Below, piece after piece: positions 1-64,000 of a DNA stretch of 64,000 bases. Position numbers and translations under genes: made by a program. Position 1 is the first letter of the stretch, and each line of letters begins with the position of its first letter. The notes below the pieces were generated by a model that ran no database searches, had not been told where the DNA came from, and saw only the letters and a list, made by a program, of their open reading frames with translations. This stretch comes from Meridianimaribacter flavus. GTDB taxonomy: Bacteria; Bacteroidota; Bacteroidia; Flavobacteriales; Flavobacteriaceae. The DNA is taken from assembly GCF_004366715.1 (NCBI RefSeq), contig NZ_SOQZ01000001.1, positions 310,001-374,000 of the forward strand, in the 5' to 3' direction.

Positions 1-125
1 ATAAATTTTTAAATTCAAAAAGGCGTCGTTTTCCTATTGTTGAAAACGGTAAGCTAGTAGGTCAAATTAGCCAAAAGGATATTTTAAAAGCAGCAATGCA
101 GTTAAAAGGACATAATTGGAAGTAG
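1..125 (+). CDS. CBS-domain protein, C-terminal fragment
   Basis: The reading frame is open from the window edge and ends with TAG at 123-125. The last 40 residues contain a stretch of the form RRFPIVENGKLVGQISQKDI, the typical second half of a CBS motif (hydrophobic strand, acidic-Gly turn, then a G-x-I-S-x-x-D-I/L segment). CBS domains bind adenosyl nucleotides and regulate attached or partner proteins. The N-terminus lies outside the window, so it cannot be told whether this is a stand-alone CBS pair or the tail of a larger enzyme. The stop lies one base from the stop of the convergent gene at 127. Confidence 0.75.
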   Translation, partial: KFLNSKRRRFPIVENGKLVGQISQKDILKAAMQLKGHNWK

Positions 126-126
126 C

Positions 127-831
127 TTAATGTCTTTTAAAGTTAACGGTTTCAGGCAAATCTGTAATTATAATTTTTTGTTTAACATCACTTTCTAAAG
201 TTGCTATTTTAGAGTAGTTATATTCAGGAATAGGTTCGCTAAGGTTTTTCCATTTTACTATTCCAGCAACCGTTATGGTTTCTCCAATTTCAATTATACC
301 TTCTTTGTAACGAAGCGTTTTATTGAATCCAAAATACCCTGTTGAGTCTATATTATACTTTTTTAAAAGAGATTCAAATTCTGGAGTAGGATTGTTAAAA
401 GTACCTGAAGATGTTTTCTTGTCAATTACTAAATGACTTTTATAGTTTTTTGGATGTTGAGTTGGCTTAATAATAACCATATTGCCATTACTCTCAATAA
501 AGAAATCCTGAAATCGCTCTTCTTCAATTAAGGTTTTCCAATACGAATTTTTGCCATTGCTTTTCTTCTGTTCAATTTTAATATAATAGAAAATACACTT
601 TCTTTTACTAAGTGGAGCAATCAAAGGATCTTGTACATGCAACGCTTTACCACTTACTTTAACAAATTCATTGCTTTTAAAACTACTTACAGGTTTATAT
701 GGTGTCTTTGCTAAAATTCGTAGTATAGTTTGTTTTGAACTGAAGTAGTATGATGTTATTCCAATTATACTAAGAATAAGAATAACAATACCTATAATCA
801 GAAATGGTGAGGTTGATAAAAATGGAAGCAT
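127..831 (-). CDS. GIDE-domain-like membrane protein
   Basis: 234 residues. Residues about 10-30 form one strongly hydrophobic N-terminal membrane segment. The region around residues 50-90 has the pattern KVSGKALHVQDPLIAPLSKR followed by C-x-F-Y-Y-I, which resembles the GIDE domain shared by mitochondrial MUL1/MULAN and many bacterial membrane proteins of unknown role. The remainder is predicted soluble, and no C-terminal transmembrane helix or RING finger is visible. The gene follows the zinc-ribbon gene by 56 bases on the same strand and is probably the last gene of a GNAT, zinc-ribbon, GIDE unit. The family call is by motif resemblance only; the function is unknown. Confidence 0.7.
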   Translation of the reverse strand: MLPFLSTSPFLIIGIVILILSIIGITSYYFSSKQTILRILAKTPYKPVSSFKSNEFVKVSGKALHVQDPLIAPLSKRKCIFYYIKIEQKKSNGKNSYWKTLIEEERFQDFFIESNGNMVIIKPTQHPKNYKSHLVIDKKTSSGTFNNPTPEFESLLKKYNIDSTGYFGFNKTLRYKEGIIEIGETITVAGIVKWKNLSEPIPEYNYSKIATLESDVKQKIIITDLPETVNFKRH

Positions 832-887
832 GAAAATTTAATTGTTGAATACACTATTAGTTGGACATTTACTTTAAATGTTACAGT

Positions 888-1238
888 TTAACTTTCTCGC
901 TTTACCAGTGCGTAATAGTCGCCTTCAATAGGTAAGTAGCCTTGGTCGTAAACAAAGTAATAAACAGTACCTGCTTTGGTTGTATAAATACTTGTTATGT
1001 AATTAAAGTCAAACCCTTTTTCAATAAGTTTTGCTCTAGAGGTTTTAGTTTTTTGCTCAGGGTTTAATGCTTCAAGAATTCTGTAGTTTTTTCTAAGTCG
1101 GTTGTTGGTGTTTCGTATTAAGTTTTTACTGTCTTTATTCACTCTGTTATTATATGAATTCCGACAAGCATCGCTACAGAATTTTTTATCAATTCTGCCA
1201 ACTATTTTCTCACCACATTCAGGACAAGTTTTTTTCAT
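888..1238 (-). CDS. small zinc-ribbon protein of unknown function
   Basis: 116 residues. The N-terminus begins MKKTCPECGEKI and continues to FCSDACR, giving a C-x2-C...C-x3-C zinc-binding knuckle of the kind found in DUF2116-like and FYVE-type zinc ribbons. The middle is basic and Asn-rich, and the C-terminal 45 residues form a mixed alpha/beta segment (YITSIYTTKAGTVYYFVYDQG). The start overlaps the end of the upstream acetyltransferase gene by 20 bases, implying translational coupling. No enzymatic motif is seen. It may bind nucleic acid or a partner protein, but the sequence does not decide this. Confidence 0.8.
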   Translation of the reverse strand: MKKTCPECGEKIVGRIDKKFCSDACRNSYNNRVNKDSKNLIRNTNNRLRKNYRILEALNPEQKTKTSRAKLIEKGFDFNYITSIYTTKAGTVYYFVYDQGYLPIEGDYYALVKRES

Positions 1239-1770
1239 AATCGTTTAGTTTTAATTCATACCAAGAAGCTCTTTCGCCTTCACAATCAAAATCTTCAATA
1301 TGTTGTAATCCAATTTTTTGAAGCACTTTATTTGAGCCAATATTATCTGTAAGAGCAACTCCTACAATGGTTTCGTATTGTTTTACTTTAAAACCATAAT
1401 CTAATGCAACAATAGCCGATTCGGTTGCGTAACCTTTTCCCCAATATCGAGGAATAAACCGATAACCAATATCATAAAAATCTTGTTTTCCGTTTAAAGA
1501 ATCTTTTTCACCTGTATTAAGTTTTAACCCTGACCAACCTATAAAATCTCCTGTAGATTTTTCAATAGCAGCCCAACGACCAATTCCTCTTTCTTCGTAT
1601 TGTTTTATAATGTTTTGTATTATTTTTTCTGAATCATATTTAGTCTTTACAGGTTTATTGCCCAAGTATTTGTGGACTATTGGGTTAGAATCTAATTCAA
1701 ACATACCTTCAATATCAGTAGGTAATATCTCTCTTAGAATTAAACGTTCAGTTTCTAATAATGCTTTCAT
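1219..1770 (-). CDS. GNAT family N-acetyltransferase (RimJ/RimL-like)
   Basis: 183 residues. It opens with LETERLILREILPTDIEGMF, the usual first strand and helix of RimJ/RimL-type acetyltransferases. It then has the acetyl-CoA-binding region GYRFIPRYWGKGYATESAIV (residues about 102-121, the Q/R-x-x-G-x-G/A motif as WGKGYA) and the C-terminal SNKVLQKIGL segment. The family transfers acetyl groups from acetyl-CoA to N-terminal or small-molecule amines; the substrate here is unknown. It is the first gene of a short minus-strand unit and its 3' end overlaps the zinc-ribbon gene. Confidence 0.88.
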   Translation of the reverse strand: MKALLETERLILREILPTDIEGMFELDSNPIVHKYLGNKPVKTKYDSEKIIQNIIKQYEERGIGRWAAIEKSTGDFIGWSGLKLNTGEKDSLNGKQDFYDIGYRFIPRYWGKGYATESAIVALDYGFKVKQYETIVGVALTDNIGSNKVLQKIGLQHIEDFDCEGERASWYELKLNDYEKNLS

Positions 1771-1822
1771 TTATAAGTGATTATTAATAGCGATTTAGCT
1801 TGTATACAATATACAAATTATT

Positions 1823-1854
1823 CGTTTACAAACGACTACAAACATTTACAAACG
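1823..1854. repeat. TTTACAAACG direct repeat with palindrome, between GNAT and ssb
   Basis: The spacer between the divergent GNAT and ssb genes contains CGTTTACAAACG (1823-1834), a palindrome of CGTTT/AAACG around AC. TTTACAAACG recurs at 1845-1854, with a further CTACAAAC between them. This clustering looks like a possible operator for either divergent gene, but no regulator can be named and chance in AT-rich DNA is possible. Confidence 0.35.
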
Positions 1855-1914
1855 AATTTAAACAGTTAATAACCGAATAAATTTTGGTGTCTGTTTCATA
1901 TTTGCAGTGTCGAA

Positions 1915-1960
1915 TTAATACTGGATGCACTTCAGTAACATAAGAACTCGATAGTATTAA
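1915..1960 (+). other. inverted repeat in the ssb leader
   Basis: TTAATACT at 1915-1922 is perfectly complementary to AGTATTAA at 1953-1960, enclosing a 30-nt loop upstream of ssb. A weak -7-like CATATTTG at 1897-1904 would start transcription just before this element, so the repeat could fold in the mRNA leader. No T-run follows, so it does not look like a terminator. Its role is unknown. Confidence 0.35.
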
Positions 1961-1987
1961 CTGTTTAACATTTAAAAAATTAAAATT

Positions 1988-2320
1988 ATGAACACGCTTA
2001 GAAACAAAGTACAGTTGATTGGTAGATTAGGACAAGATCCTGAAATTGTAAATTTTGATGATGGTAATAAAATTGCCAAGTTTTCTTTAGCTACAGATGA
2101 TAGCTACAAAGACAAAAACGGAAACAAAGTAGAACGCGCTTACTGGCACAACATTATTGTTCGTGGTGGTCTAGTAAAAGTAGTAGAGAATTATATTTCT
2201 AAAGGACAAGAAATTGCGGTTGAAGGGAAACTTACCAATCGCTCTTGGGAAGACAAAGAAGGTAAAAAACACTATACTACTGAAATAGTTTGTAATGAAC
2301 TTTTGATGTTGAGTAAATAA
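1988..2320 (+). CDS. ssb: single-stranded DNA-binding protein, short form
   Basis: 110 residues making up one OB fold. It has the SSB opening NKVQLIGRLGQDPEI, the central AYWHNIIVRGGLVKVVENYI (aromatic residues for ssDNA stacking) and KGQEIAVEGKLTNRSWEDKEG, ending in the last strand. SSB coats and protects ssDNA during replication and repair. The protein stops right after the OB fold: the flexible linker and acidic C-terminal tip (usually ending DDDxPF) that recruits partner proteins are absent. It is therefore probably an accessory SSB rather than the main replicative one. A 217-base spacer with repeats precedes it and a bidirectional terminator follows. Confidence 0.92.
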   Translation: MNTLRNKVQLIGRLGQDPEIVNFDDGNKIAKFSLATDDSYKDKNGNKVERAYWHNIIVRGGLVKVVENYISKGQEIAVEGKLTNRSWEDKEGKKHYTTEIVCNELLMLSK

Positions 2321-2330
2321 TCTTAAAATA

Positions 2331-2359
2331 AAAAAACCGCTCATTCGAGCGGTTTTTTT
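2331..2359. terminator. bidirectional intrinsic terminator between ssb and nrdA
   Basis: AACCGCTC (stem), ATTC (loop), GAGCGGTT (stem), flanked by an A-run on the left and a T-run on the right. It can therefore terminate both ssb (plus) and nrdA (minus), which converge here. Confidence 0.88.
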
Positions 2360-2376
2360 ATTATTCAATAATGTGA

Positions 2377-4158
2377 TTAAGCCTCACAGCTTGTACACTC
2401 TTTTTTCTGTTTGAATTTTTGTGCAGCATTCATACTGTGTTGGTAGTACAATGATTTTAAACCAAGTTTCCAAGCTGTAACATGAATGTTGTTTATTTCT
2501 TTTACAGGCATTTCAGGATGTACAATAATGTTTACAGATTGTCCTTGATCTATAAATTCTTGTCTTGCTGATGCTTGATAAACTACATCTAATTGGTCAA
2601 TTTCAGAGTACGTTTTAAAGACGTTTTTTTCTTGCTCTGTTAAAAACTCTAAATGTTGTACAGAACCATCCATATCTCTAATGCTTCTCCAAACTTCGGT
2701 TGTGTTTTGTCCTTTTTCTTCTAATAAATTTTCCAAGAAAGGATTCTTTATTGTTGTTTTTATTTTAGCAATATCTTTCACATAAATATTTGACCATATT
2801 GGCTCAATACCTTGAGATACTTGTCCTAAAATAAACGCCGAAGATGTTGTAGGCGCTACAGCGTTTAATGTTGTGTTTCTACGACCGTAACCTTTTAATA
2901 CTTTAGGCTCTCCAAATTTCACAGCCAACTCTTCTGAAGCTTTGTATGAACGCTCTTTTATAGTTTTAAAGATTTCACGGTTTAAGTTAAATGCTTCTTG
3001 ACTATCAAAGGCATGCATTCTAGACTGTAATAACGAGTGCCATCCTAAAACACCTAATCCTAAAGCACGGTTTTCTTTTGCAAAGTTGTAAGCACGCTCC
3101 ATAAACAAGAATGTTTGACGGTCGTCTCTGTTATCAGAATCACGATATACTTCTAGTTTTTCAATGAATTCTGTTATTACAGCATCCAAGAAGTAAATCA
3201 TAGTCTCTACTGCATCTGTGCTTTTCCACTTATCGTAGTGTAATACATTTATACTAGAAAGTACACATACAAACGACCAATCATCGTTTGATGGTAACAT
3301 AATTTCAGTACATAAGTTACTTGCGTGTATGCTATGGTTTTTATCTTTATAAACTTCTGGTTTACCATTGTTAGCATTGTCTGTAAAGAATACATAAGGG
3401 TAGCCCATTTCGCCACGACTTTGTAATACTTTTGCCCAAATAGTACGTTTTTCAACATCACCAGCAATCATTTCTTCCATCCACTTATTGGTAACTGTTA
3501 CACCATGTGTTAATTGCTGTATTGGGTTACCTTCAGTGCCTATTTCTAAAAACTCTTTAATATCTGGATGCTCAATTGGTAAATATGGAGAAAAACGACC
3601 ACGACGTACAGAACCTTGACTAACCACATCAACCATAGACTCAAACAACTGCATAATATGAACTGCACCAGATGCTTGCCCATTGTTTTTTACAGGAGCT
3701 CCTCTATGACGAATTTTACCAAAAAACCCAGAAGTACCACCACCTAATTTTGACATCATACCAACTTCTGACTGTGTGTAAAGAATATTACCCATGTCAT
3801 CATCAATATGAGAACCAAAACAGCTTATTGGTAAACCACGTTCTTTACCAAAGTTAGACCAAACTGGAGACGCTAAAGAGAAAAACCCTTCAGACATATA
3901 GTGATAAAACTTATCTGCATATCCAGGAATTTGAAGAATATGTTCTGCGCGTTCAGCAATTTCTCTAATACGTTGCTTGGGCGTTACACCTTCGGTTAAG
4001 TATCCTGATTCTAAAAACTGTTGACTGTATTCATTTAACCACTCAAATCCTTCTTCCTTTTTCGTGTTGGTTAAAAATTCTTTTCGGGCATTTACTAGTT
4101 CATCAGTTGTGTTTTTTTGATCTTGTAGTTGCGGCTGGTGTATTGTTTTGTTCTCCAT
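2377..4158 (-). CDS. nrdA: ribonucleoside-diphosphate reductase large subunit (class I, no ATP-cone)
   Basis: 593 residues. It reduces ribonucleoside diphosphates to deoxyribonucleotides with the radical supplied by NrdB. Visible active-site elements are C113 (PISCFGSH), the N281-L-C283-T-E285 triad (thiyl radical Cys, Asn and Glu), C298 as the second redox Cys, the radical-transfer pair Y571-Y572, and the C-terminal shuttle pair C588/C591 (CTSC). Compared with the roughly 760-residue E. coli enzyme it lacks the N-terminal ATP-cone activity-control domain; an ATP-cone is instead found on the neighbouring NrdB. nrdB lies 21 bases upstream on the same strand, so the two form an operon. A strong terminator follows. 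Confidence 0.96.
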   Translation of the reverse strand: MENKTIHQPQLQDQKNTTDELVNARKEFLTNTKKEEGFEWLNEYSQQFLESGYLTEGVTPKQRIREIAERAEHILQIPGYADKFYHYMSEGFFSLASPVWSNFGKERGLPISCFGSHIDDDMGNILYTQSEVGMMSKLGGGTSGFFGKIRHRGAPVKNNGQASGAVHIMQLFESMVDVVSQGSVRRGRFSPYLPIEHPDIKEFLEIGTEGNPIQQLTHGVTVTNKWMEEMIAGDVEKRTIWAKVLQSRGEMGYPYVFFTDNANNGKPEVYKDKNHSIHASNLCTEIMLPSNDDWSFVCVLSSINVLHYDKWKSTDAVETMIYFLDAVITEFIEKLEVYRDSDNRDDRQTFLFMERAYNFAKENRALGLGVLGWHSLLQSRMHAFDSQEAFNLNREIFKTIKERSYKASEELAVKFGEPKVLKGYGRRNTTLNAVAPTTSSAFILGQVSQGIEPIWSNIYVKDIAKIKTTIKNPFLENLLEEKGQNTTEVWRSIRDMDGSVQHLEFLTEQEKNVFKTYSEIDQLDVVYQASARQEFIDQGQSVNIIVHPEMPVKEINNIHVTAWKLGLKSLYYQHSMNAAQKFKQKKECTSCEA

Positions 4159-4179
4159 AGGTTATAAAAAATAGTCTGG

Positions 4180-5454
4180 TTAAAATAAGTCGTCGCTTGT
4201 TATACTTTGTGTTCTTTTACTGTAATTGATAGAGCGTTTTACAAAGAAATCGCCATGTTTTGTACCAATAATCTCGTCATCAAACCATTCGGTTTGTGTA
4301 AGTAATGTTTCGTCTATATCAAATACTTTTTCAATACCAATGCTTTCTAAAGATTTATTGAAACGGTTTTTAATAAACTCGTTTACAACTGCTTTTGGTA
4401 AGAAATCTAATTCGCCTTCTTCAAAAATCCAATCTACAATCTTGCTTTCAGCAACATAGGCTTCTTTACACATATCTTGAATCATGGTATTGTAGCTTGC
4501 ATCAAACCACTCTGGGTGCTCATCTTTGATAATATTGATGATATCTATACCAAAATCTCCATGAATTTGCTCTTCTTTTGATGTTGCTTCAACTACGTTA
4601 GAGATACCTTTAAGCATATTTTTATGCTTGTTAAATGCCATAATGATTAAGAATTGAGAGAATAAAGACACGTGCTCAATAAATAATGAGAACAATAATA
4701 CAGACTCTGCATATTCTTGATTGTTTTCACTTTTAGCGTTTTTTAATGCAGTTTCTAAATACTGCACACGCTTCATGATTACTGGTTTTTTCTTTAGCTC
4801 TTCAAATTCTTTGTTTAGTCCTAAAATTTCAAGAAGGTGCGAGTATGCATCAGCATGTCTTACTTCACTTTCTGCAAATGTTGAACCTACAGATCCTATT
4901 TCAGGCTTTGGCATTCTATGGTAAATATCTCCCCAAAACGTTTTTACTGCAATCTCAATTTGAGAAATTGCAAGCATCGTATTTTTTATAGCAGATTTTT
5001 CTACTTCAGAAAGATTTGATTTGAAATCTTGTATATCACTTGTGAAATTAAACTCGGTATGTATCCAATATGAATGACGAATTGCTGGAACATATTCGTA
5101 TAATTGAGGATACTCGTAAGGTTTTAAGTTTACACGTTTTTCAAAAATGTTACTCTTACGACTTAAAGCTTGTTTGTTTCTGTATAAAATGTAAGCTTTT
5201 GCAACATCGTGAAAAGAACTTTCCATTAATTTATCTTCTACAACATCTTGCACTTCCTCAACCGTAGGTAAATAATCTTTATCCTGATTTTTCCTTTGTA
5301 ACAATACGTCATAAACGTTATTTGCTATAAGTTGAGCGTCTCCAAATTCTCCATTTTCAACCGCTTTCATTGCCTTTAAAATAGCGTTTGTGATTTTGCT
5401 TAATTCAAAAGGTTTCTGGCTAAAATTTCTTTTAGTAATGTGTAAAATTTCCAT
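4180..5454 (-). CDS. nrdB: ribonucleotide reductase small subunit with N-terminal ATP-cone
   Basis: 424 residues, about 80-100 longer than a plain NrdB. Residues about 3-95 form an ATP-cone (ITKRNFSQKPFELSKI...; later VEDKLMESSFHDVAKAYILY). The ferritin-like radical domain follows, with candidate metal ligands E197-x-x-H200 (ESEVRHADAY), E260 and E295-x-x-H298. Y204 occupies the position of the E. coli radical tyrosine. The C-terminal tail ending DDLF should bind NrdA. Leeuwenhoekiella blandensis NrdB has this architecture, with dATP inhibition through the NrdB cone and a dimanganese centre; the same is inferred here, but the metal cannot be read from sequence. First gene of the nrdB-nrdA operon. 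Confidence 0.95.
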   Translation of the reverse strand: MEILHITKRNFSQKPFELSKITNAILKAMKAVENGEFGDAQLIANNVYDVLLQRKNQDKDYLPTVEEVQDVVEDKLMESSFHDVAKAYILYRNKQALSRKSNIFEKRVNLKPYEYPQLYEYVPAIRHSYWIHTEFNFTSDIQDFKSNLSEVEKSAIKNTMLAISQIEIAVKTFWGDIYHRMPKPEIGSVGSTFAESEVRHADAYSHLLEILGLNKEFEELKKKPVIMKRVQYLETALKNAKSENNQEYAESVLLFSLFIEHVSLFSQFLIIMAFNKHKNMLKGISNVVEATSKEEQIHGDFGIDIINIIKDEHPEWFDASYNTMIQDMCKEAYVAESKIVDWIFEEGELDFLPKAVVNEFIKNRFNKSLESIGIEKVFDIDETLLTQTEWFDDEIIGTKHGDFFVKRSINYSKRTQSITSDDLF

Positions 5455-5683
5455 AAGTAATAACGAATTATAGTGTATCTAATAAGATAATGTAAAAGTG
5501 ATAAATTATTCTAAATGAAATGAAATGTGTTAAATATTCTTCTTAACAATTTATCAACATAAAGATATTTTTTGCTGTTTATAAAAGGAAAGTAAAGCAG
5601 ATTTTTTTAGACAAAAATTAGTGTTTCGTTAGTTACAATAAGGTGTGAAATGTTATTTTGAATTAAGTAGAATTAGAAATAAA

Positions 5684-5712
5684 AAAAGCCTCATTATTAT
5701 TATGAGGCTTTT
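5684..5712 (-). terminator. terminator for the Cys-rich small gene
   Basis: AAAAGCCTCAT (5684-5694) pairs with ATGAGGCTTTT (5702-5712) around a short AT loop, with an A-run on the left that is a U-run in the minus transcript. It overlaps the stop codon of the small gene at 5711. The remaining DNA between here and nrdB (5455-5683) shows no gene; it should carry the nrdB promoter, but no clean TTG/TAnnTTTG pair was found. Confidence 0.8.
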
Positions 5713-5887
5713 ATGCAACTTTTTTAAGTAAATCAAAGCAAGGACATTTGCCACAACGCTTGTTTTCACTTTTTTTATATTTTTCACAACATTTGCTTTT
5801 TACCTTGTTAGCATTAATAATACCTGCTTTATGTAAGGTTTTTAAAGCTTTTTTCTGTTGTTTCTTTTCTTTTTTCTTCTTGCCCAA
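5711..5887 (-). CDS. 58-residue basic cysteine-rich protein, TTG start
   Basis: A short frame starting at TTG (5885-5887), with two stop codons immediately upstream and no ATG or GTG available. The product begins with a run of Lys (GKKKKEKKQQKKALKTLHK) and ends with a Cys cluster, KSKCCEKYKKSENKRC then GKCPCFDLLKK, giving CC-x10-C-x2-C-x-C, a plausible metal site. I believe similar short KCC...CP-FDL proteins occur in other Flavobacteriaceae, but this is from memory. Its own terminator follows directly, which supports a real transcription unit. Function unknown; a translated or metal-binding regulator is possible. Confidence 0.65.
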   Translation of the reverse strand: MGKKKKEKKQQKKALKTLHKAGIINANKVKSKCCEKYKKSENKRCGKCPCFDLLKKVA

Positions 5888-5962
5888 CGGTTACTAACTT
5901 GTAGAATATGAGGCAAAAATAAATTATTTTAATTAATTCTAAATAAAATTAACTGTTAAAAA

Positions 5963-6481
5963 TTATTCAGGACTTTCAGAAGCAGCTGTGCTTATTGTTA
6001 TTTGTTGAATATCTCTGTCAAATAAGTACAAGCCACCTTTATCGTCTCCTATCATATTTATTTTATCAAGAATTGTACGAGCCATTGCTTCTTCTTCTAT
6101 TTGTTCGCTTACATACCATTGTAAGAAGTTGTGAGTAGAATAGTCTTTTTCTTGTAACGCAATATGCACTAACTCATTAATGCTTTCTGATACAAATACT
6201 TCGTGTTCAAATAGTTTTTCAAACATTTCCTTAAACGATTTAAAGGTTACATTTGGTGCATTTAAGGCTGATACATGAGCGTGTCCACCACGTTCGTTTA
6301 CATATCTAACTAGTTTAAGCATATGAGCACGTTCTTCATCAGATTGTGAGTACATAAAACCAGCAACTCCTTCAAGTCCTTTTACTTCAGCCCAACAAGC
6401 CATAGCTAAATAGATTTGAGAAGATTCGGCTTCAACTCTAATTTGATCATTTAACGCTTTTTCTATTTTTTTTGATAACAT
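5963..6481 (-). CDS. ftnA: ferritin
   Basis: 172 residues, the usual size for bacterial non-haem ferritin. The ferroxidase residues are visible: E17 (RVEAESSQIYL), E50 with H53 (SDEERAHMLKL), E94 in the FEHEVFVSESI helix, and the QIEEEAMA segment of helix 4. Ferritin oxidises Fe(II) and stores Fe(III) in a 24-subunit cytoplasmic shell. It is a single gene, and no clear promoter or terminator could be assigned in its short flanks. Confidence 0.95.
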   Translation of the reverse strand: MLSKKIEKALNDQIRVEAESSQIYLAMACWAEVKGLEGVAGFMYSQSDEERAHMLKLVRYVNERGGHAHVSALNAPNVTFKSFKEMFEKLFEHEVFVSESINELVHIALQEKDYSTHNFLQWYVSEQIEEEAMARTILDKINMIGDDKGGLYLFDRDIQQITISTAASESPE

Positions 6482-6553
6482 AATGTCTTTCTTTTTACGT
6501 AAAGTTAAGCATTTTTAAGCGTTAAAGATGTTAGAATAATTTTAAATTAGAAC

Positions 6554-6883
6554 TTAATGTTGAGACACAAATTTTAGTCCAACAATAGAGATAATTAAGG
6601 TTGAAATAAAAAAGACACGCCAAAAATTAGCAGGTTCATTAAACACAAAAATGCCTACTAAAACCGTACCTACAGCTCCAATACCTGTCCAAACCGCATA
6701 AGCAGTTCCAATTGGCAACGTTTCGGTAGCTTTTATTAATAGCCACATGCTAATGGCTAAACAAAATAAAAAGCCTAAAAACCAATAGGTAGACGTGTTT
6801 CCAGAGGTTTCTTTTACTTTTCCTAAACAAAAGGCAAAGGCAACTTCAAATAATCCTGCAATAATTAAAATAACCCAATTCAT
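6554..6883 (-). CDS. gdx: SMR family exporter, Gdx/SugE type (guanidinium exporter)
   Basis: 109 residues with four hydrophobic helices, the standard small multidrug resistance size. The conserved membrane glutamate is E13 in AGLFEVAFAF. The loop GTAYAVWTGIGAVG is the sequence that marks the SugE/Gdx branch rather than EmrE-type drug pumps. Characterised Gdx proteins exchange guanidinium for protons as antiparallel homodimers. The start overlaps the tex stop by 4 bases (ATGA type), so it is translationally coupled to tex. I see no guanidine riboswitch; there is no leader because of this overlap. Confidence 0.88.
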   Translation of the reverse strand: MNWVILIIAGLFEVAFAFCLGKVKETSGNTSTYWFLGFLFCLAISMWLLIKATETLPIGTAYAVWTGIGAVGTVLVGIFVFNEPANFWRVFFISTLIISIVGLKFVSQH

Positions 6884-9006
6884 GATTTATGTAGTTTTAA
6901 TTGAATGCGCTTACGCGGAATATCAACCTCCAAGACTTTTACAATGACCTGTTCGTGCAAACTAATATGTGCACTAACATCACTTACAAAACCATCTGAT
7001 AAGTTTGAAATATGAATTAAGCCGCTTTCTTTAATTCCAATATCAACAAAAGCTCCAAAATTGGTTACATTATTAACAATTCCAGGAAGCAATTGACCTT
7101 CTTGCACATCATTGATGGTTTTTATATTTTGATTAAAGGTAAACACTTTGGCTCGTTCTCTAATATCTAATCCTGGTTTTTCAAGTTCTTTTACGATGTC
7201 TTTAAGTGTTGGCAAACCAACTGTGTCTGTACAATAAGGTTTTAAATCAATACCATTTAAAACGGCAGAATTTCCTATAAGCTCTGAAACACGTTTTCCT
7301 TCATTTTTTGCAATAGCTTTTACAATACTATAGCTTTCAGGATGCACAGCAGAATCGTCTAATGGATTTTTTGCATCTTTAATTCTTAAGAATGCTGATC
7401 CTTGTTCAAAAGCTTTATCTCCTAAACGAGGTACATTTTTTAAGTCGGTTCTTGCTGAAAATGCACCATGTTCATCACGATAACTCACAATGTTTTCGGC
7501 TAATTTAGGACCAATTCCAGACACATAACTCAACAAACTTTTACTTGCGGTATTTAGATTAACACCAACAGCATTCACGCAACTTTCTACAACCGTATCT
7601 AGTTCGGTTTTTAGCTTGGTTTGATCAACATCATGCTGATATTGACCAACACCAATAGATTTTGCGTCAATCTTAACCAACTCTGCCAACGGATCTTGCA
7701 AACGACGACCAATAGAAACTGCACCTCTTACCGTAACATCGTAATTAGGAAACTCGTCTCTAGCAATTTTTGAAGCCGAATAAATACTAGCTCCTGCTTC
7801 ACTTACCACAAATACTTGAATATCATTTTTAAAACGAATACGTCTGATAAGTGATTCTGTTTCGCGCGAAGCGGTTCCGTTTCCAATAGCAATAGCTTCA
7901 ATTTTATAAGCTTCAGCAAGTGTGCTTATTTTTTTTATTGCACCTGTGCTATCGTTTTTAGGTGCATGCGGATAAATGGTTTCATTGTGTTTAAGTTGCC
8001 CTTGCGCATCTAAACACACTACTTTACAACCGGTTCTAAAACCAGGATCTATAGCTAAAATTCGCTTTTCTCCTAATGGTGAACCCAACAACAATTGTTT
8101 TAGGTTTTTGGCAAAAACAGTTATCGCAGCTTCATCGGCTTTTTCTTTAGCCTTTTGTAACGCTTCATTGCTCAATGATGGTAACAACAATCGTTTGTAC
8201 GCATCTTTTATAGCGATCTCAATTTGATCAGAACATTCATTGTCAGATTTTATAATACGTTGTGCTATTTTATCTAAAGCACGTTCATCATCAATTTCAA
8301 TTTTCACACGAATAAAACCTTCGTTTTCGGCACGTAAAATGGCTAACAAACGATGTGAAGGAATACGACTCAACGACTCGCTCCAATCAAAATAATCTCG
8401 GAATTTTTGAGCATCTTCTTCATCAGCTTTCTTTTTTACAACTTTGGTTGCAATGGTTGAAAAACGTTCTAATTGATAACGAATATTGTTTCTTACATCA
8501 GTACGTTCATTAATCCATTCGGCAATAATATGTCGCGCGCTTTCTAGAGCATCATCAACCGAACCAACAGCATCTTTTACATATTTATAAGCAATGCTTT
8601 CAATATCGTGAGCGTTTTGACTCATTATGATTTTAGCTAAAGGTTCTAATCCGTTAGCTTTAGCAGTATCTGCTTTTGTTTTTCGGCTTTTTTTGTATGG
8701 CAAGTAAATGTCTTCAAGTGTTGTAATATCTTGAGCGTTGTTTACTTTTTGTTCTAATTCTGACGTTAAAACATCTTGCTCTTCAAGTGCTTTTAAAATA
8801 GCCGCTTTGCGTTTTTCAAGCGCCTCAAAGAGTTCTTTGTATTTTACAATATCACCTATTTGAACTTCGTCCAGATTTCCTGTAGCTTCTTTTCTGTAAC
8901 GCGAAATAAACGGAACAGTACACGCATCGTTAAGCAAGCTAATGGTGTTTTTTACAGATACTTCTGGAAGGTTAGTGTTTTTGGTAATATATGAGAGTAG
9001 AGACAT
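6880..9006 (-). CDS. tex: Tex family RNA-binding transcription accessory protein
   Basis: 708 residues from the ATG at 9006. Domain order is a helical Tex N-terminal region, a YqgF/RNase H-like core (ILAIDPGFRTGCKVVCLD and EAIAIGNGTASRETE), paired HhH motifs (NTASKSLLSYVSGIGPKLAE and FSARTDLKNVPRLG) and a C-terminal S1 domain (GQLLPGIVNNVTNFGAFVDI). Tex binds nucleic acids and influences transcription and stress tolerance. A longer in-frame start at 9120 would add 38 residues of Cys/Tyr/Ile-rich sequence unlike the family; the standard family start MSLLSYITKN supports 9006. The gdx gene overlaps its stop. Confidence 0.95.
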   Translation of the reverse strand: MSLLSYITKNTNLPEVSVKNTISLLNDACTVPFISRYRKEATGNLDEVQIGDIVKYKELFEALEKRKAAILKALEEQDVLTSELEQKVNNAQDITTLEDIYLPYKKSRKTKADTAKANGLEPLAKIIMSQNAHDIESIAYKYVKDAVGSVDDALESARHIIAEWINERTDVRNNIRYQLERFSTIATKVVKKKADEEDAQKFRDYFDWSESLSRIPSHRLLAILRAENEGFIRVKIEIDDERALDKIAQRIIKSDNECSDQIEIAIKDAYKRLLLPSLSNEALQKAKEKADEAAITVFAKNLKQLLLGSPLGEKRILAIDPGFRTGCKVVCLDAQGQLKHNETIYPHAPKNDSTGAIKKISTLAEAYKIEAIAIGNGTASRETESLIRRIRFKNDIQVFVVSEAGASIYSASKIARDEFPNYDVTVRGAVSIGRRLQDPLAELVKIDAKSIGVGQYQHDVDQTKLKTELDTVVESCVNAVGVNLNTASKSLLSYVSGIGPKLAENIVSYRDEHGAFSARTDLKNVPRLGDKAFEQGSAFLRIKDAKNPLDDSAVHPESYSIVKAIAKNEGKRVSELIGNSAVLNGIDLKPYCTDTVGLPTLKDIVKELEKPGLDIRERAKVFTFNQNIKTINDVQEGQLLPGIVNNVTNFGAFVDIGIKESGLIHISNLSDGFVSDVSAHISLHEQVIVKVLEVDIPRKRIQLKLHKS

Positions 9007-9075
9007 AAAATGACTTTCTTTTTTGTAGGCTGTAAAAATATAAAAGATAATGATAGAAGTAGGGCAAATGTCGTA

Positions 9076-9104
9076 TTGTAACAAATAAGTTGAGCATATA
9101 TTTT
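9076..9104 (+). promoter_or_regulatory. Bacteroidota-type promoter for the gene at 9126
   Basis: TTG at 9076-9078, 18 nt, then TATATTTT at 9097-9104 (7 of 8 matches to TAnnTTTG). Transcription would start about 15 nt before the ATG at 9126, which argues against the longer frame starting at 9090. Confidence 0.5.
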
Positions 9105-9125
9105 TACAGATTATATACAAAAATT

Positions 9126-10133
9126 ATGGTACTTAAACACATTTTGCTGACTTTCAGCTTTTTTTTAATCTCTTTAAATCATCTGCAAGCGCAATCGCTA
9201 CCAAAAGTTACTACTCAAGATTATGGGTTTTTACAACCTGTTAATATAGTAGAAACTGTTAGCTATAATCTTGATAAAGAACCAATAGAGAAATCAACGT
9301 ATCAATTCAGTAAGGATGGATTTATAGACAATTATCACATTCAGAATTTAAAAAATAATACGTGGTCAACATCAAAAAGCACTTATAAAAAAGGTAAGCT
9401 ACATAAACGTGTTTTTGAGTTTAGTAATTCAAAAGAAAACAGAAAACATACGTACAAATACAATGGAGAAGGGCAGCTTGTGGAAGAAACCATTAAGTTG
9501 AAAAATGGTAGTAGTCATAATACATTTAGCTACCAAAACGGGTTACTATACCAAACGACATCTATAGAAAACAACACAGTCACTACATATTATTACTCTA
9601 ATAAAGGGAAACTTTATAAAGCTATTAGAACTCAAAAGAATGAAAATCAAACAGAGATAACTACCAACTACTATTATCTTGAAAATAAAGAAATTACTTC
9701 GTACGTATCACCTAAACAACGTTTTGAAGTGACTTCTTATTTAGAGAATTTTATACTAAAGTTTGATTTAAGTGACAACGAAAATGCAACCGAAAGACTC
9801 ATGAAAGGTATGCAACGATTTGACAAAGAAGCGCCTTTAGATAATTTACCTTTTAATTTAGAGCAATATTCAAATCAAACCACACAGTTTTATGGAAAAC
9901 ACAAGGATAAACTAACACTTACACAAGTATTGTTGTTTGATTATAAAACCGATGCGCAAGGAAATAAAATTGCTTATGCCGAAGCTGATATCGATTTAAA
10001 CACAAATACTATTGCAGGTATTAGATTTTATAAAACAACCTTATCTAATGGAGAAGTTATAGGTAATACCAAATATGATGATGAAGTACAAGCAAAGTTT
10101 GAAGATATGTTGTCGGCTATAAATTCGTTTTAA
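9126..10133 (+). CDS. secreted protein with YD-like repeats, unknown function
   Basis: 335 residues. The N-terminus (MVLKHILLTFSFFLISL...LQAQ) is a clear Sec signal peptide. The middle (about residues 45-200) contains repeating beta-hairpin units of the form Y-x-Y-(N/S)-x-x-G-(Q/K)-L-x-x-(E/A), as in KYNGEGQLVEETIKLKNG, FSYQNGLLYQTTS and YYYSNKGKLYKAIRT. These resemble degenerate YD/RHS or MORN-like repeats and suggest a beta-rich periplasmic or surface protein. No catalytic motif is recognised. The gene is 7 bases upstream of a membrane-protein gene and probably shares its transcript. Confidence 0.75.
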   Translation: MVLKHILLTFSFFLISLNHLQAQSLPKVTTQDYGFLQPVNIVETVSYNLDKEPIEKSTYQFSKDGFIDNYHIQNLKNNTWSTSKSTYKKGKLHKRVFEFSNSKENRKHTYKYNGEGQLVEETIKLKNGSSHNTFSYQNGLLYQTTSIENNTVTTYYYSNKGKLYKAIRTQKNENQTEITTNYYYLENKEITSYVSPKQRFEVTSYLENFILKFDLSDNENATERLMKGMQRFDKEAPLDNLPFNLEQYSNQTTQFYGKHKDKLTLTQVLLFDYKTDAQGNKIAYAEADIDLNTNTIAGIRFYKTTLSNGEVIGNTKYDDEVQAKFEDMLSAINSF

Positions 10134-10140
10134 TAAGCTT

Positions 10141-11154
10141 ATGGTACCTCAAAATCAATATGAAATTAAGCCACTAACGTTGCAAGACAGAAAAATGCTC
10201 AGGCGACAATTTTTGTTTTTAATTGCATTTGGTGTTTTTGTTGGAGCTATTTTTTTCTTCATTTTTAAATTTGTGTTGCCAACTGGTGAAATGGGATATA
10301 TTCCTGTTTTTGTTTTTACTGCTTTTGCTCTAATTTTTGGAGCCTTTATATTCTACTTTTTCTGGGGAACTTATATCGATTTAAAAAAAGGAATAAAACA
10401 ATGTTATACAGGTATTGTTAATGATAAGCGGGTAAACAAACACACATCATCTTCTGCCAGACATAATAGAAGTGGTGGTTCTCATGCCTATGGTTCTTCA
10501 CGTAAAAGTACTCAAACCTACTATTACATTAGTATAGAAAACATAGAGCACAGTGTGTCTTACAAGCAGTATTCCCAAGCTAAATTAGGTGATAAAGTTT
10601 CTATCGAAATTAGCCCTAAAAAGAAGGAAGTTTTAGACTTTAAGGTTTTAGAAAAAAATAATGACACAACAACCTTGTCTCATCATACAATAAGTAAAAA
10701 GCGTTACGAACGTGTTGAGAAGTCTTTACCTATGACAATTAAAGAGATTGAATTAGTCAAAAAAATGTTTTTTAAAACGATTAGAAAAGACCTAATGTAT
10801 CTTATCCCAATAATTATTCTACTATTTGTACTTTGGAAAGGCATATTCATATTTCTAATTCCGTTAATTATTGCATTTATATACTATTCATTTAAACTGT
10901 TGATTAAGTACAATAGATATGCAAAATTTAATCGTAATGGTTATTTAAAAACGGTTACTAAGGTTCAAGTGATTGATAAATTGAAAGCAACGTCTAATAG
11001 AAACTCTACAAAATTTCAAATTGAAACTAATCACGGAAATATTAATGTTTCAGAGCATATTTATAATCAAGTGCAGGCTTCTCAAGTCATAAATTTACAC
11101 AAAGCCTCATTTATAGATCTATTGTTTGAAGTGAGTTTTGATTATGGCAATTAA
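10141..11154 (+). CDS. four-helix membrane protein of unknown function
   Basis: 337 residues. Two membrane helices lie near residues 24-46 and 54-78, followed by a Ser/Gly/His-rich loop (TSSSARHNRSGGSHAYGSS) and a small beta domain. A second hydrophobic pair lies near residues 219-253, followed by a further soluble domain. The soluble segments (YYYISIENIEHSVSYKQYSQ, LGDKVSIEISPKKKEVL) resemble the compact beta domains of DUF3592-like membrane proteins, but the match is only impressionistic. No homologue is recognised with confidence. Tight spacing to both neighbours suggests an operon of three. Confidence 0.7.
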   Translation: MVPQNQYEIKPLTLQDRKMLRRQFLFLIAFGVFVGAIFFFIFKFVLPTGEMGYIPVFVFTAFALIFGAFIFYFFWGTYIDLKKGIKQCYTGIVNDKRVNKHTSSSARHNRSGGSHAYGSSRKSTQTYYYISIENIEHSVSYKQYSQAKLGDKVSIEISPKKKEVLDFKVLEKNNDTTTLSHHTISKKRYERVEKSLPMTIKEIELVKKMFFKTIRKDLMYLIPIIILLFVLWKGIFIFLIPLIIAFIYYSFKLLIKYNRYAKFNRNGYLKTVTKVQVIDKLKATSNRNSTKFQIETNHGNINVSEHIYNQVQASQVINLHKASFIDLLFEVSFDYGN

Positions 11155-11175
11155 CCATCCAGAAAAATAAACCCA

Positions 11176-11796
11176 ATGAATAGCTTTTCATCTCTTATAG
11201 ACAAACCACTTAAACATTATTCCCAATGGGATTTTTTAGTATTTATTTTGCTTACTGCTTTATCCGTTTGGAGTGGGCAAACTACAGTGTTTTATGTTAT
11301 TTATTTTTTTTGGTGGAATGAACTTATTAGAATTATCGTTGACAGAATTTGCTTTAAGCATAACAAAAATGCGGTGAATATAAGTCAAGGAAAAACATCG
11401 GTATTCGGTTCCTTTATCCAAATGGGTGTGTATTTTGTGTTTATAGTGGTATTTTTTGCATTTATGGCCAATTGGAACAATGATACGCTTATATTAATTA
11501 ACATGAGAATTTTATTTTTCAAAAATTGGTTTTTTAACATTAACCTAGTGTTTGTGGCTGTAGAACGTATACTGTTACATAGCACTCAGCAGCCTTTAAA
11601 AGTAAGTTTTGGAAACTTTACACCTAACATGCTTATCCTTCATGTGTCAATAATATTAGGTGTTGTTTTAATGCTTTTTGTGGTTAGAAATTTCCCTGAA
11701 ACTTTCACACCCAATAATTTATGGGGTTCGGTAATTATTATTTTACCTTTTTTGCTTATAAGAGCATTTGCACTTCGTTTTAAATTGACATCCTAA
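11176..11796 (+). CDS. multi-pass membrane protein of unknown function
   Basis: 206 residues with about five hydrophobic helices (roughly 18-48, 75-97, 110-128, 150-170, 180-200), no signal peptide and no recognised catalytic motif. FYVIYFFWWNELIRIIVDRI has a Trp-Trp-x-Glu motif inside the second helix that may be characteristic. It follows the previous membrane gene by 21 bases and is followed by a terminator, so it ends the operon. Confidence 0.7.
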   Translation: MNSFSSLIDKPLKHYSQWDFLVFILLTALSVWSGQTTVFYVIYFFWWNELIRIIVDRICFKHNKNAVNISQGKTSVFGSFIQMGVYFVFIVVFFAFMANWNNDTLILINMRILFFKNWFFNINLVFVAVERILLHSTQQPLKVSFGNFTPNMLILHVSIILGVVLMLFVVRNFPETFTPNNLWGSVIIILPFLLIRAFALRFKLTS

Positions 11797-11807
11797 CTGA
11801 AAATAAA

Positions 11808-11835
11808 AAACCTCATAGCATAAGACTATGAGGTT
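11808..11835. terminator. bidirectional terminator between the membrane gene and metG
   Basis: AAACCTCATAG (11808-11818) pairs with CTATGAGGTTT (11825-11835) across a 6-nt loop. A-rich on the left; it serves the convergent genes on both sides. Confidence 0.85.
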
Positions 11836-11857
11836 TGTAATCTGTTATTAGGTGTAA

Positions 11858-13930
11858 TTAACTTATCTGTAAACCGTTCGCAACGTCTTGGTTGGCATCA
11901 GGATTTACAAACACCAATTTACCTTCAGGACTTTCGGTCATTAAAATCATACCTTCGCTTTCAACACCACGTAATTTTCTTGGTGCTAAATTCACTAAAA
12001 CGGTAACGCGTTTTCCTATGACTTCTTCAGCAGTAAAACTTTCAGCAATACCAGAAACTATGGTTCTAGTGTCAATACCTGTATCAACTTTTAAGACTAA
12101 AAGCTTTTTGGCTTTCGGCATTTTTTCGGCTTCAATAATCGTTCCTACACGTAAATCTAACTTTGTAAAATCATCAAAAGTGATTTCTTCTTTTTGAGGT
12201 TCGGCTGCTTTATTGGCAGCTTCATTAGCCTTTTTACTCGCTTCTAGTTTATCTAATTGCGCTTGAATGTCTTTATCTTCAATTTTATTGAATAACAATT
12301 CAGCTTTTCCTATTTGATGTCCTGCAGGAAGCAAAATATCTTTAGTTGAAATGTCTTCCCAAGAAGATTCCGTATCAAGTGCGGAATGAGAAAGGATAGA
12401 TTTTAATTTTTCTGAAGTAAACGGTAAAAACGGTTCGCTTATAGTTGCTAAAGCCGACGCTATTTGTAGTGCTACAAACATAATTGTTTTTGTACGAGCT
12501 TCATCTTCTTTAATGACTTTCCAAGGTTCTTCATCAGCTAAATATTTGTTACCCAATCTTGCTAAATTCATCAATTCCTGACTTGCCTCACGAAAACGGT
12601 AACGCTCAATAGAACTTGCAATAACATCTGGATAAGCTTTTACAGCAGCAAGTGTTTCTTCGTCAACTTGAGAATAGTCGCTTGGTTCTGGAACAATACC
12701 ATTGTAATACTTGTTGGTTAAAACAACAACACGGTTTATAAAGTTTCCAAAAATGGCTACCAACTCGTTATTGTTTCTTGCCTGGAAATCTTTCCAAGTA
12801 AAATCGTTGTCTTTGGTTTCTGGTGCATTGGCTGTTAATGCATAACGCAAAACATCTTGCTTATCAGGAAAATCCTCTAAATATTCTGGCAACCAAACTG
12901 CCCAGTTTTTAGACGTAGATAATTTATTGCCTTCTAAATTTAAAAACTCGTTAGCAGGTACATTATCTGGTAAAATATATGAGCCTTCTGCTTTTAGCAT
13001 ACTTGGGAAGATGATACAGTGAAACACAATGTTATCTTTTCCTATGAAGTGAACCAATTTGGTGTTTTCGTCTTTCCAATATGGTTCCCAATCTTTTCCT
13101 TCGCGTTCAGCCCATTCTTTGGTTGCCGAAATGTAACCAATTGGCGCATCAAACCAAACATAAAGTACCTTGCCTTCGCCACCTTCAACAGGAACAGGAA
13201 TTCCCCAATCTAAATCACGTGTTACAGCACGAGGTCGTAAACCATCGTCAATCCAAGATTTTACTTGTCCGTAAACATTAGGTTTCCAATCTTTTTTATG
13301 ACCTTTTAAAATCCATTCTTTTAAAAACTCTTCGTGCTTATCTAAAGGCAAAAACCAGTGTTTTGTTTCTTTTAGGGTTGGAGCATTGCCAGTAATAGCC
13401 GATTTTGGGTTAATTAAATCGGTAGCATTATGGCTGGTACCACATTTTTCACATTGATCGCCATAAGCTTCTTCATTACCACATTTTGGGCAGGTTCCAA
13501 TCACAAAACGATCTGCCAAAAACTGTTTAGCTTCTTCATCATATAACTGCTCGGTAACTTCTTCAATAAACTCACTTTTTTTATAAAGTTCCAAGAAAAA
13601 CTCTGAAGCCGTTTCATGGTGAATTTGCGCTGATGTTCTTGAGTAATTATCGAAAGTAATTCCAAAATCTTCAAAAGATTTTTTAATAATGGCATGATAT
13701 TTATCAACGACATCTTGAGGTGATACACCTTCTTTTTTTGCTTTTATAGTGATAGGGACACCATGCTCATCGCTACCGCAAACAAAGGCCACATCGTTTC
13801 CTGTTAAACGTAAGTAACGAGCATAAATATCAGCAGGTACGTAAACACCTGCTAAATGCCCAATATGAATTGGACCGTTTGTGTAAGGTAATGCTGCTGT
13901 GATTGTATATCGTTTAGGATTTGTTGACAT
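11858..13930 (-). CDS. metG: methionyl-tRNA synthetase with C-terminal tRNA-binding domain
   Basis: 690 residues. Charges tRNA-Met with methionine. The class I signature HIGH appears as PIHIGHLAG near residue 20, the zinc-knuckle insert as CPKCG...QCEKCG (about residues 150-165), and KMSKS as the variant LSTSKN near residue 345. After the anticodon-binding helices a C-terminal OB-fold ([20 protein letters not shown] to the end) matches the EMAP/Trbp111-like dimerisation and tRNA-binding domain found in longer MetG proteins. It stands alone, between a terminator and its own promoter. Confidence 0.97.
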
Positions 13931-13950
13931 ATCAAGGTTTAATTTGATGG

Positions 13951-13983
13951 CAAAAATAACTATTAAGTTTTTTATTCTCTCAA
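13951..13983 (-). promoter_or_regulatory. promoter for metG
   Basis: Read on the minus strand: TTG (complement of CAA at 13981-13983), 22 nt, then TATTTTTG (complement of CAAAAATA at 13951-13958), a full match to TAnnTTTG. The implied leader is about 15 nt. The spacing is on the long side. Confidence 0.5.
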
Positions 13984-13998
13984 TTCTTAATCCTTCAA

Positions 13999-14031
13999 TT
14001 GAGTTTTGAGGGCTATTTTTTATTAGATTTG
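13999..14031 (+). promoter_or_regulatory. promoter for the outer-membrane protein gene at 14044
   Basis: TAGATTTG at 14024-14031 is a full match to TAnnTTTG. The best -33 is TTG at 13999-14001 (22 nt) or 14006-14008 (15 nt). Its position downstream of the longer-frame ATG at 13999 supports the start at 14044. Confidence 0.5.
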
Positions 14032-14043
14032 ATAGAAAAAGCT

Positions 14044-14676
14044 ATGAAAAAGTACTATTATGTAATTTTAGTATTCTTTTTTACGTGCAATAGTTTTGCC
14101 CAAAAAGAAAAAGATTCTACCGAGGTAAAATCTAATCCAATAGTTTATGTCGACTTTTTAGTAGGCGCCTCAAATAGCGGAAATGAAGTAAACGGATTAA
14201 CTTTTGGATTTAGTGCAAATTATCAAATAAATAAAGATCTATTTACTTTTAGAAGCACATATATTGCTGAGACAAACCCTGATGCAGGATTAGCTAGTGT
14301 TTTAATCGTTCCATTATTTATTGGAGGAGATTCATTGAATGAGTTTGCCTTACTCTATGGAAAACGGTTTGTTTTTAATGGTTCTGCTCTTAGTATTTCA
14401 GCAGGTGTATCTTCTAATTTGTTAAGGTATAGTAGAACTGTAGATGGTGAAAAATTTAGATATAATGAATCATATATAGCTGTTCCTTTTGAGTTAAATT
14501 TTAATTTTTTTAAAGCTAAAAAAAAGCGGTTTAGAGTATTGTATGGGATAATCCCTGTAGGGCAACCAACTGCATTTGGTAGAAGTTTTGGGGTTAAAAT
14601 ATTTGGTAGCTTAGGAGAGTTCAATTATTTTGGTGTAGGTTTAAACTTAGGTTTAGGATGGCATAAAAAATATTAA
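14044..14676 (+). CDS. outer-membrane-type beta protein, unknown function
   Basis: 210 residues from the ATG at 14044. The signal peptide MKKYYYVILVFFFTCNSFA is followed by a mature chain of alternating hydrophobic strands with Gly turns (LTFGFSANYQINKDLFTFRS, GVGLNLGLGW), ending in an aromatic/hydrophobic strand. That suggests a small outer-membrane barrel. A 15-residue longer start exists but would bury the signal peptide. It lies one base ahead of the LD-carboxypeptidase gene, so both are probably co-transcribed. Function not recognised. Confidence 0.78.
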   Translation: MKKYYYVILVFFFTCNSFAQKEKDSTEVKSNPIVYVDFLVGASNSGNEVNGLTFGFSANYQINKDLFTFRSTYIAETNPDAGLASVLIVPLFIGGDSLNEFALLYGKRFVFNGSALSISAGVSSNLLRYSRTVDGEKFRYNESYIAVPFELNFNFFKAKKKRFRVLYGIIPVGQPTAFGRSFGVKIFGSLGEFNYFGVGLNLGLGWHKKY

Positions 14677-14677
14677 T

Positions 14678-15658
14678 ATGGCATTAAAAAAAATAACATT
14701 GTTTCTCTTGTGTATTATAGCAGGTGAAATGTATTCTCAAGAAAAAATGACACAACCACCATATTTAAAAGTAGGTGATACAGTGGCTATTGTAGCACCT
14801 TCAGGAATTTTAAAAAACAGACAACATGAAGTTCAACAAGCTAGCGATTTACTTAAAAGTTGGGGTTTAAATGTGGTTGTTGGTAAGCATGTGTTTAGTC
14901 AAGACAATCATTTTGCTGGAACTGATAACGAGCGTTGTGAAGATTTTCAAAATGCGATGGACGACCCAACTATAAGTGCTATTTGGTGTGCTCGTGGTGG
15001 TTATGGTGCTGTAAGGATTTTAGACAAACTCGATTTCACCAAATTTAAAACGAAACCAAAGTGGCTTATAGGTTATAGTGATATTACAGCCTTACATAGT
15101 TTGTTTCATAACCAAGGGTTTGAAACCATACATGCTATGATGTGTGTGAGCTTAACAAAAGACCTTGAAGGACTTGAACAAACCGTTGCTACATTTAAGT
15201 CGGCAATTTTTGGAGAGACTTTAACCTATACTTTAGCAGGAACTAATTATAACAGGGTTGGGACAGCATCAGGTGAATTGGTAGGAGGAAACCTAACCAT
15301 GCTACACACTATGTTGGGTTCTGAAACTAGTATTGATACTTCAGGAAAAATTTTATTTATTGAAGAAATTGGTGAGTATAAATATCATATAGACCGCATG
15401 TTACAAAGTTTAAAACGCGCTGGTTATTTTGATAATTGTGCTGGCGTTATTGTTGGTGACATGTCCAAGCTTCGTAAAAACACAACGCTTTGGGGAACAT
15501 CCATTGAGCAACTTATTTTAGATGCTTTGGCTGATTACGATTTTCCGATTGCATTTAATATGCCTGCTGGACACGAAGATGATAACAGAGCAATGTTTTT
15601 GGGTCGAACAGTACAGTTGACGGTTGGTACTGAGCAGTCAACAGTGGTTTTTGAGTAG
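14678..15658 (+). CDS. ldcA: LD-carboxypeptidase (peptidase family S66)
   Basis: 326 residues. S66 enzymes cleave the L,D bond between the third residue and D-Ala in murein tetrapeptides during peptidoglycan recycling. The catalytic Ser lies in LIGYSDITALH, the Glu in LFIEEIGEYKYHIDRML and the His in NMPAGHEDDN, all in the expected order. The C-R-G-G-Y-G-A turn is also typical. The first 20 residues (MALKKITLFLLCIIAGEMYS) look like a signal peptide, so this copy probably acts in the periplasm, unlike cytoplasmic E. coli LdcA. Confidence 0.92.
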   Translation: MALKKITLFLLCIIAGEMYSQEKMTQPPYLKVGDTVAIVAPSGILKNRQHEVQQASDLLKSWGLNVVVGKHVFSQDNHFAGTDNERCEDFQNAMDDPTISAIWCARGGYGAVRILDKLDFTKFKTKPKWLIGYSDITALHSLFHNQGFETIHAMMCVSLTKDLEGLEQTVATFKSAIFGETLTYTLAGTNYNRVGTASGELVGGNLTMLHTMLGSETSIDTSGKILFIEEIGEYKYHIDRMLQSLKRAGYFDNCAGVIVGDMSKLRKNTTLWGTSIEQLILDALADYDFPIAFNMPAGHEDDNRAMFLGRTVQLTVGTEQSTVVFE

Positions 15659-15689
15659 GTTTCTTTTATCATTAAAGAATGTAAAAAAA

Positions 15690-15708
15690 GTGTCAAAGAA
15701 GTGTCAAA
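15690..15708. promoter_or_regulatory. tandem GTGTCAAA repeat, candidate operator of the winged-helix regulator
   Basis: GTGTCAAA occurs at 15690-15697 and 15701-15708, so the TGTCA cores are exactly 11 nt apart, one helical turn. OmpR/PhoB-type winged helices bind head-to-tail repeats with this spacing, and the pattern is close to the classical Pho box. It lies 43 bases before a gene encoding a protein with such a domain, which suggests autoregulation; this is inference. Confidence 0.45.
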
Positions 15709-15750
15709 CGCTCAAGTAATTGACATATTTATGTTTTATTTACAAAACAT

Positions 15751-16587
15751 ATGAAAAGGACTATTTATTCTATATTTTTTATCTTGTTGTTGAGTTGTTC
15801 AATGTCTTGTGACGATGAAAATTCATTTTCTGAAATCACTAAAATTGCATTGCGAGATGTAGGGAATTCACTTTTACTGTCTCAAAACGATTCTACCTCT
15901 TTGGTTTTACCAATTACTAATATTGATACTAACAAATTTGAATTAACCTTTCAAGAAGAACTAAGTATTGTTCCAGATAGTTTAGTAGATGCAGTAAAGA
16001 ATAGCTTTGCAAAAGCCAATTTGCCTGATAATTATAGAATTGAAGTATTGCATTGCTCAGATAATGAAGTAGCGTATAGCTATGAAATGAAAAATGAAGA
16101 GCAGAACAGTATTATACCTTGTATGGGTAGAGCATTACCTGTTGGGTGTTATATAATTCAAGTGCAATTTACTGAGCTTAAACAAACTTCTTGGGTAATC
16201 TATGTATTACTTTTTGGTGGAGTAATTTTGGCTTTATGGTTTTTAATGAAACTTAGAAAACCAAAGCTCAAGGAAGACACGTTGGAATCTTACATTATTG
16301 GAAAATATGAGTTTTACCCTGACCAAAATAAATTGGTAAAGTCAGCTTCTGAAATTCAACTTTCCAAAAAAGAGTGCGAACTGCTTGAAATTTTCTATGA
16401 AAACTTGAATACTGTAGTTAAACGAGATGAGTTGGTTAAACGAGTTTGGGAAGACCAAGGCGTGTTTGTTGGTAGGAGTTTAGATACCTATATTTCTAAA
16501 CTGAGAAAAAAATTACAGGAGGACGATTCTATAAAAATAACCAACATTCATGGTGTTGGATATAAGTTGGAAGTCTTAGATTCATAG
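15751..16587 (+). CDS. membrane-spanning winged-helix transcriptional regulator (ToxR-like one-component)
   Basis: 278 residues. An N-terminal export signal (MKRTIYSIFFILLLSC) is followed by a periplasmic domain of about 130 residues with the conserved-looking ALRDVGNSLLLSQNDSTSLV and three later Cys. A membrane helix follows at about 148-166 (SWVIYVLLFGGVILALWFLM), then a cytoplasmic C-terminal OmpR/PhoB-type winged helix (about 180-275: LSKKECELLEIFYEN, VWEDQGVFVGRSLDTYISKL, IHGVGYKLEV). Sensor and DNA-binding domains are thus on one chain, in the reverse order to ToxR/CadC. Similar proteins recur in Bacteroidota but the signal is unknown. yraN follows by 20 bases. Confidence 0.85.
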   Translation: MKRTIYSIFFILLLSCSMSCDDENSFSEITKIALRDVGNSLLLSQNDSTSLVLPITNIDTNKFELTFQEELSIVPDSLVDAVKNSFAKANLPDNYRIEVLHCSDNEVAYSYEMKNEEQNSIIPCMGRALPVGCYIIQVQFTELKQTSWVIYVLLFGGVILALWFLMKLRKPKLKEDTLESYIIGKYEFYPDQNKLVKSASEIQLSKKECELLEIFYENLNTVVKRDELVKRVWEDQGVFVGRSLDTYISKLRKKLQEDDSIKITNIHGVGYKLEVLDS

Positions 16588-16607
16588 CATTTTAATTATT
16601 AAATAAG

Positions 16608-16967
16608 ATGGCACAACACAACGAACTTGGTAAAAAAGGCGAACAACTAGCAGTAGATTTTTTGTTGCAAAATCACTATGAAATTGTGGAACGCAATTAT
16701 CGTTTTGACAAGGCTGAGGTTGATATTATAGCCCAAAAAGAAGCTATTCTTGCCATTATTGAAGTGAAAACACGCTCTACTACCGATTTTGGAAATCCGC
16801 AAGATTTTGTAAAACCAAAACAAATTAAAAACCTGGTAAAAGCAGTAGATGAATACGTAACCGTAAATGGTTTAGAGGTAGAAGTGCGTTTTGATATTAT
16901 TGCAATTGTAAAAAACGAAAAAGACTACACGATAGAGCATTTAGAAAATGCATTTTTTCATTTTTAA
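16608..16967 (+). CDS. yraN: YraN family protein (UPF0102)
   Basis: 119 residues, the normal family length. It begins NELGKKGEQLAVDFLLQNHY and has the restriction-endonuclease-like core ERNYRF-x3-EVDIIAQKE...AIIEVKTRS (D and E-x-K positions), followed by VDEYV. YraN proteins are predicted nucleases or Holliday-junction-related factors; the biochemical role is unsettled. It follows the winged-helix regulator closely and ends at a REP-like palindrome. Confidence 0.93.
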   Translation: MAQHNELGKKGEQLAVDFLLQNHYEIVERNYRFDKAEVDIIAQKEAILAIIEVKTRSTTDFGNPQDFVKPKQIKNLVKAVDEYVTVNGLEVEVRFDIIAIVKNEKDYTIEHLENAFFHF

Positions 16968-16989
16968 TTCCCACGAAAGTGGCAATCTC
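16966..16989 (+). repeat. REP-like palindromic unit, first copy
   Basis: A 24-nt unit beginning AATTCC and ending AATCTC, with a CCAC-GAAA-GTGG hairpin in the middle. It starts inside the yraN stop codon. An inverted partner with the same ends lies at 17065-17088. Units of this form are common dispersed intergenic repeats in flavobacterial genomes, but I could not count copies here. Confidence 0.6.
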
Positions 16990-17064
16990 AAAAATTAACG
17001 CAAGATTTTCATTAAAGTAATACCAGTAATTTCAAAAGGTATATGGAATAAGTCTTAAAGCTAA

Positions 17065-17088
17065 GAGATTCCTGCCTACGCAGGAATT
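17065..17088 (-). repeat. REP-like palindromic unit, inverted second copy
   Basis: On the minus strand it reads AATTCC, TGCGTAGGCA, GGAATCTC: the same length and ends as the copy at 16966-16989 but a different hairpin. The core ATTCCTGC-CTAC-GCAGGAAT is a perfect 8-bp stem with a short T-run, so it may also terminate the convergent yraN and nadD transcripts. It abuts the nadD stop. Confidence 0.6.
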
Positions 17089-17667
17089 TTACCTATAAAA
17101 ATTCATTTCGTCAACATATTCCCAAACGTGTTCAGGAAGCATTGGCCTTATGTTTTTACCTGCTTTTATTGATTTTCTAATAAATGTAGAAGAGAGCTCC
17201 ATTATTGGAGCAGCAACATGATGAATTTTTGGGTGAGCATCAAACTGGGTTTCAACACTTCCTTCAGAAATACGAGGATACACATATATATCATGACCTT
17301 GAAGAATCAATTCATAGTTTTTCCATTTATGGAAACTTTTTAAATTGTCTTCACCCATAATTAAAGCAAACTCATAATCAGGATGTTTTTCTTGTAAGTA
17401 TGTAAGCGTATTTATAGTATAATTTGGTTGCGGCAAGTTAAACTCAATATCGCTTGGTTTTAGTTTGGTATAGTCTTTAGTAGCACGATATACCATTTCT
17501 AAACGTTGGTGGTTATCTAGTAAAGAGTTCTTTTTTTTAAACGGATTGTGAGGCGTAACTACTAACCATATTTGGTCCAAATCACTATATTCAGCCATGT
17601 GGTTGGCAATGGTTAAATGCCCAACATGAATAGGGTTAAACGTGCCAAAATAAAGACCTATTTTCAT
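17089..17667 (-). CDS. nadD: nicotinate-nucleotide adenylyltransferase
   Basis: 192 residues. Adenylates nicotinate mononucleotide in NAD synthesis. The nucleotidyltransferase motif GTFNPIHVGHLTIA (H-x-G-H) is at residues 8-21, and the second motif SSTFIRKSIKAG (S-S-T-x-I-R) is near residue 160. The start overlaps the gmk stop by 4 bases, so it is the last gene of the yicC-gmk-nadD operon. Confidence 0.96.
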   Translation of the reverse strand: MKIGLYFGTFNPIHVGHLTIANHMAEYSDLDQIWLVVTPHNPFKKKNSLLDNHQRLEMVYRATKDYTKLKPSDIEFNLPQPNYTINTLTYLQEKHPDYEFALIMGEDNLKSFHKWKNYELILQGHDIYVYPRISEGSVETQFDAHPKIHHVAAPIMELSSTFIRKSIKAGKNIRPMLPEHVWEYVDEMNFYR

Positions 17668-18245
17668 TTTTTATCAATACCTAAATAGTTTGAAACTAGT
17701 TTGTATGCTTCGTCTAAAGCTTTGTCTAAATCGTCGTTAACTACAATTTTGTCAAACAATGGTGCAGTTGCCAATTCAGCAGATGCCTTTGCAATACGCA
17801 TGTTTATTTTGTCGTCGCTTTCGGTCTTACGTTTTTTAAGTCTTATTTTAAGTTCGTCAATACTTGGAGGTTTTACAAAAATGGCAAGTGTTTCTTCTGG
17901 GAATTTTCGTTTAATGCGTAATCCTCCAGAAACATCAATATCAAAAATAACATGTTTTCCTTTGGCCCAAATACGCTCCACTTCGGTTTTTAAAGTGCCA
18001 TAAAAGTTATCGCGATATACTTCTTCCCACTCCAAAAACTCATCATTTTTTATTTTCTTTTTAAAGTCTTCAAAACTTAAAAAATAGTAGTCTTTACCAT
18101 GTACTTCTTCGCCTCTTTTGGCACGCGAAGTAGCCGAAATAGAAAATTCTAAATCCAACTCTTGCTGTTTAAGCAAATGTCTTACAATAGTGGTTTTTCC
18201 TGAGCCAGAAGGCGCTGAAAACACAATAAGTTTACCTTGCTTCAT
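17664..18245 (-). CDS. gmk: guanylate kinase
   Basis: 193 residues. Phosphorylates GMP to GDP. The Walker A loop is FSAPSGSGKTTI (residues about 8-19), and the GMP-binding elements SATSRAKRGEEVHGKDYYF and EFLEWEEVYRDNFYGT follow in the normal order. It overlaps yicC by one base upstream and nadD by four downstream, the usual Bacteroidota arrangement. Confidence 0.97.
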   Translation of the reverse strand: MKQGKLIVFSAPSGSGKTTIVRHLLKQQELDLEFSISATSRAKRGEEVHGKDYYFLSFEDFKKKIKNDEFLEWEEVYRDNFYGTLKTEVERIWAKGKHVIFDIDVSGGLRIKRKFPEETLAIFVKPPSIDELKIRLKKRKTESDDKINMRIAKASAELATAPLFDKIVVNDDLDKALDEAYKLVSNYLGIDKK

Positions 18246-19102
18246 TATAATACGTTTAAGAGTTGTTCTTTAATTTTTTCGAGCTCATCTTTCATTTGAA
18301 CTACCAGTTTTTGCATTGGTGCATAATTAGATTTTGATCCAATGGTATTGATTTCGCGTCCCATTTCCTGACTGATAAATCCTAATTTTTTACCGTTAGA
18401 ATCGCTAGATTTTAATGTTTTCAAAAAGTAGTCCAAATGATTGCTTAATCTTACTTTTTCTTCAGTAATGTCAAATTTTTCTATGTAAAAGACCAGTTCT
18501 TGCTCAAAACGATTTTCGTCAACTTTTTCTTTTATATCAGCAATTCCTTTTTGCAAACGCTCTCTTACTCCTTCAATACGCTCAGGATCCATTTTTATAA
18601 CTTGCTCCAATAGGTTTGAAATAGTATTGACACGTTCTATAAAATCGGCTTCCAAAACTTGTCCTTCATCTAATCTGTACTGATAAATTTTTTCTAGGCT
18701 GCTATCAATTTCTTTAGCAATTTGGCTCCATTCGTCCTCATCAATTTCATCACGTTCAGTAGTCACTGCATCAGGAAGTCTAATAGCCATTTTAAGCATT
18801 TCGGTTTCATCACCATCAACAACTTCTTTAAGTTGTTTAATGTATTGTTGCACAACTGTTTTGTTGATTTGAGTAGAGGTTTCTTCACCAGTAATTTCCA
18901 TGTACAACGAAAAATCTATTTTACCTCTTACCAGTTTAGAAGCGATTTGTTTTCTTATCTCAAGTTCCTTTTCTCTGTAAAGCGAAGGCATGCGAGTATT
19001 TAAATCTAAATTTTTGCTGTTAAGGGATTTTACCTCTATTGAAATCTTTTTTGTTGGAAGTTGAATTACAGACTTCCCATAACCTGTCATTGATTGTATC
19101 AT
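18245..19102 (-). CDS. yicC: YicC family protein
   Basis: 285 residues from the ATG at 19102. It opens MIQSMTGYGKSVIQLPTKK, the invariant start of the family, and ends with the DUF1732 region (LGFISQEMGREINTIGSKSN). E. coli YicC has been reported to be an endoribonuclease; the role here is taken from the family. A longer frame from 19147 would add 15 residues before the conserved start and is rejected. It is the first gene of the yicC-gmk-nadD operon, and a possible -7 element (complement of CAAAGGTA, 19129-19136) lies upstream. Confidence 0.94.
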   Translation of the reverse strand: MIQSMTGYGKSVIQLPTKKISIEVKSLNSKNLDLNTRMPSLYREKELEIRKQIASKLVRGKIDFSLYMEITGEETSTQINKTVVQQYIKQLKEVVDGDETEMLKMAIRLPDAVTTERDEIDEDEWSQIAKEIDSSLEKIYQYRLDEGQVLEADFIERVNTISNLLEQVIKMDPERIEGVRERLQKGIADIKEKVDENRFEQELVFYIEKFDITEEKVRLSNHLDYFLKTLKSSDSNGKKLGFISQEMGREINTIGSKSNYAPMQKLVVQMKDELEKIKEQLLNVL

Positions 19103-19235
19103 GAACCTACATTTATATAAAAGTTGAGCAAAGGTAAGGAAAAACATATAGTTATGGGTTATTATAAAAAGCGGAATAACTATTATGCTTGCATAACAAA
19201 AATCAATAGATTTGTAGAACTTAAAAACCTATGTT

Positions 19236-19712
19236 ATGTATAAAAAACAATTTGAAATTAGATGGAGTGATGTTGATGCTAATAGGCATTTAGCAAATTC
19301 TGCCTATGTAAACTTTATGAGTCATACTCGAGTGGCTTTTTTTGAAGATCATGGCTTTTCGCTTTCAAACTTAGCTAAGTATGATATTAGTCCTGTAATT
19401 TTTTATGAGCACATCTATTATTTTAAAGAAGCGTTTTTAGGCACGCCAATTACTGTAAGCTTAGAAATTATGGGCTTAAGTGATGATGGTATGTTTTTTC
19501 AAATAGAGCACAATTTCTACAATCATAAAGGTGAAAACTTAGCTAATTGTGAAATTTTAGGTGCTTGGATTAATTTAAAAACAAGATCGTTAACACCACT
19601 TCCTGAAAACTTTAAACAGGAAATGGACACTTTCCCTAAGTCCAAAAACTTTAAGGTTTTAACAAAAGAAGATACTAGAAAGTTCGGTAAAAAGCCAGTA
19701 AACCTAAGCTGA
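19236..19712 (+). CDS. acyl-CoA thioesterase, 4HBT hotdog fold
   Basis: 158 residues. It begins FEIRWSDVDANRHLANSAYV, the D-x-N/R-H-x-x-N active-site motif of 4-hydroxybenzoyl-CoA/FadM-type thioesterases, then has typical hotdog strands (ITVSLEIMGLSDDGMFFQIEH). The family hydrolyses acyl-CoA esters; the substrate is unknown. A full TAnnTTTG match (TAGATTTG, 19207-19214) lies 22 nt before the ATG. The last 9 bases overlap the convergent EamA gene. Confidence 0.9.
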   Translation: MYKKQFEIRWSDVDANRHLANSAYVNFMSHTRVAFFEDHGFSLSNLAKYDISPVIFYEHIYYFKEAFLGTPITVSLEIMGLSDDGMFFQIEHNFYNHKGENLANCEILGAWINLKTRSLTPLPENFKQEMDTFPKSKNFKVLTKEDTRKFGKKPVNLS

Positions 19713-20597
19713 TGCTTTAGGCTTTTTGGTAACCAAATACACTCCAGTAAAAATTAAAGCAGCAGCTAATATTTTTACAGTGTTTACAGTATCGCTTCCC
19801 ATTAGTATTGCAAAAATACCAGCAATTACAGGTTGTATGTACAAAAATGTACTTACTGTTGATGCTCTTAGTTTTGTTAGCGCTAACGGATTTAAAAGAT
19901 ATGTACCAAAAGTTGCGCCTACAATAACAAATAGTATTGAGAAATAGATGTATGGCGTAAATGTATTAAGGTCAACACTTAATACCTCATTATACCCAAA
20001 AGGTAACACCAAAATAAAACCAAATAAAAACAACCATTTTATAAATGTAAACGGATGGTATTTATTGGTGAGTTTTTTAATGATTATTAAGTAAATACTA
20101 TAAGACACAGCATTAATAAATACTAAAAAGTTACCTAGCAAAATATTGTCTCCAACAACTTTTGAACGTCCATAAACCGATAGTACAATAGCTCCAGCAA
20201 ACCCAAGTATAACGCCTAAAATTTTAAGAGAGGTTAATTTTTCGTTCAGCAAAAAAGAAGACAGTACCAAAACCACAATAGGTACAACAGTCATAATTAC
20301 TGATGCATGTATAGGTGTTGTAAATTCTAAGCCTTTAAAAAAGGTAAGCATATTAAGAGCAATACCAAAAATAGAGGCAAAGAAGAAGGTTAAAAAGTCC
20401 TTTTTATCAATTTTTTCTTTAGGAGCGAAGATGCTAAAAATCCAAAAAAGCACAGCAGCTCCTAGCACTCTAAGTAAGATAAATCCAAACGGTTTTACAT
20501 GTCCTTCATCAATAACATCATTAGCAAAGGTAAAGGTAAGACCATATATAACTTGAACTATAAAAGCGGCTATTAAAGCCAAAATTCGGCTATTCAT
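19704..20597 (-). CDS. EamA/DMT family transporter
   Basis: 297 residues from the ATG at 20597, with ten hydrophobic helices in two EamA repeats (for example IYGLTFTFANDVID in the first and YPSIYLIIIKKL-like sequence in the second). The drug/metabolite transporter family exports amino acids, metabolites or nucleotide sugars; the substrate cannot be read from sequence. A start at 20663 would add 22 basic residues with no membrane helix and overlap the upstream gene further. Its start lies within the 3' end of the ArsC-like gene, so the two are coupled. Confidence 0.9.
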   Translation of the reverse strand: MNSRILALIAAFIVQVIYGLTFTFANDVIDEGHVKPFGFILLRVLGAAVLFWIFSIFAPKEKIDKKDFLTFFFASIFGIALNMLTFFKGLEFTTPIHASVIMTVVPIVVLVLSSFLLNEKLTSLKILGVILGFAGAIVLSVYGRSKVVGDNILLGNFLVFINAVSYSIYLIIIKKLTNKYHPFTFIKWLFLFGFILVLPFGYNEVLSVDLNTFTPYIYFSILFVIVGATFGTYLLNPLALTKLRASTVSTFLYIQPVIAGIFAILMGSDTVNTVKILAAALIFTGVYLVTKKPKASA

Positions 20598-20943
20598 GTA
20601 TTGCTTTTTTTGCAGCCTCAACAGTTTTAGCGCTGTTGCCAATAAAAATCTGATTATTTGCAAGTATCACAGGTCTGCTTAAAAAGGTGTAATGCTCAAG
20701 GATGTACTGTTTATAATCTTTTTCAGAAAGGTTCATGTCTTTTAAGCCCATTTCTTTATAAAGTTTTGCACGTTTGCTAAACAACGCTTCATAACTACCA
20801 GCTAGAGCTTTCATTTCGTCGAGTTGCTTAACAGTTATTTCTTCGGTTTTAATATCCTGTAAGGTAAAATCTGAAGGTAGATTAAGCGTTTTTAAAATTC
20901 GCACGCAAGTGCTACAAGTTTTTAGGTAGTAAACTTTATTCAT
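20590..20943 (-). CDS. ArsC/Spx-like thioredoxin-fold protein
   Basis: 117 residues, the normal ArsC-family length. It has a C-S-T-C motif at residues 10-13 (LKTCSTCVRIL), a thioredoxin-like layout and FLSRPVILANNQIFIG, with the Arg-Pro that binds the anion in ArsC. The family includes glutaredoxin-dependent arsenate reductases and the regulator Spx. Without other ars genes nearby a role in arsenic resistance is not supported; a general thiol reductase is equally likely. Its 3' end overlaps the EamA gene by 8 bases. Confidence 0.85.
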   Translation of the reverse strand: MNKVYYLKTCSTCVRILKTLNLPSDFTLQDIKTEEITVKQLDEMKALAGSYEALFSKRAKLYKEMGLKDMNLSEKDYKQYILEHYTFLSRPVILANNQIFIGNSAKTVEAAKKAIHE

Positions 20944-21017
20944 GAGTTAACAGTTTTACACTGCAAAGTAAACGGATTTGAAGCAAAAATTAATTACTTT
21001 TAAATAAAATTTAAACT

Positions 21018-21473
21018 ATGGAATGGGATTTTGATATTACATTAAAAAACAGAGCTGTTCTTAAAACCTTTATTGAGAACTACTCCTTAGAAGAGCTCAA
21101 TAAAGTACCTAAAGGGTTTAAAAACAATATGATTTGGAATATAGCTCACACCATTGCTACTCAACAATTGTTGGTGTATAAGCTATCGGGTTTACCAATG
21201 ATTGTTAACGATGATTTTGTTGAAGCGTTTAGAAAAGGTACAAAACCTGAACGCGATTTAACACAAGCCGAAGTTGACGAAATAAAAGGATTACTTTTCT
21301 CAACTATTGAAAAAACCAAGGAAGATTATAACAACAAAATCTTTCAAACCTTTAATGAATATACAGTAACCACAAAAAACAGGTTAACAAATGTCGAGGA
21401 AGCCATTGCCTTTAACAATTACCACGAAGGCTTGCACCTAGGTTATATTTTAGCGTTAAAGAAATCTATTTAA
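21018..21473 (+). CDS. DinB family protein
   Basis: 151 residues forming a predicted four-helix bundle. The DinB metal triad is present: H44 (WNIAHTIATQQLLVYKLSG), H136 and H140 (NYHEGLHLGYI). These proteins bind a divalent metal and include thiol transferases; the specific substrate is unknown. This is the DinB_2 type, unrelated to DNA polymerase IV. The stop directly abuts the stop of the convergent DUF3298 gene. Confidence 0.92.
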   Translation: MEWDFDITLKNRAVLKTFIENYSLEELNKVPKGFKNNMIWNIAHTIATQQLLVYKLSGLPMIVNDDFVEAFRKGTKPERDLTQAEVDEIKGLLFSTIEKTKEDYNNKIFQTFNEYTVTTKNRLTNVEEAIAFNNYHEGLHLGYILALKKSI

Positions 21474-22223
21474 TTACTCTGAGAGTTTTAAGAACTCACT
21501 AATTTCACTGTAAGGTATAGTAAACTCAGTAACACCTTGAGCATAAGCAGCTATTTCGTAGGTGTTGTATAAAAAGATGATGCCTTCATCGCTAAAACCA
21601 ATATTTTCAGGCATTTTAAAAAACTCGTCAAAAAAGTAATCGTCAGTATTTTGGTTTTTAGAGATGTTCAATTCTTTTTCAAGATAGGTTTCAGCAAGTT
21701 CAGCAACTTTTGTGGGATTATTAAAAATATCATCAAAACTGTATAATGCTCCAGATTTAGGGTTAAAATTCAACAAAGTAATAACGCTATTGCCATGAGC
21801 TCCACCAGTAAACGTGTAAGAGTCAATTGCAATGGTAATTACGTTTTCAGAGTTGTAAACTACTTCGCCACTTACATTTGCATCCCATTTAATTGAGCTG
21901 TCTTCAAATTCTTTTTTAAAATTTATATATCTGTTTTCAAAATCTTTAATTGAAGCTTCTAATGATAATTGTTCGGTATCATCTTCAAAAAAGGCTATGT
22001 TTTTTGAAATGGTTTGCTCTATTTCAGAATTTATTTTTGAAGCAATGTCTGATTTGGATGTAACTTTTGGGTAGATAATTTCAATATTAACATGCTCATT
22101 GTTTTCAATAGCTGTTTCAGAAAATTCAATAGGAGTTACTTCATTTTTACAGCTGTAAAAGAGGGTGAATATTACTATAATTAGGCTAAGTTTTTTCACA
22201 GGGAAAAGGATTTTGTTAAACAT
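21474..22223 (-). CDS. RsiV-like lipoprotein (DUF4163/DUF3298)
   Basis: 249 residues. The signal peptide ends in a lipobox-like LFYSC, so it is probably a lipoprotein. The rest carries DUF4163 (IEIIYPKVTSKSDIASKIN region) and DUF3298 (TGGAHGNSVITLLNFNPKSG, then DEGIIFLYNTYEIAAYAQG), the fold seen in the extracytoplasmic part of the anti-sigma factor RsiV and in PdaC. No sigma factor or cytoplasmic anti-sigma segment is adjacent, so an anti-sigma role is not supported. It may bind a cell-wall or lysozyme-type ligand. Confidence 0.85.
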   Translation of the reverse strand: MFNKILFPVKKLSLIIVIFTLFYSCKNEVTPIEFSETAIENNEHVNIEIIYPKVTSKSDIASKINSEIEQTISKNIAFFEDDTEQLSLEASIKDFENRYINFKKEFEDSSIKWDANVSGEVVYNSENVITIAIDSYTFTGGAHGNSVITLLNFNPKSGALYSFDDIFNNPTKVAELAETYLEKELNISKNQNTDDYFFDEFFKMPENIGFSDEGIIFLYNTYEIAAYAQGVTEFTIPYSEISEFLKLSE

Positions 22224-22245
22224 ACTATAAAGGTATTACATAGAT

Positions 22246-22275
22246 TTGAATACAACGAATTAAAGGTTAAATTTG
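22246..22275 (+). promoter_or_regulatory. promoter for metB
   Basis: TTG at 22246-22248, 19 nt, TAAATTTG at 22268-22275 (full match to TAnnTTTG). The leader would be about 28 nt, too short for a known SAM riboswitch. A second TAGATTTG lies at 22241-22248. Confidence 0.65.
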
Positions 22276-22309
22276 TTGTAATTATAAAAATAGAAAGACA
22301 TTCAGTACT

Positions 22310-23449
22310 ATGAAATTTAATACTAAAACAATACATGGAGGTCAAGAGCACGATCCTGCTTATGGTTCGGTTATGCCTCCAATTTATCAAACATCTACTT
22401 ACGCACAATCTACTCCTGGAGGACACAAAGGATATGAATATTCAAGAACTCATAACCCAACACGTAATGCGCTTGAAAATGCTTTTGCAAGTATAGAAAA
22501 TGGAAATCATGGGTTAGCATTTGGGTCTGGTTTGGCAGCTATTGATGCAGTAATTAAGCTTTTAAATCCTGGAGATGAAGTTATCTCAACTAACGATTTG
22601 TATGGCGGAAGTTATAGATTGTTTACAAGTGTTTTTGAACGCTTTGGAATAAAATTTCATTTTGTAGGAATGGAAAATGCGTCTAGCATTGAAAACTACG
22701 TAAATGAAAACACAAAGCTTATTTGGGTTGAAACACCTACTAACCCAATGATGAATATTATTGATATTAAAGCAGTATCAGCAATTGCTAAAAAGCACAA
22801 TTTGCTATTAGCAGTTGATAATACTTTTGCTACACCATATTTACAACAACCTTTAGATTTAGGAGCTGATATTGTAATGCATTCGGCAACTAAATATCTT
22901 GGTGGACATAGCGATGTTGTTATGGGAGCATTAGTTGTAAAAGATAAAGCGCTTGCTGAAAAATTGTATTTTATACAAAATGCAAGTGGAGCAGTTTGTG
23001 GTCCTCAAGATAGCTTTTTGGTATTAAGAGGCATAAAAACACTACATGTACGTATGCAACGTCATTGCGAAAATGGTAAAGCAGTTGCTGAGTTTTTAGC
23101 AAATCATCCTAAAATTGAAAATGTATATTGGCCTGGGTTTACGAGTCATCCAAACCACGAAGTTGCAAAGTCGCAAATGAAGGATTTTGGAGGAATGGTA
23201 TCGTTTACCACAAAAGGGAACAATTATGAAGAAGCTATAAAAATTGTTGAGAAATTAAAGGTGTTTACGCTTGCTGAGTCTTTAGGAGGTGTAGAATCTT
23301 TAGCTGGACATCCAGCAAGTATGACACATGCTAGTATACCAAAAGAAGAGCGCGAAAAAACAGGAGTAGTAGATTCGTTAATTAGACTTAGCGTTGGTAT
23401 TGAAGATGAAGCCGATTTAATTGCCGATTTAGAACAGGCTATAGGATAG
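22310..23449 (+). CDS. metB: cystathionine gamma-synthase family PLP enzyme
   Basis: 379 residues, Cys/Met metabolism PLP-dependent family. It has TKTIHGGQEHDPAYGSVMPP at the N-terminus, the YSRTHNPTRNALE motif, LIWVETPTNPMMNI, DNTFATPYLQQPLDLGADI, and the PLP lysine in MHSATKYLGGHSD. The C-terminal AESLGGVESLAGHPASMTHA and RLSVGIED are also standard. It catalyses gamma-replacement on an activated homoserine to make cystathionine, or the related gamma-elimination; MetB versus cystathionine gamma-lyase cannot be fully separated by sequence alone. It has its own promoter and terminator. Confidence 0.93.
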   Translation: MKFNTKTIHGGQEHDPAYGSVMPPIYQTSTYAQSTPGGHKGYEYSRTHNPTRNALENAFASIENGNHGLAFGSGLAAIDAVIKLLNPGDEVISTNDLYGGSYRLFTSVFERFGIKFHFVGMENASSIENYVNENTKLIWVETPTNPMMNIIDIKAVSAIAKKHNLLLAVDNTFATPYLQQPLDLGADIVMHSATKYLGGHSDVVMGALVVKDKALAEKLYFIQNASGAVCGPQDSFLVLRGIKTLHVRMQRHCENGKAVAEFLANHPKIENVYWPGFTSHPNHEVAKSQMKDFGGMVSFTTKGNNYEEAIKIVEKLKVFTLAESLGGVESLAGHPASMTHASIPKEEREKTGVVDSLIRLSVGIEDEADLIADLEQAIG

Positions 23450-23466
23450 TTTGAACTTTCAAGAAT

Positions 23467-23499
23467 AAAAAAGACCAACAATTACTGTTGGTCTTTTTT
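23467..23499. terminator. bidirectional terminator between metB and the THC0290-type gene
   Basis: AAAAAGACCAACA pairs with TGTTGGTCTTTTT around a 5-nt loop (23481-23485), with A-run and T-run on either side, serving both convergent genes. Confidence 0.9.
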
Positions 23500-23518
23500 A
23501 TTATATATCTTAAAATGA

Positions 23519-24325
23519 TTAATCTAAGTAGTAAATGTATCCAAAGTTTAACCATACTAACCAATCGTTGTATTTGTTGTAGTCTAGTTTATGGTCTAAA
23601 CCGTCAATCCAATCACTAAAATAGTATTGCCAACGAAGGTCTAGCATTAAATCGGATAATTCGGTTAATTTATATCTAACACCAACGCTTGTTACTACAG
23701 ACCACGCATTGACTTTATCTAAATTAATAGGATATTCAGTATCAGTTGCAGGATCAAACCAATAGGAATAAATGTTGTTTTGGTTAAAGATGTTTCCGTC
23801 ACCATAATCAGTACTTCCTTGTGGACTAGATGAGGTATAATGCGCTCCTAAACTTATAAAGGGAGCAAACCTATAACTAAACGCTTGAAAAGAACGAATA
23901 CTCAAGGGAAAATATTCTAACTGCATACCAACATCAAAATTTTCAGCCACACCACGTTGCGCTCTTAATCTATCAGCGTTATCACTAACATTATCTGGTC
24001 CTACCCATTCACCATGATGTTGTAGGTTGGTTTTATTCCAAGATATTTCACTACGAAGTTTAAAGTGATCGTTAAAGTAGGTGTCAGTAGAGTAGCAGTT
24101 ACAGTCTGCTCTGTAAGCAAAATTGATGTAGTGAACTAAACCAATACCAATACCTGAGTTTCCAAAATTGGTTTCTTCTTCGTTTCTACTACCAAAATCT
24201 GATCTAAATTGAACTGGTCCAACTATAGCACCAATTTCGTGGGAAAAACCTAGTTGAGAAAACACATTATTTACATTTGCAAGAAGAACAAATATAATGG
24301 TTAACTGTTTCAAATTAAGCGCCAT
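23519..24325 (-). CDS. outer-membrane beta protein, THC0290_0291 type
   Basis: 268 residues. The signal peptide (MALNLKQLTIIFVLLANVNNVFS) is followed by LGFSHEIGAIVGPVQFRSDF, NSGIGIGLVHYINFAYRADC and a series of aromatic beta strands ending in WLVWLNFGYIYYLD, consistent with an outer-membrane barrel. I recall this pattern from the flavobacterial family named THC0290_0291, of unknown function. A Cys pair (ADCNCYS) is conserved in that memory. It is transcribed alone from a promoter at 24358-24387. Confidence 0.8.
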   Translation of the reverse strand: MALNLKQLTIIFVLLANVNNVFSQLGFSHEIGAIVGPVQFRSDFGSRNEEETNFGNSGIGIGLVHYINFAYRADCNCYSTDTYFNDHFKLRSEISWNKTNLQHHGEWVGPDNVSDNADRLRAQRGVAENFDVGMQLEYFPLSIRSFQAFSYRFAPFISLGAHYTSSSPQGSTDYGDGNIFNQNNIYSYWFDPATDTEYPINLDKVNAWSVVTSVGVRYKLTELSDLMLDLRWQYYFSDWIDGLDHKLDYNKYNDWLVWLNFGYIYYLD

Positions 24326-24357
24326 ATGGTTTCATTTAGTGAGGGCATAGATATCAA

Positions 24358-24387
24358 CAAATATATAAAAACTGCTTTAACTACCAA
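24358..24387 (-). promoter_or_regulatory. promoter for the THC0290-type gene
   Basis: On the minus strand: TTG (complement of CAA, 24385-24387), 19 nt, TATATTTG (complement of CAAATATA, 24358-24365), a full match to TAnnTTTG. The leader to the ATG at 24325 is about 25 nt. Confidence 0.65.
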
Positions 24388-24482
24388 ATAATTAGTGTTT
24401 AAGCTATAATTATAATTTAAACGTTCTGATTTATAAGATTGTTACTCACATATTATTTTTTTGAGAATAATAAAAAAATAAG

Positions 24483-24511
24483 TTGTATTTTTTAGAGATA
24501 ACGTATCTTTG
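24483..24511 (+). promoter_or_regulatory. promoter for gdhA
   Basis: TTG at 24483-24485, 18 nt, TATCTTTG at 24504-24511 (full match). It overlaps the ATG of the longest frame (24509), which shows translation must begin further down, at 24551; the leader is about 33 nt. Confidence 0.7.
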
Positions 24512-24550
24512 TGCCTTGAAATTATCAATGCATTATTAAATAAATATATA

Positions 24551-25894
24551 ATGAAAGAAAAAATTGAAGCTTTTTTAGACCTTGTAAAAGAAAGAAATGG
24601 TCAAGAACCTGAGTTTTTACAAGCAGTAGAAGAAGTAGCTGAAACAGTTATTCCTTATATTGCTAAACACGATATTTATCATGGAAAAAACATTCTATTA
24701 AGAATGGTTGAGCCAGAAAGAGTAGTGACTTTTAGAGTGTGTTGGGTAGATGATTCTGGTGAAATACAAGTAAATAGAGGTTATAGAATTCAAATGAACT
24801 CTGCAATTGGTCCTTACAAAGGAGGATTACGTTTTCATCCATCAGTAAATATGAGTATTCTTAAGTTTTTGGCTTTTGAACAAGTATTTAAAAACAGTTT
24901 AACAACTCTGCCAATGGGTGGAGGTAAAGGAGGAAGTGATTTTGATCCTAAAGGAAAAAGTGACAACGAAATTATGCGTTTTTGTCATTCTTTTATGAGT
25001 GAATTATTCCGTCATATAGGACCTCAAACAGATGTTCCTGCAGGGGATATTGGAGTAGGTGCTAGAGAAATAGGATTCCTTTTTGGAATGTATAAAAAAT
25101 TAAGAAACGAGTTTACTGGAGTTTTAACAGGAAAAGGAATGTCTTGGGGTGGTTCTTTAATTAGACCAGAAGCAACAGGTTACGGTAATGTTTATTTTGC
25201 TCAAAGTATGCTTAAAACCAAAGGAGATGATTTTAATGGAAAAACAGTAGTAGTTTCTGGATCTGGTAATGTGGCACAATATGCTGCTGAAAAGGCAACT
25301 CAATTAGGAGGAAAAGTAGTGACATTATCAGATTCTTCAGGTTACATTTATGATGAAGAAGGTATCGATGCTTCTAAATTAGCGTTTGTAATGGAGCTTA
25401 AAAATGTAAAAAGAGGAAGAATTAGTGAGTATGTTGAGAAATATCCTAACGCTAAATTCTTTAAAGGTGAAACACCATGGAATGTAAAATGTGATGTTGC
25501 TTTACCTTGTGCAACACAAAATGAACTTAATGGTGATGATGCTAAAGCATTATTAAATAACGGTTGCATTTGTGTAAGTGAAGGTGCTAATATGCCATCA
25601 ACTAAAGAGGCGATTGCAGAATTCCATAAAGCTAAAATATTGTTTGCTCCAGGAAAAGCATCTAATGCAGGTGGTGTTGCAACTTCTGGTTTAGAGATGA
25701 CTCAAAACTCGTTACGTTACAACTGGACGAGAGATGAAGTAGACAATAAGTTAAAAGAAATTATGGCTAACATACATGAAGCATGTATTGAGTATGGTAA
25801 AGATGAAGATGGTTATGTTGACTATGTTAGAGGAGCGAACATTGCAGGTTTTGTAAAAGTTGCTGATGCTATGCTAGCTCAAGGAGTAGTGTAA
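24551..25894 (+). CDS. gdhA: NADP-specific glutamate dehydrogenase
   Basis: 447 residues, the size of the hexameric bacterial enzyme. It converts 2-oxoglutarate and ammonia to glutamate. The motif YKGGLRFHPSVNMSILKFLA and catalytic lysine region LPMGGGKGGSDFDPKG are present, with VPAGDIGVGAREIG and the Rossmann turn VVSGSGNVAQYAAEKA. The start was moved 14 codons down because the promoter's -7 element lies on the upstream ATG, and because MKEKIEAFLDLV is the expected family start. A strong terminator follows. Confidence 0.96.
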   Translation: MKEKIEAFLDLVKERNGQEPEFLQAVEEVAETVIPYIAKHDIYHGKNILLRMVEPERVVTFRVCWVDDSGEIQVNRGYRIQMNSAIGPYKGGLRFHPSVNMSILKFLAFEQVFKNSLTTLPMGGGKGGSDFDPKGKSDNEIMRFCHSFMSELFRHIGPQTDVPAGDIGVGAREIGFLFGMYKKLRNEFTGVLTGKGMSWGGSLIRPEATGYGNVYFAQSMLKTKGDDFNGKTVVVSGSGNVAQYAAEKATQLGGKVVTLSDSSGYIYDEEGIDASKLAFVMELKNVKRGRISEYVEKYPNAKFFKGETPWNVKCDVALPCATQNELNGDDAKALLNNGCICVSEGANMPSTKEAIAEFHKAKILFAPGKASNAGGVATSGLEMTQNSLRYNWTRDEVDNKLKEIMANIHEACIEYGKDEDGYVDYVRGANIAGFVKVADAMLAQGVV

Positions 25895-25922
25895 TTTCAA
25901 ATAAAAAATAAAAAGAGTAATA

Positions 25923-25949
25923 AGGCCTATGAAAATCATAGGTCTTTTT
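25923..25949. terminator. terminator between gdhA and the AlgJ-like gene
   Basis: AGGCCTATGA pairs with TCATAGGTCT (one G-T pair) across a 3-nt loop, followed by a run of seven T. It terminates gdhA and possibly the convergent gene. Confidence 0.85.
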
Positions 25950-26993
25950 TTATTTGGACAAGTTTTCAAACAAATTACGTTCAATCATCTCAAAAATGAC
26001 AATATCTGGTTTTTCCTTATTTATTAACTCTTTATTTAGTTTATAACCTCTTAAGTATATAGTAGTTCCAAAACTTTCATTGAAAAATCCCATCCAAGCA
26101 TTGGCAAAAGAATCTCTATGCATTAGTAATGTTTTAGTTTTGCTGGGGTTTGAAAAGACTTGTTTATGATATTTGCTAAAAATAATTTTGGTTGCTATTG
26201 TATCTTTTTTCTGTAAAAAAATAGCATCTTCTTTGAAAGTTAGGTTTATCTGCTGCGTAACATCATTTACTTTTATAGGTTGAATAACTTCTTCATACTC
26301 TTCAATGCCTGCTATAGGTAAATCATGAGTTTTATTTATAATTTTCATAGTATAGTTATAGCCTATATATGCACCATAGTCGTTCCAATGTGTGTTGGTT
26401 TTATAGTATAGTAGCTTTTCGCTTTTCGCCTTAACTAGTGTGTCTCTTAAATAAACAATTTCAAAATCTATTTCTTTTTTTAAATAGTCATTTAGTATTT
26501 CTAAACGTGTTTTCTTTTGAGGATGACTATAAGGTAAGTATTCAGGATAAACTCTGTGTTTATTAGGAGGTACAACTATTTTAAAGTCTATTCCTTTTGA
26601 AGTTAAAAAGCTTCTCATAGACTCAATGTTGTTTTTTATCGTCTCTAACTCTTGAGAATCAATAACAGTATTATAACCAAAGCTGTCATCAAATAAGTTG
26701 TTATATTCATTTCCTAAGAAATACCAGCCACTTTTTCCTACTACGCAACTATTGGGTAATGGGCTGACATTGATGTTGTTTTTAAATTTAAAATATGAAT
26801 CTATTAGCTCAGTTTTTAAGCCAAATTCTTTTTGAAATAACTCATTAACTCTATCAATTTTACTAAGCTCTTCTTCATTTTTATTTTGTTTTTTCTCTTT
26901 AGGATTAAAAAACATTATAGTACTAGGAACAATAAGCAAAGCCATAAACAGTATTATGGTGAGTAGTTGTGATATTTTTTTATAATTACTCAT
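25950..26993 (-). CDS. AlgJ/AlgX-like SGNH acetyltransferase-type protein
   Basis: 347 residues. One N-terminal membrane anchor (about residues 10-29) precedes a periplasmic SGNH-like domain. The AlgX/AlgJ hallmarks are visible: GWYFLG near residue 90, PPNKHRVYPEYLP, the THWNDYGAY block (catalytic Asp/His region) and HRDSFANAW with the likely nucleophile Ser. In alginate and related systems AlgJ/AlgX place acetyl groups delivered by the MBOAT partner AlgI onto the polysaccharide. Its start overlaps the MBOAT gene stop by one base, supporting this pairing. No alginate genes are nearby, so the acceptor glycan is unknown. Confidence 0.88.
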   Translation of the reverse strand: MSNYKKISQLLTIILFMALLIVPSTIMFFNPKEKKQNKNEEELSKIDRVNELFQKEFGLKTELIDSYFKFKNNINVSPLPNSCVVGKSGWYFLGNEYNNLFDDSFGYNTVIDSQELETIKNNIESMRSFLTSKGIDFKIVVPPNKHRVYPEYLPYSHPQKKTRLEILNDYLKKEIDFEIVYLRDTLVKAKSEKLLYYKTNTHWNDYGAYIGYNYTMKIINKTHDLPIAGIEEYEEVIQPIKVNDVTQQINLTFKEDAIFLQKKDTIATKIIFSKYHKQVFSNPSKTKTLLMHRDSFANAWMGFFNESFGTTIYLRGYKLNKELINKEKPDIVIFEMIERNLFENLSK

Positions 26994-28414
26994 TAAAACC
27001 TAAAGTATATAAAAGGATTGTAAGAGTCTGAAGCAATATACATACAGCAAATTATAAATAGAACAGTTAGTCCAACAGGTCTAAGTAGCAGTAAGCTCTT
27101 ATTTAGTTGATGTAATTGACTGTGCAGTAACCTAGCTTTAATAAATTTGTAAATAGGCATAGAAAACACAAGAGCTAAAATTAGAGCTATAGCAACCTCT
27201 TTGTTAAGGTAGTATGTTATAAAATCAAGATTGATACTACTATTAAAGGAGAACATACTTGCTAAGTAATTAAAAGCATAACTTAAGTTCTCACTTCTAA
27301 AAAAGACCCAAGAAATAGTTACAATAAGTAGTAAATAAAAATGGGAGACAATACGGTTTTTGACAAGCACTTTTTTAAGCCCAATACGTTCTATTATAAT
27401 GAATAAACCATGAAACAAACCCCAAACAATAAATGTCCAACTTGCGCCATGCCAAAGACCAGTAACAAAAAAAACAATCATTAAATTAAAATAAGTGCGA
27501 TTATTTCCTTTTCTGTTTCCACCTAGAGAAATGTAAACATAATCTTTAAACCAATTAGACAAAGTCATGTGCCAGCGTCTCCAAAACTCTTGAACAGTCT
27601 TGGATATATATGGAAAATTGAAATTTTCGGGAAAGTTAAACCCAAGCATTTTACCTATTCCTATTGCCATATCTGAATAACCTGAAAAATCGTAATAAAT
27701 TTGGAAACTATAAGCTATAACTCCTAACCAAGCAGTAATAGCACTCATCTCTCCGTCTGGTAAGTTAAATATAGCATCAGCTAAATAGGCACAGTTATTA
27801 GCTATAATCATTTTTTTTGCTAATCCAATAATGAAGCGTTCAACACCTTTAGAAAAAGAATCTACTGTAACTTTTCTGTTTTTTAATTCATGTTGTATTT
27901 CACTATACCTTACAATAGGTCCAGCAATTAATTGAGGGAATAAAGTTACATATGTAGCAAAATCAATAAAGTTTTTATTAGCTTTAATAGTTCCTCTATA
28001 AACGTCAATAGTATAAGACATAGTTTGAAAAGTATAGAAACTAATACCTAGAGGTAAAACAACATTAGCAAATCTAGTACTGTTCTCAATGCTTACATTA
28101 AAAACACTGAGTAAATCACAAAGATTTGAGAATACAAAGTTTGAATACTTAAAATAAATAAGTATACCTAAATTGAAGAAAACAGAAATAAATAAGCCTA
28201 CTTTTCTTTTGCCAGAATTAATAATTAAACCACAACAATAATCAACTATTGCAGAAAGTAAGATGAGTATTACCAGTTCTTTTTCTCCCCAAGTATAAAA
28301 AAGAACACTAACAAGCAATAAAAAAAAGTTTTTTACCCTTTTGGGAATGATTAAATATAGTAGAATTACTAAAGGTAGAAAAGCAAATAAAAAAACAGGG
28401 CTACTAAACAGCAT
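26993..28414 (-). CDS. MBOAT family O-acyltransferase (AlgI-like)
   Basis: 473 residues with about ten to twelve membrane helices. The MBOAT core is clear: QTMSYTIDVYRG, PQLIAGPIVRY, YYDFSGYSDMAIG, EFWRRWHMTLSNWFKDYVYI, and the catalytic His in TGLWHGASWTFIVWGLFHG. The family moves an acyl group across the inner membrane for O-acetylation of exopolysaccharides or cell-wall polymers. It is paired with the AlgJ-like gene (one-base overlap). The first helix begins SPVFLFAFLPLVILLYLI, as in AlgI and DltB. Divergent from porZ. Confidence 0.95.
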   Translation of the reverse strand: MLFSSPVFLFAFLPLVILLYLIIPKRVKNFFLLLVSVLFYTWGEKELVILILLSAIVDYCCGLIINSGKRKVGLFISVFFNLGILIYFKYSNFVFSNLCDLLSVFNVSIENSTRFANVVLPLGISFYTFQTMSYTIDVYRGTIKANKNFIDFATYVTLFPQLIAGPIVRYSEIQHELKNRKVTVDSFSKGVERFIIGLAKKMIIANNCAYLADAIFNLPDGEMSAITAWLGVIAYSFQIYYDFSGYSDMAIGIGKMLGFNFPENFNFPYISKTVQEFWRRWHMTLSNWFKDYVYISLGGNRKGNNRTYFNLMIVFFVTGLWHGASWTFIVWGLFHGLFIIIERIGLKKVLVKNRIVSHFYLLLIVTISWVFFRSENLSYAFNYLASMFSFNSSINLDFITYYLNKEVAIALILALVFSMPIYKFIKARLLHSQLHQLNKSLLLLRPVGLTVLFIICCMYIASDSYNPFIYFRF

Positions 28415-28504
28415 TGACTGTATTGTTATTAATAAGTAATGAAGTCAAAAATACAATAATTAATATTATTTTTGGTTAATATTATTTTGAACTTATTTTG
28501 TCTT

Positions 28505-30895
28505 ATGAAGTTAAATTTACACATTGCTGTACTTGCTTTAATTTTCTCTTTTAATTTATCGTTTGCTCAGGACTATTCTGATTTGTGGGCTGAACATTTT
28601 TCTTATTTAGAGATTACTGATGTCGCAAATGATGAAGACAAGATATATGTAGCTTCTCAAAATTCTATTTTTGTTTACAATACGATTACTTCTGAAATAC
28701 AAGAAATAACTACCATTAATGGACTTTCAGGAGAAGATATTACTACAATTCATTATAGCTCAGAATTTGATTATTTATTTCTTGGTCATGAAAGCGGTTT
28801 AATTGAGATTGTTAATATTCAAGATGAAATAGAAGTTATATCTGTTGTTGATATTGTAAACAAAGAAACAATACCACCTAATATCAAGAGAATTAATCAT
28901 TTTTATGAAGATGATGGAACAATATATATATCAACTAATTATGGTATTTCTGTTTTTAATTTAACAAATATTGAGTTTGGAGATACTTATTATATTGGAT
29001 CAGGCAACACATTTGTTGAAGTAACACAAACAACGACTAGTAATGGCATTATTTACGCTGCATGTAAATCAGGAAACGGTATGAAAATGGCTAATCTTTC
29101 TAATCCTAACTTAATTGATGCTACGCAGTGGTCAACAATAATAAGTGGTAACTATGTTGCCGTTTTAAGTGTTTTGGATAGTGTGTATGCAGTTAGACTC
29201 AATGGAACTGTATATGAAATTGATGGAAGTACATTGACCCAATTATTTATCATTAATGGAGAAATAATGGACACACAAATAGCTCAAGATAAAATAGTAG
29301 TAACAGTTAGCACTATGTCTAATGTTTACAATGAAAATTTTGATTTGATTTTTTCTCAAACTATTCCTGTTGATTTAGAGACAAAATACACCACAGGAAC
29401 TATTGACGCAAACGGCACTATATTTATTGGAACAGAGGGGATACAAAATATAGGTAAACCTGCATACGGGTTACTCAAGTTTTCTAACGATGATACATAT
29501 CAGTCTATACATCCTGACGGACCTCTCAGGAATGACGTATTTGAGGTTAATGCAAATAATAATGAAGTTTGGACAGTTTTTGGAGGTTATTCAAATTCGT
29601 TTGCTTTTAGTGGAGGATTGGCTAGGTCTGGAATAAGTCACTTTAAAGATGAACAGTGGATAAATAAACCTTATGATTCAATTTTGTCTATTGTTGATTT
29701 TCCAAGATATTTATCTCACATAGCAATTAACCCTTTTAATAATTCTCAAGTATATATATCATCTTATTATTCTGGTTTATTAGAGGTTTTAGACGATGAA
29801 ATTGTTGGAATATATAATCAAGATAATAGTACTATTGTTCCTTTTGCAGCAAGTTTGCATTTAACATTGGTTAATCATTTTGATGATAGAGGTGTGTTGT
29901 GGGTCGCTAATGGAAGAGTAGATAGACCACTTAATAAATTTGTAGATGGAAATTGGACATCATATGATTTCTTGTCGCTCATTAATCCATCTGATAGTAA
30001 TTTAGGCTTTTCTTCAATTCAAGTTGACTCTCAAAATAAAGTTTATTTAGGGACTTTTAGTTATGGTTTAGTAATTTGTGATACTGAAAGTGCAGATGCT
30101 CCAGTTATAAATATTGTTTCGTTAGAACAAAATATGCCAGTTGAAGATGTGAGAGCCTTAGCTCTAGATAGGAATAACGCATTATGGATTGGAACTAGAA
30201 AAGGGTTAAGAGTTTTATATAATACTTCAAATGTTTTTGAACAACAGTCACTTTCGGTTAATGAAATAGTAATTTTAGATAATGGAATCCCTCAAGAATT
30301 GTTGTCTAATCAATTAATTACTGACATTGAAGTAGATGGTTCTAACAATAAATGGGTAGCGACATCTACTTCAGGAATTTTTTACTTTTCTCCTGATGGG
30401 CAAGAAACAATTTATCATTTTACAAAAGACAATTCTCCTTTACCTTCAAATACTATTAATGATGTTTCAATTGATAATAGTAACGGAGAAGTGTTTATAG
30501 CTACAGACAAAGGAATGGTTTCTTTTCTTTCTGGAGGATCTAAGCCTGAAGATGAGTTAAAAAATGCCTTTGTGTATCCAAACCCTGTTAGGCCTGAATA
30601 TGATCTTTTAGGGTATAATGATTTAAATAATATTACAAAAGGAGTCAAAATAAAAGGGCTTACCGAAAATGTAAACGTAAAGATTACTGATATTGAGGGT
30701 AATTTGGTTGCCGAGGCTCAATCTAACGTTAACCAAAGATCTTCTAACTATAATTTTGCTATTGATGGTGGAACAGGAGTGTGGAATGGTAAAAACCTAG
30801 CTAATAATGTTGTTGCAACAGGTGTGTATCTAATTATGATTTCTGATTTAGATTCTTTTGAAACAAAAGTTTTAAAGCTCCTCATTGTAAGATAA
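28505..30895 (+). CDS. porZ: type IX secretion system protein PorZ (two beta-propellers plus C-terminal domain)
   Basis: 796 residues from the ATG at 28505, whose product starts with a signal peptide (MKLNLHIAVLALIFSFNLSFAQ). The mature chain starts with the PorZ-like DYSDLWAEHFSYLEITDVAN and contains many two-component-regulator propeller repeats (NGLSGEDITTIHYS, ALALDRNNALWIGTRKGLRV, TSTSGIFYFSPDG). It ends in a T9SS C-terminal domain (AFVYPNPVRP..., GTGVWNGKNLANNVVATGVYL, VLKLLIVR). In Porphyromonas, PorZ is a surface component of the attachment complex that delivers anionic LPS to the sortase PorU. Its size, propeller order and position before recO fit. The start at 28472 is rejected. Confidence 0.88.
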   Translation: MKLNLHIAVLALIFSFNLSFAQDYSDLWAEHFSYLEITDVANDEDKIYVASQNSIFVYNTITSEIQEITTINGLSGEDITTIHYSSEFDYLFLGHESGLIEIVNIQDEIEVISVVDIVNKETIPPNIKRINHFYEDDGTIYISTNYGISVFNLTNIEFGDTYYIGSGNTFVEVTQTTTSNGIIYAACKSGNGMKMANLSNPNLIDATQWSTIISGNYVAVLSVLDSVYAVRLNGTVYEIDGSTLTQLFIINGEIMDTQIAQDKIVVTVSTMSNVYNENFDLIFSQTIPVDLETKYTTGTIDANGTIFIGTEGIQNIGKPAYGLLKFSNDDTYQSIHPDGPLRNDVFEVNANNNEVWTVFGGYSNSFAFSGGLARSGISHFKDEQWINKPYDSILSIVDFPRYLSHIAINPFNNSQVYISSYYSGLLEVLDDEIVGIYNQDNSTIVPFAASLHLTLVNHFDDRGVLWVANGRVDRPLNKFVDGNWTSYDFLSLINPSDSNLGFSSIQVDSQNKVYLGTFSYGLVICDTESADAPVINIVSLEQNMPVEDVRALALDRNNALWIGTRKGLRVLYNTSNVFEQQSLSVNEIVILDNGIPQELLSNQLITDIEVDGSNNKWVATSTSGIFYFSPDGQETIYHFTKDNSPLPSNTINDVSIDNSNGEVFIATDKGMVSFLSGGSKPEDELKNAFVYPNPVRPEYDLLGYNDLNNITKGVKIKGLTENVNVKITDIEGNLVAEAQSNVNQRSSNYNFAIDGGTGVWNGKNLANNVVATGVYLIMISDLDSFETKVLKLLIVR

Positions 30896-30911
30896 TCCAA
30901 TTACACAGTTT

Positions 30912-31631
30912 ATGCTTATAAAAACTAATGTAATTGTTCTTTCAAAACTCAAATACAGAGATAACGATCTTATTGTAAAATGCTATACCAAGCATAGAGG
31001 TTTGGTGAGTTATATTTTAAGAGGTGTTCTCAAATCTAGAAAAGGTAGTGCTAAAACTGCCTATTTTCAACCGTTAACTCAGCTTCAAGTTGAAGAAAAC
31101 TATCGACCTAATCAATCTCTTCAAACCCTCAAAGAAGTAAAACCTAAGTATGTTTACGAAAGTATAAACACCAATGTTTTGAAAGGGTCTGTTGCTATGT
31201 TTTTGTCAGAAGTGTTATCAAATACTTTAAAAGAGGAGGAGAAAAATGATTTGTTGTTTGAATATTTAGAAACTACACTACTTTGGTTGGATAATGAAAG
31301 TAGTTTTTCAAACTTTCATCTATTATTTTTACTTAATCTAACAAAGCATTTAGGGTTTTATCCTCAACAGTCAAATATTGATAATAAATACTTTAACTTA
31401 AGCAGTGGAGAGTTTGAGGTAAACAAGACTAACATGTATTCCATTTCTGGAGAAAATTTAGTGCTCTTAAAACAGCTGTTAGGCATAAATTTTGATGCAT
31501 TAAATACGATTAAATTAAACTCAAAACAAAGGCAATCGTTTTTAAATATGATATTACTTTATTATGAGTTACACTTAGGAGATTTTAAAAAACCTAAATC
31601 GCTAACTGTTTTTAATCAAGTATTTAACTAA
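30912..31631 (+). CDS. recO: DNA repair protein RecO
   Basis: 239 residues. An N-terminal OB fold starts VIVLSKLKYRDNDLIVKCYT and continues GLVSYILRGV, followed by a helical domain (LHLLFLLNLTKHLGFYPQQS). RecO works with RecR to load RecA onto SSB-coated ssDNA in the RecF pathway. The zinc-finger Cys residues seen in some RecO proteins are missing, which is common in Bacteroidota. It lies 16 bases after porZ and 25 before the TonB receptor gene. Confidence 0.92.
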   Translation: MLIKTNVIVLSKLKYRDNDLIVKCYTKHRGLVSYILRGVLKSRKGSAKTAYFQPLTQLQVEENYRPNQSLQTLKEVKPKYVYESINTNVLKGSVAMFLSEVLSNTLKEEEKNDLLFEYLETTLLWLDNESSFSNFHLLFLLNLTKHLGFYPQQSNIDNKYFNLSSGEFEVNKTNMYSISGENLVLLKQLLGINFDALNTIKLNSKQRQSFLNMILLYYELHLGDFKKPKSLTVFNQVFN

Positions 31632-31656
31632 CTAAAACCAACAAAAAAAACGTACA

Positions 31657-34068
31657 ATGAAACACAAATTTCTATTTGTATTAATTTGCTTTACTTCATT
31701 TTTACAGGCACAACAAATTCAAGTTATTGAAAAGGGGACAAATTTACCCATTTCAGGAGTTACAATTTATAATTCCGATAAATCAAAATCGGTAATTACT
31801 GATATCGATGGATATACGATTTTAAGTCAGTTTGATGATAATGAAGCTATTTTTTTTCAAAACTTGTTATATCAAAAACTAAGAACAACCAAAGAGGAAA
31901 TAGCAAGTAACAATTTTATTGTGTATTTAACTCAAAACGTTGAAGGGTTGAATGAGGTAGTAGTTTCTGCCTCAAAATTTGAACAAAGCAAGAGAGATAT
32001 TCCTCAGAAAGTGATCAGCTTTGATGCTGAAAAAATTCAGTTTTCAAATCCGCAAACAAGTGCAGATTTGTTGGAAAACACAGGGAATATTTATGTTCAA
32101 AAAAGCCAGTTGGGTGGTGGAAGCCCAATGATTAGAGGGTTTTCAACTAACCGATTGCTGATAACAATTGATGGTGTTAGAATGAATAATGCCATTTTTA
32201 GAGGAGGTAATCTTCAAAATGTAATCTCTATTGATCCTTTTTCTATTCAAAATACCGAAGTTAATTTAGGAGCAGGCTCTGTTGTTTATGGTAGCGATGC
32301 TATTGGTGGAGTTATGAGTTTTTATACTAAAAAACCTCAGCTTTCGTATTCAGACTCTTTGTTTTTTAAAGCCAATGCAGTAGCAAGATATGCAACAGCA
32401 AATAGTGAAAAAACAGGACACCTAGACTTAAATTTCGGACTTAAAAAATGGGCATTTTTAACAAGCGTAAGTTATACTGATTTCGACGATTTAAGAATGG
32501 GAGCTCATGGTCCAGATGAATACATTAGACCTGAATATGTTGAAACCATTAATGGCGAAGACGTTATTGTTGCTAATGATGAACCCTTAGTACAAAAACC
32601 AACAGGCTATGATCAAATTAATCTTCTGCAAAAAATTAAGTATCAACCAGAAGATAACCAAAGCTTTGATTTAGGACTGTATTATACTGAAACTTCAGAG
32701 TATTCTAGATACGACCGATTAATAAGATATCGAGGAGACAATTTAAGATCTGCCGAATGGAATTACGGACCACAGCGTTGGTTTATGGCAAACTTACAGT
32801 ACACTAAACTGAGTAGTAACTCTAGCTTTTATGATAAAATACAAACTAACGTTGCCTTTCAAAATTTTCAGGAAAGCAGAATTGATAGAGATTTTCAGTC
32901 TGTTGAAAGAAATACAACCGAAGAAAGTGTAAACGCTATATCTTTTAACCTTGATCTCGAAAAGCAGTTGGGTTCTAAAACAGAGTTGTTTTATGGTGTA
33001 GAATACGTTTACAATAAAATTAAATCTGAAGGAAATACATACAACATAGAAACCAACGAGACTGCTAACGCTGTGTCAAGATATCCTGATGGTTCCGATT
33101 GGCAATCTATGGCAGCTTACACAAGTTTGAAATATAAACCTAATCCTAAATTTGTTTTCCAAACAGGAGTGCGTTATAATCATATTATTTCAAATGCTGA
33201 TTTCACTGAAAACAATCAGTTTTTGAACCTTCCGTTTAATGAATCAAAAATCAATGCAGGAGCATTTACTGGTACAGCAGGAATAAGCTGGATACCAAAC
33301 GAAACCATCCAATGGAAATTAAATGCCTCTTCGGCTTTTAGAGCTCCAAATATGGATGACATTGGTAAAGTGTTCGACTCTGAACCTGGTTCAGTAGTTG
33401 TGCCTAATAACAATTTAAAACCAGAGTATGCTTATGGTGGTGAACTTGGTCTTAATTTAAATTTTGATCAAACATTTATCATTGATCTTTCAACGTATTA
33501 TACTTATTTAGATAATGCACTTGTACGAAGAGACTTTAATATTAATGGTGAAACTGAAATTGAGTATAATGGTGAGCTAAGTAATGTGCAAGCTATTCAA
33601 AACGCATCTAAAGCTTGGATTTATGGTTTTGAAGCAGGAGCTCAACTTAATTTTTCTGAAAAGTTTAAACTTACCACACAATATAATATAATAGGAGGGA
33701 CAGAAGAAGATAATGATATTGAAGTTCCAGTAAGACATGCTGCACCAAACTTTGGAAACACGCATTTAGTTTGGCAAAATGATAAGTTACAGTTAGATGC
33801 ATTTGCTGTTTATAACAATGAGTTGTCATTTAATCAATTGGCGCCTTCTGAAGCTGAAAAAGATTACATCTATGCTTTGGATGCTAACGGAAATCCTTAT
33901 TCGCCTTCTTGGTATACTCTTAATTTAAGAACTAAGTATAAGATTACTGATGCAGCAACACTAATAGCGAGTTTAGAAAACATTACAGACCAACGCTATA
34001 AAACATATTCATCAGGTATTGCTTCTGCTGGAAGAAATTTAATTCTGTCCTTGATGTACACATTATAA
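31657..34068 (+). CDS. TonB-dependent receptor, haem/haemoglobin-receptor-like
   Basis: 803 residues. Signal peptide (MKHKFLFVLICFTSFLQA), a short carboxypeptidase-like beta domain (IQVIEKGTNLPISGVTIYNS), then plug and 22-strand barrel. The plug contains GGGSPMIRGFSTNRLLITIDG, VRMNNAIFRGGNLQNV and GSVVYGSDAIGGVMSFYTK, which is the pattern of the haemoglobin/transferrin/lactoferrin receptor family. FRAPNMDDIGK...NNNLKPEYAYG also resembles the FRAP/NPNL region of haem receptors. Haem or iron-protein uptake is inferred; the ligand is not proven. It probably shares the transcript of porZ and recO and is followed by a terminator. Confidence 0.9.
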   Translation: MKHKFLFVLICFTSFLQAQQIQVIEKGTNLPISGVTIYNSDKSKSVITDIDGYTILSQFDDNEAIFFQNLLYQKLRTTKEEIASNNFIVYLTQNVEGLNEVVVSASKFEQSKRDIPQKVISFDAEKIQFSNPQTSADLLENTGNIYVQKSQLGGGSPMIRGFSTNRLLITIDGVRMNNAIFRGGNLQNVISIDPFSIQNTEVNLGAGSVVYGSDAIGGVMSFYTKKPQLSYSDSLFFKANAVARYATANSEKTGHLDLNFGLKKWAFLTSVSYTDFDDLRMGAHGPDEYIRPEYVETINGEDVIVANDEPLVQKPTGYDQINLLQKIKYQPEDNQSFDLGLYYTETSEYSRYDRLIRYRGDNLRSAEWNYGPQRWFMANLQYTKLSSNSSFYDKIQTNVAFQNFQESRIDRDFQSVERNTTEESVNAISFNLDLEKQLGSKTELFYGVEYVYNKIKSEGNTYNIETNETANAVSRYPDGSDWQSMAAYTSLKYKPNPKFVFQTGVRYNHIISNADFTENNQFLNLPFNESKINAGAFTGTAGISWIPNETIQWKLNASSAFRAPNMDDIGKVFDSEPGSVVVPNNNLKPEYAYGGELGLNLNFDQTFIIDLSTYYTYLDNALVRRDFNINGETEIEYNGELSNVQAIQNASKAWIYGFEAGAQLNFSEKFKLTTQYNIIGGTEEDNDIEVPVRHAAPNFGNTHLVWQNDKLQLDAFAVYNNELSFNQLAPSEAEKDYIYALDANGNPYSPSWYTLNLRTKYKITDAATLIASLENITDQRYKTYSSGIASAGRNLILSLMYTL

Positions 34069-34070
34069 AT

Positions 34071-34100
34071 AAAAAAGCCTCCAACTTAGGAGGCTTTTTT
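34071..34100. terminator. bidirectional terminator after the TonB receptor
   Basis: AAAAAAGCCTCC pairs perfectly with GGAGGCTTTTTT around a 6-nt loop, between convergent genes. Confidence 0.9.
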
Positions 34101-34114
34101 GTGTGATGATTATT

Positions 34115-37100
34115 TTATTTTCGTTTCACTGCTTTCTTAGTAATTACTTGTCCGTTTGACAATGTTACTTTAGCCAAATAGGTAGCTTGACTTAAAGCAG
34201 AAAGGTTATAAATTTCTGAATTGCTATTACCATTAAAGTTGTATAGCGTTCTTCCTAAAAGATCAATAATTTCAACATGTTCAATAGTAATATTTGCACC
34301 TATAGTGAATTTAACATCATTGTCGTTAAGCTCAATGATTGTTAAATCTTTAGGACTAATATCTTTATCGTCAATTGATAGCGTTTCTGGCATAAATACA
34401 ATTTCAAAGCGCTCATTAAACTCACCAGCTTCTGATGTAAAAGTATAATCAGTTTCTGATAAATTATGAGTGATATTTAATAATTTATCTTTTACATAAA
34501 TAGTATTAGTGGTTAAAAACTCACCTTCTAGTTTTGAGATAGTTAAGGTATAAATTGTAGGTGTATTTATTAATGTACTAAATCCTAAAGGAATTACTTC
34601 GTTTAAGGTTAAACTCTCTGGCGCTTTTCCTTGAATGGTGTACTTTTTATCAGAACCTTCAATAATTGAATACATCACAGCATTAACGTTTGGCGAAGCC
34701 ATAGGAGCATCAAAATACATTTTGTCCAAACCGTTAGTTGCATTATTGACATAACCTACTAAAATTTGATTAAACACTCCATTATCAGTTGTTAAATCTA
34801 ACCATAATTTATTAGGTGTGTTGGTTGTGTTTTGTCTAAAGAATTGAGAGTTATCGTTGGTTCCTCTTACACGCATTGAATTATTAAAAACAACACGTTT
34901 TCTTTGTATATCTCCTGCTTGTGCTGTTGGGTTTGAAACATACTCAGTAGTAGGAGCAGTATCAGACATTGCAATAAAAAATGCTTGACCCGAAGGAATC
35001 ATTCTATTTGTTGGGTCACTGCTATCTCCACCAGCACTAGTAGCTGTTTCTCCTACACCATTAATGATAGCATAATCACTTTGAGAAAAGTTTAGCTGCT
35101 CATTACCGCTAGTATTGCCATCAGGAGGAGTGTTTTGTGACCACAAATAAATAGCTCCATCAACTACTCTGTTAGTGGCAGTGCCTATATCTGCATTGTA
35201 ATTTAAAAATGCATCAGCACTTATTGCAGAAGGATATGGGTTTCCAAGTAAATTCCAGTTATTATCGTTGGTTTCCTCGTCATTTCTATACATCCAAACT
35301 TCAATAACACCATTATTAAAAAGACCTCTAAATGAATAAGTAAATTGACAGTTAGGACCATTATTACAAGGAAGTGCACTAAATAAGCCAGAATCGTGAG
35401 TTGAAGCGTATCCAACACCAGGAGTCATAAAATCACTATTGTTTGTTTGTTGCCAATCGTACCCTGTACCATCAGCAAATGAGCTTGGATCATCTATATT
35501 GTCTTGACCAATTATAAATGTGTTAGTATTGTTAATTTCTTGATTAGAATCTCTATAGTCCTGAGCACTAAATTTAAAACGCCTGTTACTCGAAGCATCT
35601 ACTAAAGCATCTCCAATAGTTTCTTCAAAAACAGGAGAACTCCAGTAGGTGTATTCATACCAGTTATCCATCATTGCAGTTCTCTTATTAACTTGAATAT
35701 TGTCAGGATTATCGGCAGTTACTAAACCATCATCATTAATTTGTACAAAAGCACCTTGAGGATGAACTAATATTGAAGCTGTACCATTTAGTATAAGGTC
35801 ATTACCAACTTCTACATACGTGTTAATACCACCATTGTTAGCATCTGCAATAATAAGTTCTGCATCATTAATGATTAAATTACAAGCCTCAAAGCTTGTT
35901 TCTCCATTAACATTTACACTAGTGTTATAATCGGCATTTAAAATTGCAGTCTTATTAGAAGCTGGAGCAGATGACCAGTTCGTTCCGTCCCAAATTGCTG
36001 TTTCAGCACTTATTTTAACAGCATTACTAGCTGTATAACAAGTGCTAGAATTTTCCCTAACTTGACAATAGAACTGATAATCAATATAAGTAATTGGGTT
36101 AATTATATCTAGTGATGCTGATGTTGAATCATTATTAAAATCGACATTATTAGGAACAACAACAAAAGTAGTAGCGTTTGGTGCAAGGTAGTACCATTGA
36201 TAACTTAAAGGTAGACCTCCTGCAACACCTTCAGAGCCATTTACTGTAAGTTGAATGGAGTTATTACAGTCAAAAGTAGGTGTGTTTAATACAGAAACTG
36301 TTGGTGGAATTCCTAAAGAAAAATCAAATAGCCCAATGTCTACATAATCAGAATCAGAACAATCAGTCCAGTCAATCATATCCCAATCATTAATGTCAAA
36401 TGTGCTAGAAGGCAATGGAGTAGCATTATTTTGTCTTCTAAAATTAACACCATCACCACCAATACCTAGTCCATTAGCCCATGTGCTACTTCCATAAACT
36501 CCAAATGCATCAATAATAGAAGTTGTGGAAATTCTGTAAAGAGCAATCATATCAGAGCTATTATTGTCAAAATTAATTCCACTTGATGAACTAAAAGTTT
36601 GGTTAGGGCTCACACTCAAATTATTTAATGGACTACAAGATGTTGTCCCAAGCGCTACAACATAAACGCTACCAGATGTTAAGTTACCAGATAATACATT
36701 TGAACTAGAAGGGCTTGCATTACCATTATTGTATACATTTATACTATAATCTGATAAATTTATTGTGCCTGATGTACCATTAAAAATCTCAACATAGGAT
36801 GAACTTCCACTTGTTGCATCTGTAACCTCGCTTATAAATAAATCATTTGGAATTGTTGATGACAGAGCAGTTTCACAACCACTAATTGCATTATCAATAA
36901 AAGTAAAAGTATTTGTAGAAGAACAGCCAGTTGGAAATTGAACAACTAAATTTCCTGATGTTGAACCAGCAGGTACTAAAACAACAAGCTCAGTAGAAGT
37001 TGAAGAAACCGTCGTCATAAGTAAGCCATTTAATTCAGCGTAGGCTCCAGTTAAATCTTCAGCAGAAGTGATGGTTACTTCAGTGTTTTCAGGTCCTTCA

Positions 37101-39772
37101 ATTGGCCAAATAGAACTAACTAAAGTTGCTGTGCATACTCCTGTGCCTTCAATATCAAAAGTATAAGGGTTCTCGTCGCTATCAGAATTAATTATGCTCA
37201 CAGTAGCTGTTCTTGTTCCATCAGCAGTAGGAGAAAATTCTATTCTAAATTCAGAATCAGAAGATGAAGCTATAGAGGTATTAGGTTGTAGGGTTACTGT
37301 AAAATCACTAGCATTTGTACCTGTAATTTCAACGATAGGTGCTCCAGTAAGGTTTAAAGCAGTTGCTCCAATGTTTTCTACAAAATAACTTTTTTCAGCA
37401 CTAGTTGACCCTACGTTTGTTGAGCCAAATAATGTGTTGTTTAAACCATAAGGAGCGTTAAAGCCGTTTGGTATAGTAATATTATTACCTTTTACATTTA
37501 TTTCAGCATTTGTTGGTTGGATGACATTAATGGTGTAATCTTCAACCTCACCAAAATTAAAATCTTCACAAGGTGTTGCGTAAGGTCCTCCATTATCTGA
37601 TTTTGCACTTACTCTCATTCTTATATTTCCAAGTACAGCGTTTGTAGGAACTGTAATAGATAAAGGAGATAAAGATGGTTGAGCGTTTGCACTATTGGTG
37701 GTTGTTCCTAATTCAAAGGCTTCGTTTCCAGAATTATTAAAAGTTCCGTCTTGATTCCAATCTATCCAAACTTTTACATAAGACGTATAATTACCTGAAG
37801 TGTTAACATTAACACTTAAATTATAACTATCACCTAAAGTCAAATTGGTTGTAATTGCTGTGTAATTCGAATAACTATTAGTAGAAACAGTTGTATTATC
37901 AATAGTATTTAGATTAACATTTAAAATACCAGACGCATTAGTTCCACCATCAGAACTACAATATGTTAATGTAGGTACTGAACAAACTTCTACTCCTTCA
38001 GACCATGTTGTCCCTCTTCTTATAAATACATTAAAGCAATAATTTAAGCCATTAACTAAACCAGTAACTGATTTGTTGGTAACATTTGCTGTTGTTTCGT
38101 AAACAAGCTGATTAGGTGTAGTATAAACATCATTGTCAGCTCCTGAATAAGCTGAGCCATCACCTGTTGGAGTAAAGGTAACTGAACCTTGGTTAGCTAC
38201 TATAATTAATTGATCCCAACAAGAAGTAGGTGTTGGATTATTCCAACTTAAATTGACTTGGTTAGTAAGTGGTGTAGCAGTTAGGTTGCTAATATCTCCC
38301 TGAGCAATACCATTGGTAACAGTACTTCCACCTGTGCCTCCACTTGCCCATCCAGTAAGTGATTCGCCAACATAAGAATATACTGTAAACGAATAATTGT
38401 TATTCTCAGTTAATCCTGTAATAGTAGCAGATGTAGCATTACCTTTATAAACGACGCGACCTAATGAAGCAGGTGTTACAGGAGTAGCTAATGAAAAATC
38501 TGAATTAGCAGTATAAGTGTTAGCGTCAGTTTTGGTTCCTGCAGGATCGGTTCCTCCGTCGATTGCAAAAACAACATAACCTGTTGGAGTAGTTCCTGTA
38601 GCTGGAGGTGTCCAGCTTAAAATAACACTATTATCTTCAAAACAACCTGAAATACCAGTTACGTTATTTGGATTAGGATTAGAAAGATTTAAAGTGGCAC
38701 TGTTTGATGTTGTTGAACCACAAGCATTACTTAATACACATCTGTAAAGATTACCATCCATTGTCGTGTTTGTAGCTCCTGTTGTATAGGTGTTAGTTGT
38801 TGCTCCAGTACCATCTGTTACATTGTTCCAACCCGAACCAGAGTTAACTTCCCATTGGTATGTTGTAGCATTACTAGAAGCAACAGAGAATGTTGCTGTA
38901 TTTGGTATTATAGCATTTTGATCGGTTGGTTGTGTAGTTATATTAGGAGCAGTAATTCCTGTACCAGTTAAAATGCTTGTAGCATCATCTGTTATTGTTG
39001 TGCTACTTATTGTTAAAGTAGCTATTTGCGCTCCAATAGCAGTAGGAGTAAATGTAACATCATAGGTGGCTGTACTAGAAGGAGCAATAGTAGTTGAAGA
39101 TAAATTGCTTACTACAAACTGAGGGTCATCTGAAACCACATTAACATCAACAGCAGGCACAGTACCATTATTGGTTATTGTATACTGTAGTGTTGTAGCA
39201 GATGTATTTAAGCAAGAAGAACCATGGTTTGTTGAAGCGCCTGAAATGGCAAGGTCTGAGGTTGGAGTTACTAACTTATATAATTGCAATTCTTGTTGTC
39301 CGGAATTTCCATATGCTGCAAATCTAGGAGCTCCAGCGTTGTAAGAAAGTTGTCTCGATGAATGATCAACATTTAATACTGTAAATTTGCCACTACTATA
39401 TGAAAAGACCCATCTTTGTTCATCACTGGATACAGCAGTAACAGCATAAGCATGATTACTTGTACCAGTATAAGACACATATCTACTACTAGCTTCATTA
39501 TAAATGGTTCTACCTGAGCCATTGACTTCAATTCTCCATATAATAGCGGCAGCGGGATTTGAGATTTCACCACTAACTGGTGAAACATTGGTATAACCAA
39601 AATAAGATCCGCCATTGTTGTTGTTCATAGCATATTGGTCATCTTCGTTTGTGACAACATAATAACCATCTGTGAGTTCTGCTAAACTTGTAATTTTGGT
39701 ATAAGTCTGCCCAAACCCAGTTGCGGTTAGGCATAAAAATACTATTAATACGAGGGAGTATTTCTTTTTCAT
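34115..39772 (-). CDS. giant T9SS-exported multidomain surface protein
   Basis: 1885 residues. Signal peptide, an N-terminal beta-barrel-like region (about 20-165), an Abnormal-spindle/HYDIN-like repeat (TYDVTFTPTAIGAQIATLTI), an Ig-like domain (TTYQWEVNSGSGW), two fibronectin type III-like domains, a GEVED domain (KVWIDWNQDGTFNN...NFGEVEDYTINV), a choice-of-anchor-D domain (FRIEFSPTADGTRTATVSI), a lamin-tail domain (NDLFISEVTDATSGSSSYVE), and another Ig-like domain (LSYQWYYL). A long conserved C-terminal module follows, then a type A T9SS sorting domain (VEIIDLLGRTLYNFNG...VITKKAVKRK). It is likely a surface adhesin or matrix protein; no catalytic site is seen. Its C-terminal module is paralogous to the gene at 40412. 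Confidence 0.92.
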   Translation of the reverse strand: MKKKYSLVLIVFLCLTATGFGQTYTKITSLAELTDGYYVVTNEDDQYAMNNNNGGSYFGYTNVSPVSGEISNPAAAIIWRIEVNGSGRTIYNEASSRYVSYTGTSNHAYAVTAVSSDEQRWVFSYSSGKFTVLNVDHSSRQLSYNAGAPRFAAYGNSGQQELQLYKLVTPTSDLAISGASTNHGSSCLNTSATTLQYTITNNGTVPAVDVNVVSDDPQFVVSNLSSTTIAPSSTATYDVTFTPTAIGAQIATLTISSTTITDDATSILTGTGITAPNITTQPTDQNAIIPNTATFSVASSNATTYQWEVNSGSGWNNVTDGTGATTNTYTTGATNTTMDGNLYRCVLSNACGSTTSNSATLNLSNPNPNNVTGISGCFEDNSVILSWTPPATGTTPTGYVVFAIDGGTDPAGTKTDANTYTANSDFSLATPVTPASLGRVVYKGNATSATITGLTENNNYSFTVYSYVGESLTGWASGGTGGSTVTNGIAQGDISNLTATPLTNQVNLSWNNPTPTSCWDQLIIVANQGSVTFTPTGDGSAYSGADNDVYTTPNQLVYETTANVTNKSVTGLVNGLNYCFNVFIRRGTTWSEGVEVCSVPTLTYCSSDGGTNASGILNVNLNTIDNTTVSTNSYSNYTAITTNLTLGDSYNLSVNVNTSGNYTSYVKVWIDWNQDGTFNNSGNEAFELGTTTNSANAQPSLSPLSITVPTNAVLGNIRMRVSAKSDNGGPYATPCEDFNFGEVEDYTINVIQPTNAEINVKGNNITIPNGFNAPYGLNNTLFGSTNVGSTSAEKSYFVENIGATALNLTGAPIVEITGTNASDFTVTLQPNTSIASSSDSEFRIEFSPTADGTRTATVSIINSDSDENPYTFDIEGTGVCTATLVSSIWPIEGPENTEVTITSAEDLTGAYAELNGLLMTTVSSTSTELVVLVPAGSTSGNLVVQFPTGCSSTNTFTFIDNAISGCETALSSTIPNDLFISEVTDATSGSSSYVEIFNGTSGTINLSDYSINVYNNGNASPSSSNVLSGNLTSGSVYVVALGTTSCSPLNNLSVSPNQTFSSSSGINFDNNSSDMIALYRISTTSIIDAFGVYGSSTWANGLGIGGDGVNFRRQNNATPLPSSTFDINDWDMIDWTDCSDSDYVDIGLFDFSLGIPPTVSVLNTPTFDCNNSIQLTVNGSEGVAGGLPLSYQWYYLAPNATTFVVVPNNVDFNNDSTSASLDIINPITYIDYQFYCQVRENSSTCYTASNAVKISAETAIWDGTNWSSAPASNKTAILNADYNTSVNVNGETSFEACNLIINDAELIIADANNGGINTYVEVGNDLILNGTASILVHPQGAFVQINDDGLVTADNPDNIQVNKRTAMMDNWYEYTYWSSPVFEETIGDALVDASSNRRFKFSAQDYRDSNQEINNTNTFIIGQDNIDDPSSFADGTGYDWQQTNNSDFMTPGVGYASTHDSGLFSALPCNNGPNCQFTYSFRGLFNNGVIEVWMYRNDEETNDNNWNLLGNPYPSAISADAFLNYNADIGTATNRVVDGAIYLWSQNTPPDGNTSGNEQLNFSQSDYAIINGVGETATSAGGDSSDPTNRMIPSGQAFFIAMSDTAPTTEYVSNPTAQAGDIQRKRVVFNNSMRVRGTNDNSQFFRQNTTNTPNKLWLDLTTDNGVFNQILVGYVNNATNGLDKMYFDAPMASPNVNAVMYSIIEGSDKKYTIQGKAPESLTLNEVIPLGFSTLINTPTIYTLTISKLEGEFLTTNTIYVKDKLLNITHNLSETDYTFTSEAGEFNERFEIVFMPETLSIDDKDISPKDLTIIELNDNDVKFTIGANITIEHVEIIDLLGRTLYNFNGNSNSEIYNLSALSQATYLAKVTLSNGQVITKKAVKRK

Positions 39773-39875
39773 AAAGGGAAAAAATTATATAACGCTAAAA
39801 AACAAGCAGTAAATATAAGCTAAATTACTTAATTTTCAAGGGGTTGAGTTTTCGGTTTTATTAACAAATTGTTAC

Positions 39876-39883
39876 TATTTTTG
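39876..39883 (+). promoter_or_regulatory. -7 element just before recX
   Basis: TATTTTTG is a full match to TAnnTTTG, but it ends only 4 nt before the recX ATG and has no well-placed TTG. If it is real, the recX mRNA would be almost leaderless. Confidence 0.35.
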
Positions 39884-39887
39884 CACT

Positions 39888-40358
39888 ATGCATCGACCAA
39901 AAACATATACTCTAGATGAAGCGCAAAAACGGATGGAACGGTATTGTGCGTATCAAGAACGTTGTCATCAAGAAGTGACCAAAAAGTTATATGAAATGCG
40001 AATGATTCCTGAGGCAAGAGACAAAATTATTGTGCATTTGCTTGAGCATAATTTTTTAAACGAAGAGCGTTTTACAAAGACGTTTGTTTTAGGGAAGTTT
40101 AGAATAAAAAAATGGGGACGTAAGCGCTTAGAGTTAGAGCTTAAAAGACGAGAAATTAGTTCATATAATATCAAGTTAGCATTCAAAGAAATTTCTGATG
40201 CTGAATACCTAGAAACCTTTAACCAACTTGCCGAAAAAAAAGTAGCACAAATAAAGGAATCTAACCTTCAAAAGAAAAGAAAAAAACTAGCAGATTATTT
40301 ACTGTATAGAGGTTGGGAAACCCATTTAGTATACGATAAAGTAAATGAGCTGATATAA
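39888..40358 (+). CDS. recX: regulatory protein RecX
   Basis: 156 residues, a normal RecX length, made of three-helix tandem repeats. The opening TYTLDEAQKRMERYCAYQER and the EVTKKLYEM, FLNEERFTKTFV, KKWGRKRLELELKRREI and YLLYRGWETHLVYDKV segments match the family. RecX modulates RecA filament dynamics and recombinase activity. recA is not in this window. It sits alone between two large T9SS genes that read away from or toward it. Confidence 0.92.
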   Translation: MHRPKTYTLDEAQKRMERYCAYQERCHQEVTKKLYEMRMIPEARDKIIVHLLEHNFLNEERFTKTFVLGKFRIKKWGRKRLELELKRREISSYNIKLAFKEISDAEYLETFNQLAEKKVAQIKESNLQKKRKKLADYLLYRGWETHLVYDKVNELI

Positions 40359-40394
40359 AAAAAGCCCTTGAGTAAATACTACAAGGACTTTTTT
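40358..40394. terminator. terminator between recX and the second T9SS gene
   Basis: AAAAAGCCCTTG pairs with CAAGGACTTTTT with one mismatch around an 11-nt loop, flanked by A and T runs. Weaker than the other terminators in the window but well placed. Confidence 0.7.
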
Positions 40395-40411
40395 AAAACC
40401 AAAGGTGAAAT

Positions 40412-42568
40412 TTAAAACTGCTTTATGAATTTTTTGGTTAATCTAGTATGGTTTGTTAGGGTTGTTTCTATAATATAATTGCCTTTAGAAAGTTGTGAAG
40501 TGTTAATAACAACTTCATTGTTATTGGCTTCAATTTCATTTACTACTTGACCTAAAACGGTATAAAGTTTTACTTGTGCTATGTCTTGAGTTTTGTGTTT
40601 AACTTTAATACTCGTTCTGTCTAAATTGTAAATTGAAAAATCATTTATTTCAGCTTCAGAAACACTTAGAGTACTGTTCTCTGTAAAAACTATTTCAAAT
40701 CTGTTATCATGTTCTCCTGCTATAGCATTAAACGTATAATCAGCTGATGATAAATCATGTTCTATACTTAAAAAATTATCTCTTAAATAAATAGTGTGTG
40801 TATTTAAAAAATCGCCTTCAAGCTGAGGTATTGAAATGGTAAATTGAGCGTCTTCAGTTGCTATAAATCCTAAAGGGATTATTTCATTTTCAGTAAGTGT
40901 ACTAGGCGCTTTACCTTGTATAGCTAGTTTGTGAACATCTGTTTCGTTAATTAGTGAATATAAATAAGCATTAGCACCACTTGCTAGGTTTTTTTCAGCA
41001 TCATAAAAACTAGAGTCTTCACCATCAGTTGCACCATTAACATAAGCTACAAGAGTTTGATTAAATGCACCATTGTTATTGGTAAGGTTAACCCATAATC
41101 TACTTTCGGCTGAAGGACTACAAGAACCTGCATCTCTAAAAAATTGATTGTTACTAATGTCATCTCCCATACGCATGCTGTTGGTAAAGGTTACATTAGC
41201 GTTTGCTAAACCTTGAATAAAAAAGCTCTGTCCTGAAGGGATGTATCTACAAGGTACAATACCTGATCCACCTGCAATTTGTCCGCTTCCGTTAATAACA
41301 GCATAATCATTGGTGTTAAAGTTTAGTGTTTCATTACCTGTGTTATTACCGCTAGGAGGTGATGCTTGTGACCATAAATAAACTGCGTTAGAGACTACAC
41401 CTGTATTTTCAGTAAAAAAGGCATCAACACTTATTGCTGAAGGATATGGATTTCCTATCATATTCCAATCGTTATCTCCATTGTCTCCATTATAATATAT
41501 AGGTGTCGTTATATCTCCTGTGTTAAATGGTCCGCTAAAGGTGTATGGATATGAAGTTCCAGATGAAAACCCACTTGCTGTATGTGTTGCTGCATATCCT
41601 GTTCCTGGTTGTAAAACTGTTGCGTCAGAAATACTTTGCCAATCGTTACCATCATCATCAATATTATCATGTCCAGCAACATATGTTCCAGTATTTCCAA
41701 TTTCATCTAAAACATCAAGATAATTTTGTGCATTATAAACAAAACGATATTGAGATGATGAAAGCGCATCTCCAGCAGTTTCACCAACAACTGGCGAACT
41801 CCAATAGGTATAATTGTACCAGTTGTTTAATTGTGCAGTTTGCTTTACAACGTTAGAAGTACCGCCTACATTAACAGTAAATGTACCTGTATCTTCAACT
41901 TGCACAAAAGCACCATAATGAGCTACAGTTATTGTTCCATCAACTACTACGTCAGTAGTTACAGAGACATGTGTGTTATCACCAACTGATAATGTATGAC
42001 CTGCATTAACTTGAAGACTCCACGAGTTTATGTTTCCTTGAAGATTAGTAATATAATCAGCATTTATCTCAACAATACTGTTTTCGTTAGGTTGAGAGTT
42101 GCTCCATGAAGTTCCATTCCATGTCGTAGAGTGTCTAACAACTTCACCACTTACAGAAACAGATTCAGAAACAGAAGGGTTTGGTAATAACTCAGGGGCT
42201 GAAATTGCTATAGTTCCATTATAGTTTCCAATAACTAGTCCGCTTTCAAGTCTAATGTAAACGATTACGGAGCCAGAGCTAATTAATGCTCCTGGAATAG
42301 TAATTTCAGAACTATATCCTGAGTTTTCATTAGTAGAAACCTCATAACCAGTTGGGGCAGTAATGGTGTAAGGTCTACTTAATGAAAACGCATCGGATAC
42401 TAAAAAAAATTGTGCAGCTGAGGGACCATTTTCATATTCGTATGAAAATCCACTAATTGAAGGTACGCTAACAGTGTAAGCTAAAGCTTTTGCTTGTGTT
42501 AATACTCCAAAGCAAAAAGCAATGGTCAATACACGTATAACTCGTAGGTTAAGTAATTTAATTATCAT
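40412..42568 (-). CDS. T9SS-exported surface protein, paralogue of the 1885-residue protein
   Basis: 718 residues. Signal peptide (ending QAKALA), an Ig/MBG-like domain (about 30-145: PYTITAPTGYEVSTNENSGY, GNYNGTIAISAPEL), then from about residue 150 a module clearly matching the C-terminal 650 residues of the giant protein at 34115. Shared landmarks are WNGTSWSNS, GAFVQVEDTG, NWYNYTYWSSPVVGETAGDA, AGHDNIDD, DNDWNMIGNPYPSAISVDAF and VYLWSQASPPSGNNTGNE. It ends in a type A T9SS sorting domain (VKLYTVLGQVVNEIEANNN...LTKKFIKQF). Probably a surface or matrix protein; no enzyme motif. Confidence 0.92.
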   Translation of the reverse strand: MIIKLLNLRVIRVLTIAFCFGVLTQAKALAYTVSVPSISGFSYEYENGPSAAQFFLVSDAFSLSRPYTITAPTGYEVSTNENSGYSSEITIPGALISSGSVIVYIRLESGLVIGNYNGTIAISAPELLPNPSVSESVSVSGEVVRHSTTWNGTSWSNSQPNENSIVEINADYITNLQGNINSWSLQVNAGHTLSVGDNTHVSVTTDVVVDGTITVAHYGAFVQVEDTGTFTVNVGGTSNVVKQTAQLNNWYNYTYWSSPVVGETAGDALSSSQYRFVYNAQNYLDVLDEIGNTGTYVAGHDNIDDDGNDWQSISDATVLQPGTGYAATHTASGFSSGTSYPYTFSGPFNTGDITTPIYYNGDNGDNDWNMIGNPYPSAISVDAFFTENTGVVSNAVYLWSQASPPSGNNTGNETLNFNTNDYAVINGSGQIAGGSGIVPCRYIPSGQSFFIQGLANANVTFTNSMRMGDDISNNQFFRDAGSCSPSAESRLWVNLTNNNGAFNQTLVAYVNGATDGEDSSFYDAEKNLASGANAYLYSLINETDVHKLAIQGKAPSTLTENEIIPLGFIATEDAQFTISIPQLEGDFLNTHTIYLRDNFLSIEHDLSSADYTFNAIAGEHDNRFEIVFTENSTLSVSEAEINDFSIYNLDRTSIKVKHKTQDIAQVKLYTVLGQVVNEIEANNNEVVINTSQLSKGNYIIETTLTNHTRLTKKFIKQF

Positions 42569-42698
42569 AGGTTAAGTTTGGATTTGGTTAATCGTTGAGT
42601 AATTATACAACTTTAGATTAACTCACCTATGAAATGCAATTTGTTTTCGATTAAACGATTATTTGTGTAGGATAAATCTTAATTTATGATGAATAAAC

Positions 42699-43190
42699 TT
42701 ACAAATTAAATGAAGCTCCAATATTTAAAGCAAACTGATTATGAATGTAATAACTAATGTCAGATTTATCATCACTATATTTTGCTAAAGGGAATGATGC
42801 TTCTGTAAAAATTCCAAAACCATCAGTGAAAAAATATCGAGCTCCAACATGACCTCCAAAATTCTTTAAGCTAATGTTTAAACCAGGATAAAGATCAAAA
42901 TTTTCATCAATATTTACCACATTACCTAAATTAGCATTAAAACGCCCTTTAATATCAAAGCGATCACCAAAACCAGCATCTAAACGATCATCAATTCCTA
43001 AAGCATATGTAGAGGATACACCAATAGAGATGTTTTCGCCTAAACCATAGTCGTAACTTATATTAATTCCTGTAGCTTCATCTTGCAAATTCAGTCCGAC
43101 TTGAAATTTCTGGTCTCCTTTTCCTTTGAATGCTTGTGCATTTACTAATGAAAATGAAATTAATGCAATAAATAAAAATAAGTTTTTCAT
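42699..43190 (-). CDS. small outer-membrane barrel protein of unknown function
   Basis: 163 residues. Signal peptide MKNLFLFIALISFSLVNA, then QAFKGKGDQKFQVGLNLQDE and alternating amphipathic strands with Gly turns, ending FALNIGASFNL with a terminal hydrophobic residue, as expected for an eight-stranded barrel. I recall similar KGKGDQKFQVG proteins in other flavobacteria, annotated only as domains of unknown function. It begins 36 bases after the cupin gene and may be co-transcribed. The 130 bases between it and the T9SS gene (42569-42698) show no gene or clear signal. Confidence 0.78.
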   Translation of the reverse strand: MKNLFLFIALISFSLVNAQAFKGKGDQKFQVGLNLQDEATGINISYDYGLGENISIGVSSTYALGIDDRLDAGFGDRFDIKGRFNANLGNVVNIDENFDLYPGLNISLKNFGGHVGARYFFTDGFGIFTEASFPLAKYSDDKSDISYYIHNQFALNIGASFNL

Positions 43191-43225
43191 AATTAAAATG
43201 TCTTAAAGTTTTAAGCCTGTAAATA

Positions 43226-44095
43226 TTATAAATTCTTAAGATAGTTATCGGTCTTTGTTATGGCTTTTTCGTTTTTCCAATCTATCCAGTTCTGTCCTTT
43301 AATTCTACGCATTATATTATCAAAATGTCTCATAATAAAAATATTGTATAGCGCTTTTGATAAATTTTTAGGACGCTTTGCTATAGATCTTAGACTCATA
43401 GAAAAGCCTGGGGTCACATATTTCATGTAATGCCAATAGCCTTCAGGCATATAAAGGACTTCCCCATGGTTGAGTTCAGTAGTGTAACCTTTTGCATGTT
43501 GTAATGCTGGCCATTTTTTGAAATCTGGATTGGAAAAATCAATATCTTCTCTTGTGATTAAAGAGTGAGGTACTTTATATAGATACTTGTTTTGTTTTTG
43601 GTCAAAAAGGATAATTTGTTTTTTACCTTCAAAATGAAAATGAAAAATATTAGCCAAATCAATATCATAATGCATAAAGGTATAAGAGTCTTCTCCACCA
43701 AAAAATAACATTGGTAGTCCTTTCATTAAGCGAATACCAAAATTAGGATAGCTAAAATCTTTTTGAAGTTGAGGTACTTCTTTTAAAATGTTCCAAAGAA
43801 AAATACGATAACGTGTAGGTTCTTTTTTAAGTAAATCTACATAGTCGCGCATTTTCATTTTAGCATGTGGCTCGTTAAAACCGTCTTTATAATCAACAGG
43901 TCTGTCGTCATAAAGTGGTACGGTTTTATCACCAGCAACCGACTTCATATAGTCTAAATTCCATTTGGAATACGCAGGCCAATCTTCGATAAAACGCTCT
44001 ATAACCACAGGTTTTTGTGGTTTGTAATAGTGTTTTATGAAATCCTCTTTAGTGATGGTTTTTACTCGAGGGATGTCCTGAAGTTGTAATTTCAA
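43226..44095 (-). CDS. cupin-like (JmjC-type) iron/2-oxoglutarate dioxygenase-family protein
   Basis: 289 residues. The layout is that of Cupin_8/FIH-like JmjC proteins: an N-terminal KPVVIERFIEDWPAYSKWNL, the metal motif H-x-D in SYTFMHYDIDLANIFHFHFE, a strand KKQIILFDQ, and the distal His in GEVLYMPEGYWHYMKYV. JmjC-type enzymes hydroxylate protein side chains or small molecules; the substrate here is unknown. A -7-like CAAAGTTA complement lies at 44115-44122, about 20 bases before the start. Confidence 0.88.
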   Translation of the reverse strand: MKLQLQDIPRVKTITKEDFIKHYYKPQKPVVIERFIEDWPAYSKWNLDYMKSVAGDKTVPLYDDRPVDYKDGFNEPHAKMKMRDYVDLLKKEPTRYRIFLWNILKEVPQLQKDFSYPNFGIRLMKGLPMLFFGGEDSYTFMHYDIDLANIFHFHFEGKKQIILFDQKQNKYLYKVPHSLITREDIDFSNPDFKKWPALQHAKGYTTELNHGEVLYMPEGYWHYMKYVTPGFSMSLRSIAKRPKNLSKALYNIFIMRHFDNIMRRIKGQNWIDWKNEKAITKTDNYLKNL

Positions 44096-44179
44096 TGCTA
44101 TTAATTTAGAACGCCAAAGTTAAGAAAACGTTACGAAATGAATTACATTGTGTATTGAAAAATTTTACACTGAAAAGAA

Positions 44180-44314
44180 TTACAGCCATTTAGATTCATT
44201 TTCGGTTGGATCCAAAATATCAATTTGCAAGACTTCGGCTAAATGTTTAGCTACTTCAAAAGCATCGTCTTTGTCAGTTGTTAAGTTGTCTTTAATCTTT
44301 TCTTGTAAAGAGGT
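44180..44314 (-). pseudogene. headless ORF, probable 3' remnant of a gene
   Basis: An open frame of 44 codons plus stop (TAA at 44180-44182) with coding-like sequence: LQEKIKDNLTTDKDDAFEVA, then KHLAEVLQIDILDPTENESK. An in-frame stop (44315-44317) closes it upstream, and there is no ATG, GTG or usable TTG near its beginning. The flotillin terminator lies a few bases further upstream, leaving no room for a gene head. It therefore looks like a decayed C-terminal end, though an unusual start such as ATT cannot be excluded. The parent family is not recognised. Confidence 0.45.
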
Positions 44315-44330
44315 TTAGTGCTTAATAAAA

Positions 44331-44352
44331 AAATCCGCTAAGTAGCGGATTT
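44331..44352 (-). terminator. terminator after the flotillin gene
   Basis: AAATCCGCT (44331-44339) pairs with AGCGGATTT (44344-44352) around a 4-nt loop, with a further A-run to the left that reads as a U-run in the minus transcript. Confidence 0.85.
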
Positions 44353-44359
44353 TCAATGT

Positions 44360-45805
44360 TTAGTTTTTATCATCTTCCTTTTTGCTAGGTAGAGATTTTG
44401 TCTCTTCTGGATCTTTTTTGTCTTTACCTTTAAGATACTCAGGTAAATCCATTCCTGCCATATTAAACATTTCTTGTAGAGGAGGAACAGCTTTGTACAT
44501 TCCTGAGATAAAGTTAGATGTTGAAGATTTTCCGTCTTTATTACCTCCATTTTCCCAAACAGTTACTTTATCTATCTTAATATTTTTAATGGCTTCAGCT
44601 TGTGTTTTTACTAGTTCTGGTAACTTATCAGCAATTAATAAAAGTACAGCGTCTTTAGAGTTGTTACCAGCTGCTTTTACGATTTCATCTAAACCTGCAG
44701 CTTGTTTGGTTAATACTTCATAAAGCCCTTTTGCTTCTGCTTGTGCTTTAAACAATATAGCATCTGCCTCACCTTTTGCACGTCTTCTAATGCGTTCCGC
44801 TTCAGCTTCAGCATCAATTTCAGCTTTCTTTTTAGCAATTTCAGTAGGTACAATAACATCAGCCATTTGTGATGAGCGTTCACGTTCTGCTCTGGCAGTT
44901 TCAGCTTCTTGCTCAGCAGCATACGACTCTTGTAATGCCTTTGCAGCTTGTACTTTCTCTGAAGCAATTGCTACTCGCTCAGCTTCGGCTTCACGTTGAC
45001 GACGTAAGGAATCTGAATTAGCAACCGAAATTTTAGCTGTATTTTCTCCTTCAACAGCTTTAGCATTTGCAGCGGCAACTTGTGTTTTTTCGTCCTGTAC
45101 TGCATTAGCTTCACCAATAGCTCCATCTCTGTTTTTCTCAGCAACCGATTTACGAGCAGCATTAATAGCGTGTGCTGCGGCTTCTTTACCTAAAGCTTCA
45201 ATGTATCCTGATTCATCAACAATATCAGTAATATTTACGTTGATGAGTTTAAGACCAACCTTTTTTAGCTCAGATTCTACAGACTGTGAAATATTGGTTA
45301 AGAATTTATCTCTATCAGAATTAATTTCTTCAATATCCATAGAAGCAACTACCAAACGTAACTGACCAAAAATAATTTCTTTAGCAAGTTCTTGAATGTC
45401 TTGTAAGCCTAAACCTAATAAACGTTCTGCAGCATTTTGCATTACTCCAGGTTCAGTAGAAACACCAATGGTAAAACGCGATGGTACATTTACACGAATG
45501 TTTTGTTTAGAAAGTGCGTTTACTAAATTTACTTCAATAGAAATTGGTGTTAAATCGAGATATTCATAATCTTGAATTACAGGAACTATAAAAGCAGCTC
45601 CACCATGAATACATTTGGCAGATTTTCCGCCTCCAACTTTTCCATAGACTACAAGTATTCTATCTGATGGACAACGTTTGTAACGCTTAATAAGGATAAC
45701 TAAGGTTAAAACTATAAATAGTGCTACAAAAATAAGTAGCATTGGACCGCCTAAACTTTCAACGTTGAAGCTTTCCTGAAGGGTTAGAAATTTCATTTGA
45801 GTCAT
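44360..45805 (-). CDS. flotillin-like SPFH protein
   Basis: 481 residues. One N-terminal membrane helix (about 20-40: GPMLLIFVALFIVLTLVILI), an SPFH/band 7 domain (about 45-230: ILVVYGKVGGGKSAKCIHGG, PSRFTIGVSTEPGV, IIFGQLRLVVASMDIEEINS), then a long Ala/Glu-rich coiled coil (about 230-370) and a C-terminal region including NFISGMYKAVPPLQEMFNMA. Flotillins form large membrane-associated oligomers that organise membrane microdomains. The gene follows an NfeD/YqiJ-like gene by 51 bases, the usual flotillin partner, and resembles E. coli YqiK and eukaryotic flotillin in length. Confidence 0.94.
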   Translation of the reverse strand: MTQMKFLTLQESFNVESLGGPMLLIFVALFIVLTLVILIKRYKRCPSDRILVVYGKVGGGKSAKCIHGGAAFIVPVIQDYEYLDLTPISIEVNLVNALSKQNIRVNVPSRFTIGVSTEPGVMQNAAERLLGLGLQDIQELAKEIIFGQLRLVVASMDIEEINSDRDKFLTNISQSVESELKKVGLKLINVNITDIVDESGYIEALGKEAAAHAINAARKSVAEKNRDGAIGEANAVQDEKTQVAAANAKAVEGENTAKISVANSDSLRRQREAEAERVAIASEKVQAAKALQESYAAEQEAETARAERERSSQMADVIVPTEIAKKKAEIDAEAEAERIRRRAKGEADAILFKAQAEAKGLYEVLTKQAAGLDEIVKAAGNNSKDAVLLLIADKLPELVKTQAEAIKNIKIDKVTVWENGGNKDGKSSTSNFISGMYKAVPPLQEMFNMAGMDLPEYLKGKDKKDPEETKSLPSKKEDDKN

Positions 45806-45856
45806 TTTAAAGATTTAATAGATTGTGTTATGATTTTATGATAGATTAATAGTGTG

Positions 45857-46495
45857 TTACTCAATTAAGTTGTTGTTACCGTTATTGAGTTTTTGACGCT
45901 CAGCAACTGAGGGTTCAATTGGTTTTCTGGTTTGGTCAACAATAAGAATACCGTTAGAGGTAACGTCTACAACTTTAATAATTGTTCCAGATTTTAATTC
46001 GGTTAACGAGTCGGTTAAAGCGTCTAATTCACGCACAGTTCCTTGTACATTTACGCTTACTTTACCCATACTAGAGCGATCTGCACCAATAGTAAGGTAA
46101 ACTTCACCAACTGCATCTATAGCATTTTTATAGTTAAGAGTTCCGCTATCGCTAAGCTTACTTATAAAATGAAACATTGCAGCCATGATTAGCATCATGA
46201 GTAAACCGCTAATCACAGAAATAATTATGGTTGTAGGTTTAGAATATCCTGCATTTAAACAAGCAATTCCACTCCAGCCAAAAATAGTAAAGAACCCAAC
46301 CAAATTTTTGAATGTGATAAACTGAAAACCTGCGCCTATGTCGCTATCGATATCAGTGTCAATATCGCCTAAGTCATCAGCATCACCTCCCAAAAAGGCC
46401 ATAAACATTACTGCCAAAAATACAACAGAACCTATAATGGCAACTACCCAATATACTTTAGGCAAAAATTCTAAATTTGAAAACCACTCTGTCAT
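45857..46495 (-). CDS. NfeD/YqiJ-like membrane partner of flotillin
   Basis: 212 residues. Three membrane helices (about 15-36, 70-90 and 92-115) are separated by an acidic loop (GDADDLGDIDTDIDSDIGAG), then an OB-fold-type C-terminus (AVGEVYLTIGADRSSMGKVS, SGTIIKVVDVTSNGILIVDQ). NfeD-type proteins are found beside SPFH genes and are thought to assist flotillin assembly. First gene of this two-gene operon. Confidence 0.85.
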   Translation of the reverse strand: MTEWFSNLEFLPKVYWVVAIIGSVVFLAVMFMAFLGGDADDLGDIDTDIDSDIGAGFQFITFKNLVGFFTIFGWSGIACLNAGYSKPTTIIISVISGLLMMLIMAAMFHFISKLSDSGTLNYKNAIDAVGEVYLTIGADRSSMGKVSVNVQGTVRELDALTDSLTELKSGTIIKVVDVTSNGILIVDQTRKPIEPSVAERQKLNNGNNNLIE

Positions 46496-46809
46496 ATTTT
46501 AAAGATTTTAAATGCGTTAATAAATATACAATCATTGTAAGATTATTCTATCTTATTTTTGAAAGTTTTCGACAAAGTTTAGCCACCTTATAGACTTACA
46601 TAGTCTTGGATGTTTTTTGAAATCTTTTTTTGGATAGTGAATTATCCAAAATTTAGGAATGTCAATAGTATAAATTTAAGATGGTTAGTCTTGGCGGTTT
46701 TTAAACCATATTTTTTGAGCTCTAAAAAAGGAAGGTGTAAAAACTACTTTCAATATATCAGTAGTTTACAATTTAATTTTGTTACATTTTTGAAATAAAT
46801 TAAATAAAA
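46496..46809. other. gene-free spacer
   Basis: About 310 bases between the NfeD-like gene and the terminator at 46810. A 62-codon open frame on the plus strand (46610-46798) is rich in Phe/Tyr/Leu with no recognisable feature and is probably non-coding. It should contain the promoter for the NfeD-flotillin operon near its left end, but no clean TAnnTTTG match was found. Confidence 0.5.
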
Positions 46810-46836
46810 AATTCCTGTCTGAAATAGACAGGAATT
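46810..46836. terminator. perfect palindrome terminator after the TonB receptor gene
   Basis: AATTCCTGTCT (46810-46820), GAAAT loop, AGACAGGAATT (46826-46836), an 11-bp perfect stem in A/T-rich flanks. Its ends (AATTCCTG / CAGGAATT) resemble the REP-like unit at 17065-17088, so it may be a dispersed repeat used as terminator. Confidence 0.7.
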
Positions 46837-46859
46837 ACATTTAATGCGTTTACTTGTTT

Positions 46860-48677
46860 TTATCTAAAGTTATAACGCAACCCAAATAATACATTGCTTG
46901 GAGGCATTGGAACAAATCCTGACTCAATGTAATCTACATCAAAAATGTTGTTTGCAGTTACACTAAACTCAGCAGATTTTACTTTTACAATAACTGATGC
47001 ATCCCAAACATTGTAAGTTTGTCCTGTAGTACGTTCGGCATATTTATAAACTATGTTTTGTCTTACATTTTTAAATAATTGAGAGCTAAACCTAGTAATG
47101 TATTGGTGTTTTAATGTGTTTAATGAGTAACGTGATAAATCTTCGTTTTGATCTAAAATGTTATCATCTAAGTATGAATAGCCAAAGCCTAATGTTTGTT
47201 TATAGTTATTAATGTTGAAGTTATAGGCAGCATCAAACTCTAGTCCTTTGGTATTAACTTCGGTAATATTGGTAGCTGTGAAAGTGTCTTCAGACACGTC
47301 TGTTCTTACATAATCAATTAAATTTTTTGCATCTCTGTTAAACGCTGCAATGCTAGCTGTAAGTTTTGCTGAAGTATATTTAAGACCTACTTCTTGTGCA
47401 AAAGCTTCTTCGGGTTCTAAGTTAGAATTTCCTTGGGTAACAGGGTCGCTATAATACAAGTCAGTGTAAGTAGGAATACGATAGGTATATCCAATATTTC
47501 CGTAAGCTTTTAAACGGTCTGAAATGTCATAACCAATATCTAAACCTGGAAATGCATGAAACTTAAAATCGGAAAAGTAAGTTAGTGCAACACCAGGAGT
47601 AACATCTAGTTTGTCATTAGCAAATTTAAATTGATGTTCAACAAAAGCTGTAGCCATAAAGCGGTTACGTTGTCCAAGGTTATTACTACTAATGTAAACT
47701 TGGGATAAATCGATACCAAATCCTGTTACACCTGCTTTTGAAGTATAAGATGCATTGGCTTCAGCTCCTATTTTGTTTGTAATATGAAGGTTTCTGTAAA
47801 AACTAGGTTCTTCTCTACGTAGTAAAAAGAGGTCTTGGTTTCTTTTCCAGTAAACCCTTGGTTGTATCTTTAATTTGTTTGAAGCAAATTTTGTTGTAAA
47901 TGCTAAAAGGCTATTTTGAGTTTCTTCGTACTCAAAAAATGTTGGGTTTGTGGTGTAAAAATTTTGAGCACCAAACTTTCTATCCATAAAGGTAGCAAGC
48001 ATTTCAATAGGTTTATGTTTAGTATTGAAAATACTTTTCAAAAAGAAATTGGTGTTATCATAATCGGTATTTGTGCGATATCCATCCGAAGTCATTTTTC
48101 CTGCATGCACTAGGTGTTGAGAATTTTCAAGCGAACTAGCAGCGGTTATTGAACCGTTAAGTTGACCGAAAGAACCTGCTTCTGCATTAACAGACACTGA
48201 TGTGTCTAATTTGTTTTTGGTAACAATATTGATGGCACCATTAAAGGCGTTTTGGCCAAATATTCTAGCAGCAGGACCTTTAACAATTTCAATACGCTCA
48301 ATAACTTCTAGCGGAAGTGCAGCATTCATAGTATGATGACCTGTTTGAGCATCGTCCATTTTTATACCATCAATTAGTAATAAGGTTTGATCAAAACCAC
48401 CACCTCTTATGTATAAATCGGCTTGACTGCCTCCAGTACCACGACGTCTAATGTCAACTCCTGCAAATTGCTGAAGTAAATCAGCAACATTAGTTGCTGC
48501 GCTATTTTTTATATCCTTACTTGATATAACAGTAATGGTTCTTGAGTTTTCTTTAAACGGAACATCGATTCGTGTTGAAGTTATTACAACCGAGTCTAGA
48601 TTTTGTTCCTCTAGTTCTTGAGCTTGTATTGATAATGAAAAAATAAAAAGTACAGTAAATAAAGAGATTGCTCTCAT
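46860..48677 (-). CDS. TonB-dependent receptor, BtuB/CirA-like
   Basis: 605 residues from the ATG at 48677. Signal peptide MRAISLFTVLFIFSLSIQA, plug domain (DSVVITSTRIDVPFKENSRT, AATNVADLLQQFAGVDIRRR, LLLIDGIKMDDAQTGHHTMN, VKGPAARIFGQNAFNGAINI) and a beta barrel ending SNVLFGLRYNFR. There is no carboxypeptidase-like N-domain. The pattern is that of B12/siderophore receptors; the ligand is unknown. A frame from 48779 would add 34 residues, overlap the divergent regulator and hide the signal peptide, so it is rejected. Possibly controlled by the MocR-like protein divergently encoded. Confidence 0.92.
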   Translation of the reverse strand: MRAISLFTVLFIFSLSIQAQELEEQNLDSVVITSTRIDVPFKENSRTITVISSKDIKNSAATNVADLLQQFAGVDIRRRGTGGSQADLYIRGGGFDQTLLLIDGIKMDDAQTGHHTMNAALPLEVIERIEIVKGPAARIFGQNAFNGAINIVTKNKLDTSVSVNAEAGSFGQLNGSITAASSLENSQHLVHAGKMTSDGYRTNTDYDNTNFFLKSIFNTKHKPIEMLATFMDRKFGAQNFYTTNPTFFEYEETQNSLLAFTTKFASNKLKIQPRVYWKRNQDLFLLRREEPSFYRNLHITNKIGAEANASYTSKAGVTGFGIDLSQVYISSNNLGQRNRFMATAFVEHQFKFANDKLDVTPGVALTYFSDFKFHAFPGLDIGYDISDRLKAYGNIGYTYRIPTYTDLYYSDPVTQGNSNLEPEEAFAQEVGLKYTSAKLTASIAAFNRDAKNLIDYVRTDVSEDTFTATNITEVNTKGLEFDAAYNFNINNYKQTLGFGYSYLDDNILDQNEDLSRYSLNTLKHQYITRFSSQLFKNVRQNIVYKYAERTTGQTYNVWDASVIVKVKSAEFSVTANNIFDVDYIESGFVPMPPSNVLFGLRYNFR

Positions 48678-48738
48678 AATATAAATAGTTTTCGTGTTTT
48701 TAACGCTGCAAAAGTCGTAACTTTCCGGATCATTAAAA

Positions 48739-48771
48739 TAGTCCAGTTTTAAAACAATGAGTAGTCCGGTT
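48739..48771. promoter_or_regulatory. TAGTCC direct repeat, candidate MocR operator
   Basis: TAGTCCAGTT at 48739-48748 and TAGTCCGGTT at 48762-48771 match at 9 of 10 positions, with starts 23 nt apart on the same face of the helix. They straddle the MocR-like gene's ATG (48757). MocR/GabR proteins bind paired direct repeats, so autoregulation and control of the divergent receptor gene is a reasonable inference. Confidence 0.5.
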
Positions 48772-50250
48772 GAAGACAATCTTAAATCCTTAATTACATT
48801 TGATAAAGCGTCAAGTACTTCGGTTTATATTCAAATTGCACAGCAAATGGTAAATGCTATCCAAAGAGGTTATTTACATGAAGGAATAGCACTTCCAGGA
48901 ACACGAAAATTTGGTGAGATATTATCTATTAATAGAAATACAGCTGTTGCTGTTTATGATGAGTTAGCATCGCAAGGTTGGGTTGATATTGTACCCAATA
49001 AAGGAACGTTTGTACTGATGCCAGAGCAAAAAACTGCTGCTATTAAAGCAGCATCGCAAAGTATTGAACACTTAACAGCATATCCAGAAACTACAGGTTT
49101 TCCGTTTCAACTGTCTTTCAATTTGGCTTCTACCGAAGAAACAACACAATGTAATTATGTGATTAACGATGGTCAACCAGATTTAAGGTTGCATCCTACG
49201 CATCAGTTTTCAAGATGGTATAGTGCTTCTATGAAACGAACTGCTTTAATTTCTAAATGGAATCAAACTCACGAGCAATCGCATTCAACATTCAATATAC
49301 AATTGTGTAATTACCTTAATGCTACACGTGGGTTTCATATAAAACCGCATAACATTTTAAGTACAAGAAGTACTGAAATGAGTTTGTACATTGTATCTCG
49401 ACTACTTATTCAACAAAATGACATTGTACTTGTAGGCGATTTAAGTCACTACAAGTCTAATATGATTTTTCAACAGGCAGGAGCAACGCTAAAGACAATT
49501 CCTGTTGATGCTAATGGTATTGATGTAGATTTTATTGAAAGACATTTTACCAAAGGAAGCATACGTTGCGTTTATGTTTGTGCGCATAGGCAGTATCCAA
49601 CTACAGTAACACTTTCTGCTGAAAGACGTTTAAAGCTATTACAGTTAGCAAAGGTTTATGGTTTTGCTATTATTGAAGATGATTTTGACTACGATTTTCA
49701 ATTTGATGGGTCTGCAATGTTACCAATGGCAAGTGCAGATGCTGAAGGTGTTGTTATCTATTTAGGACGATTGGGTCAGTCGTTTTTCCCAAGTTTTCAA
49801 GCTGGTTTTATAGTAGCTCCTCAAACTATTATTAAAGAAGTGAACAATTACTTGCAAATTTTGGATAAGCAAGGTGATTTAATTCAAAAGCAAATGCTTG
49901 CAGAACTTATTAATGAAGGTGAGATACACCGTTTAATTAAAAAGAATATTACCATTTATAAAGCAAGACGCGATTATTTAATTTCTTGTTTACAACATCA
50001 TTTTAGCGATGACTTGTATTGGAAAGTGCCTACTGGTGGCTTAGCCATTTGGTTACATTTTAAACCTAGTATATCGCTTGCTAAACTTGCTGAAAAAACT
50101 AAAGCGCGAAATTTATTGTTGCCAAAAACAATACTGTATCAAAGCAAAACTATTTGCGCTATTAGGTTTGGCTATGGACATTTAAATGAAGATGAAATAA
50201 CTGCAGTCGTTACTATTTTAAAAGAGTCTTACACGGCAATTGGCAATTAA
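48757..50250 (+). CDS. MocR-like (GntR plus aminotransferase fold) regulator lacking the PLP lysine
   Basis: 497 residues. An N-terminal GntR winged helix (about 20-88: SVYIQIAQQMVNAIQRG, LPGTRKFGEILSINRNTAVA) is joined to a full type I aminotransferase fold. In normal MocR proteins the segment G-x-F-(S/G)-K-(T/S)-x-x-P carries the PLP lysine; here the matching segment YLGRLGQSFFPSF has Gln341 instead (codon CAG, 49777-49779). EDDYD is EDDFD, so the PLP-phenol-contacting Tyr is Phe310. The carboxylate-binding Arg (AIRFGYGH) remains. It therefore may sense a ligand without an internal aldimine. It faces a TonB receptor gene across an 80-base spacer. Confidence 0.9.
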   Translation: MSSPVEDNLKSLITFDKASSTSVYIQIAQQMVNAIQRGYLHEGIALPGTRKFGEILSINRNTAVAVYDELASQGWVDIVPNKGTFVLMPEQKTAAIKAASQSIEHLTAYPETTGFPFQLSFNLASTEETTQCNYVINDGQPDLRLHPTHQFSRWYSASMKRTALISKWNQTHEQSHSTFNIQLCNYLNATRGFHIKPHNILSTRSTEMSLYIVSRLLIQQNDIVLVGDLSHYKSNMIFQQAGATLKTIPVDANGIDVDFIERHFTKGSIRCVYVCAHRQYPTTVTLSAERRLKLLQLAKVYGFAIIEDDFDYDFQFDGSAMLPMASADAEGVVIYLGRLGQSFFPSFQAGFIVAPQTIIKEVNNYLQILDKQGDLIQKQMLAELINEGEIHRLIKKNITIYKARRDYLISCLQHHFSDDLYWKVPTGGLAIWLHFKPSISLAKLAEKTKARNLLLPKTILYQSKTICAIRFGYGHLNEDEITAVVTILKESYTAIGN

Positions 50251-50260
50251 AGGTTTGTAG

Positions 50261-50674
50261 TTATTTTATATCAAATTCAGTATTGCATTCCTCACATCTG
50301 TATTTGTCTTTTGCATAAAATGGGAGAGTACTAAATAAAAACCCAATAAGGAAAGAGAAAAATGATTTAAAATCTTTAATAGTTGAAAACAACATTACTT
50401 TACTACTATTGCAGTTAGGGCATTGTATAGCGTTACCATCGTCATCTATCGAATATTTATTAATGGTTTCTAAAATATGTTGTGCTTTTAAAGCATCTTT
50501 AGCGAGTACTTTTAACTTAACACCACCAATAGCATTGCTAACCAAAGGATCAGTATCTATAGTTAAATGATCACTTAAAAAGACTTCAATACCTTCAGAT
50601 TCTAAACGTCCTTTTATAATTTGCGCTTCTGTAGAATACTGAAATTTTGCAATGGTTTTAAAGGTTGATGACAT
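50261..50674 (-). CDS. DUF2007 domain protein with C-terminal zinc ribbon
   Basis: 137 residues. The N-terminal half has the DUF2007 pattern (KTIAKFQYSTEAQIIKGRLE, SEGIEVFLSD, GVKLKVLAKDALKAQHIL). The C-terminal half is a zinc ribbon: C-P-N-C near residue 85 and C-E-E-C near residue 129, separated by a hydrophobic stretch (FFSFLIGFLFSTLPFYA) that may be membrane-associated. DUF2007 is predicted to be a PII-like signal-transducing domain, with no proven role. Convergent with the MocR-like gene, no terminator between them. Confidence 0.85.
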   Translation of the reverse strand: MSSTFKTIAKFQYSTEAQIIKGRLESEGIEVFLSDHLTIDTDPLVSNAIGGVKLKVLAKDALKAQHILETINKYSIDDDGNAIQCPNCNSSKVMLFSTIKDFKSFFSFLIGFLFSTLPFYAKDKYRCEECNTEFDIK

Positions 50675-50727
50675 ATTTGTTTTTAAATTGATTATAAATA
50701 TAGCTTTTTAGATTTTGATTAAAATTA

Positions 50728-50756
50728 TTGTTTTTCGATAATTTTTTATACATTTG
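50728..50756 (+). promoter_or_regulatory. promoter for the DUF2975-HTH operon
   Basis: TTG at 50728-50730, 18 nt, TACATTTG at 50749-50756 (full match). The -7 element overlaps the first possible ATG (50754), so translation must start at 50781. AATTAT/ATAATT inverted repeat (50723-50743) overlaps the -33 region and CGATAATTT recurs at 50768, a possible operator for the HTH protein. Confidence 0.65.
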
Positions 50757-50780
50757 TTATTGTTAAACGATAATTTAAGA

Positions 50781-51299
50781 ATGAAGTCATTACAAGTTTT
50801 TAAAATAATGCATGTGATATCGTGGATTATTTTTATAGGATTAAGTATTAAGGCAGGTGCATTAATAATCTCATTTATTGTTAGCATTTTTGTGGATGAA
50901 TTTGCGTCAAAGAACCTTTACCTTGGGTTAGATTTATTAAATGTGTACAACTTTAGTGTGTTTCATTACTCGAGCATAATTGTATTCTATATTCTTACCG
51001 CAATACTGAAAGCCTATTTATTCTATTTGTTAATTAAAGTGTTTAGGCATTTAGATGTCAACAATCCGTTTAATTTAACAGTTGCAAAAACAATTACTAA
51101 AATTAGTTATGTCTCATTTTGTATAGGCTTAATTGCAGCACTAGCTTATGGATATACTATATGGCTTTCTCAAAAAGTGTTTTTTGCATTTAACTGGAAT
51201 GCTTCAGGATTTCTTTTTATGGCTGGAGTTATATTTATAATTGCCTTTTTATATAAACGCGCTGTTGAATTACAAACAGAAAACGAATTAACCATATAA
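50781..51299 (+). CDS. DUF2975 membrane protein
   Basis: 172 residues with four membrane helices (about 10-36, 62-84, 104-130, 137-155) and the DUF2975 pattern (NPFNLTVAKTITKISYVSFC). It is followed, after two bases, by a Cro-like HTH gene, the standard DUF2975-HTH pair found in Bacteroidota and Firmicutes, whose role is thought to be membrane-linked regulation but is not established. The start at 50781 rather than 50754 is dictated by the promoter. Confidence 0.9.
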   Translation: MKSLQVFKIMHVISWIIFIGLSIKAGALIISFIVSIFVDEFASKNLYLGLDLLNVYNFSVFHYSSIIVFYILTAILKAYLFYLLIKVFRHLDVNNPFNLTVAKTITKISYVSFCIGLIAALAYGYTIWLSQKVFFAFNWNASGFLFMAGVIFIIAFLYKRAVELQTENELTI

Positions 51300-51301
51300 T
51301 T

Positions 51302-51508
51302 ATGCCAATAGTAGTCAATCTAGATGTTATGCTAGAAAAAAGAAATATGAGAAGCAACGAGTTGGCAGAAATTATAGGTATTACTACAGCAAACCTCTCT
51401 ATTTTAAAAACAGGAAAAGCAAAAGCGATTCGGTTTTCAACTTTAGAAGCAATATGTGAAGCTTTGGATTGCCAGCCTTCAGATATTTTGGAGTATACTA
51501 AAGATTGA
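51302..51508 (+). CDS. Cro/C1-type HTH regulator (YozG-like)
   Basis: 68 residues, one helix-turn-helix of the small XRE type (MLEKRNMRSNELAEIIGITT, ANLSILKTGKAKAIRFSTLE, ALDCQPSDILEY). It lies two bases downstream of DUF2975 and is co-transcribed with it. Such proteins probably repress their own operon, possibly with their membrane partner. Target not known. Confidence 0.93.
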   Translation: MPIVVNLDVMLEKRNMRSNELAEIIGITTANLSILKTGKAKAIRFSTLEAICEALDCQPSDILEYTKD

Positions 51509-51522
51509 AACAATATAGGGTG

Positions 51523-52071
51523 TCACAGATATTTAACCTGTTTTGTTTCTCTATATACATCTTTATTTACCCACCTATGGTTGCCTCTTTCACGAGCGTC
51601 TAACAAATCAATGTTTAATTTATCAGAAAAAATAAAGGCCTTTTCAATAACTGAATCATAATCATCAAGTAAAAAAAGGTTTAAAAATTTATTGTTTCCA
51701 TACCATAAGTTTACTTGGTAACTACCTCGGGAACTAAACATTGAAATGTAATTTAAGTCTTCAAGATTTTGCCATTTTTCATTATGATTAAATATACCTA
51801 TAGCGTAGGAATGTTTTATTTTATGCTCACTGAAGTTAAAATGTATTGAATGTTGTGCTACAATTGGAGTAAAGCAATAAATAAGCGTTATGAAAATTAA
51901 AATAGAAAAAATAATCATTTTAATAATATCAGAAGATGTTAAGCTTTGAATAATATTACTACTAAAAAAGAAGTACATAAGACCAAAAAATGATGTAAAA
52001 ATTAGTGAAAAAACAATACGGTAAAACCAAGGTACATTAGGTTCTTTAATTATAAATTCACTTTTATACAT
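51523..52071 (-). CDS. membrane protein with PH-like C-terminus, unknown function
   Basis: 182 residues. Two membrane helices (about 20-45 and 50-70) are followed by a beta-rich soluble region (IHFNFSEHKIKHSYAIGIFN, LNYISMFSSRGSYQVNLWYG) resembling bacterial PH-like membrane-attached domains, then a basic tail. No recognised family. It is convergent with the HTH gene, 14 bases away. Confidence 0.7.
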   Translation of the reverse strand: MYKSEFIIKEPNVPWFYRIVFSLIFTSFFGLMYFFFSSNIIQSLTSSDIIKMIIFSILIFITLIYCFTPIVAQHSIHFNFSEHKIKHSYAIGIFNHNEKWQNLEDLNYISMFSSRGSYQVNLWYGNNKFLNLFLLDDYDSVIEKAFIFSDKLNIDLLDARERGNHRWVNKDVYRETKQVKYL

Positions 52072-52135
52072 ATTAGTAAATGTACTGGTTTAGGTTAAAT
52101 TATGAGTCATGGTTATTTTAATTAAAGCTACATAA

Positions 52136-52165
52136 AAAAAGCCAAACATTATTGTTTGGCTTTTT
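52136..52165. terminator. bidirectional terminator after atpC
   Basis: AAAAAGCCAAACA (52136-52148) pairs with TGTTTGGCTTTTT (52153-52165) with a 4-nt loop; a strong U-run in either direction. It ends the atpD-atpC transcript on the minus strand. Confidence 0.88.
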
Positions 52166-52189
52166 AATATTAAGAATAAAGAAATGTAA

Positions 52190-52483
52190 TTAGTCAGCTA
52201 ATACAATTACTTTATTGTCTTTCATTTCAATAGTTCCTGAATTAATTTTCACAGTTAGTATTTTGTCATTATCGTTATGAGGAACAACACTTGCATGTAG
52301 CTCATCAAATACTAAATGACTTTGTGTGTGAGTGTGGATTCTAATAGTTCCTTCTTTTAAAAGCGACACGATAGGAGCGTGGTCTTTTAACATTTCAAAC
52401 TCACCATTAACTCCAGGAACAACAACAGAATCTACTTCTGATGAAAAAATTGTTGCTTCAGGTGATACAATTTCTAAATACAT
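52190..52483 (-). CDS. atpC: ATP synthase F1 epsilon subunit
   Basis: 97 residues, the short epsilon form. It has the N-terminal beta-sandwich pattern (LEIVSPEATIFSSEVDSVVV, PGVNGEFEMLKDHAPIVSLL, KEGTIRI) and lacks the long two-helix C-terminal domain used for ATP-dependent inhibition in E. coli. It is the central-stalk subunit of F1. It follows atpD on the minus strand after a repeat-rich 60-base spacer; the rest of the ATP synthase operon is not in this window, as is usual in Bacteroidota. Confidence 0.93.
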   Translation of the reverse strand: MYLEIVSPEATIFSSEVDSVVVPGVNGEFEMLKDHAPIVSLLKEGTIRIHTHTQSHLVFDELHASVVPHNDNDKILTVKINSGTIEMKDNKVIVLAD

Positions 52484-52493
52484 AGTTTTTTAG

Positions 52494-52537
52494 TTTGCAG
52501 TTGCAGTTTGCAGTCAATAGAGACTGACTACTGCCAA
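52494..52537. repeat. TTGCAG-type repeats with hairpin in the atpD-atpC spacer
   Basis: TTTGCAG, TTGCAG and TTTGCAG in tandem (52494-52513), then CAGTC-AATAGA-GACTG hairpin (52511-52526) and ACTGCCAA (52530-52537). Such CTGCAA/CTGCCAA strings turn up as simple dispersed repeats in flavobacterial spacers. In the mRNA it could form a hairpin between the atpD stop and atpC start, affecting the ratio of the two proteins. Confidence 0.5.
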
Positions 52538-52543
52538 CTAATT

Positions 52544-54055
<1,512 letters not shown>

Positions 54056-54172
54056 TTATGTGTTTAATATTATGCAATTTAATTGAATGAAAACACCTAT
54101 TGTTTTCGCGCTGCAAATATATGAGTTTTAATTTAAAAACTCTATCATTTTTTCAGGCTTTTTAAGCATAAA

Positions 54173-54199
54173 AAAACACCTTCAAGTTGAAGGTGTTTT
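54173..54199. terminator. terminator after the SGNH lipoprotein gene
   Basis: AAAACACCTTC pairs with GAAGGTGTTTT around an AAGTT loop (54184-54188), with A-run and T-run on each side. It lies just before the convergent-side end of the lipoprotein gene and upstream of atpD. Confidence 0.88.
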
Positions 54200-54221
54200 G
54201 TATAAGATTTTTTAAGATAGT

Positions 54222-55877
54222 TTATTGAAGTGTAGGAGAGTAATTTGTTGGGTAATTTCCAATGTTTACCAAATTACCTGAAGCTTCAAAGTTTGAACCG
54301 TAAGTAGCATCAATTGCTTTCATAAATTCATTTGCAAGTAAAGCATAACCTCTAGATGTTGGATGTACACCATCTAATGAGAACGCTCCACCTGTAACTA
54401 AATCAGAAGTTAGTGTAAAGTCACCATCAGAATATCCGCTACTAGCTAATTGCATCATCAATGAGTTAGCATCAACAAATGCTAAACCAGCAGATGTAGC
54501 AGCAGTCTCAAGGGTTGCATTAAAGCTTGCTGTTGCAGATGCGATTTCAGCTTGCTCTGTTGGTATTAATACCCATTTATCTTCTAAAGGTAAAGTAATC
54601 CCTTCGATTGCAAATTGATCTGCTAATTCGGCTGGTAAACCTTGACCTGCTAAAAAGCCAGCATAATCCATATTCACTTCACCAATCACTGAACTACTTG
54701 GTAAAACAAATAAGTCGTTTTCAGTAGCTTGTCTTGTTTGCCCATAAGTTTGCCCTAAAAGGTTAGCTACTAACTGTACAACAATAGGGTTACCACCATC
54801 TAAACCAAATTGTGCTATAAAAGCAGGGAATGTTGGACTTGCCATTAGTGCTCCTGTAATTTGAGCTGAAATATCATCTAAGCTTTCGTCTTTAATAACT
54901 ACAGCACTTGCTTCAGTTTCAGAAAAAACGATAGCTCTTTCAGGTTGACCTAAAGCAACATAAATTTGGTTTATAGCACCGAAAATTGAGTTTAATAATG
55001 GTATTTGAGGACCAAAATCTTCATTTGTTGGGTCTAATGGGTTGTGAGGTACTGTAGTAAAATGTGGTATTGAAGTCACATCAGGAATGTTAGCCATTAC
55101 ACCTTTTGCTCCGCCAGAAGTTAATGTAGTTACTAGGGTGTTTATTGCAAAATCAAAAGTGGCTTGGTCAGTTATTGTACTTGAACCATCACCACCAGAA
55201 GTAGCATATCCTAAAACATCATTGTTACCAGCCCATAATGTAAAGAAAGTTGGTGATTGCGCCATTGCAAGTTCTAATACACTTGCATCAGGAGTAGCAC
55301 CTGTCATTCTTATGAAATATGGGTTAGCAGCAGCAGGGAAATTAGCGATGTTACCATATCCTGGAGCTATTAAGTGAAAACTAGCTGCACCAGGAACTCC
55401 CATATTATTAAAAGGACCAGTTGGGTTGTTTAGTAAGAAATCAGTTGTTGAAGTTACAGGACCAATAACATCTTCTAGGTCTTGTGGAGCTCCACCAGTA
55501 GTTACTAATCTAGGCTTAAATAGTTGCTCTCCAGTTAAAGGATGAAAAACAGGAGTTCCGCCTAATATAAGACCTCCAATATTATCATTCATTAATGGTT
55601 GAGTAAAACTTCCACCTCCAGCAAAAGCAAATTGAGTTGCTAAAATATTTGGAAGTGAGTTTTCTTGAGATGCAATAAATAATGCGTTATCAGAAAATCC
55701 AGCAGTTAAAGAGTTTCCTAATGACACATAGTTAGAAAAATCTGCTTCGCCAGCAGTTAAAGCTGGTAACTCCATTCCACCACCATTAGATGAGTCGTCG
55801 TCATTTTCACAAGCTGTAAATCCTAATAATACAGCAAGTAACCATATATATTTTACTTTCATAATATTCTTTTTCAT
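54222..55877 (-). CDS. SGNH/GDSL-type lipoprotein
   Basis: 551 residues from the ATG at 55877. The signal peptide ends in a lipobox (LLGFTAC), so it is a lipoprotein. SGNH blocks are present: block I FSNYVSLGNSLTAGFSDNAL with the catalytic Ser (GNSL in place of GDSL), block III WAGNND, and block V SLDGVHPTSRGYALLANEFM with D and H. The region between is long for the family. It hydrolyses an ester, possibly a lipid or acyl-polysaccharide; the substrate is unknown. The start at 55862 (MKVKYIWLL) is an equally good alternative. It follows a TonB receptor gene by 4 bases, suggesting a receptor-lipoprotein pair. Confidence 0.88.
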   Translation of the reverse strand: MKKNIMKVKYIWLLAVLLGFTACENDDDSSNGGGMELPALTAGEADFSNYVSLGNSLTAGFSDNALFIASQENSLPNILATQFAFAGGGSFTQPLMNDNIGGLILGGTPVFHPLTGEQLFKPRLVTTGGAPQDLEDVIGPVTSTTDFLLNNPTGPFNNMGVPGAASFHLIAPGYGNIANFPAAANPYFIRMTGATPDASVLELAMAQSPTFFTLWAGNNDVLGYATSGGDGSSTITDQATFDFAINTLVTTLTSGGAKGVMANIPDVTSIPHFTTVPHNPLDPTNEDFGPQIPLLNSIFGAINQIYVALGQPERAIVFSETEASAVVIKDESLDDISAQITGALMASPTFPAFIAQFGLDGGNPIVVQLVANLLGQTYGQTRQATENDLFVLPSSSVIGEVNMDYAGFLAGQGLPAELADQFAIEGITLPLEDKWVLIPTEQAEIASATASFNATLETAATSAGLAFVDANSLMMQLASSGYSDGDFTLTSDLVTGGAFSLDGVHPTSRGYALLANEFMKAIDATYGSNFEASGNLVNIGNYPTNYSPTLQ

Positions 55878-55881
55878 GTTA

Positions 55882-58629
55882 TTATAAGTTGTTAATTGTC
55901 CAAGACACATAGTACATTGAACCTATATTACCAGTACCAATTGCTGTAAAGTATTCATCTCCTAGAATATTAGTTGCTCCTGCTTTAAATGTAGATTTAA
56001 AAGAAGGTACTCTAAGGTTGATTTGAGCATCTAAAGTATGGTATGAAGGAATCTCTCCGTCACCAAAAGTTGCTTGCCAGTAATAGTTGTCACTCCATCT
56101 CCAAGCTAAGTTAAATCCAAAGTTTTTAAATAAATCGGTATTACCAAAACTAGCTTTTACTTTATGTTCAGGTGTGTTAAAGTTTGTTCTAAAATCAGGG
56201 AATGCGTCTTCATCAAAATCTTGCTTAGCATAAGTATAGTTACCGCTTAAATCAAAGTCACCAAATACTTTAGTAGAAACTCCAATAGAACCACCAAATG
56301 CATTCACATCTGCAGGAGAGTTTGTATAAGTTTGATATACTTTATAATCTCCATTTGCTACAGCAGCTAGTGAAAGAGAGTTGTCACCAACTTCACCATA
56401 TAACGGAGCAATTACATTTTCACCTGAAATGAAATCTTGGTACTTATTGTAATAAACACTTAAGTCAACAATCGTTTTGTTTAGTTTTCCACGATACCCT
56501 ACTTCAAATGAAGTTACTTTTTCTGGCGTTACTAAATCAGAATTAGCAATCACTAAGTCTGCTGGGTTTTCTGATTGCGCAAATGCTTGAACAGATGTTG
56601 CAAGATATGAGTTTTCATAAGCTGCTCTACCTGATTGTTGAACTGTAGATGGTACACCTAATAATTGACCAGATGCACTAACGCCATATGTTCTTGTATA
56701 ACGATCTAAGTTATCAGGAGCAGAACCAACCAATATTGCTCTACCAGCATCTAATCCTATAAATAAATCTTGAGTAGTTGGGTTTCTAAAACCTGTTTGG
56801 AATGACCCTCTAATGTTGTGGTTTTCATTGATAGTGAAACCAGCTGAAAGTCTTGGAGATAAGAAACCATCAAAGAATTCAGATTTGTCATATCTAATAG
56901 ATCCTGTAAGCTTAAGTTTTAAATTCTCATTAAGGTCTAGTTGTTTTTGTAACTGAGTGTATAATCCATATTCGTTATAGTCAATATTTCCATCATAATC
57001 AGTATAGATTGTACCGAATGAATTTAAGCTGTATTGTCTGTAAGAACCACCAACTTGAATTTCTATTTCATCCCAAAGGTGGCTAAAGTTATAATTACCA
57101 TCTACATGATAGTATTTAGAGGCATCTTGGAATTTTGATCCACTAGCAAAATCAGGGTTAGTAATTACATTATTAAATGCAGCTTGGAATTCTGGAGTTC
57201 CAGGTACTAATCTTCCAGTTTCAGCAGCAGCTCTAGCAGCAGCGTGTGCTTGAGTATCATTTGCACCACCTAAAGTTGCAGCAGCATATGTTTGTATGTA
57301 TTGCCCAAACCAATCTTCATCACTTTTCCAACTTCTATTGATATTAATTCCTGTAAATACCATGTCATAAGAATCACCTGCTTTGTCAGATACAATATAT
57401 CCTCTTAAAAAGAAATTATCGTTTTTAACTTCAATTTTATGTTGTTCTTGAGTAAACCCATTAATGTAATACCTGTTAGTTCCTTGGTAAATTGTTGAAC
57501 CAGTACCTACTTTACCAACATATTGAATTTCGAAGTCATTAGCCCATGGACGATAGTATAATCCCCAATCAGCCTTTACACTTTCAGCATTATAATCAGT
57601 TAGGTCTTCTTCATTGTAACCAGTTCTACTAACAACAACATCTGGAATTATTCCTAATCCTCCAGAAGCAGCTCTGATGTTAGTTGCAACCTCATCACCA
57701 TAAACATTGTATCCATCGTAACCTAGAGCATCTCTTGTGTCTCCAGTTCCTGGTTTACCATTGTAGTTATTAGCAGCCCAATCGGTTCCTTTTAACCAAC
57801 CAAAATTTACTTTAGCAGCAAACTTGTCGCTAAACTTATAAGCCATTCTTATACCTGCATCTCTATAAGTATTGTCTCCAGCAGCATCTTGAGATGTCAT
57901 ACCTTGCTTGTAATATCCACTTATACCTTGATGGTCAAAAGGGCTTTTACTTCTCATAAATAGTATACCATTAAAAGCATTTGCTCCATATAATGCAGAA
58001 GCAGCTCCTGGTAAAAGCTCAACACTTTGAATGTCTGTTTCATTCATACCCATAAGGTTACCTATAGGGAAGTTAAGTGCAGGTGTGGAGTTGTCCATAC
58101 CATCTACTAACTGCATAAATCTTGTGTTTGCAAAGGTTGCAAAACCACGAGTGTTAACAGATTTAAAGGTTAAACTGTTGGTGTTTACGTCAACACCTTT
58201 TAAGTTTTCAAGACCATCATAAAAATCTGCTGAAGCAGTATTCTTGATTTCTTTTAATCCAAAACGCTCAACAGTAACAGGAGATTCGAAAATTCGTTCA
58301 GGAGTTCTTGAAGCTGAAATAACAACTTCATCTAATGAGGTTCCTTCAACTAAAATAACTTCTACTGTTTGAGGGTTTGTGGTTATTTCTTTTGTTACTG
58401 TTTCAAAGCCAACACTACTTATTTGTATAGAAAATGGTGGCTCTTGATTGTAGGTTAGGGTAAATTTACCATCAAAATCTGAAATTGTACCTGTTGTTGT
58501 ACCTACTACTATTATATTCGCTCCAGGTAAAGGTTGACCGTTATTGTCAGTCACAGTCCCTTTCACGGTAGTTTGTGCAAAGGAAACAGCACAACAAAAC
58601 AGCATAAAAATCTTAAGAATTGTTTTCAT
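55882..58629 (-). CDS. TonB-dependent receptor with carboxypeptidase-like N-domain
   Basis: 915 residues. Signal peptide (MKTILKIFMLFCCAVSFAQ), CarboxypepD_reg-like domain (KGTVTDNNGQPLPGANIIVV, GTTTGTISDFDGKFTLTY), plug (LDEVVISASRTPERIFESPV, SVELLPGAASALYGANAFNG) and barrel ending AIGTGNIGSMYYVSWTINNL. The N-domain is the type found in SusC-like and related receptors, but the exact SusC signature region is not clear. It is followed by an SGNH lipoprotein gene in place of a SusD, so the pair may act on a lipid or acylated substrate. Ligand unknown. Confidence 0.92.
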   Translation of the reverse strand: MKTILKIFMLFCCAVSFAQTTVKGTVTDNNGQPLPGANIIVVGTTTGTISDFDGKFTLTYNQEPPFSIQISSVGFETVTKEITTNPQTVEVILVEGTSLDEVVISASRTPERIFESPVTVERFGLKEIKNTASADFYDGLENLKGVDVNTNSLTFKSVNTRGFATFANTRFMQLVDGMDNSTPALNFPIGNLMGMNETDIQSVELLPGAASALYGANAFNGILFMRSKSPFDHQGISGYYKQGMTSQDAAGDNTYRDAGIRMAYKFSDKFAAKVNFGWLKGTDWAANNYNGKPGTGDTRDALGYDGYNVYGDEVATNIRAASGGLGIIPDVVVSRTGYNEEDLTDYNAESVKADWGLYYRPWANDFEIQYVGKVGTGSTIYQGTNRYYINGFTQEQHKIEVKNDNFFLRGYIVSDKAGDSYDMVFTGININRSWKSDEDWFGQYIQTYAAATLGGANDTQAHAAARAAAETGRLVPGTPEFQAAFNNVITNPDFASGSKFQDASKYYHVDGNYNFSHLWDEIEIQVGGSYRQYSLNSFGTIYTDYDGNIDYNEYGLYTQLQKQLDLNENLKLKLTGSIRYDKSEFFDGFLSPRLSAGFTINENHNIRGSFQTGFRNPTTQDLFIGLDAGRAILVGSAPDNLDRYTRTYGVSASGQLLGVPSTVQQSGRAAYENSYLATSVQAFAQSENPADLVIANSDLVTPEKVTSFEVGYRGKLNKTIVDLSVYYNKYQDFISGENVIAPLYGEVGDNSLSLAAVANGDYKVYQTYTNSPADVNAFGGSIGVSTKVFGDFDLSGNYTYAKQDFDEDAFPDFRTNFNTPEHKVKASFGNTDLFKNFGFNLAWRWSDNYYWQATFGDGEIPSYHTLDAQINLRVPSFKSTFKAGATNILGDEYFTAIGTGNIGSMYYVSWTINNL

Positions 58630-58819
58630 GTATAGAGAATTAGTTAATTTATTAATGGCAATATAAATAAATATACGAAATTTTAATGCGTTTTTTTAAA
58701 AAAGTATGCACGCATAGTAAAATTTTGAAAATATTTAAGGGTTAAAATTGTGTTTTTAGCAATTTTGAACACTTAAACTGAGAATTTAACATTTGATATT
58801 TAGTAAAATAAGAGCAAAT

Positions 58820-60667
58820 TTACTCTACAGTTACTGACTTTGCTAAGTTTCTTGGTTGGTCTACATTTTTATTTAGCATTACTGCAATATGATATGATAA
58901 TAATTGAAGCGGGATTGTAGTAACTAATGGAGATAACGACTCTAGAGTTTCAGGAACTTCAATAACGTGGTCAGCTAACTCTTTTACTTGCTGGTCACCT
59001 TCAGTAACTATTCCAATTATTTTTCCTTTTCTAGATTTTATTTCTTGAATATTACTTACAACTTTATCATAGTGTCCTTTTTTTGTAGCAATGACTACAA
59101 TAGGCATGTTTTCATCTATTAATGCTATTGGTCCATGTTTCATTTCTGCTGCAGGATAACCTTCGGCATGGATGTATGAAATTTCTTTAAGCTTTAGAGC
59201 GCCTTCAAGTGCAACAGGGAAGTTGTAACCTCTTCCTAAATACAGGAAGTTTTTTACATCTTTATAAATGTTGGCTATAGTTTTTACATAGTCATCAGAT
59301 TTTAGAACTTTTTCCACTTTACTAGGAATAAGTTCTAATTCGATTAAGTGATGTCTATAGTCTGAACTTGAAATAGTTCCTTTTGCTCTAGCTAATCTCA
59401 AAGCAATAAGCGTTAAGACAGTAATTTGTGTTGTGAACGCTTTTGTAGAAGCAACACCAATTTCTGGTCCAGCATGAGTGTAAGCTCCAGCGTCAGTTTC
59501 TCTTGCTATAGAAGAGCCTACTACATTACAAACACCAAAAACAAAAGCACCTTTAGATTTAGCGAGTTTTATTGCGGCCAATGTGTCAGCGGTTTCACCT
59601 GATTGCGAAATGGCTATCACTAAGTCTTTTTCTGTTATAACTGGGTTTCTATATCTAAACTCTGAGGCATATTCAACTTCAACAGGTATTCTTGCTAAGT
59701 CCTCAAAGATGTACTCTGATACTAAACCTGCATGCCAAGAGGTGCCACAAGCCACAACAATAATTCTGTCAGCATTAAGGAATTTTTTCATGTTATCCTC
59801 AACACCAGACATTTTTATTATGGCTTCGTTGGTTCTTAATCGACCTCTAAAAGTATCTAAAATTGCTCTAGGTTGTTCATATATTTCCTTAAGCATGAAA
59901 TGGTCATAACCGCCTTTTTCAATTTGTTCAAGGTTGAGTTGTAACTCTTGCATGTAAGGAGCAACAGGAGAGTCGTCTTTAATTTTCCTGATTTTAACTT
60001 CCTTATCTCTTCTCACTATTGCCATTTCTTCGTCTTCAAGATAAATGGCGTTTTTAGTGTATTCTAAAAATGGAGATGCATCACTAGCAATGAAAAATTC
60101 ATCATCACCAATACCAATGGCTAATGGACTTCCTAATCTAGCAACGACAATTTCGTTAGGTTTGTTTTTGTCAAACACAGCAATGGCATAAGCACCTACA
60201 ACTTGATTTAAGGCAATTTGAACAGCTTTACCTAGTTTTGTGTTTTCCTTTTTCATCACATCTTCAATCAAATTGACAAGAACTTCTGTGTCTGTATCTG
60301 ATTTAAAAGTGTACCCTCTTTTTATAAGTTCTTTTTTTAAAGACTCATAGTTTTCGATTATTCCATTATGAATAATAACAAGGTTGCCTGAATTTGAATA
60401 GTGAGGATGAGAGTTTATATCGTTTGGAACACCATGAGTTGCCCATCTAGTATGACCAATTCCTAGAGTTCCATTTGTAGTTATTTCTTTTTCTAAACGT
60501 GCTTCTAAATCGGCAACTTTTCCTTTTGTTTTGGAAAGTTTTATATCAGAGCCATCATAAAGTGCAATACCTGCACTGTCGTAGCCTCTATATTCTAATC
60601 GTTTTAAACCTTTTAGAATTATTGGGTAAGCTTCTCGATGTCCAATATAGCCAACTATTCCGCACAT
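58820..60667 (-). CDS. glmS: glutamine-fructose-6-phosphate aminotransferase (isomerising)
   Basis: 615 residues. N-terminal nucleophile glutaminase starting MCGIVGYIG (Cys2 as the nucleophile) with LKRLEYRGYDSAGIAL and GIGHTRWATHG, followed by two SIS isomerase domains (VVACGTSWHAGLVSEYIFED, AISQSGETADTLAAI, LFLGRGYNFPVALEG-like sequence) and the C-terminal DQPRNLAKSVTVE. It makes glucosamine-6-phosphate for peptidoglycan and LPS. It follows DUF4270 by six bases. The 190-base spacer downstream (58630-58819) has no gene. Confidence 0.97.
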   Translation of the reverse strand: MCGIVGYIGHREAYPIILKGLKRLEYRGYDSAGIALYDGSDIKLSKTKGKVADLEARLEKEITTNGTLGIGHTRWATHGVPNDINSHPHYSNSGNLVIIHNGIIENYESLKKELIKRGYTFKSDTDTEVLVNLIEDVMKKENTKLGKAVQIALNQVVGAYAIAVFDKNKPNEIVVARLGSPLAIGIGDDEFFIASDASPFLEYTKNAIYLEDEEMAIVRRDKEVKIRKIKDDSPVAPYMQELQLNLEQIEKGGYDHFMLKEIYEQPRAILDTFRGRLRTNEAIIKMSGVEDNMKKFLNADRIIVVACGTSWHAGLVSEYIFEDLARIPVEVEYASEFRYRNPVITEKDLVIAISQSGETADTLAAIKLAKSKGAFVFGVCNVVGSSIARETDAGAYTHAGPEIGVASTKAFTTQITVLTLIALRLARAKGTISSSDYRHHLIELELIPSKVEKVLKSDDYVKTIANIYKDVKNFLYLGRGYNFPVALEGALKLKEISYIHAEGYPAAEMKHGPIALIDENMPIVVIATKKGHYDKVVSNIQEIKSRKGKIIGIVTEGDQQVKELADHVIEVPETLESLSPLVTTIPLQLLSYHIAVMLNKNVDQPRNLAKSVTVE

Positions 60668-60673
60668 AATATT

Positions 60674-62278
60674 TTAGTTATTTGGTTCGGTATAAAAGAT
60701 TTCTAAATATACCTTTTTTTCTTCGTTTGTTGTGTTGTTTCCAAATAAAACAGTTCCTTCAGGACATATAATAGAACTACCAGGAATCCTATTAAAATCC
60801 TCATCATCAGTTTGAAAGCTATATTGTACTGTGTTGTTTTCAAAATCAACATTGCTGCTAACGGTTAACCCAAGCTTTACATTGGTAGAGTCGTTAAGTA
60901 AAATGTTGTTGATGTGTTCAGTGATTCTAATTTTATATTTTATTCCTTTTCCTAAATCATCAGAACCAGTATCTTCTCTTTGTAAAGCGCCTAGGTGATT
61001 AGCTTTAGATAAAAGAGGGTATGTTGTGTTAGTTAAGTCGTAGTAATAATCTATCAAAGGAGTTTGATTTTTTAAATCGTATAAATAAACTCTATCTGGT
61101 TCAGTTTCGTTGTCACCAATCATCATATCTTGGTCAACATAAAACACTAGATTTGCTTCGTTTATTAACCAGTTATTTGATTTGAATTCTTCTAGCTCAG
61201 GAGAGTCTCCATTTTCGTCTCCATTAAATAAATTAATTATAGCCATTGAGCCTTCACCTCCTTTTAAGTAAAGTTTTTCGTCACCATTAACAGCATCTCC
61301 ATCGTCAAGAGGTATGGTGTATTCATTTTCAAGAATGTTAAACCTGTTACCGCTAAAGTCAATTGTATATGTTGAAGCTATTCTGTCTCCATCATCAGAT
61401 ATTGGGTCTTTGGTGTAATGTAGAGTAATATTAGCATTACTGCTAGCAAGATTTAAAAGAAGAAAGTTACCATCTCCACCAACAGCTTCGGCTTTAAAGT
61501 ATAAGCCTCTGAAGTAGTCGCTAAAATTATTTTGATTTGTTAGTTCTGGTTCCCCTTCTTTATCAAGAATTTTTTCTTGCCAATAAGCATTGTCTAATTT
61601 GATACGTAAAGCTGGTTGTAATCTATCAGAAATTTCCATTTCTCCATCCTCGTTTTCTTCTTTCAATACGATTTGATCTGGACTAGGTTGGAAGTTTTCT
61701 TCAGAGTATAATAATTGTCCTTCAAATTCAACTGGATTGATTAGGTCAGAACTAGAAGTAGAAGCATTAGAATAGTAACGTTGGGTTATATCAAATTCAG
61801 AAGTTGGATCAAAGTCTCTTAAAAAATAATTGCTTTCATAAATTGATAAATCAATATAATTGTTGCTATATAATGAGTCTAACTTGTATGATGTAGAACC
61901 ATCACTATTTACTTCTGTAGCAGTACTAAAATAAGGAATTGTAAGTACTACCGAGTCAAGTTCTATATTTTCTCCAAAATCTGGATCTAAAGTTGAAATG
62001 TTAAGTTGAGTTACAAAGCTAGCTGTAGTTCTACCATAAACAGGGTCGTTGTATACACCAAAAGGGTTTACTGGAAGATTGTTTGTTTGTACAGGAGGCA
62101 GCTTTTTGTTGTAAGCTATAACATCATACTGGATTTGGCTTGAATTGAAATGTGTAGCATTATCTCCATTTATGATATCTGAATCAATACTTGCAAAATC
62201 TTTATCACATGCAATAAATGAGCTTATTAACACTGTTAAAATAGCAATGTATTTCAGGGCAAACTTTATCTTTTTCAT
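60674..62278 (-). CDS. DUF4270 lipoprotein
   Basis: 534 residues. The signal peptide ends ISSFIAC, a lipobox, so it is a lipoprotein of the outer membrane or periplasm. The DUF4270 pattern is clear: HFNSSQIQYDVIAYNKKLPP, NPFGVYNDPVYGRTTASFVT, ELDSVVLTIPYFST and the later LVFYVDQDMM...DRVYLYDL. DUF4270 is a Bacteroidota family with no known role; it lies, as usual, between the GT5-type gene and glmS. No catalytic motif is seen. A 101-base spacer precedes it. Confidence 0.93.
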   Translation of the reverse strand: MKKIKFALKYIAILTVLISSFIACDKDFASIDSDIINGDNATHFNSSQIQYDVIAYNKKLPPVQTNNLPVNPFGVYNDPVYGRTTASFVTQLNISTLDPDFGENIELDSVVLTIPYFSTATEVNSDGSTSYKLDSLYSNNYIDLSIYESNYFLRDFDPTSEFDITQRYYSNASTSSSDLINPVEFEGQLLYSEENFQPSPDQIVLKEENEDGEMEISDRLQPALRIKLDNAYWQEKILDKEGEPELTNQNNFSDYFRGLYFKAEAVGGDGNFLLLNLASSNANITLHYTKDPISDDGDRIASTYTIDFSGNRFNILENEYTIPLDDGDAVNGDEKLYLKGGEGSMAIINLFNGDENGDSPELEEFKSNNWLINEANLVFYVDQDMMIGDNETEPDRVYLYDLKNQTPLIDYYYDLTNTTYPLLSKANHLGALQREDTGSDDLGKGIKYKIRITEHINNILLNDSTNVKLGLTVSSNVDFENNTVQYSFQTDDEDFNRIPGSSIICPEGTVLFGNNTTNEEKKVYLEIFYTEPNN

Positions 62279-62379
62279 TTAAAATTTTTGTTTTTTGATT
62301 GTCAAATGTAACATCTTATCTTTTTTGATGCCTTTGGTTTAACAAAACTTTAGAAAGTGCTCAGTGAATTTGTATTAGT

Positions 62380-63183
62380 CTAAAACTGAGAATTATAAAA
62401 CTCAGTATATGGTTCAGCAAACTCCTCTGGTGAAAAATAATCTAACACAGGTTTTTTAGATGCTTTTAAGTAATCTTCAAGCTCATTAGGAATTTCTTGA
62501 GACCCTTTAATCAAAGCATCTGAATGATCAATAGCAATTTTCATCAAGTTGTTATAATTAGGTGTGTCAAGTACTTTTACAATCTCTTCGTCAATATTGT
62601 CGAACTTAACTTTTCCAATCATGTTTTTATCTAACGTACCATCAAAGCTTTGATTATATATCGAAGTTATTATTTTACTTTCATTAAATAATGGTTCATT
62701 TTTATAAAACTCCTTAAGATATAAAGGCAGTAATGATGCCATCCATCCATTAACATGAATAATATCTGGTGACCAATTTAATTTTTTTACTGTTTCGATA
62801 ACACCTTTAGCAAAGAAAATAGCGCGTTCGTCATTATCAGGGAAAAGATTACCATCTTCATCTGTTAAGGTTGCTTTTCTTTTAAAATACTCTTCATTAT
62901 CAATAAAATAAACCTGAATACGTTCTTTAGGAATCGAAGCAACTTTAATTATCAAAGGCATATCTAAGTCGTTGATAACTAGGTTTATTCCTGAAAGTCT
63001 TATTACTTCGTGTAGTTGATGTCTTCTTTCGTTTATATTTCCATACCTAGGCATAAATATTCGTATTTGACCTCCTTGTTTGTTTACCATTTTTGGAGCC
63101 TCAAAAGACATTGAGGAAATTTCAGTTTCTGGTAAATATGGTACAACTTCAGAAGACACATACAATATTCGCTTATCTTTCAT
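62380..63183 (-). CDS. GT5-type glycogen/starch synthase N-terminal domain protein
   Basis: 267 residues. It has the first half of a GT5 glycogen/starch synthase: ILYVSSEVVPYLPETEISSM, GGQIRIFMPRYGNINERR, IDNEEYFKRKATLTDEDGNL, AIFFAKGVIETVKKLNWSPD, IIHVNGWMASLLPLYLKEFY. It ends before the C-terminal Rossmann (GT1) domain that binds ADP-glucose. The usual KxGGL motif is replaced by TEISSM. A truncated, possibly non-catalytic protein; Bacteroidota commonly keep this short form beside panC. It is the first gene of a GT5, DUF4270, glmS run and divergent from panC. Confidence 0.88.
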   Translation of the reverse strand: MKDKRILYVSSEVVPYLPETEISSMSFEAPKMVNKQGGQIRIFMPRYGNINERRHQLHEVIRLSGINLVINDLDMPLIIKVASIPKERIQVYFIDNEEYFKRKATLTDEDGNLFPDNDERAIFFAKGVIETVKKLNWSPDIIHVNGWMASLLPLYLKEFYKNEPLFNESKIITSIYNQSFDGTLDKNMIGKVKFDNIDEEIVKVLDTPNYNNLMKIAIDHSDALIKGSQEIPNELEDYLKASKKPVLDYFSPEEFAEPYTEFYNSQF

Positions 63184-63260
63184 AAATCAGTTCGTTTTGG
63201 AAATTAAAAATAAAAAACATGCAAAATTACAAAAATTTATGCAGATTGCTAGTAAAATAT

Positions 63261-63268
63261 TAAGTTTG
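63261..63268 (+). promoter_or_regulatory. -7 element for panC
   Basis: TAAGTTTG is a full match to TAnnTTTG, 25 nt before the GTG start. The -33 region is not clear. On the other strand the complement of CAAAATTA (63222-63229) is a comparable -7 candidate for the GT5 gene. Confidence 0.5.
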
Positions 63269-63293
63269 CAAGCTGTTATTTTTTAGTAAACAC

Positions 63294-64000
63294 GTGGAAA
63301 TTTATCATAAAAAGCAAAATTTAAATCAATTCGTTAAAGAATTGAAAGCTCAAAAACTGTCCTTAGGATTAGTGCCTACAATGGGAGCTTTACACGATGG
63401 TCATTTGTCTTTAATCAAAAAAGCGCTTGAAAATAATGACAGGGTTGCTATTTCTATTTTTGTAAATCCAACTCAGTTTGATAACAAGGACGATTTAAAA
63501 AAATACCCAAGAACTTTAGAGTCTGATGTAGAGCTGCTTAAAACAGTATCTAACGATATTGTTGTGTATGCACCAACGGTTGAAGATGTTTATGGTGATA
63601 ATGTAGCGTCAGTTAACTATACTTTTGATGGTCTAGAGCATGCTATGGAAGGTAAATTTAGACATGGTCATTTTGACGGAGTTGGTACTATTGTAAAACG
63701 TCTTTTTGAAATTGTACAACCAGACAATGCTTATTTTGGAGAAAAAGATTTTCAGCAATTAATGATTATCAAAAAGCTTGTTGAAAAGCACAATATTCCA
63801 GTAAATGTTGTAGGCTGTCCTATACATAGAGAAAAGGATGGGTTGGCAATGAGTTCTAGAAATACACGTTTAAAACCAGAATACAGAAACGCTTCTCCTT
63901 TTATTTATAAAACGCTATTAGCTGCTAAAGAAAAGTTTGGCACAAAAAGTGCTAATACAGTGACGGAATGGGTTGAAAAACAGTTTGAAAATCATGAGTT
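63294..64000 (+). CDS. panC: pantothenate synthetase, 3' end cut by the window
   Basis: 235 residues visible of about 280. It joins pantoate and beta-alanine with ATP to make pantothenate. The nucleotidyltransferase motif PTMGALHDGHLSLI, the FVNPTQFDNKDDLKKYPRTL segment, FRHGHFDGVGTIVKRLF, YFGEKDFQQL and the KMSKS-like DGLAMSSRNTRL are all present. The start is GTG (63294-63296) giving MEIYHKKQNL, the family-like beginning; an upstream stop and the lack of an ATG before the conserved motif require it. Transcribed divergently from the GT5 gene. Confidence 0.95.
   Translation, partial: MEIYHKKQNLNQFVKELKAQKLSLGLVPTMGALHDGHLSLIKKALENNDRVAISIFVNPTQFDNKDDLKKYPRTLESDVELLKTVSNDIVVYAPTVEDVYGDNVASVNYTFDGLEHAMEGKFRHGHFDGVGTIVKRLFEIVQPDNAYFGEKDFQQLMIIKKLVEKHNIPVNVVGCPIHREKDGLAMSSRNTRLKPEYRNASPFIYKTLLAAKEKFGTKSANTVTEWVEKQFENHE

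Follow-up and report, generated by a model that had tools for sequence, protein, structure and literature searches.

A BioL-related MocR regulator without the PLP lysine faces a TonB-dependent receptor and probably serves biotin or desthiobiotin salvage in Flavobacteriaceae

Introduction

MocR regulators are taken as PLP-dependent by definition, and the lysine that forms the Schiff base with PLP has been described as conserved in all MocR clusters (PMC6677901). In a GabR-type response, an amine ligand exchanges with this lysine to give an external aldimine (PMC8739950), and in a survey of MocR operators the commonest layout was direct repeats with one inverted box (PMC5320631). The closest described relative of the protein studied here is BioL, a MocR repressor of bioEFD and bioBA. 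BioL mutants K340A and R50A lose function, with K340A abolishing repression, and the bioE-F-D-B-A arrangement has been reported for Elizabethkingia and Chryseobacterium (PMC12915131). In summary form, the same source gives the BioL ligand as 8-amino-7-oxononanoate. Separately, desthiobiotin can support growth of a bioB-only organism, and the route by which this vitamer is taken up is recorded as unknown (PMC9561691).

Here we describe a 64,000-nucleotide stretch of the Meridianimaribacter flavus genome (the window; contig NZ_SOQZ01000001.1, positions 310,001 to 374,000) in which a MocR-type regulator carries glutamine in place of the PLP lysine. BioL is already known (2025). A literature search that covered the main text of PMC5320631 and few subscription papers found neither a MocR clade lacking the PLP lysine nor a MocR-controlled biotin TonB receptor.

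Results

The regulator belongs to the BioL branch of MocR proteins

The regulator and its two domains lie at the following positions.

48757..50250, plus strand: MocR-type regulator, BioL-like, 497 aa, PLP lysine replaced by Gln (open reading frame and alignment)
48826..49014, plus strand: GntR wHTH, aa 24-86, including Arg50 (Pfam)
49147..50247, plus strand: aminotransferase-fold sensor domain, about aa 131-497 (Pfam, AlphaFold2 and structure search)

The protein has MocR architecture, with an N-terminal GntR wHTH and a C-terminal fold-type-I aminotransferase domain (Pfam Aminotran_1_2, aa 150-452). Its AlphaFold2 model was confident (mean pLDDT 87.7), and structure searches revealed that full-length matches were led by GabR and Bacillus clausii PdxR and that aminotransferases matched the C-terminal domain with Z near 42. 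Arg50 of the wHTH, the counterpart of the R50 that BioL requires, is invariant in a 56-row alignment. Of the named NCBIfam models, PdxR (NF052282) came closest, with the regulator scoring 274.7 bits against it, below the curated cut-off of 320. The neighbours that recur beside Q-type regulators (i.e., those with Gln at position 341) are a TonB receptor and bioB, not B6 genes; neither this gene context nor the sub-cut-off score supports a B6 regulator.

We built a 72-row tree without the columns around position 341, by a quick search that left several forks open. All biotin-linked regulators, whether Q-type, lysine-type or TonB-linked, formed one clade (SH-aLRT 100), which places the window protein with regulators adjoining bioE-F-D-B-A. 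Lysine-bearing relatives at 45-49% identity, found in a Chryseobacterium-type genus and others, face this operon, which consists of genes for an unannotated 207-aa protein, bioF, bioD, bioB and bioA. From operon content and size, we take the lysine-bearing sisters to be BioL and the 207-aa protein to be BioE. An open reading frame of 170-217 aa occupies the lysine-type bio operons at L157:4807-5427 and at equivalent places in L158, L206, L207 and L111; by position it is probably BioE, a diiron oxygenase, and the L157 copy, the one searched, had no Pfam or NCBIfam match. By descent and fold, the window protein is a MocR of the BioL branch. It lacks the PLP lysine of a working MocR or BioL, and we thus file it as a BioL-related variant and not as a PLP-dependent member.

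PLP contacts are lost together in a conserved glutamine clade

The pocket positions below are named for roles established in GabR and aspartate aminotransferase and transferred by alignment, which we take to hold for this protein.

49777..49779, plus strand: codon 341, CAG, Gln in the PLP-lysine column (BioL K340, GabR K312; alignment)
49798..49800, plus strand: codon 348, Gln replacing the PLP-phosphate Arg (alignment)
49768..49770, plus strand: codon 338, Arg (Lys in most orthologs) replacing the phosphate-binding Ser/Thr (alignment)
49447..49449, plus strand: codon 231, His (Asn or His in the clade) replacing the ring-stacking Tyr (alignment)
49678..49680, plus strand: codon 308, retained pyridine-nitrogen Asp (alignment)
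49684..49686, plus strand: codon 310, Phe, not diagnostic (alignment)
50164..50166, plus strand: codon 470, retained ligand-carboxylate Arg (alignment)

A phmmer comparison aligned Gln341 to the Lys of 'YLGAFSKSLIPSVR' in Bacillus clausii PdxR (7pq9), and column 341 was free of gaps in alignments of well over a hundred relatives. The two agree in placing Gln341 in the PLP-lysine column, as a preliminary description of this locus had claimed. That description had also suggested looking for a conserved subfamily, and one exists: among Flavobacteriaceae orthologs 54-79% identical to the regulator (the Q clade), 105 of 106 have Gln at 341 and one has Lys. The residue is conserved and not drifting, because it is held in 105/106 proteins while both of its codons are in use (CAA 73, CAG 33). 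The Schiff-base lysine of MocR proteins, essential in BioL as K340, is therefore missing from the window protein and almost all of its orthologs. All 20 non-biotin MocRs in our sample (33-38% identity), which lie outside the biotin-linked clade, keep Lys341 and Arg348, as does PdxR.

Three further changes that the preliminary description did not contain accompany the loss of the lysine, namely phosphate Arg to Gln348, phosphate Ser to Arg338 and stacking Tyr to His231. Position 348 is Q, H or E in every Q-clade member, so the phosphate-binding Arg of the MocR subfamily is gone; position 338 is K or R throughout (Arg in 28/106); position 231 is mostly N or H; and His278 has become Arg. At every position changed in the Q clade, its lysine-bearing sister clade is canonical. 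Two contacts persist in all 106 proteins: Asp308, the pyridine-nitrogen residue expected of a MocR, and Arg470, which bears out the earlier statement that the substrate-carboxylate Arg is kept. The Tyr to Phe change at 310, which the preliminary description had paired with the lost lysine, is real and yet not part of the signature, since either residue occurs in the lysine-bearing sisters and Y also in 21 of 108 Q-clade proteins. Lys338 could in principle be considered as a replacement Schiff base, but the window protein has Arg338 and its neighbouring residue thus cannot stand in for the lysine. One Q-clade protein, from Lutibacter citreus (L083), is the sole member with Lys341 (AAG); it retains Gln348 and Lys338, and its genome lacks bioA and bioB.

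At the level of sequence, then, the Q clade has lost the lysine and other PLP contacts. Covalent PLP has almost certainly been lost from the Q-type regulator, which would very probably work independently of PLP in practice. These results uphold the earlier proposal of a preserved fold whose cofactor chemistry is lost, given the model's match to GabR and PdxR, the near-invariant Gln and the parallel loss of other PLP contacts. PLP or PMP might instead still be held without a covalent bond, Gln341 and Lys/Arg338 making up for the lost aldimine and phosphate contacts, so that the protein would report B6 or an amine-PLP adduct. The invariant Asp308, the basic residue at 338 and the PdxR model, the nearest named one despite its score, would fit such binding. 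However, the phosphate Arg, the phosphate Ser and the stacking Tyr were lost along with the lysine, and the recurring neighbours are a TonB receptor and bioB rather than B6 genes. We consider residual PLP binding quite improbable.

Position 341 has changed repeatedly within the biotin-linked clade

Unordered parsimony on the 72-row tree revealed at least eight changes of state at position 341 inside the biotin-linked clade, a number of independent events that is approximate because the quick tree has several open forks, and parsimony cannot order loss against regain. Lysine loss outside the Flavobacteriaceae Gln clade likewise always falls within the biotin-linked clade. The other non-lysine state, Arg, occurs in at least three places: L208 (which adjoins bioB), L113 and the g127/f55 group, whose members vary between Lys and Arg; some g127 relatives have no adjacent TonB or bio gene. 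Biotin-linked MocRs with Arg in this column comprise L160, L202, L203, L205, L208, L209, L220 and L113. In one genus of Arg341-bearing MocRs, Lys and Arg alternate among close relatives and the phosphate Arg is Ser or Gly. Because the changes recur inside the clade, the biotin-linked lineage seems prone to release from PLP, with Gln fixed in one branch.

If PLP is gone, the ligand might be gone as well, leaving a constitutive local repressor, or an architectural activator, of the TonB receptor gene whose aminotransferase domain serves dimerisation only. An EnuR variant in which His replaces the PLP lysine is still dimeric and represses constitutively (PMC8739950), and MpaR K314A has lost activation (PMC10790758). 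An empty pocket should drift, as position 341 does between K and R in the g127 group, but in the Q clade Gln341, Gln348, Lys/Arg338, Asp308 and Arg470 are near-invariant. We thus regard a ligand-free regulator as unlikely and favor one whose remodelled pocket is still in use.

The regulator faces a TonB-dependent receptor in genomes depleted of biotin synthesis genes

The gene opposite the regulator, which the preliminary description had called a TonB receptor, is indeed one.

46860..48677, minus strand: BtuB-like TonB-dependent receptor, 605 aa, divergent from the regulator, proposed biotin/desthiobiotin receptor

The pairing of regulator and TonB receptor, and the proposed loss of cofactor chemistry, have thus held up from the earlier account; the connection to biotin was not part of it. 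A BtuB-like TonB-dependent receptor starts divergently just upstream of every Q-clade regulator with a readable flank. Close behind the receptor in many genera lies a Cupin_8 protein gene (43226-44095, minus strand, in the window; relatives 76-86% identical), and in the window the two are separated by a 212-aa NfeD-like gene and a flotillin gene.

Among 38 Q-clade genomes, nine have bioB, and in eight of these nine it sits 1.9-2.1 kb from the regulator, directly behind the receptor, a proximity expected by chance at about 1e-20. More cases of bioB behind the receptor occur in other genera. One Lutibacter (L101) has bioB convergent on the far side of the regulator, not behind the TonB receptor. 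Only 2/38 Q-clade genomes have bioA, compared with 20 of 21 related genomes without a Q-type regulator that have both bioB and bioA, counts that ignore shared ancestry. The genome of the window itself, which is 99.99% complete, has neither bioB nor bioA above cut-off.

These genomes might suggest that the lysine was lost once the amine intermediate was no longer made. Regulators in Flavihumibacter and Vaginella, however, keep Lys and Arg348 and face TonB receptors in genomes without bioA or bioB, so loss of synthesis alone cannot explain loss of the lysine; together with L083, they rule it out as a full explanation.

Among solved structures, that of the B12 receptor BtuB comes closest to the receptor. 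In NCBIfam the best match was the B12-receptor model TIGR01779, with a score (177.4 bits) far below the curated cut-off of 599.7. Biotin as cargo therefore rests on gene context. Cobalamin or another large nutrient could instead be imported and the regulator could follow that pathway, the biotin link being ancestral only, as the BtuB homology and the B12 model (177 against 600 bits) might suggest. Against this, bioB lies directly behind the receptor in most bioB-bearing Q-clade genomes, the sister clade faces biotin operons, and it is exactly the Q-clade genomes that are depleted in biotin synthesis genes. A cobalamin receptor is thus very improbable, and biotin or desthiobiotin is the probable cargo.

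A conserved putative operator reaches into the regulator gene

The intergenic elements were as follows; both -7 assignments assume a promoter consensus.

48709..48716, minus strand: possible -7 element of the TonB receptor gene, GACTTTTG, strongly conserved
48718..48725, plus strand: possible -7 element of the regulator gene, TAACTTTC, near-invariant
48725..48732, no strand assigned: operator box in inverted orientation (CCGGATCA; conservation)
48739..48748, plus strand: operator direct box 1, TAGTCCAGTT (conservation)
48762..48771, plus strand: operator direct box 2, TAGTCCGGTT, within regulator codons 2-5 and 23 bp from box 1

About 65 bp between the regulator and receptor genes is almost frozen across genera, reaching into codons 2-5 of the regulator. 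The predicted operator within it consists of two direct TAGTCC boxes at a spacing of 23 bp, together with one inverted box, and these predicted boxes would match the surveyed MocR layout of direct repeats plus one inverted box. Codons 3, 4 and 5 hold the top three ranks, in that order, for synonymous conservation (measured as use of a single codon) among the 121 positions where the amino acid is conserved and the codon degenerate, which argues for selection on the DNA and not on the protein alone. The overlap of box 2 with the start of the regulator gene suggests autoregulation.

Each Q-clade genome has one strong operator site, and G254 and G539 carry one more; the regulator therefore looks local. 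The additional site in G254 (L130, G254:C1:1-1279) belongs to a second, degraded copy of the regulator with several stops, where the operator is still recognisable. That in G539 (L225, G539:C14:208972-209034) is weaker, has the same GTCCA boxes, and lies at a paralogous MocR with a different N-terminus, near a gene that by eye resembles pyridoxamine-phosphate oxidases; because it belongs to this separate paralog, it was rejected as a Q-type target. A wider regulon in the genome of the window was likewise rejected, since there is one strong site and the three strongest weak matches are all inside genes.

Discussion

Operator conservation, linkage to TonB and bioB genes, and grouping with regulators in BioL context are all apparent from comparison of the DNA and protein sequences. 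A role of the Q-type regulator in biotin or desthiobiotin salvage is probable. On balance, we favor a PLP-lysine-less BioL variant that controls this salvage in response to a ligand without an amine, probably biotin or desthiobiotin. That either vitamer binds the regulator directly is a tentative proposal. Stated in full, the hypothesis that the PLP lysine of BioL-type regulators was lost repeatedly, and that the Gln clade is a cofactor-free biotin/desthiobiotin sensor controlling an undescribed TonB vitamin transporter, is plausible, although we stop short of calling it probable.

In the favored mechanism, a variant of the Weeksellaceae biotin regulator BioL, itself a MocR protein, would have given up PLP, leaving an aminotransferase-fold pocket in which no internal aldimine could form. 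A carboxylate ligand without an amine (i.e., biotin or desthiobiotin) would be bound through the kept Arg470 and the remodelled pocket. Because amine sensing through an external aldimine is closed to the Q-type regulator and bioA is missing from most genomes that carry it, a non-amine vitamer would be the simplest ligand; and because the lysine is lost across a branch whose members face a probable biotin receptor, the signal is likely sensed without the cofactor. By analogy to BioL, we infer the sign of regulation, and expect repression when the vitamin is plentiful and expression of the receptor when it is scarce.

A widespread and conserved lysine-less clade would offer a natural test of sensing by an aminotransferase fold without cofactor chemistry, and the receptor is a candidate outer-membrane importer of biotin or desthiobiotin in marine flavobacteria. 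Annotating such proteins as PLP-dependent, or as B6 regulators because PdxR is the nearest model, would be misleading.

BioL of Elizabethkingia and Chryseobacterium shares with the window protein its architecture, clade, wHTH Arg50, biotin-linked targets and divergent operator. Unlike BioL, which needs K340 for PLP and senses the amine 8-amino-7-oxononanoate, the window protein has Gln and has lost the phosphate Arg; and whereas BioL targets bioEFD and bioBA, the Q-type regulator adjoins a TonB receptor gene as its target, sometimes together with bioB, and its genome usually lacks bioA. GabR of Bacillus subtilis and PdxR of Bacillus clausii likewise combine a wHTH with a fold-type-I aminotransferase domain, direct-repeat operators and a divergent target, but they bind PLP through the lysine lost here and respond to GABA or PLP. 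BioR (GntR, Alphaproteobacteria), BioQ (TetR) and BirA also control biotin synthesis or uptake at the level of transcription, with sensor domains that differ from that of the Q-type regulator; BioR is a GntR protein without an aminotransferase domain. Finally, marine bacteria that scavenge desthiobiotin have bioB without bioA (PMC9561691), as do several Q-clade members. The text of that report states that the route of cell entry is unknown and does not mention a TonB receptor, whereas in the Q clade bioB follows one.
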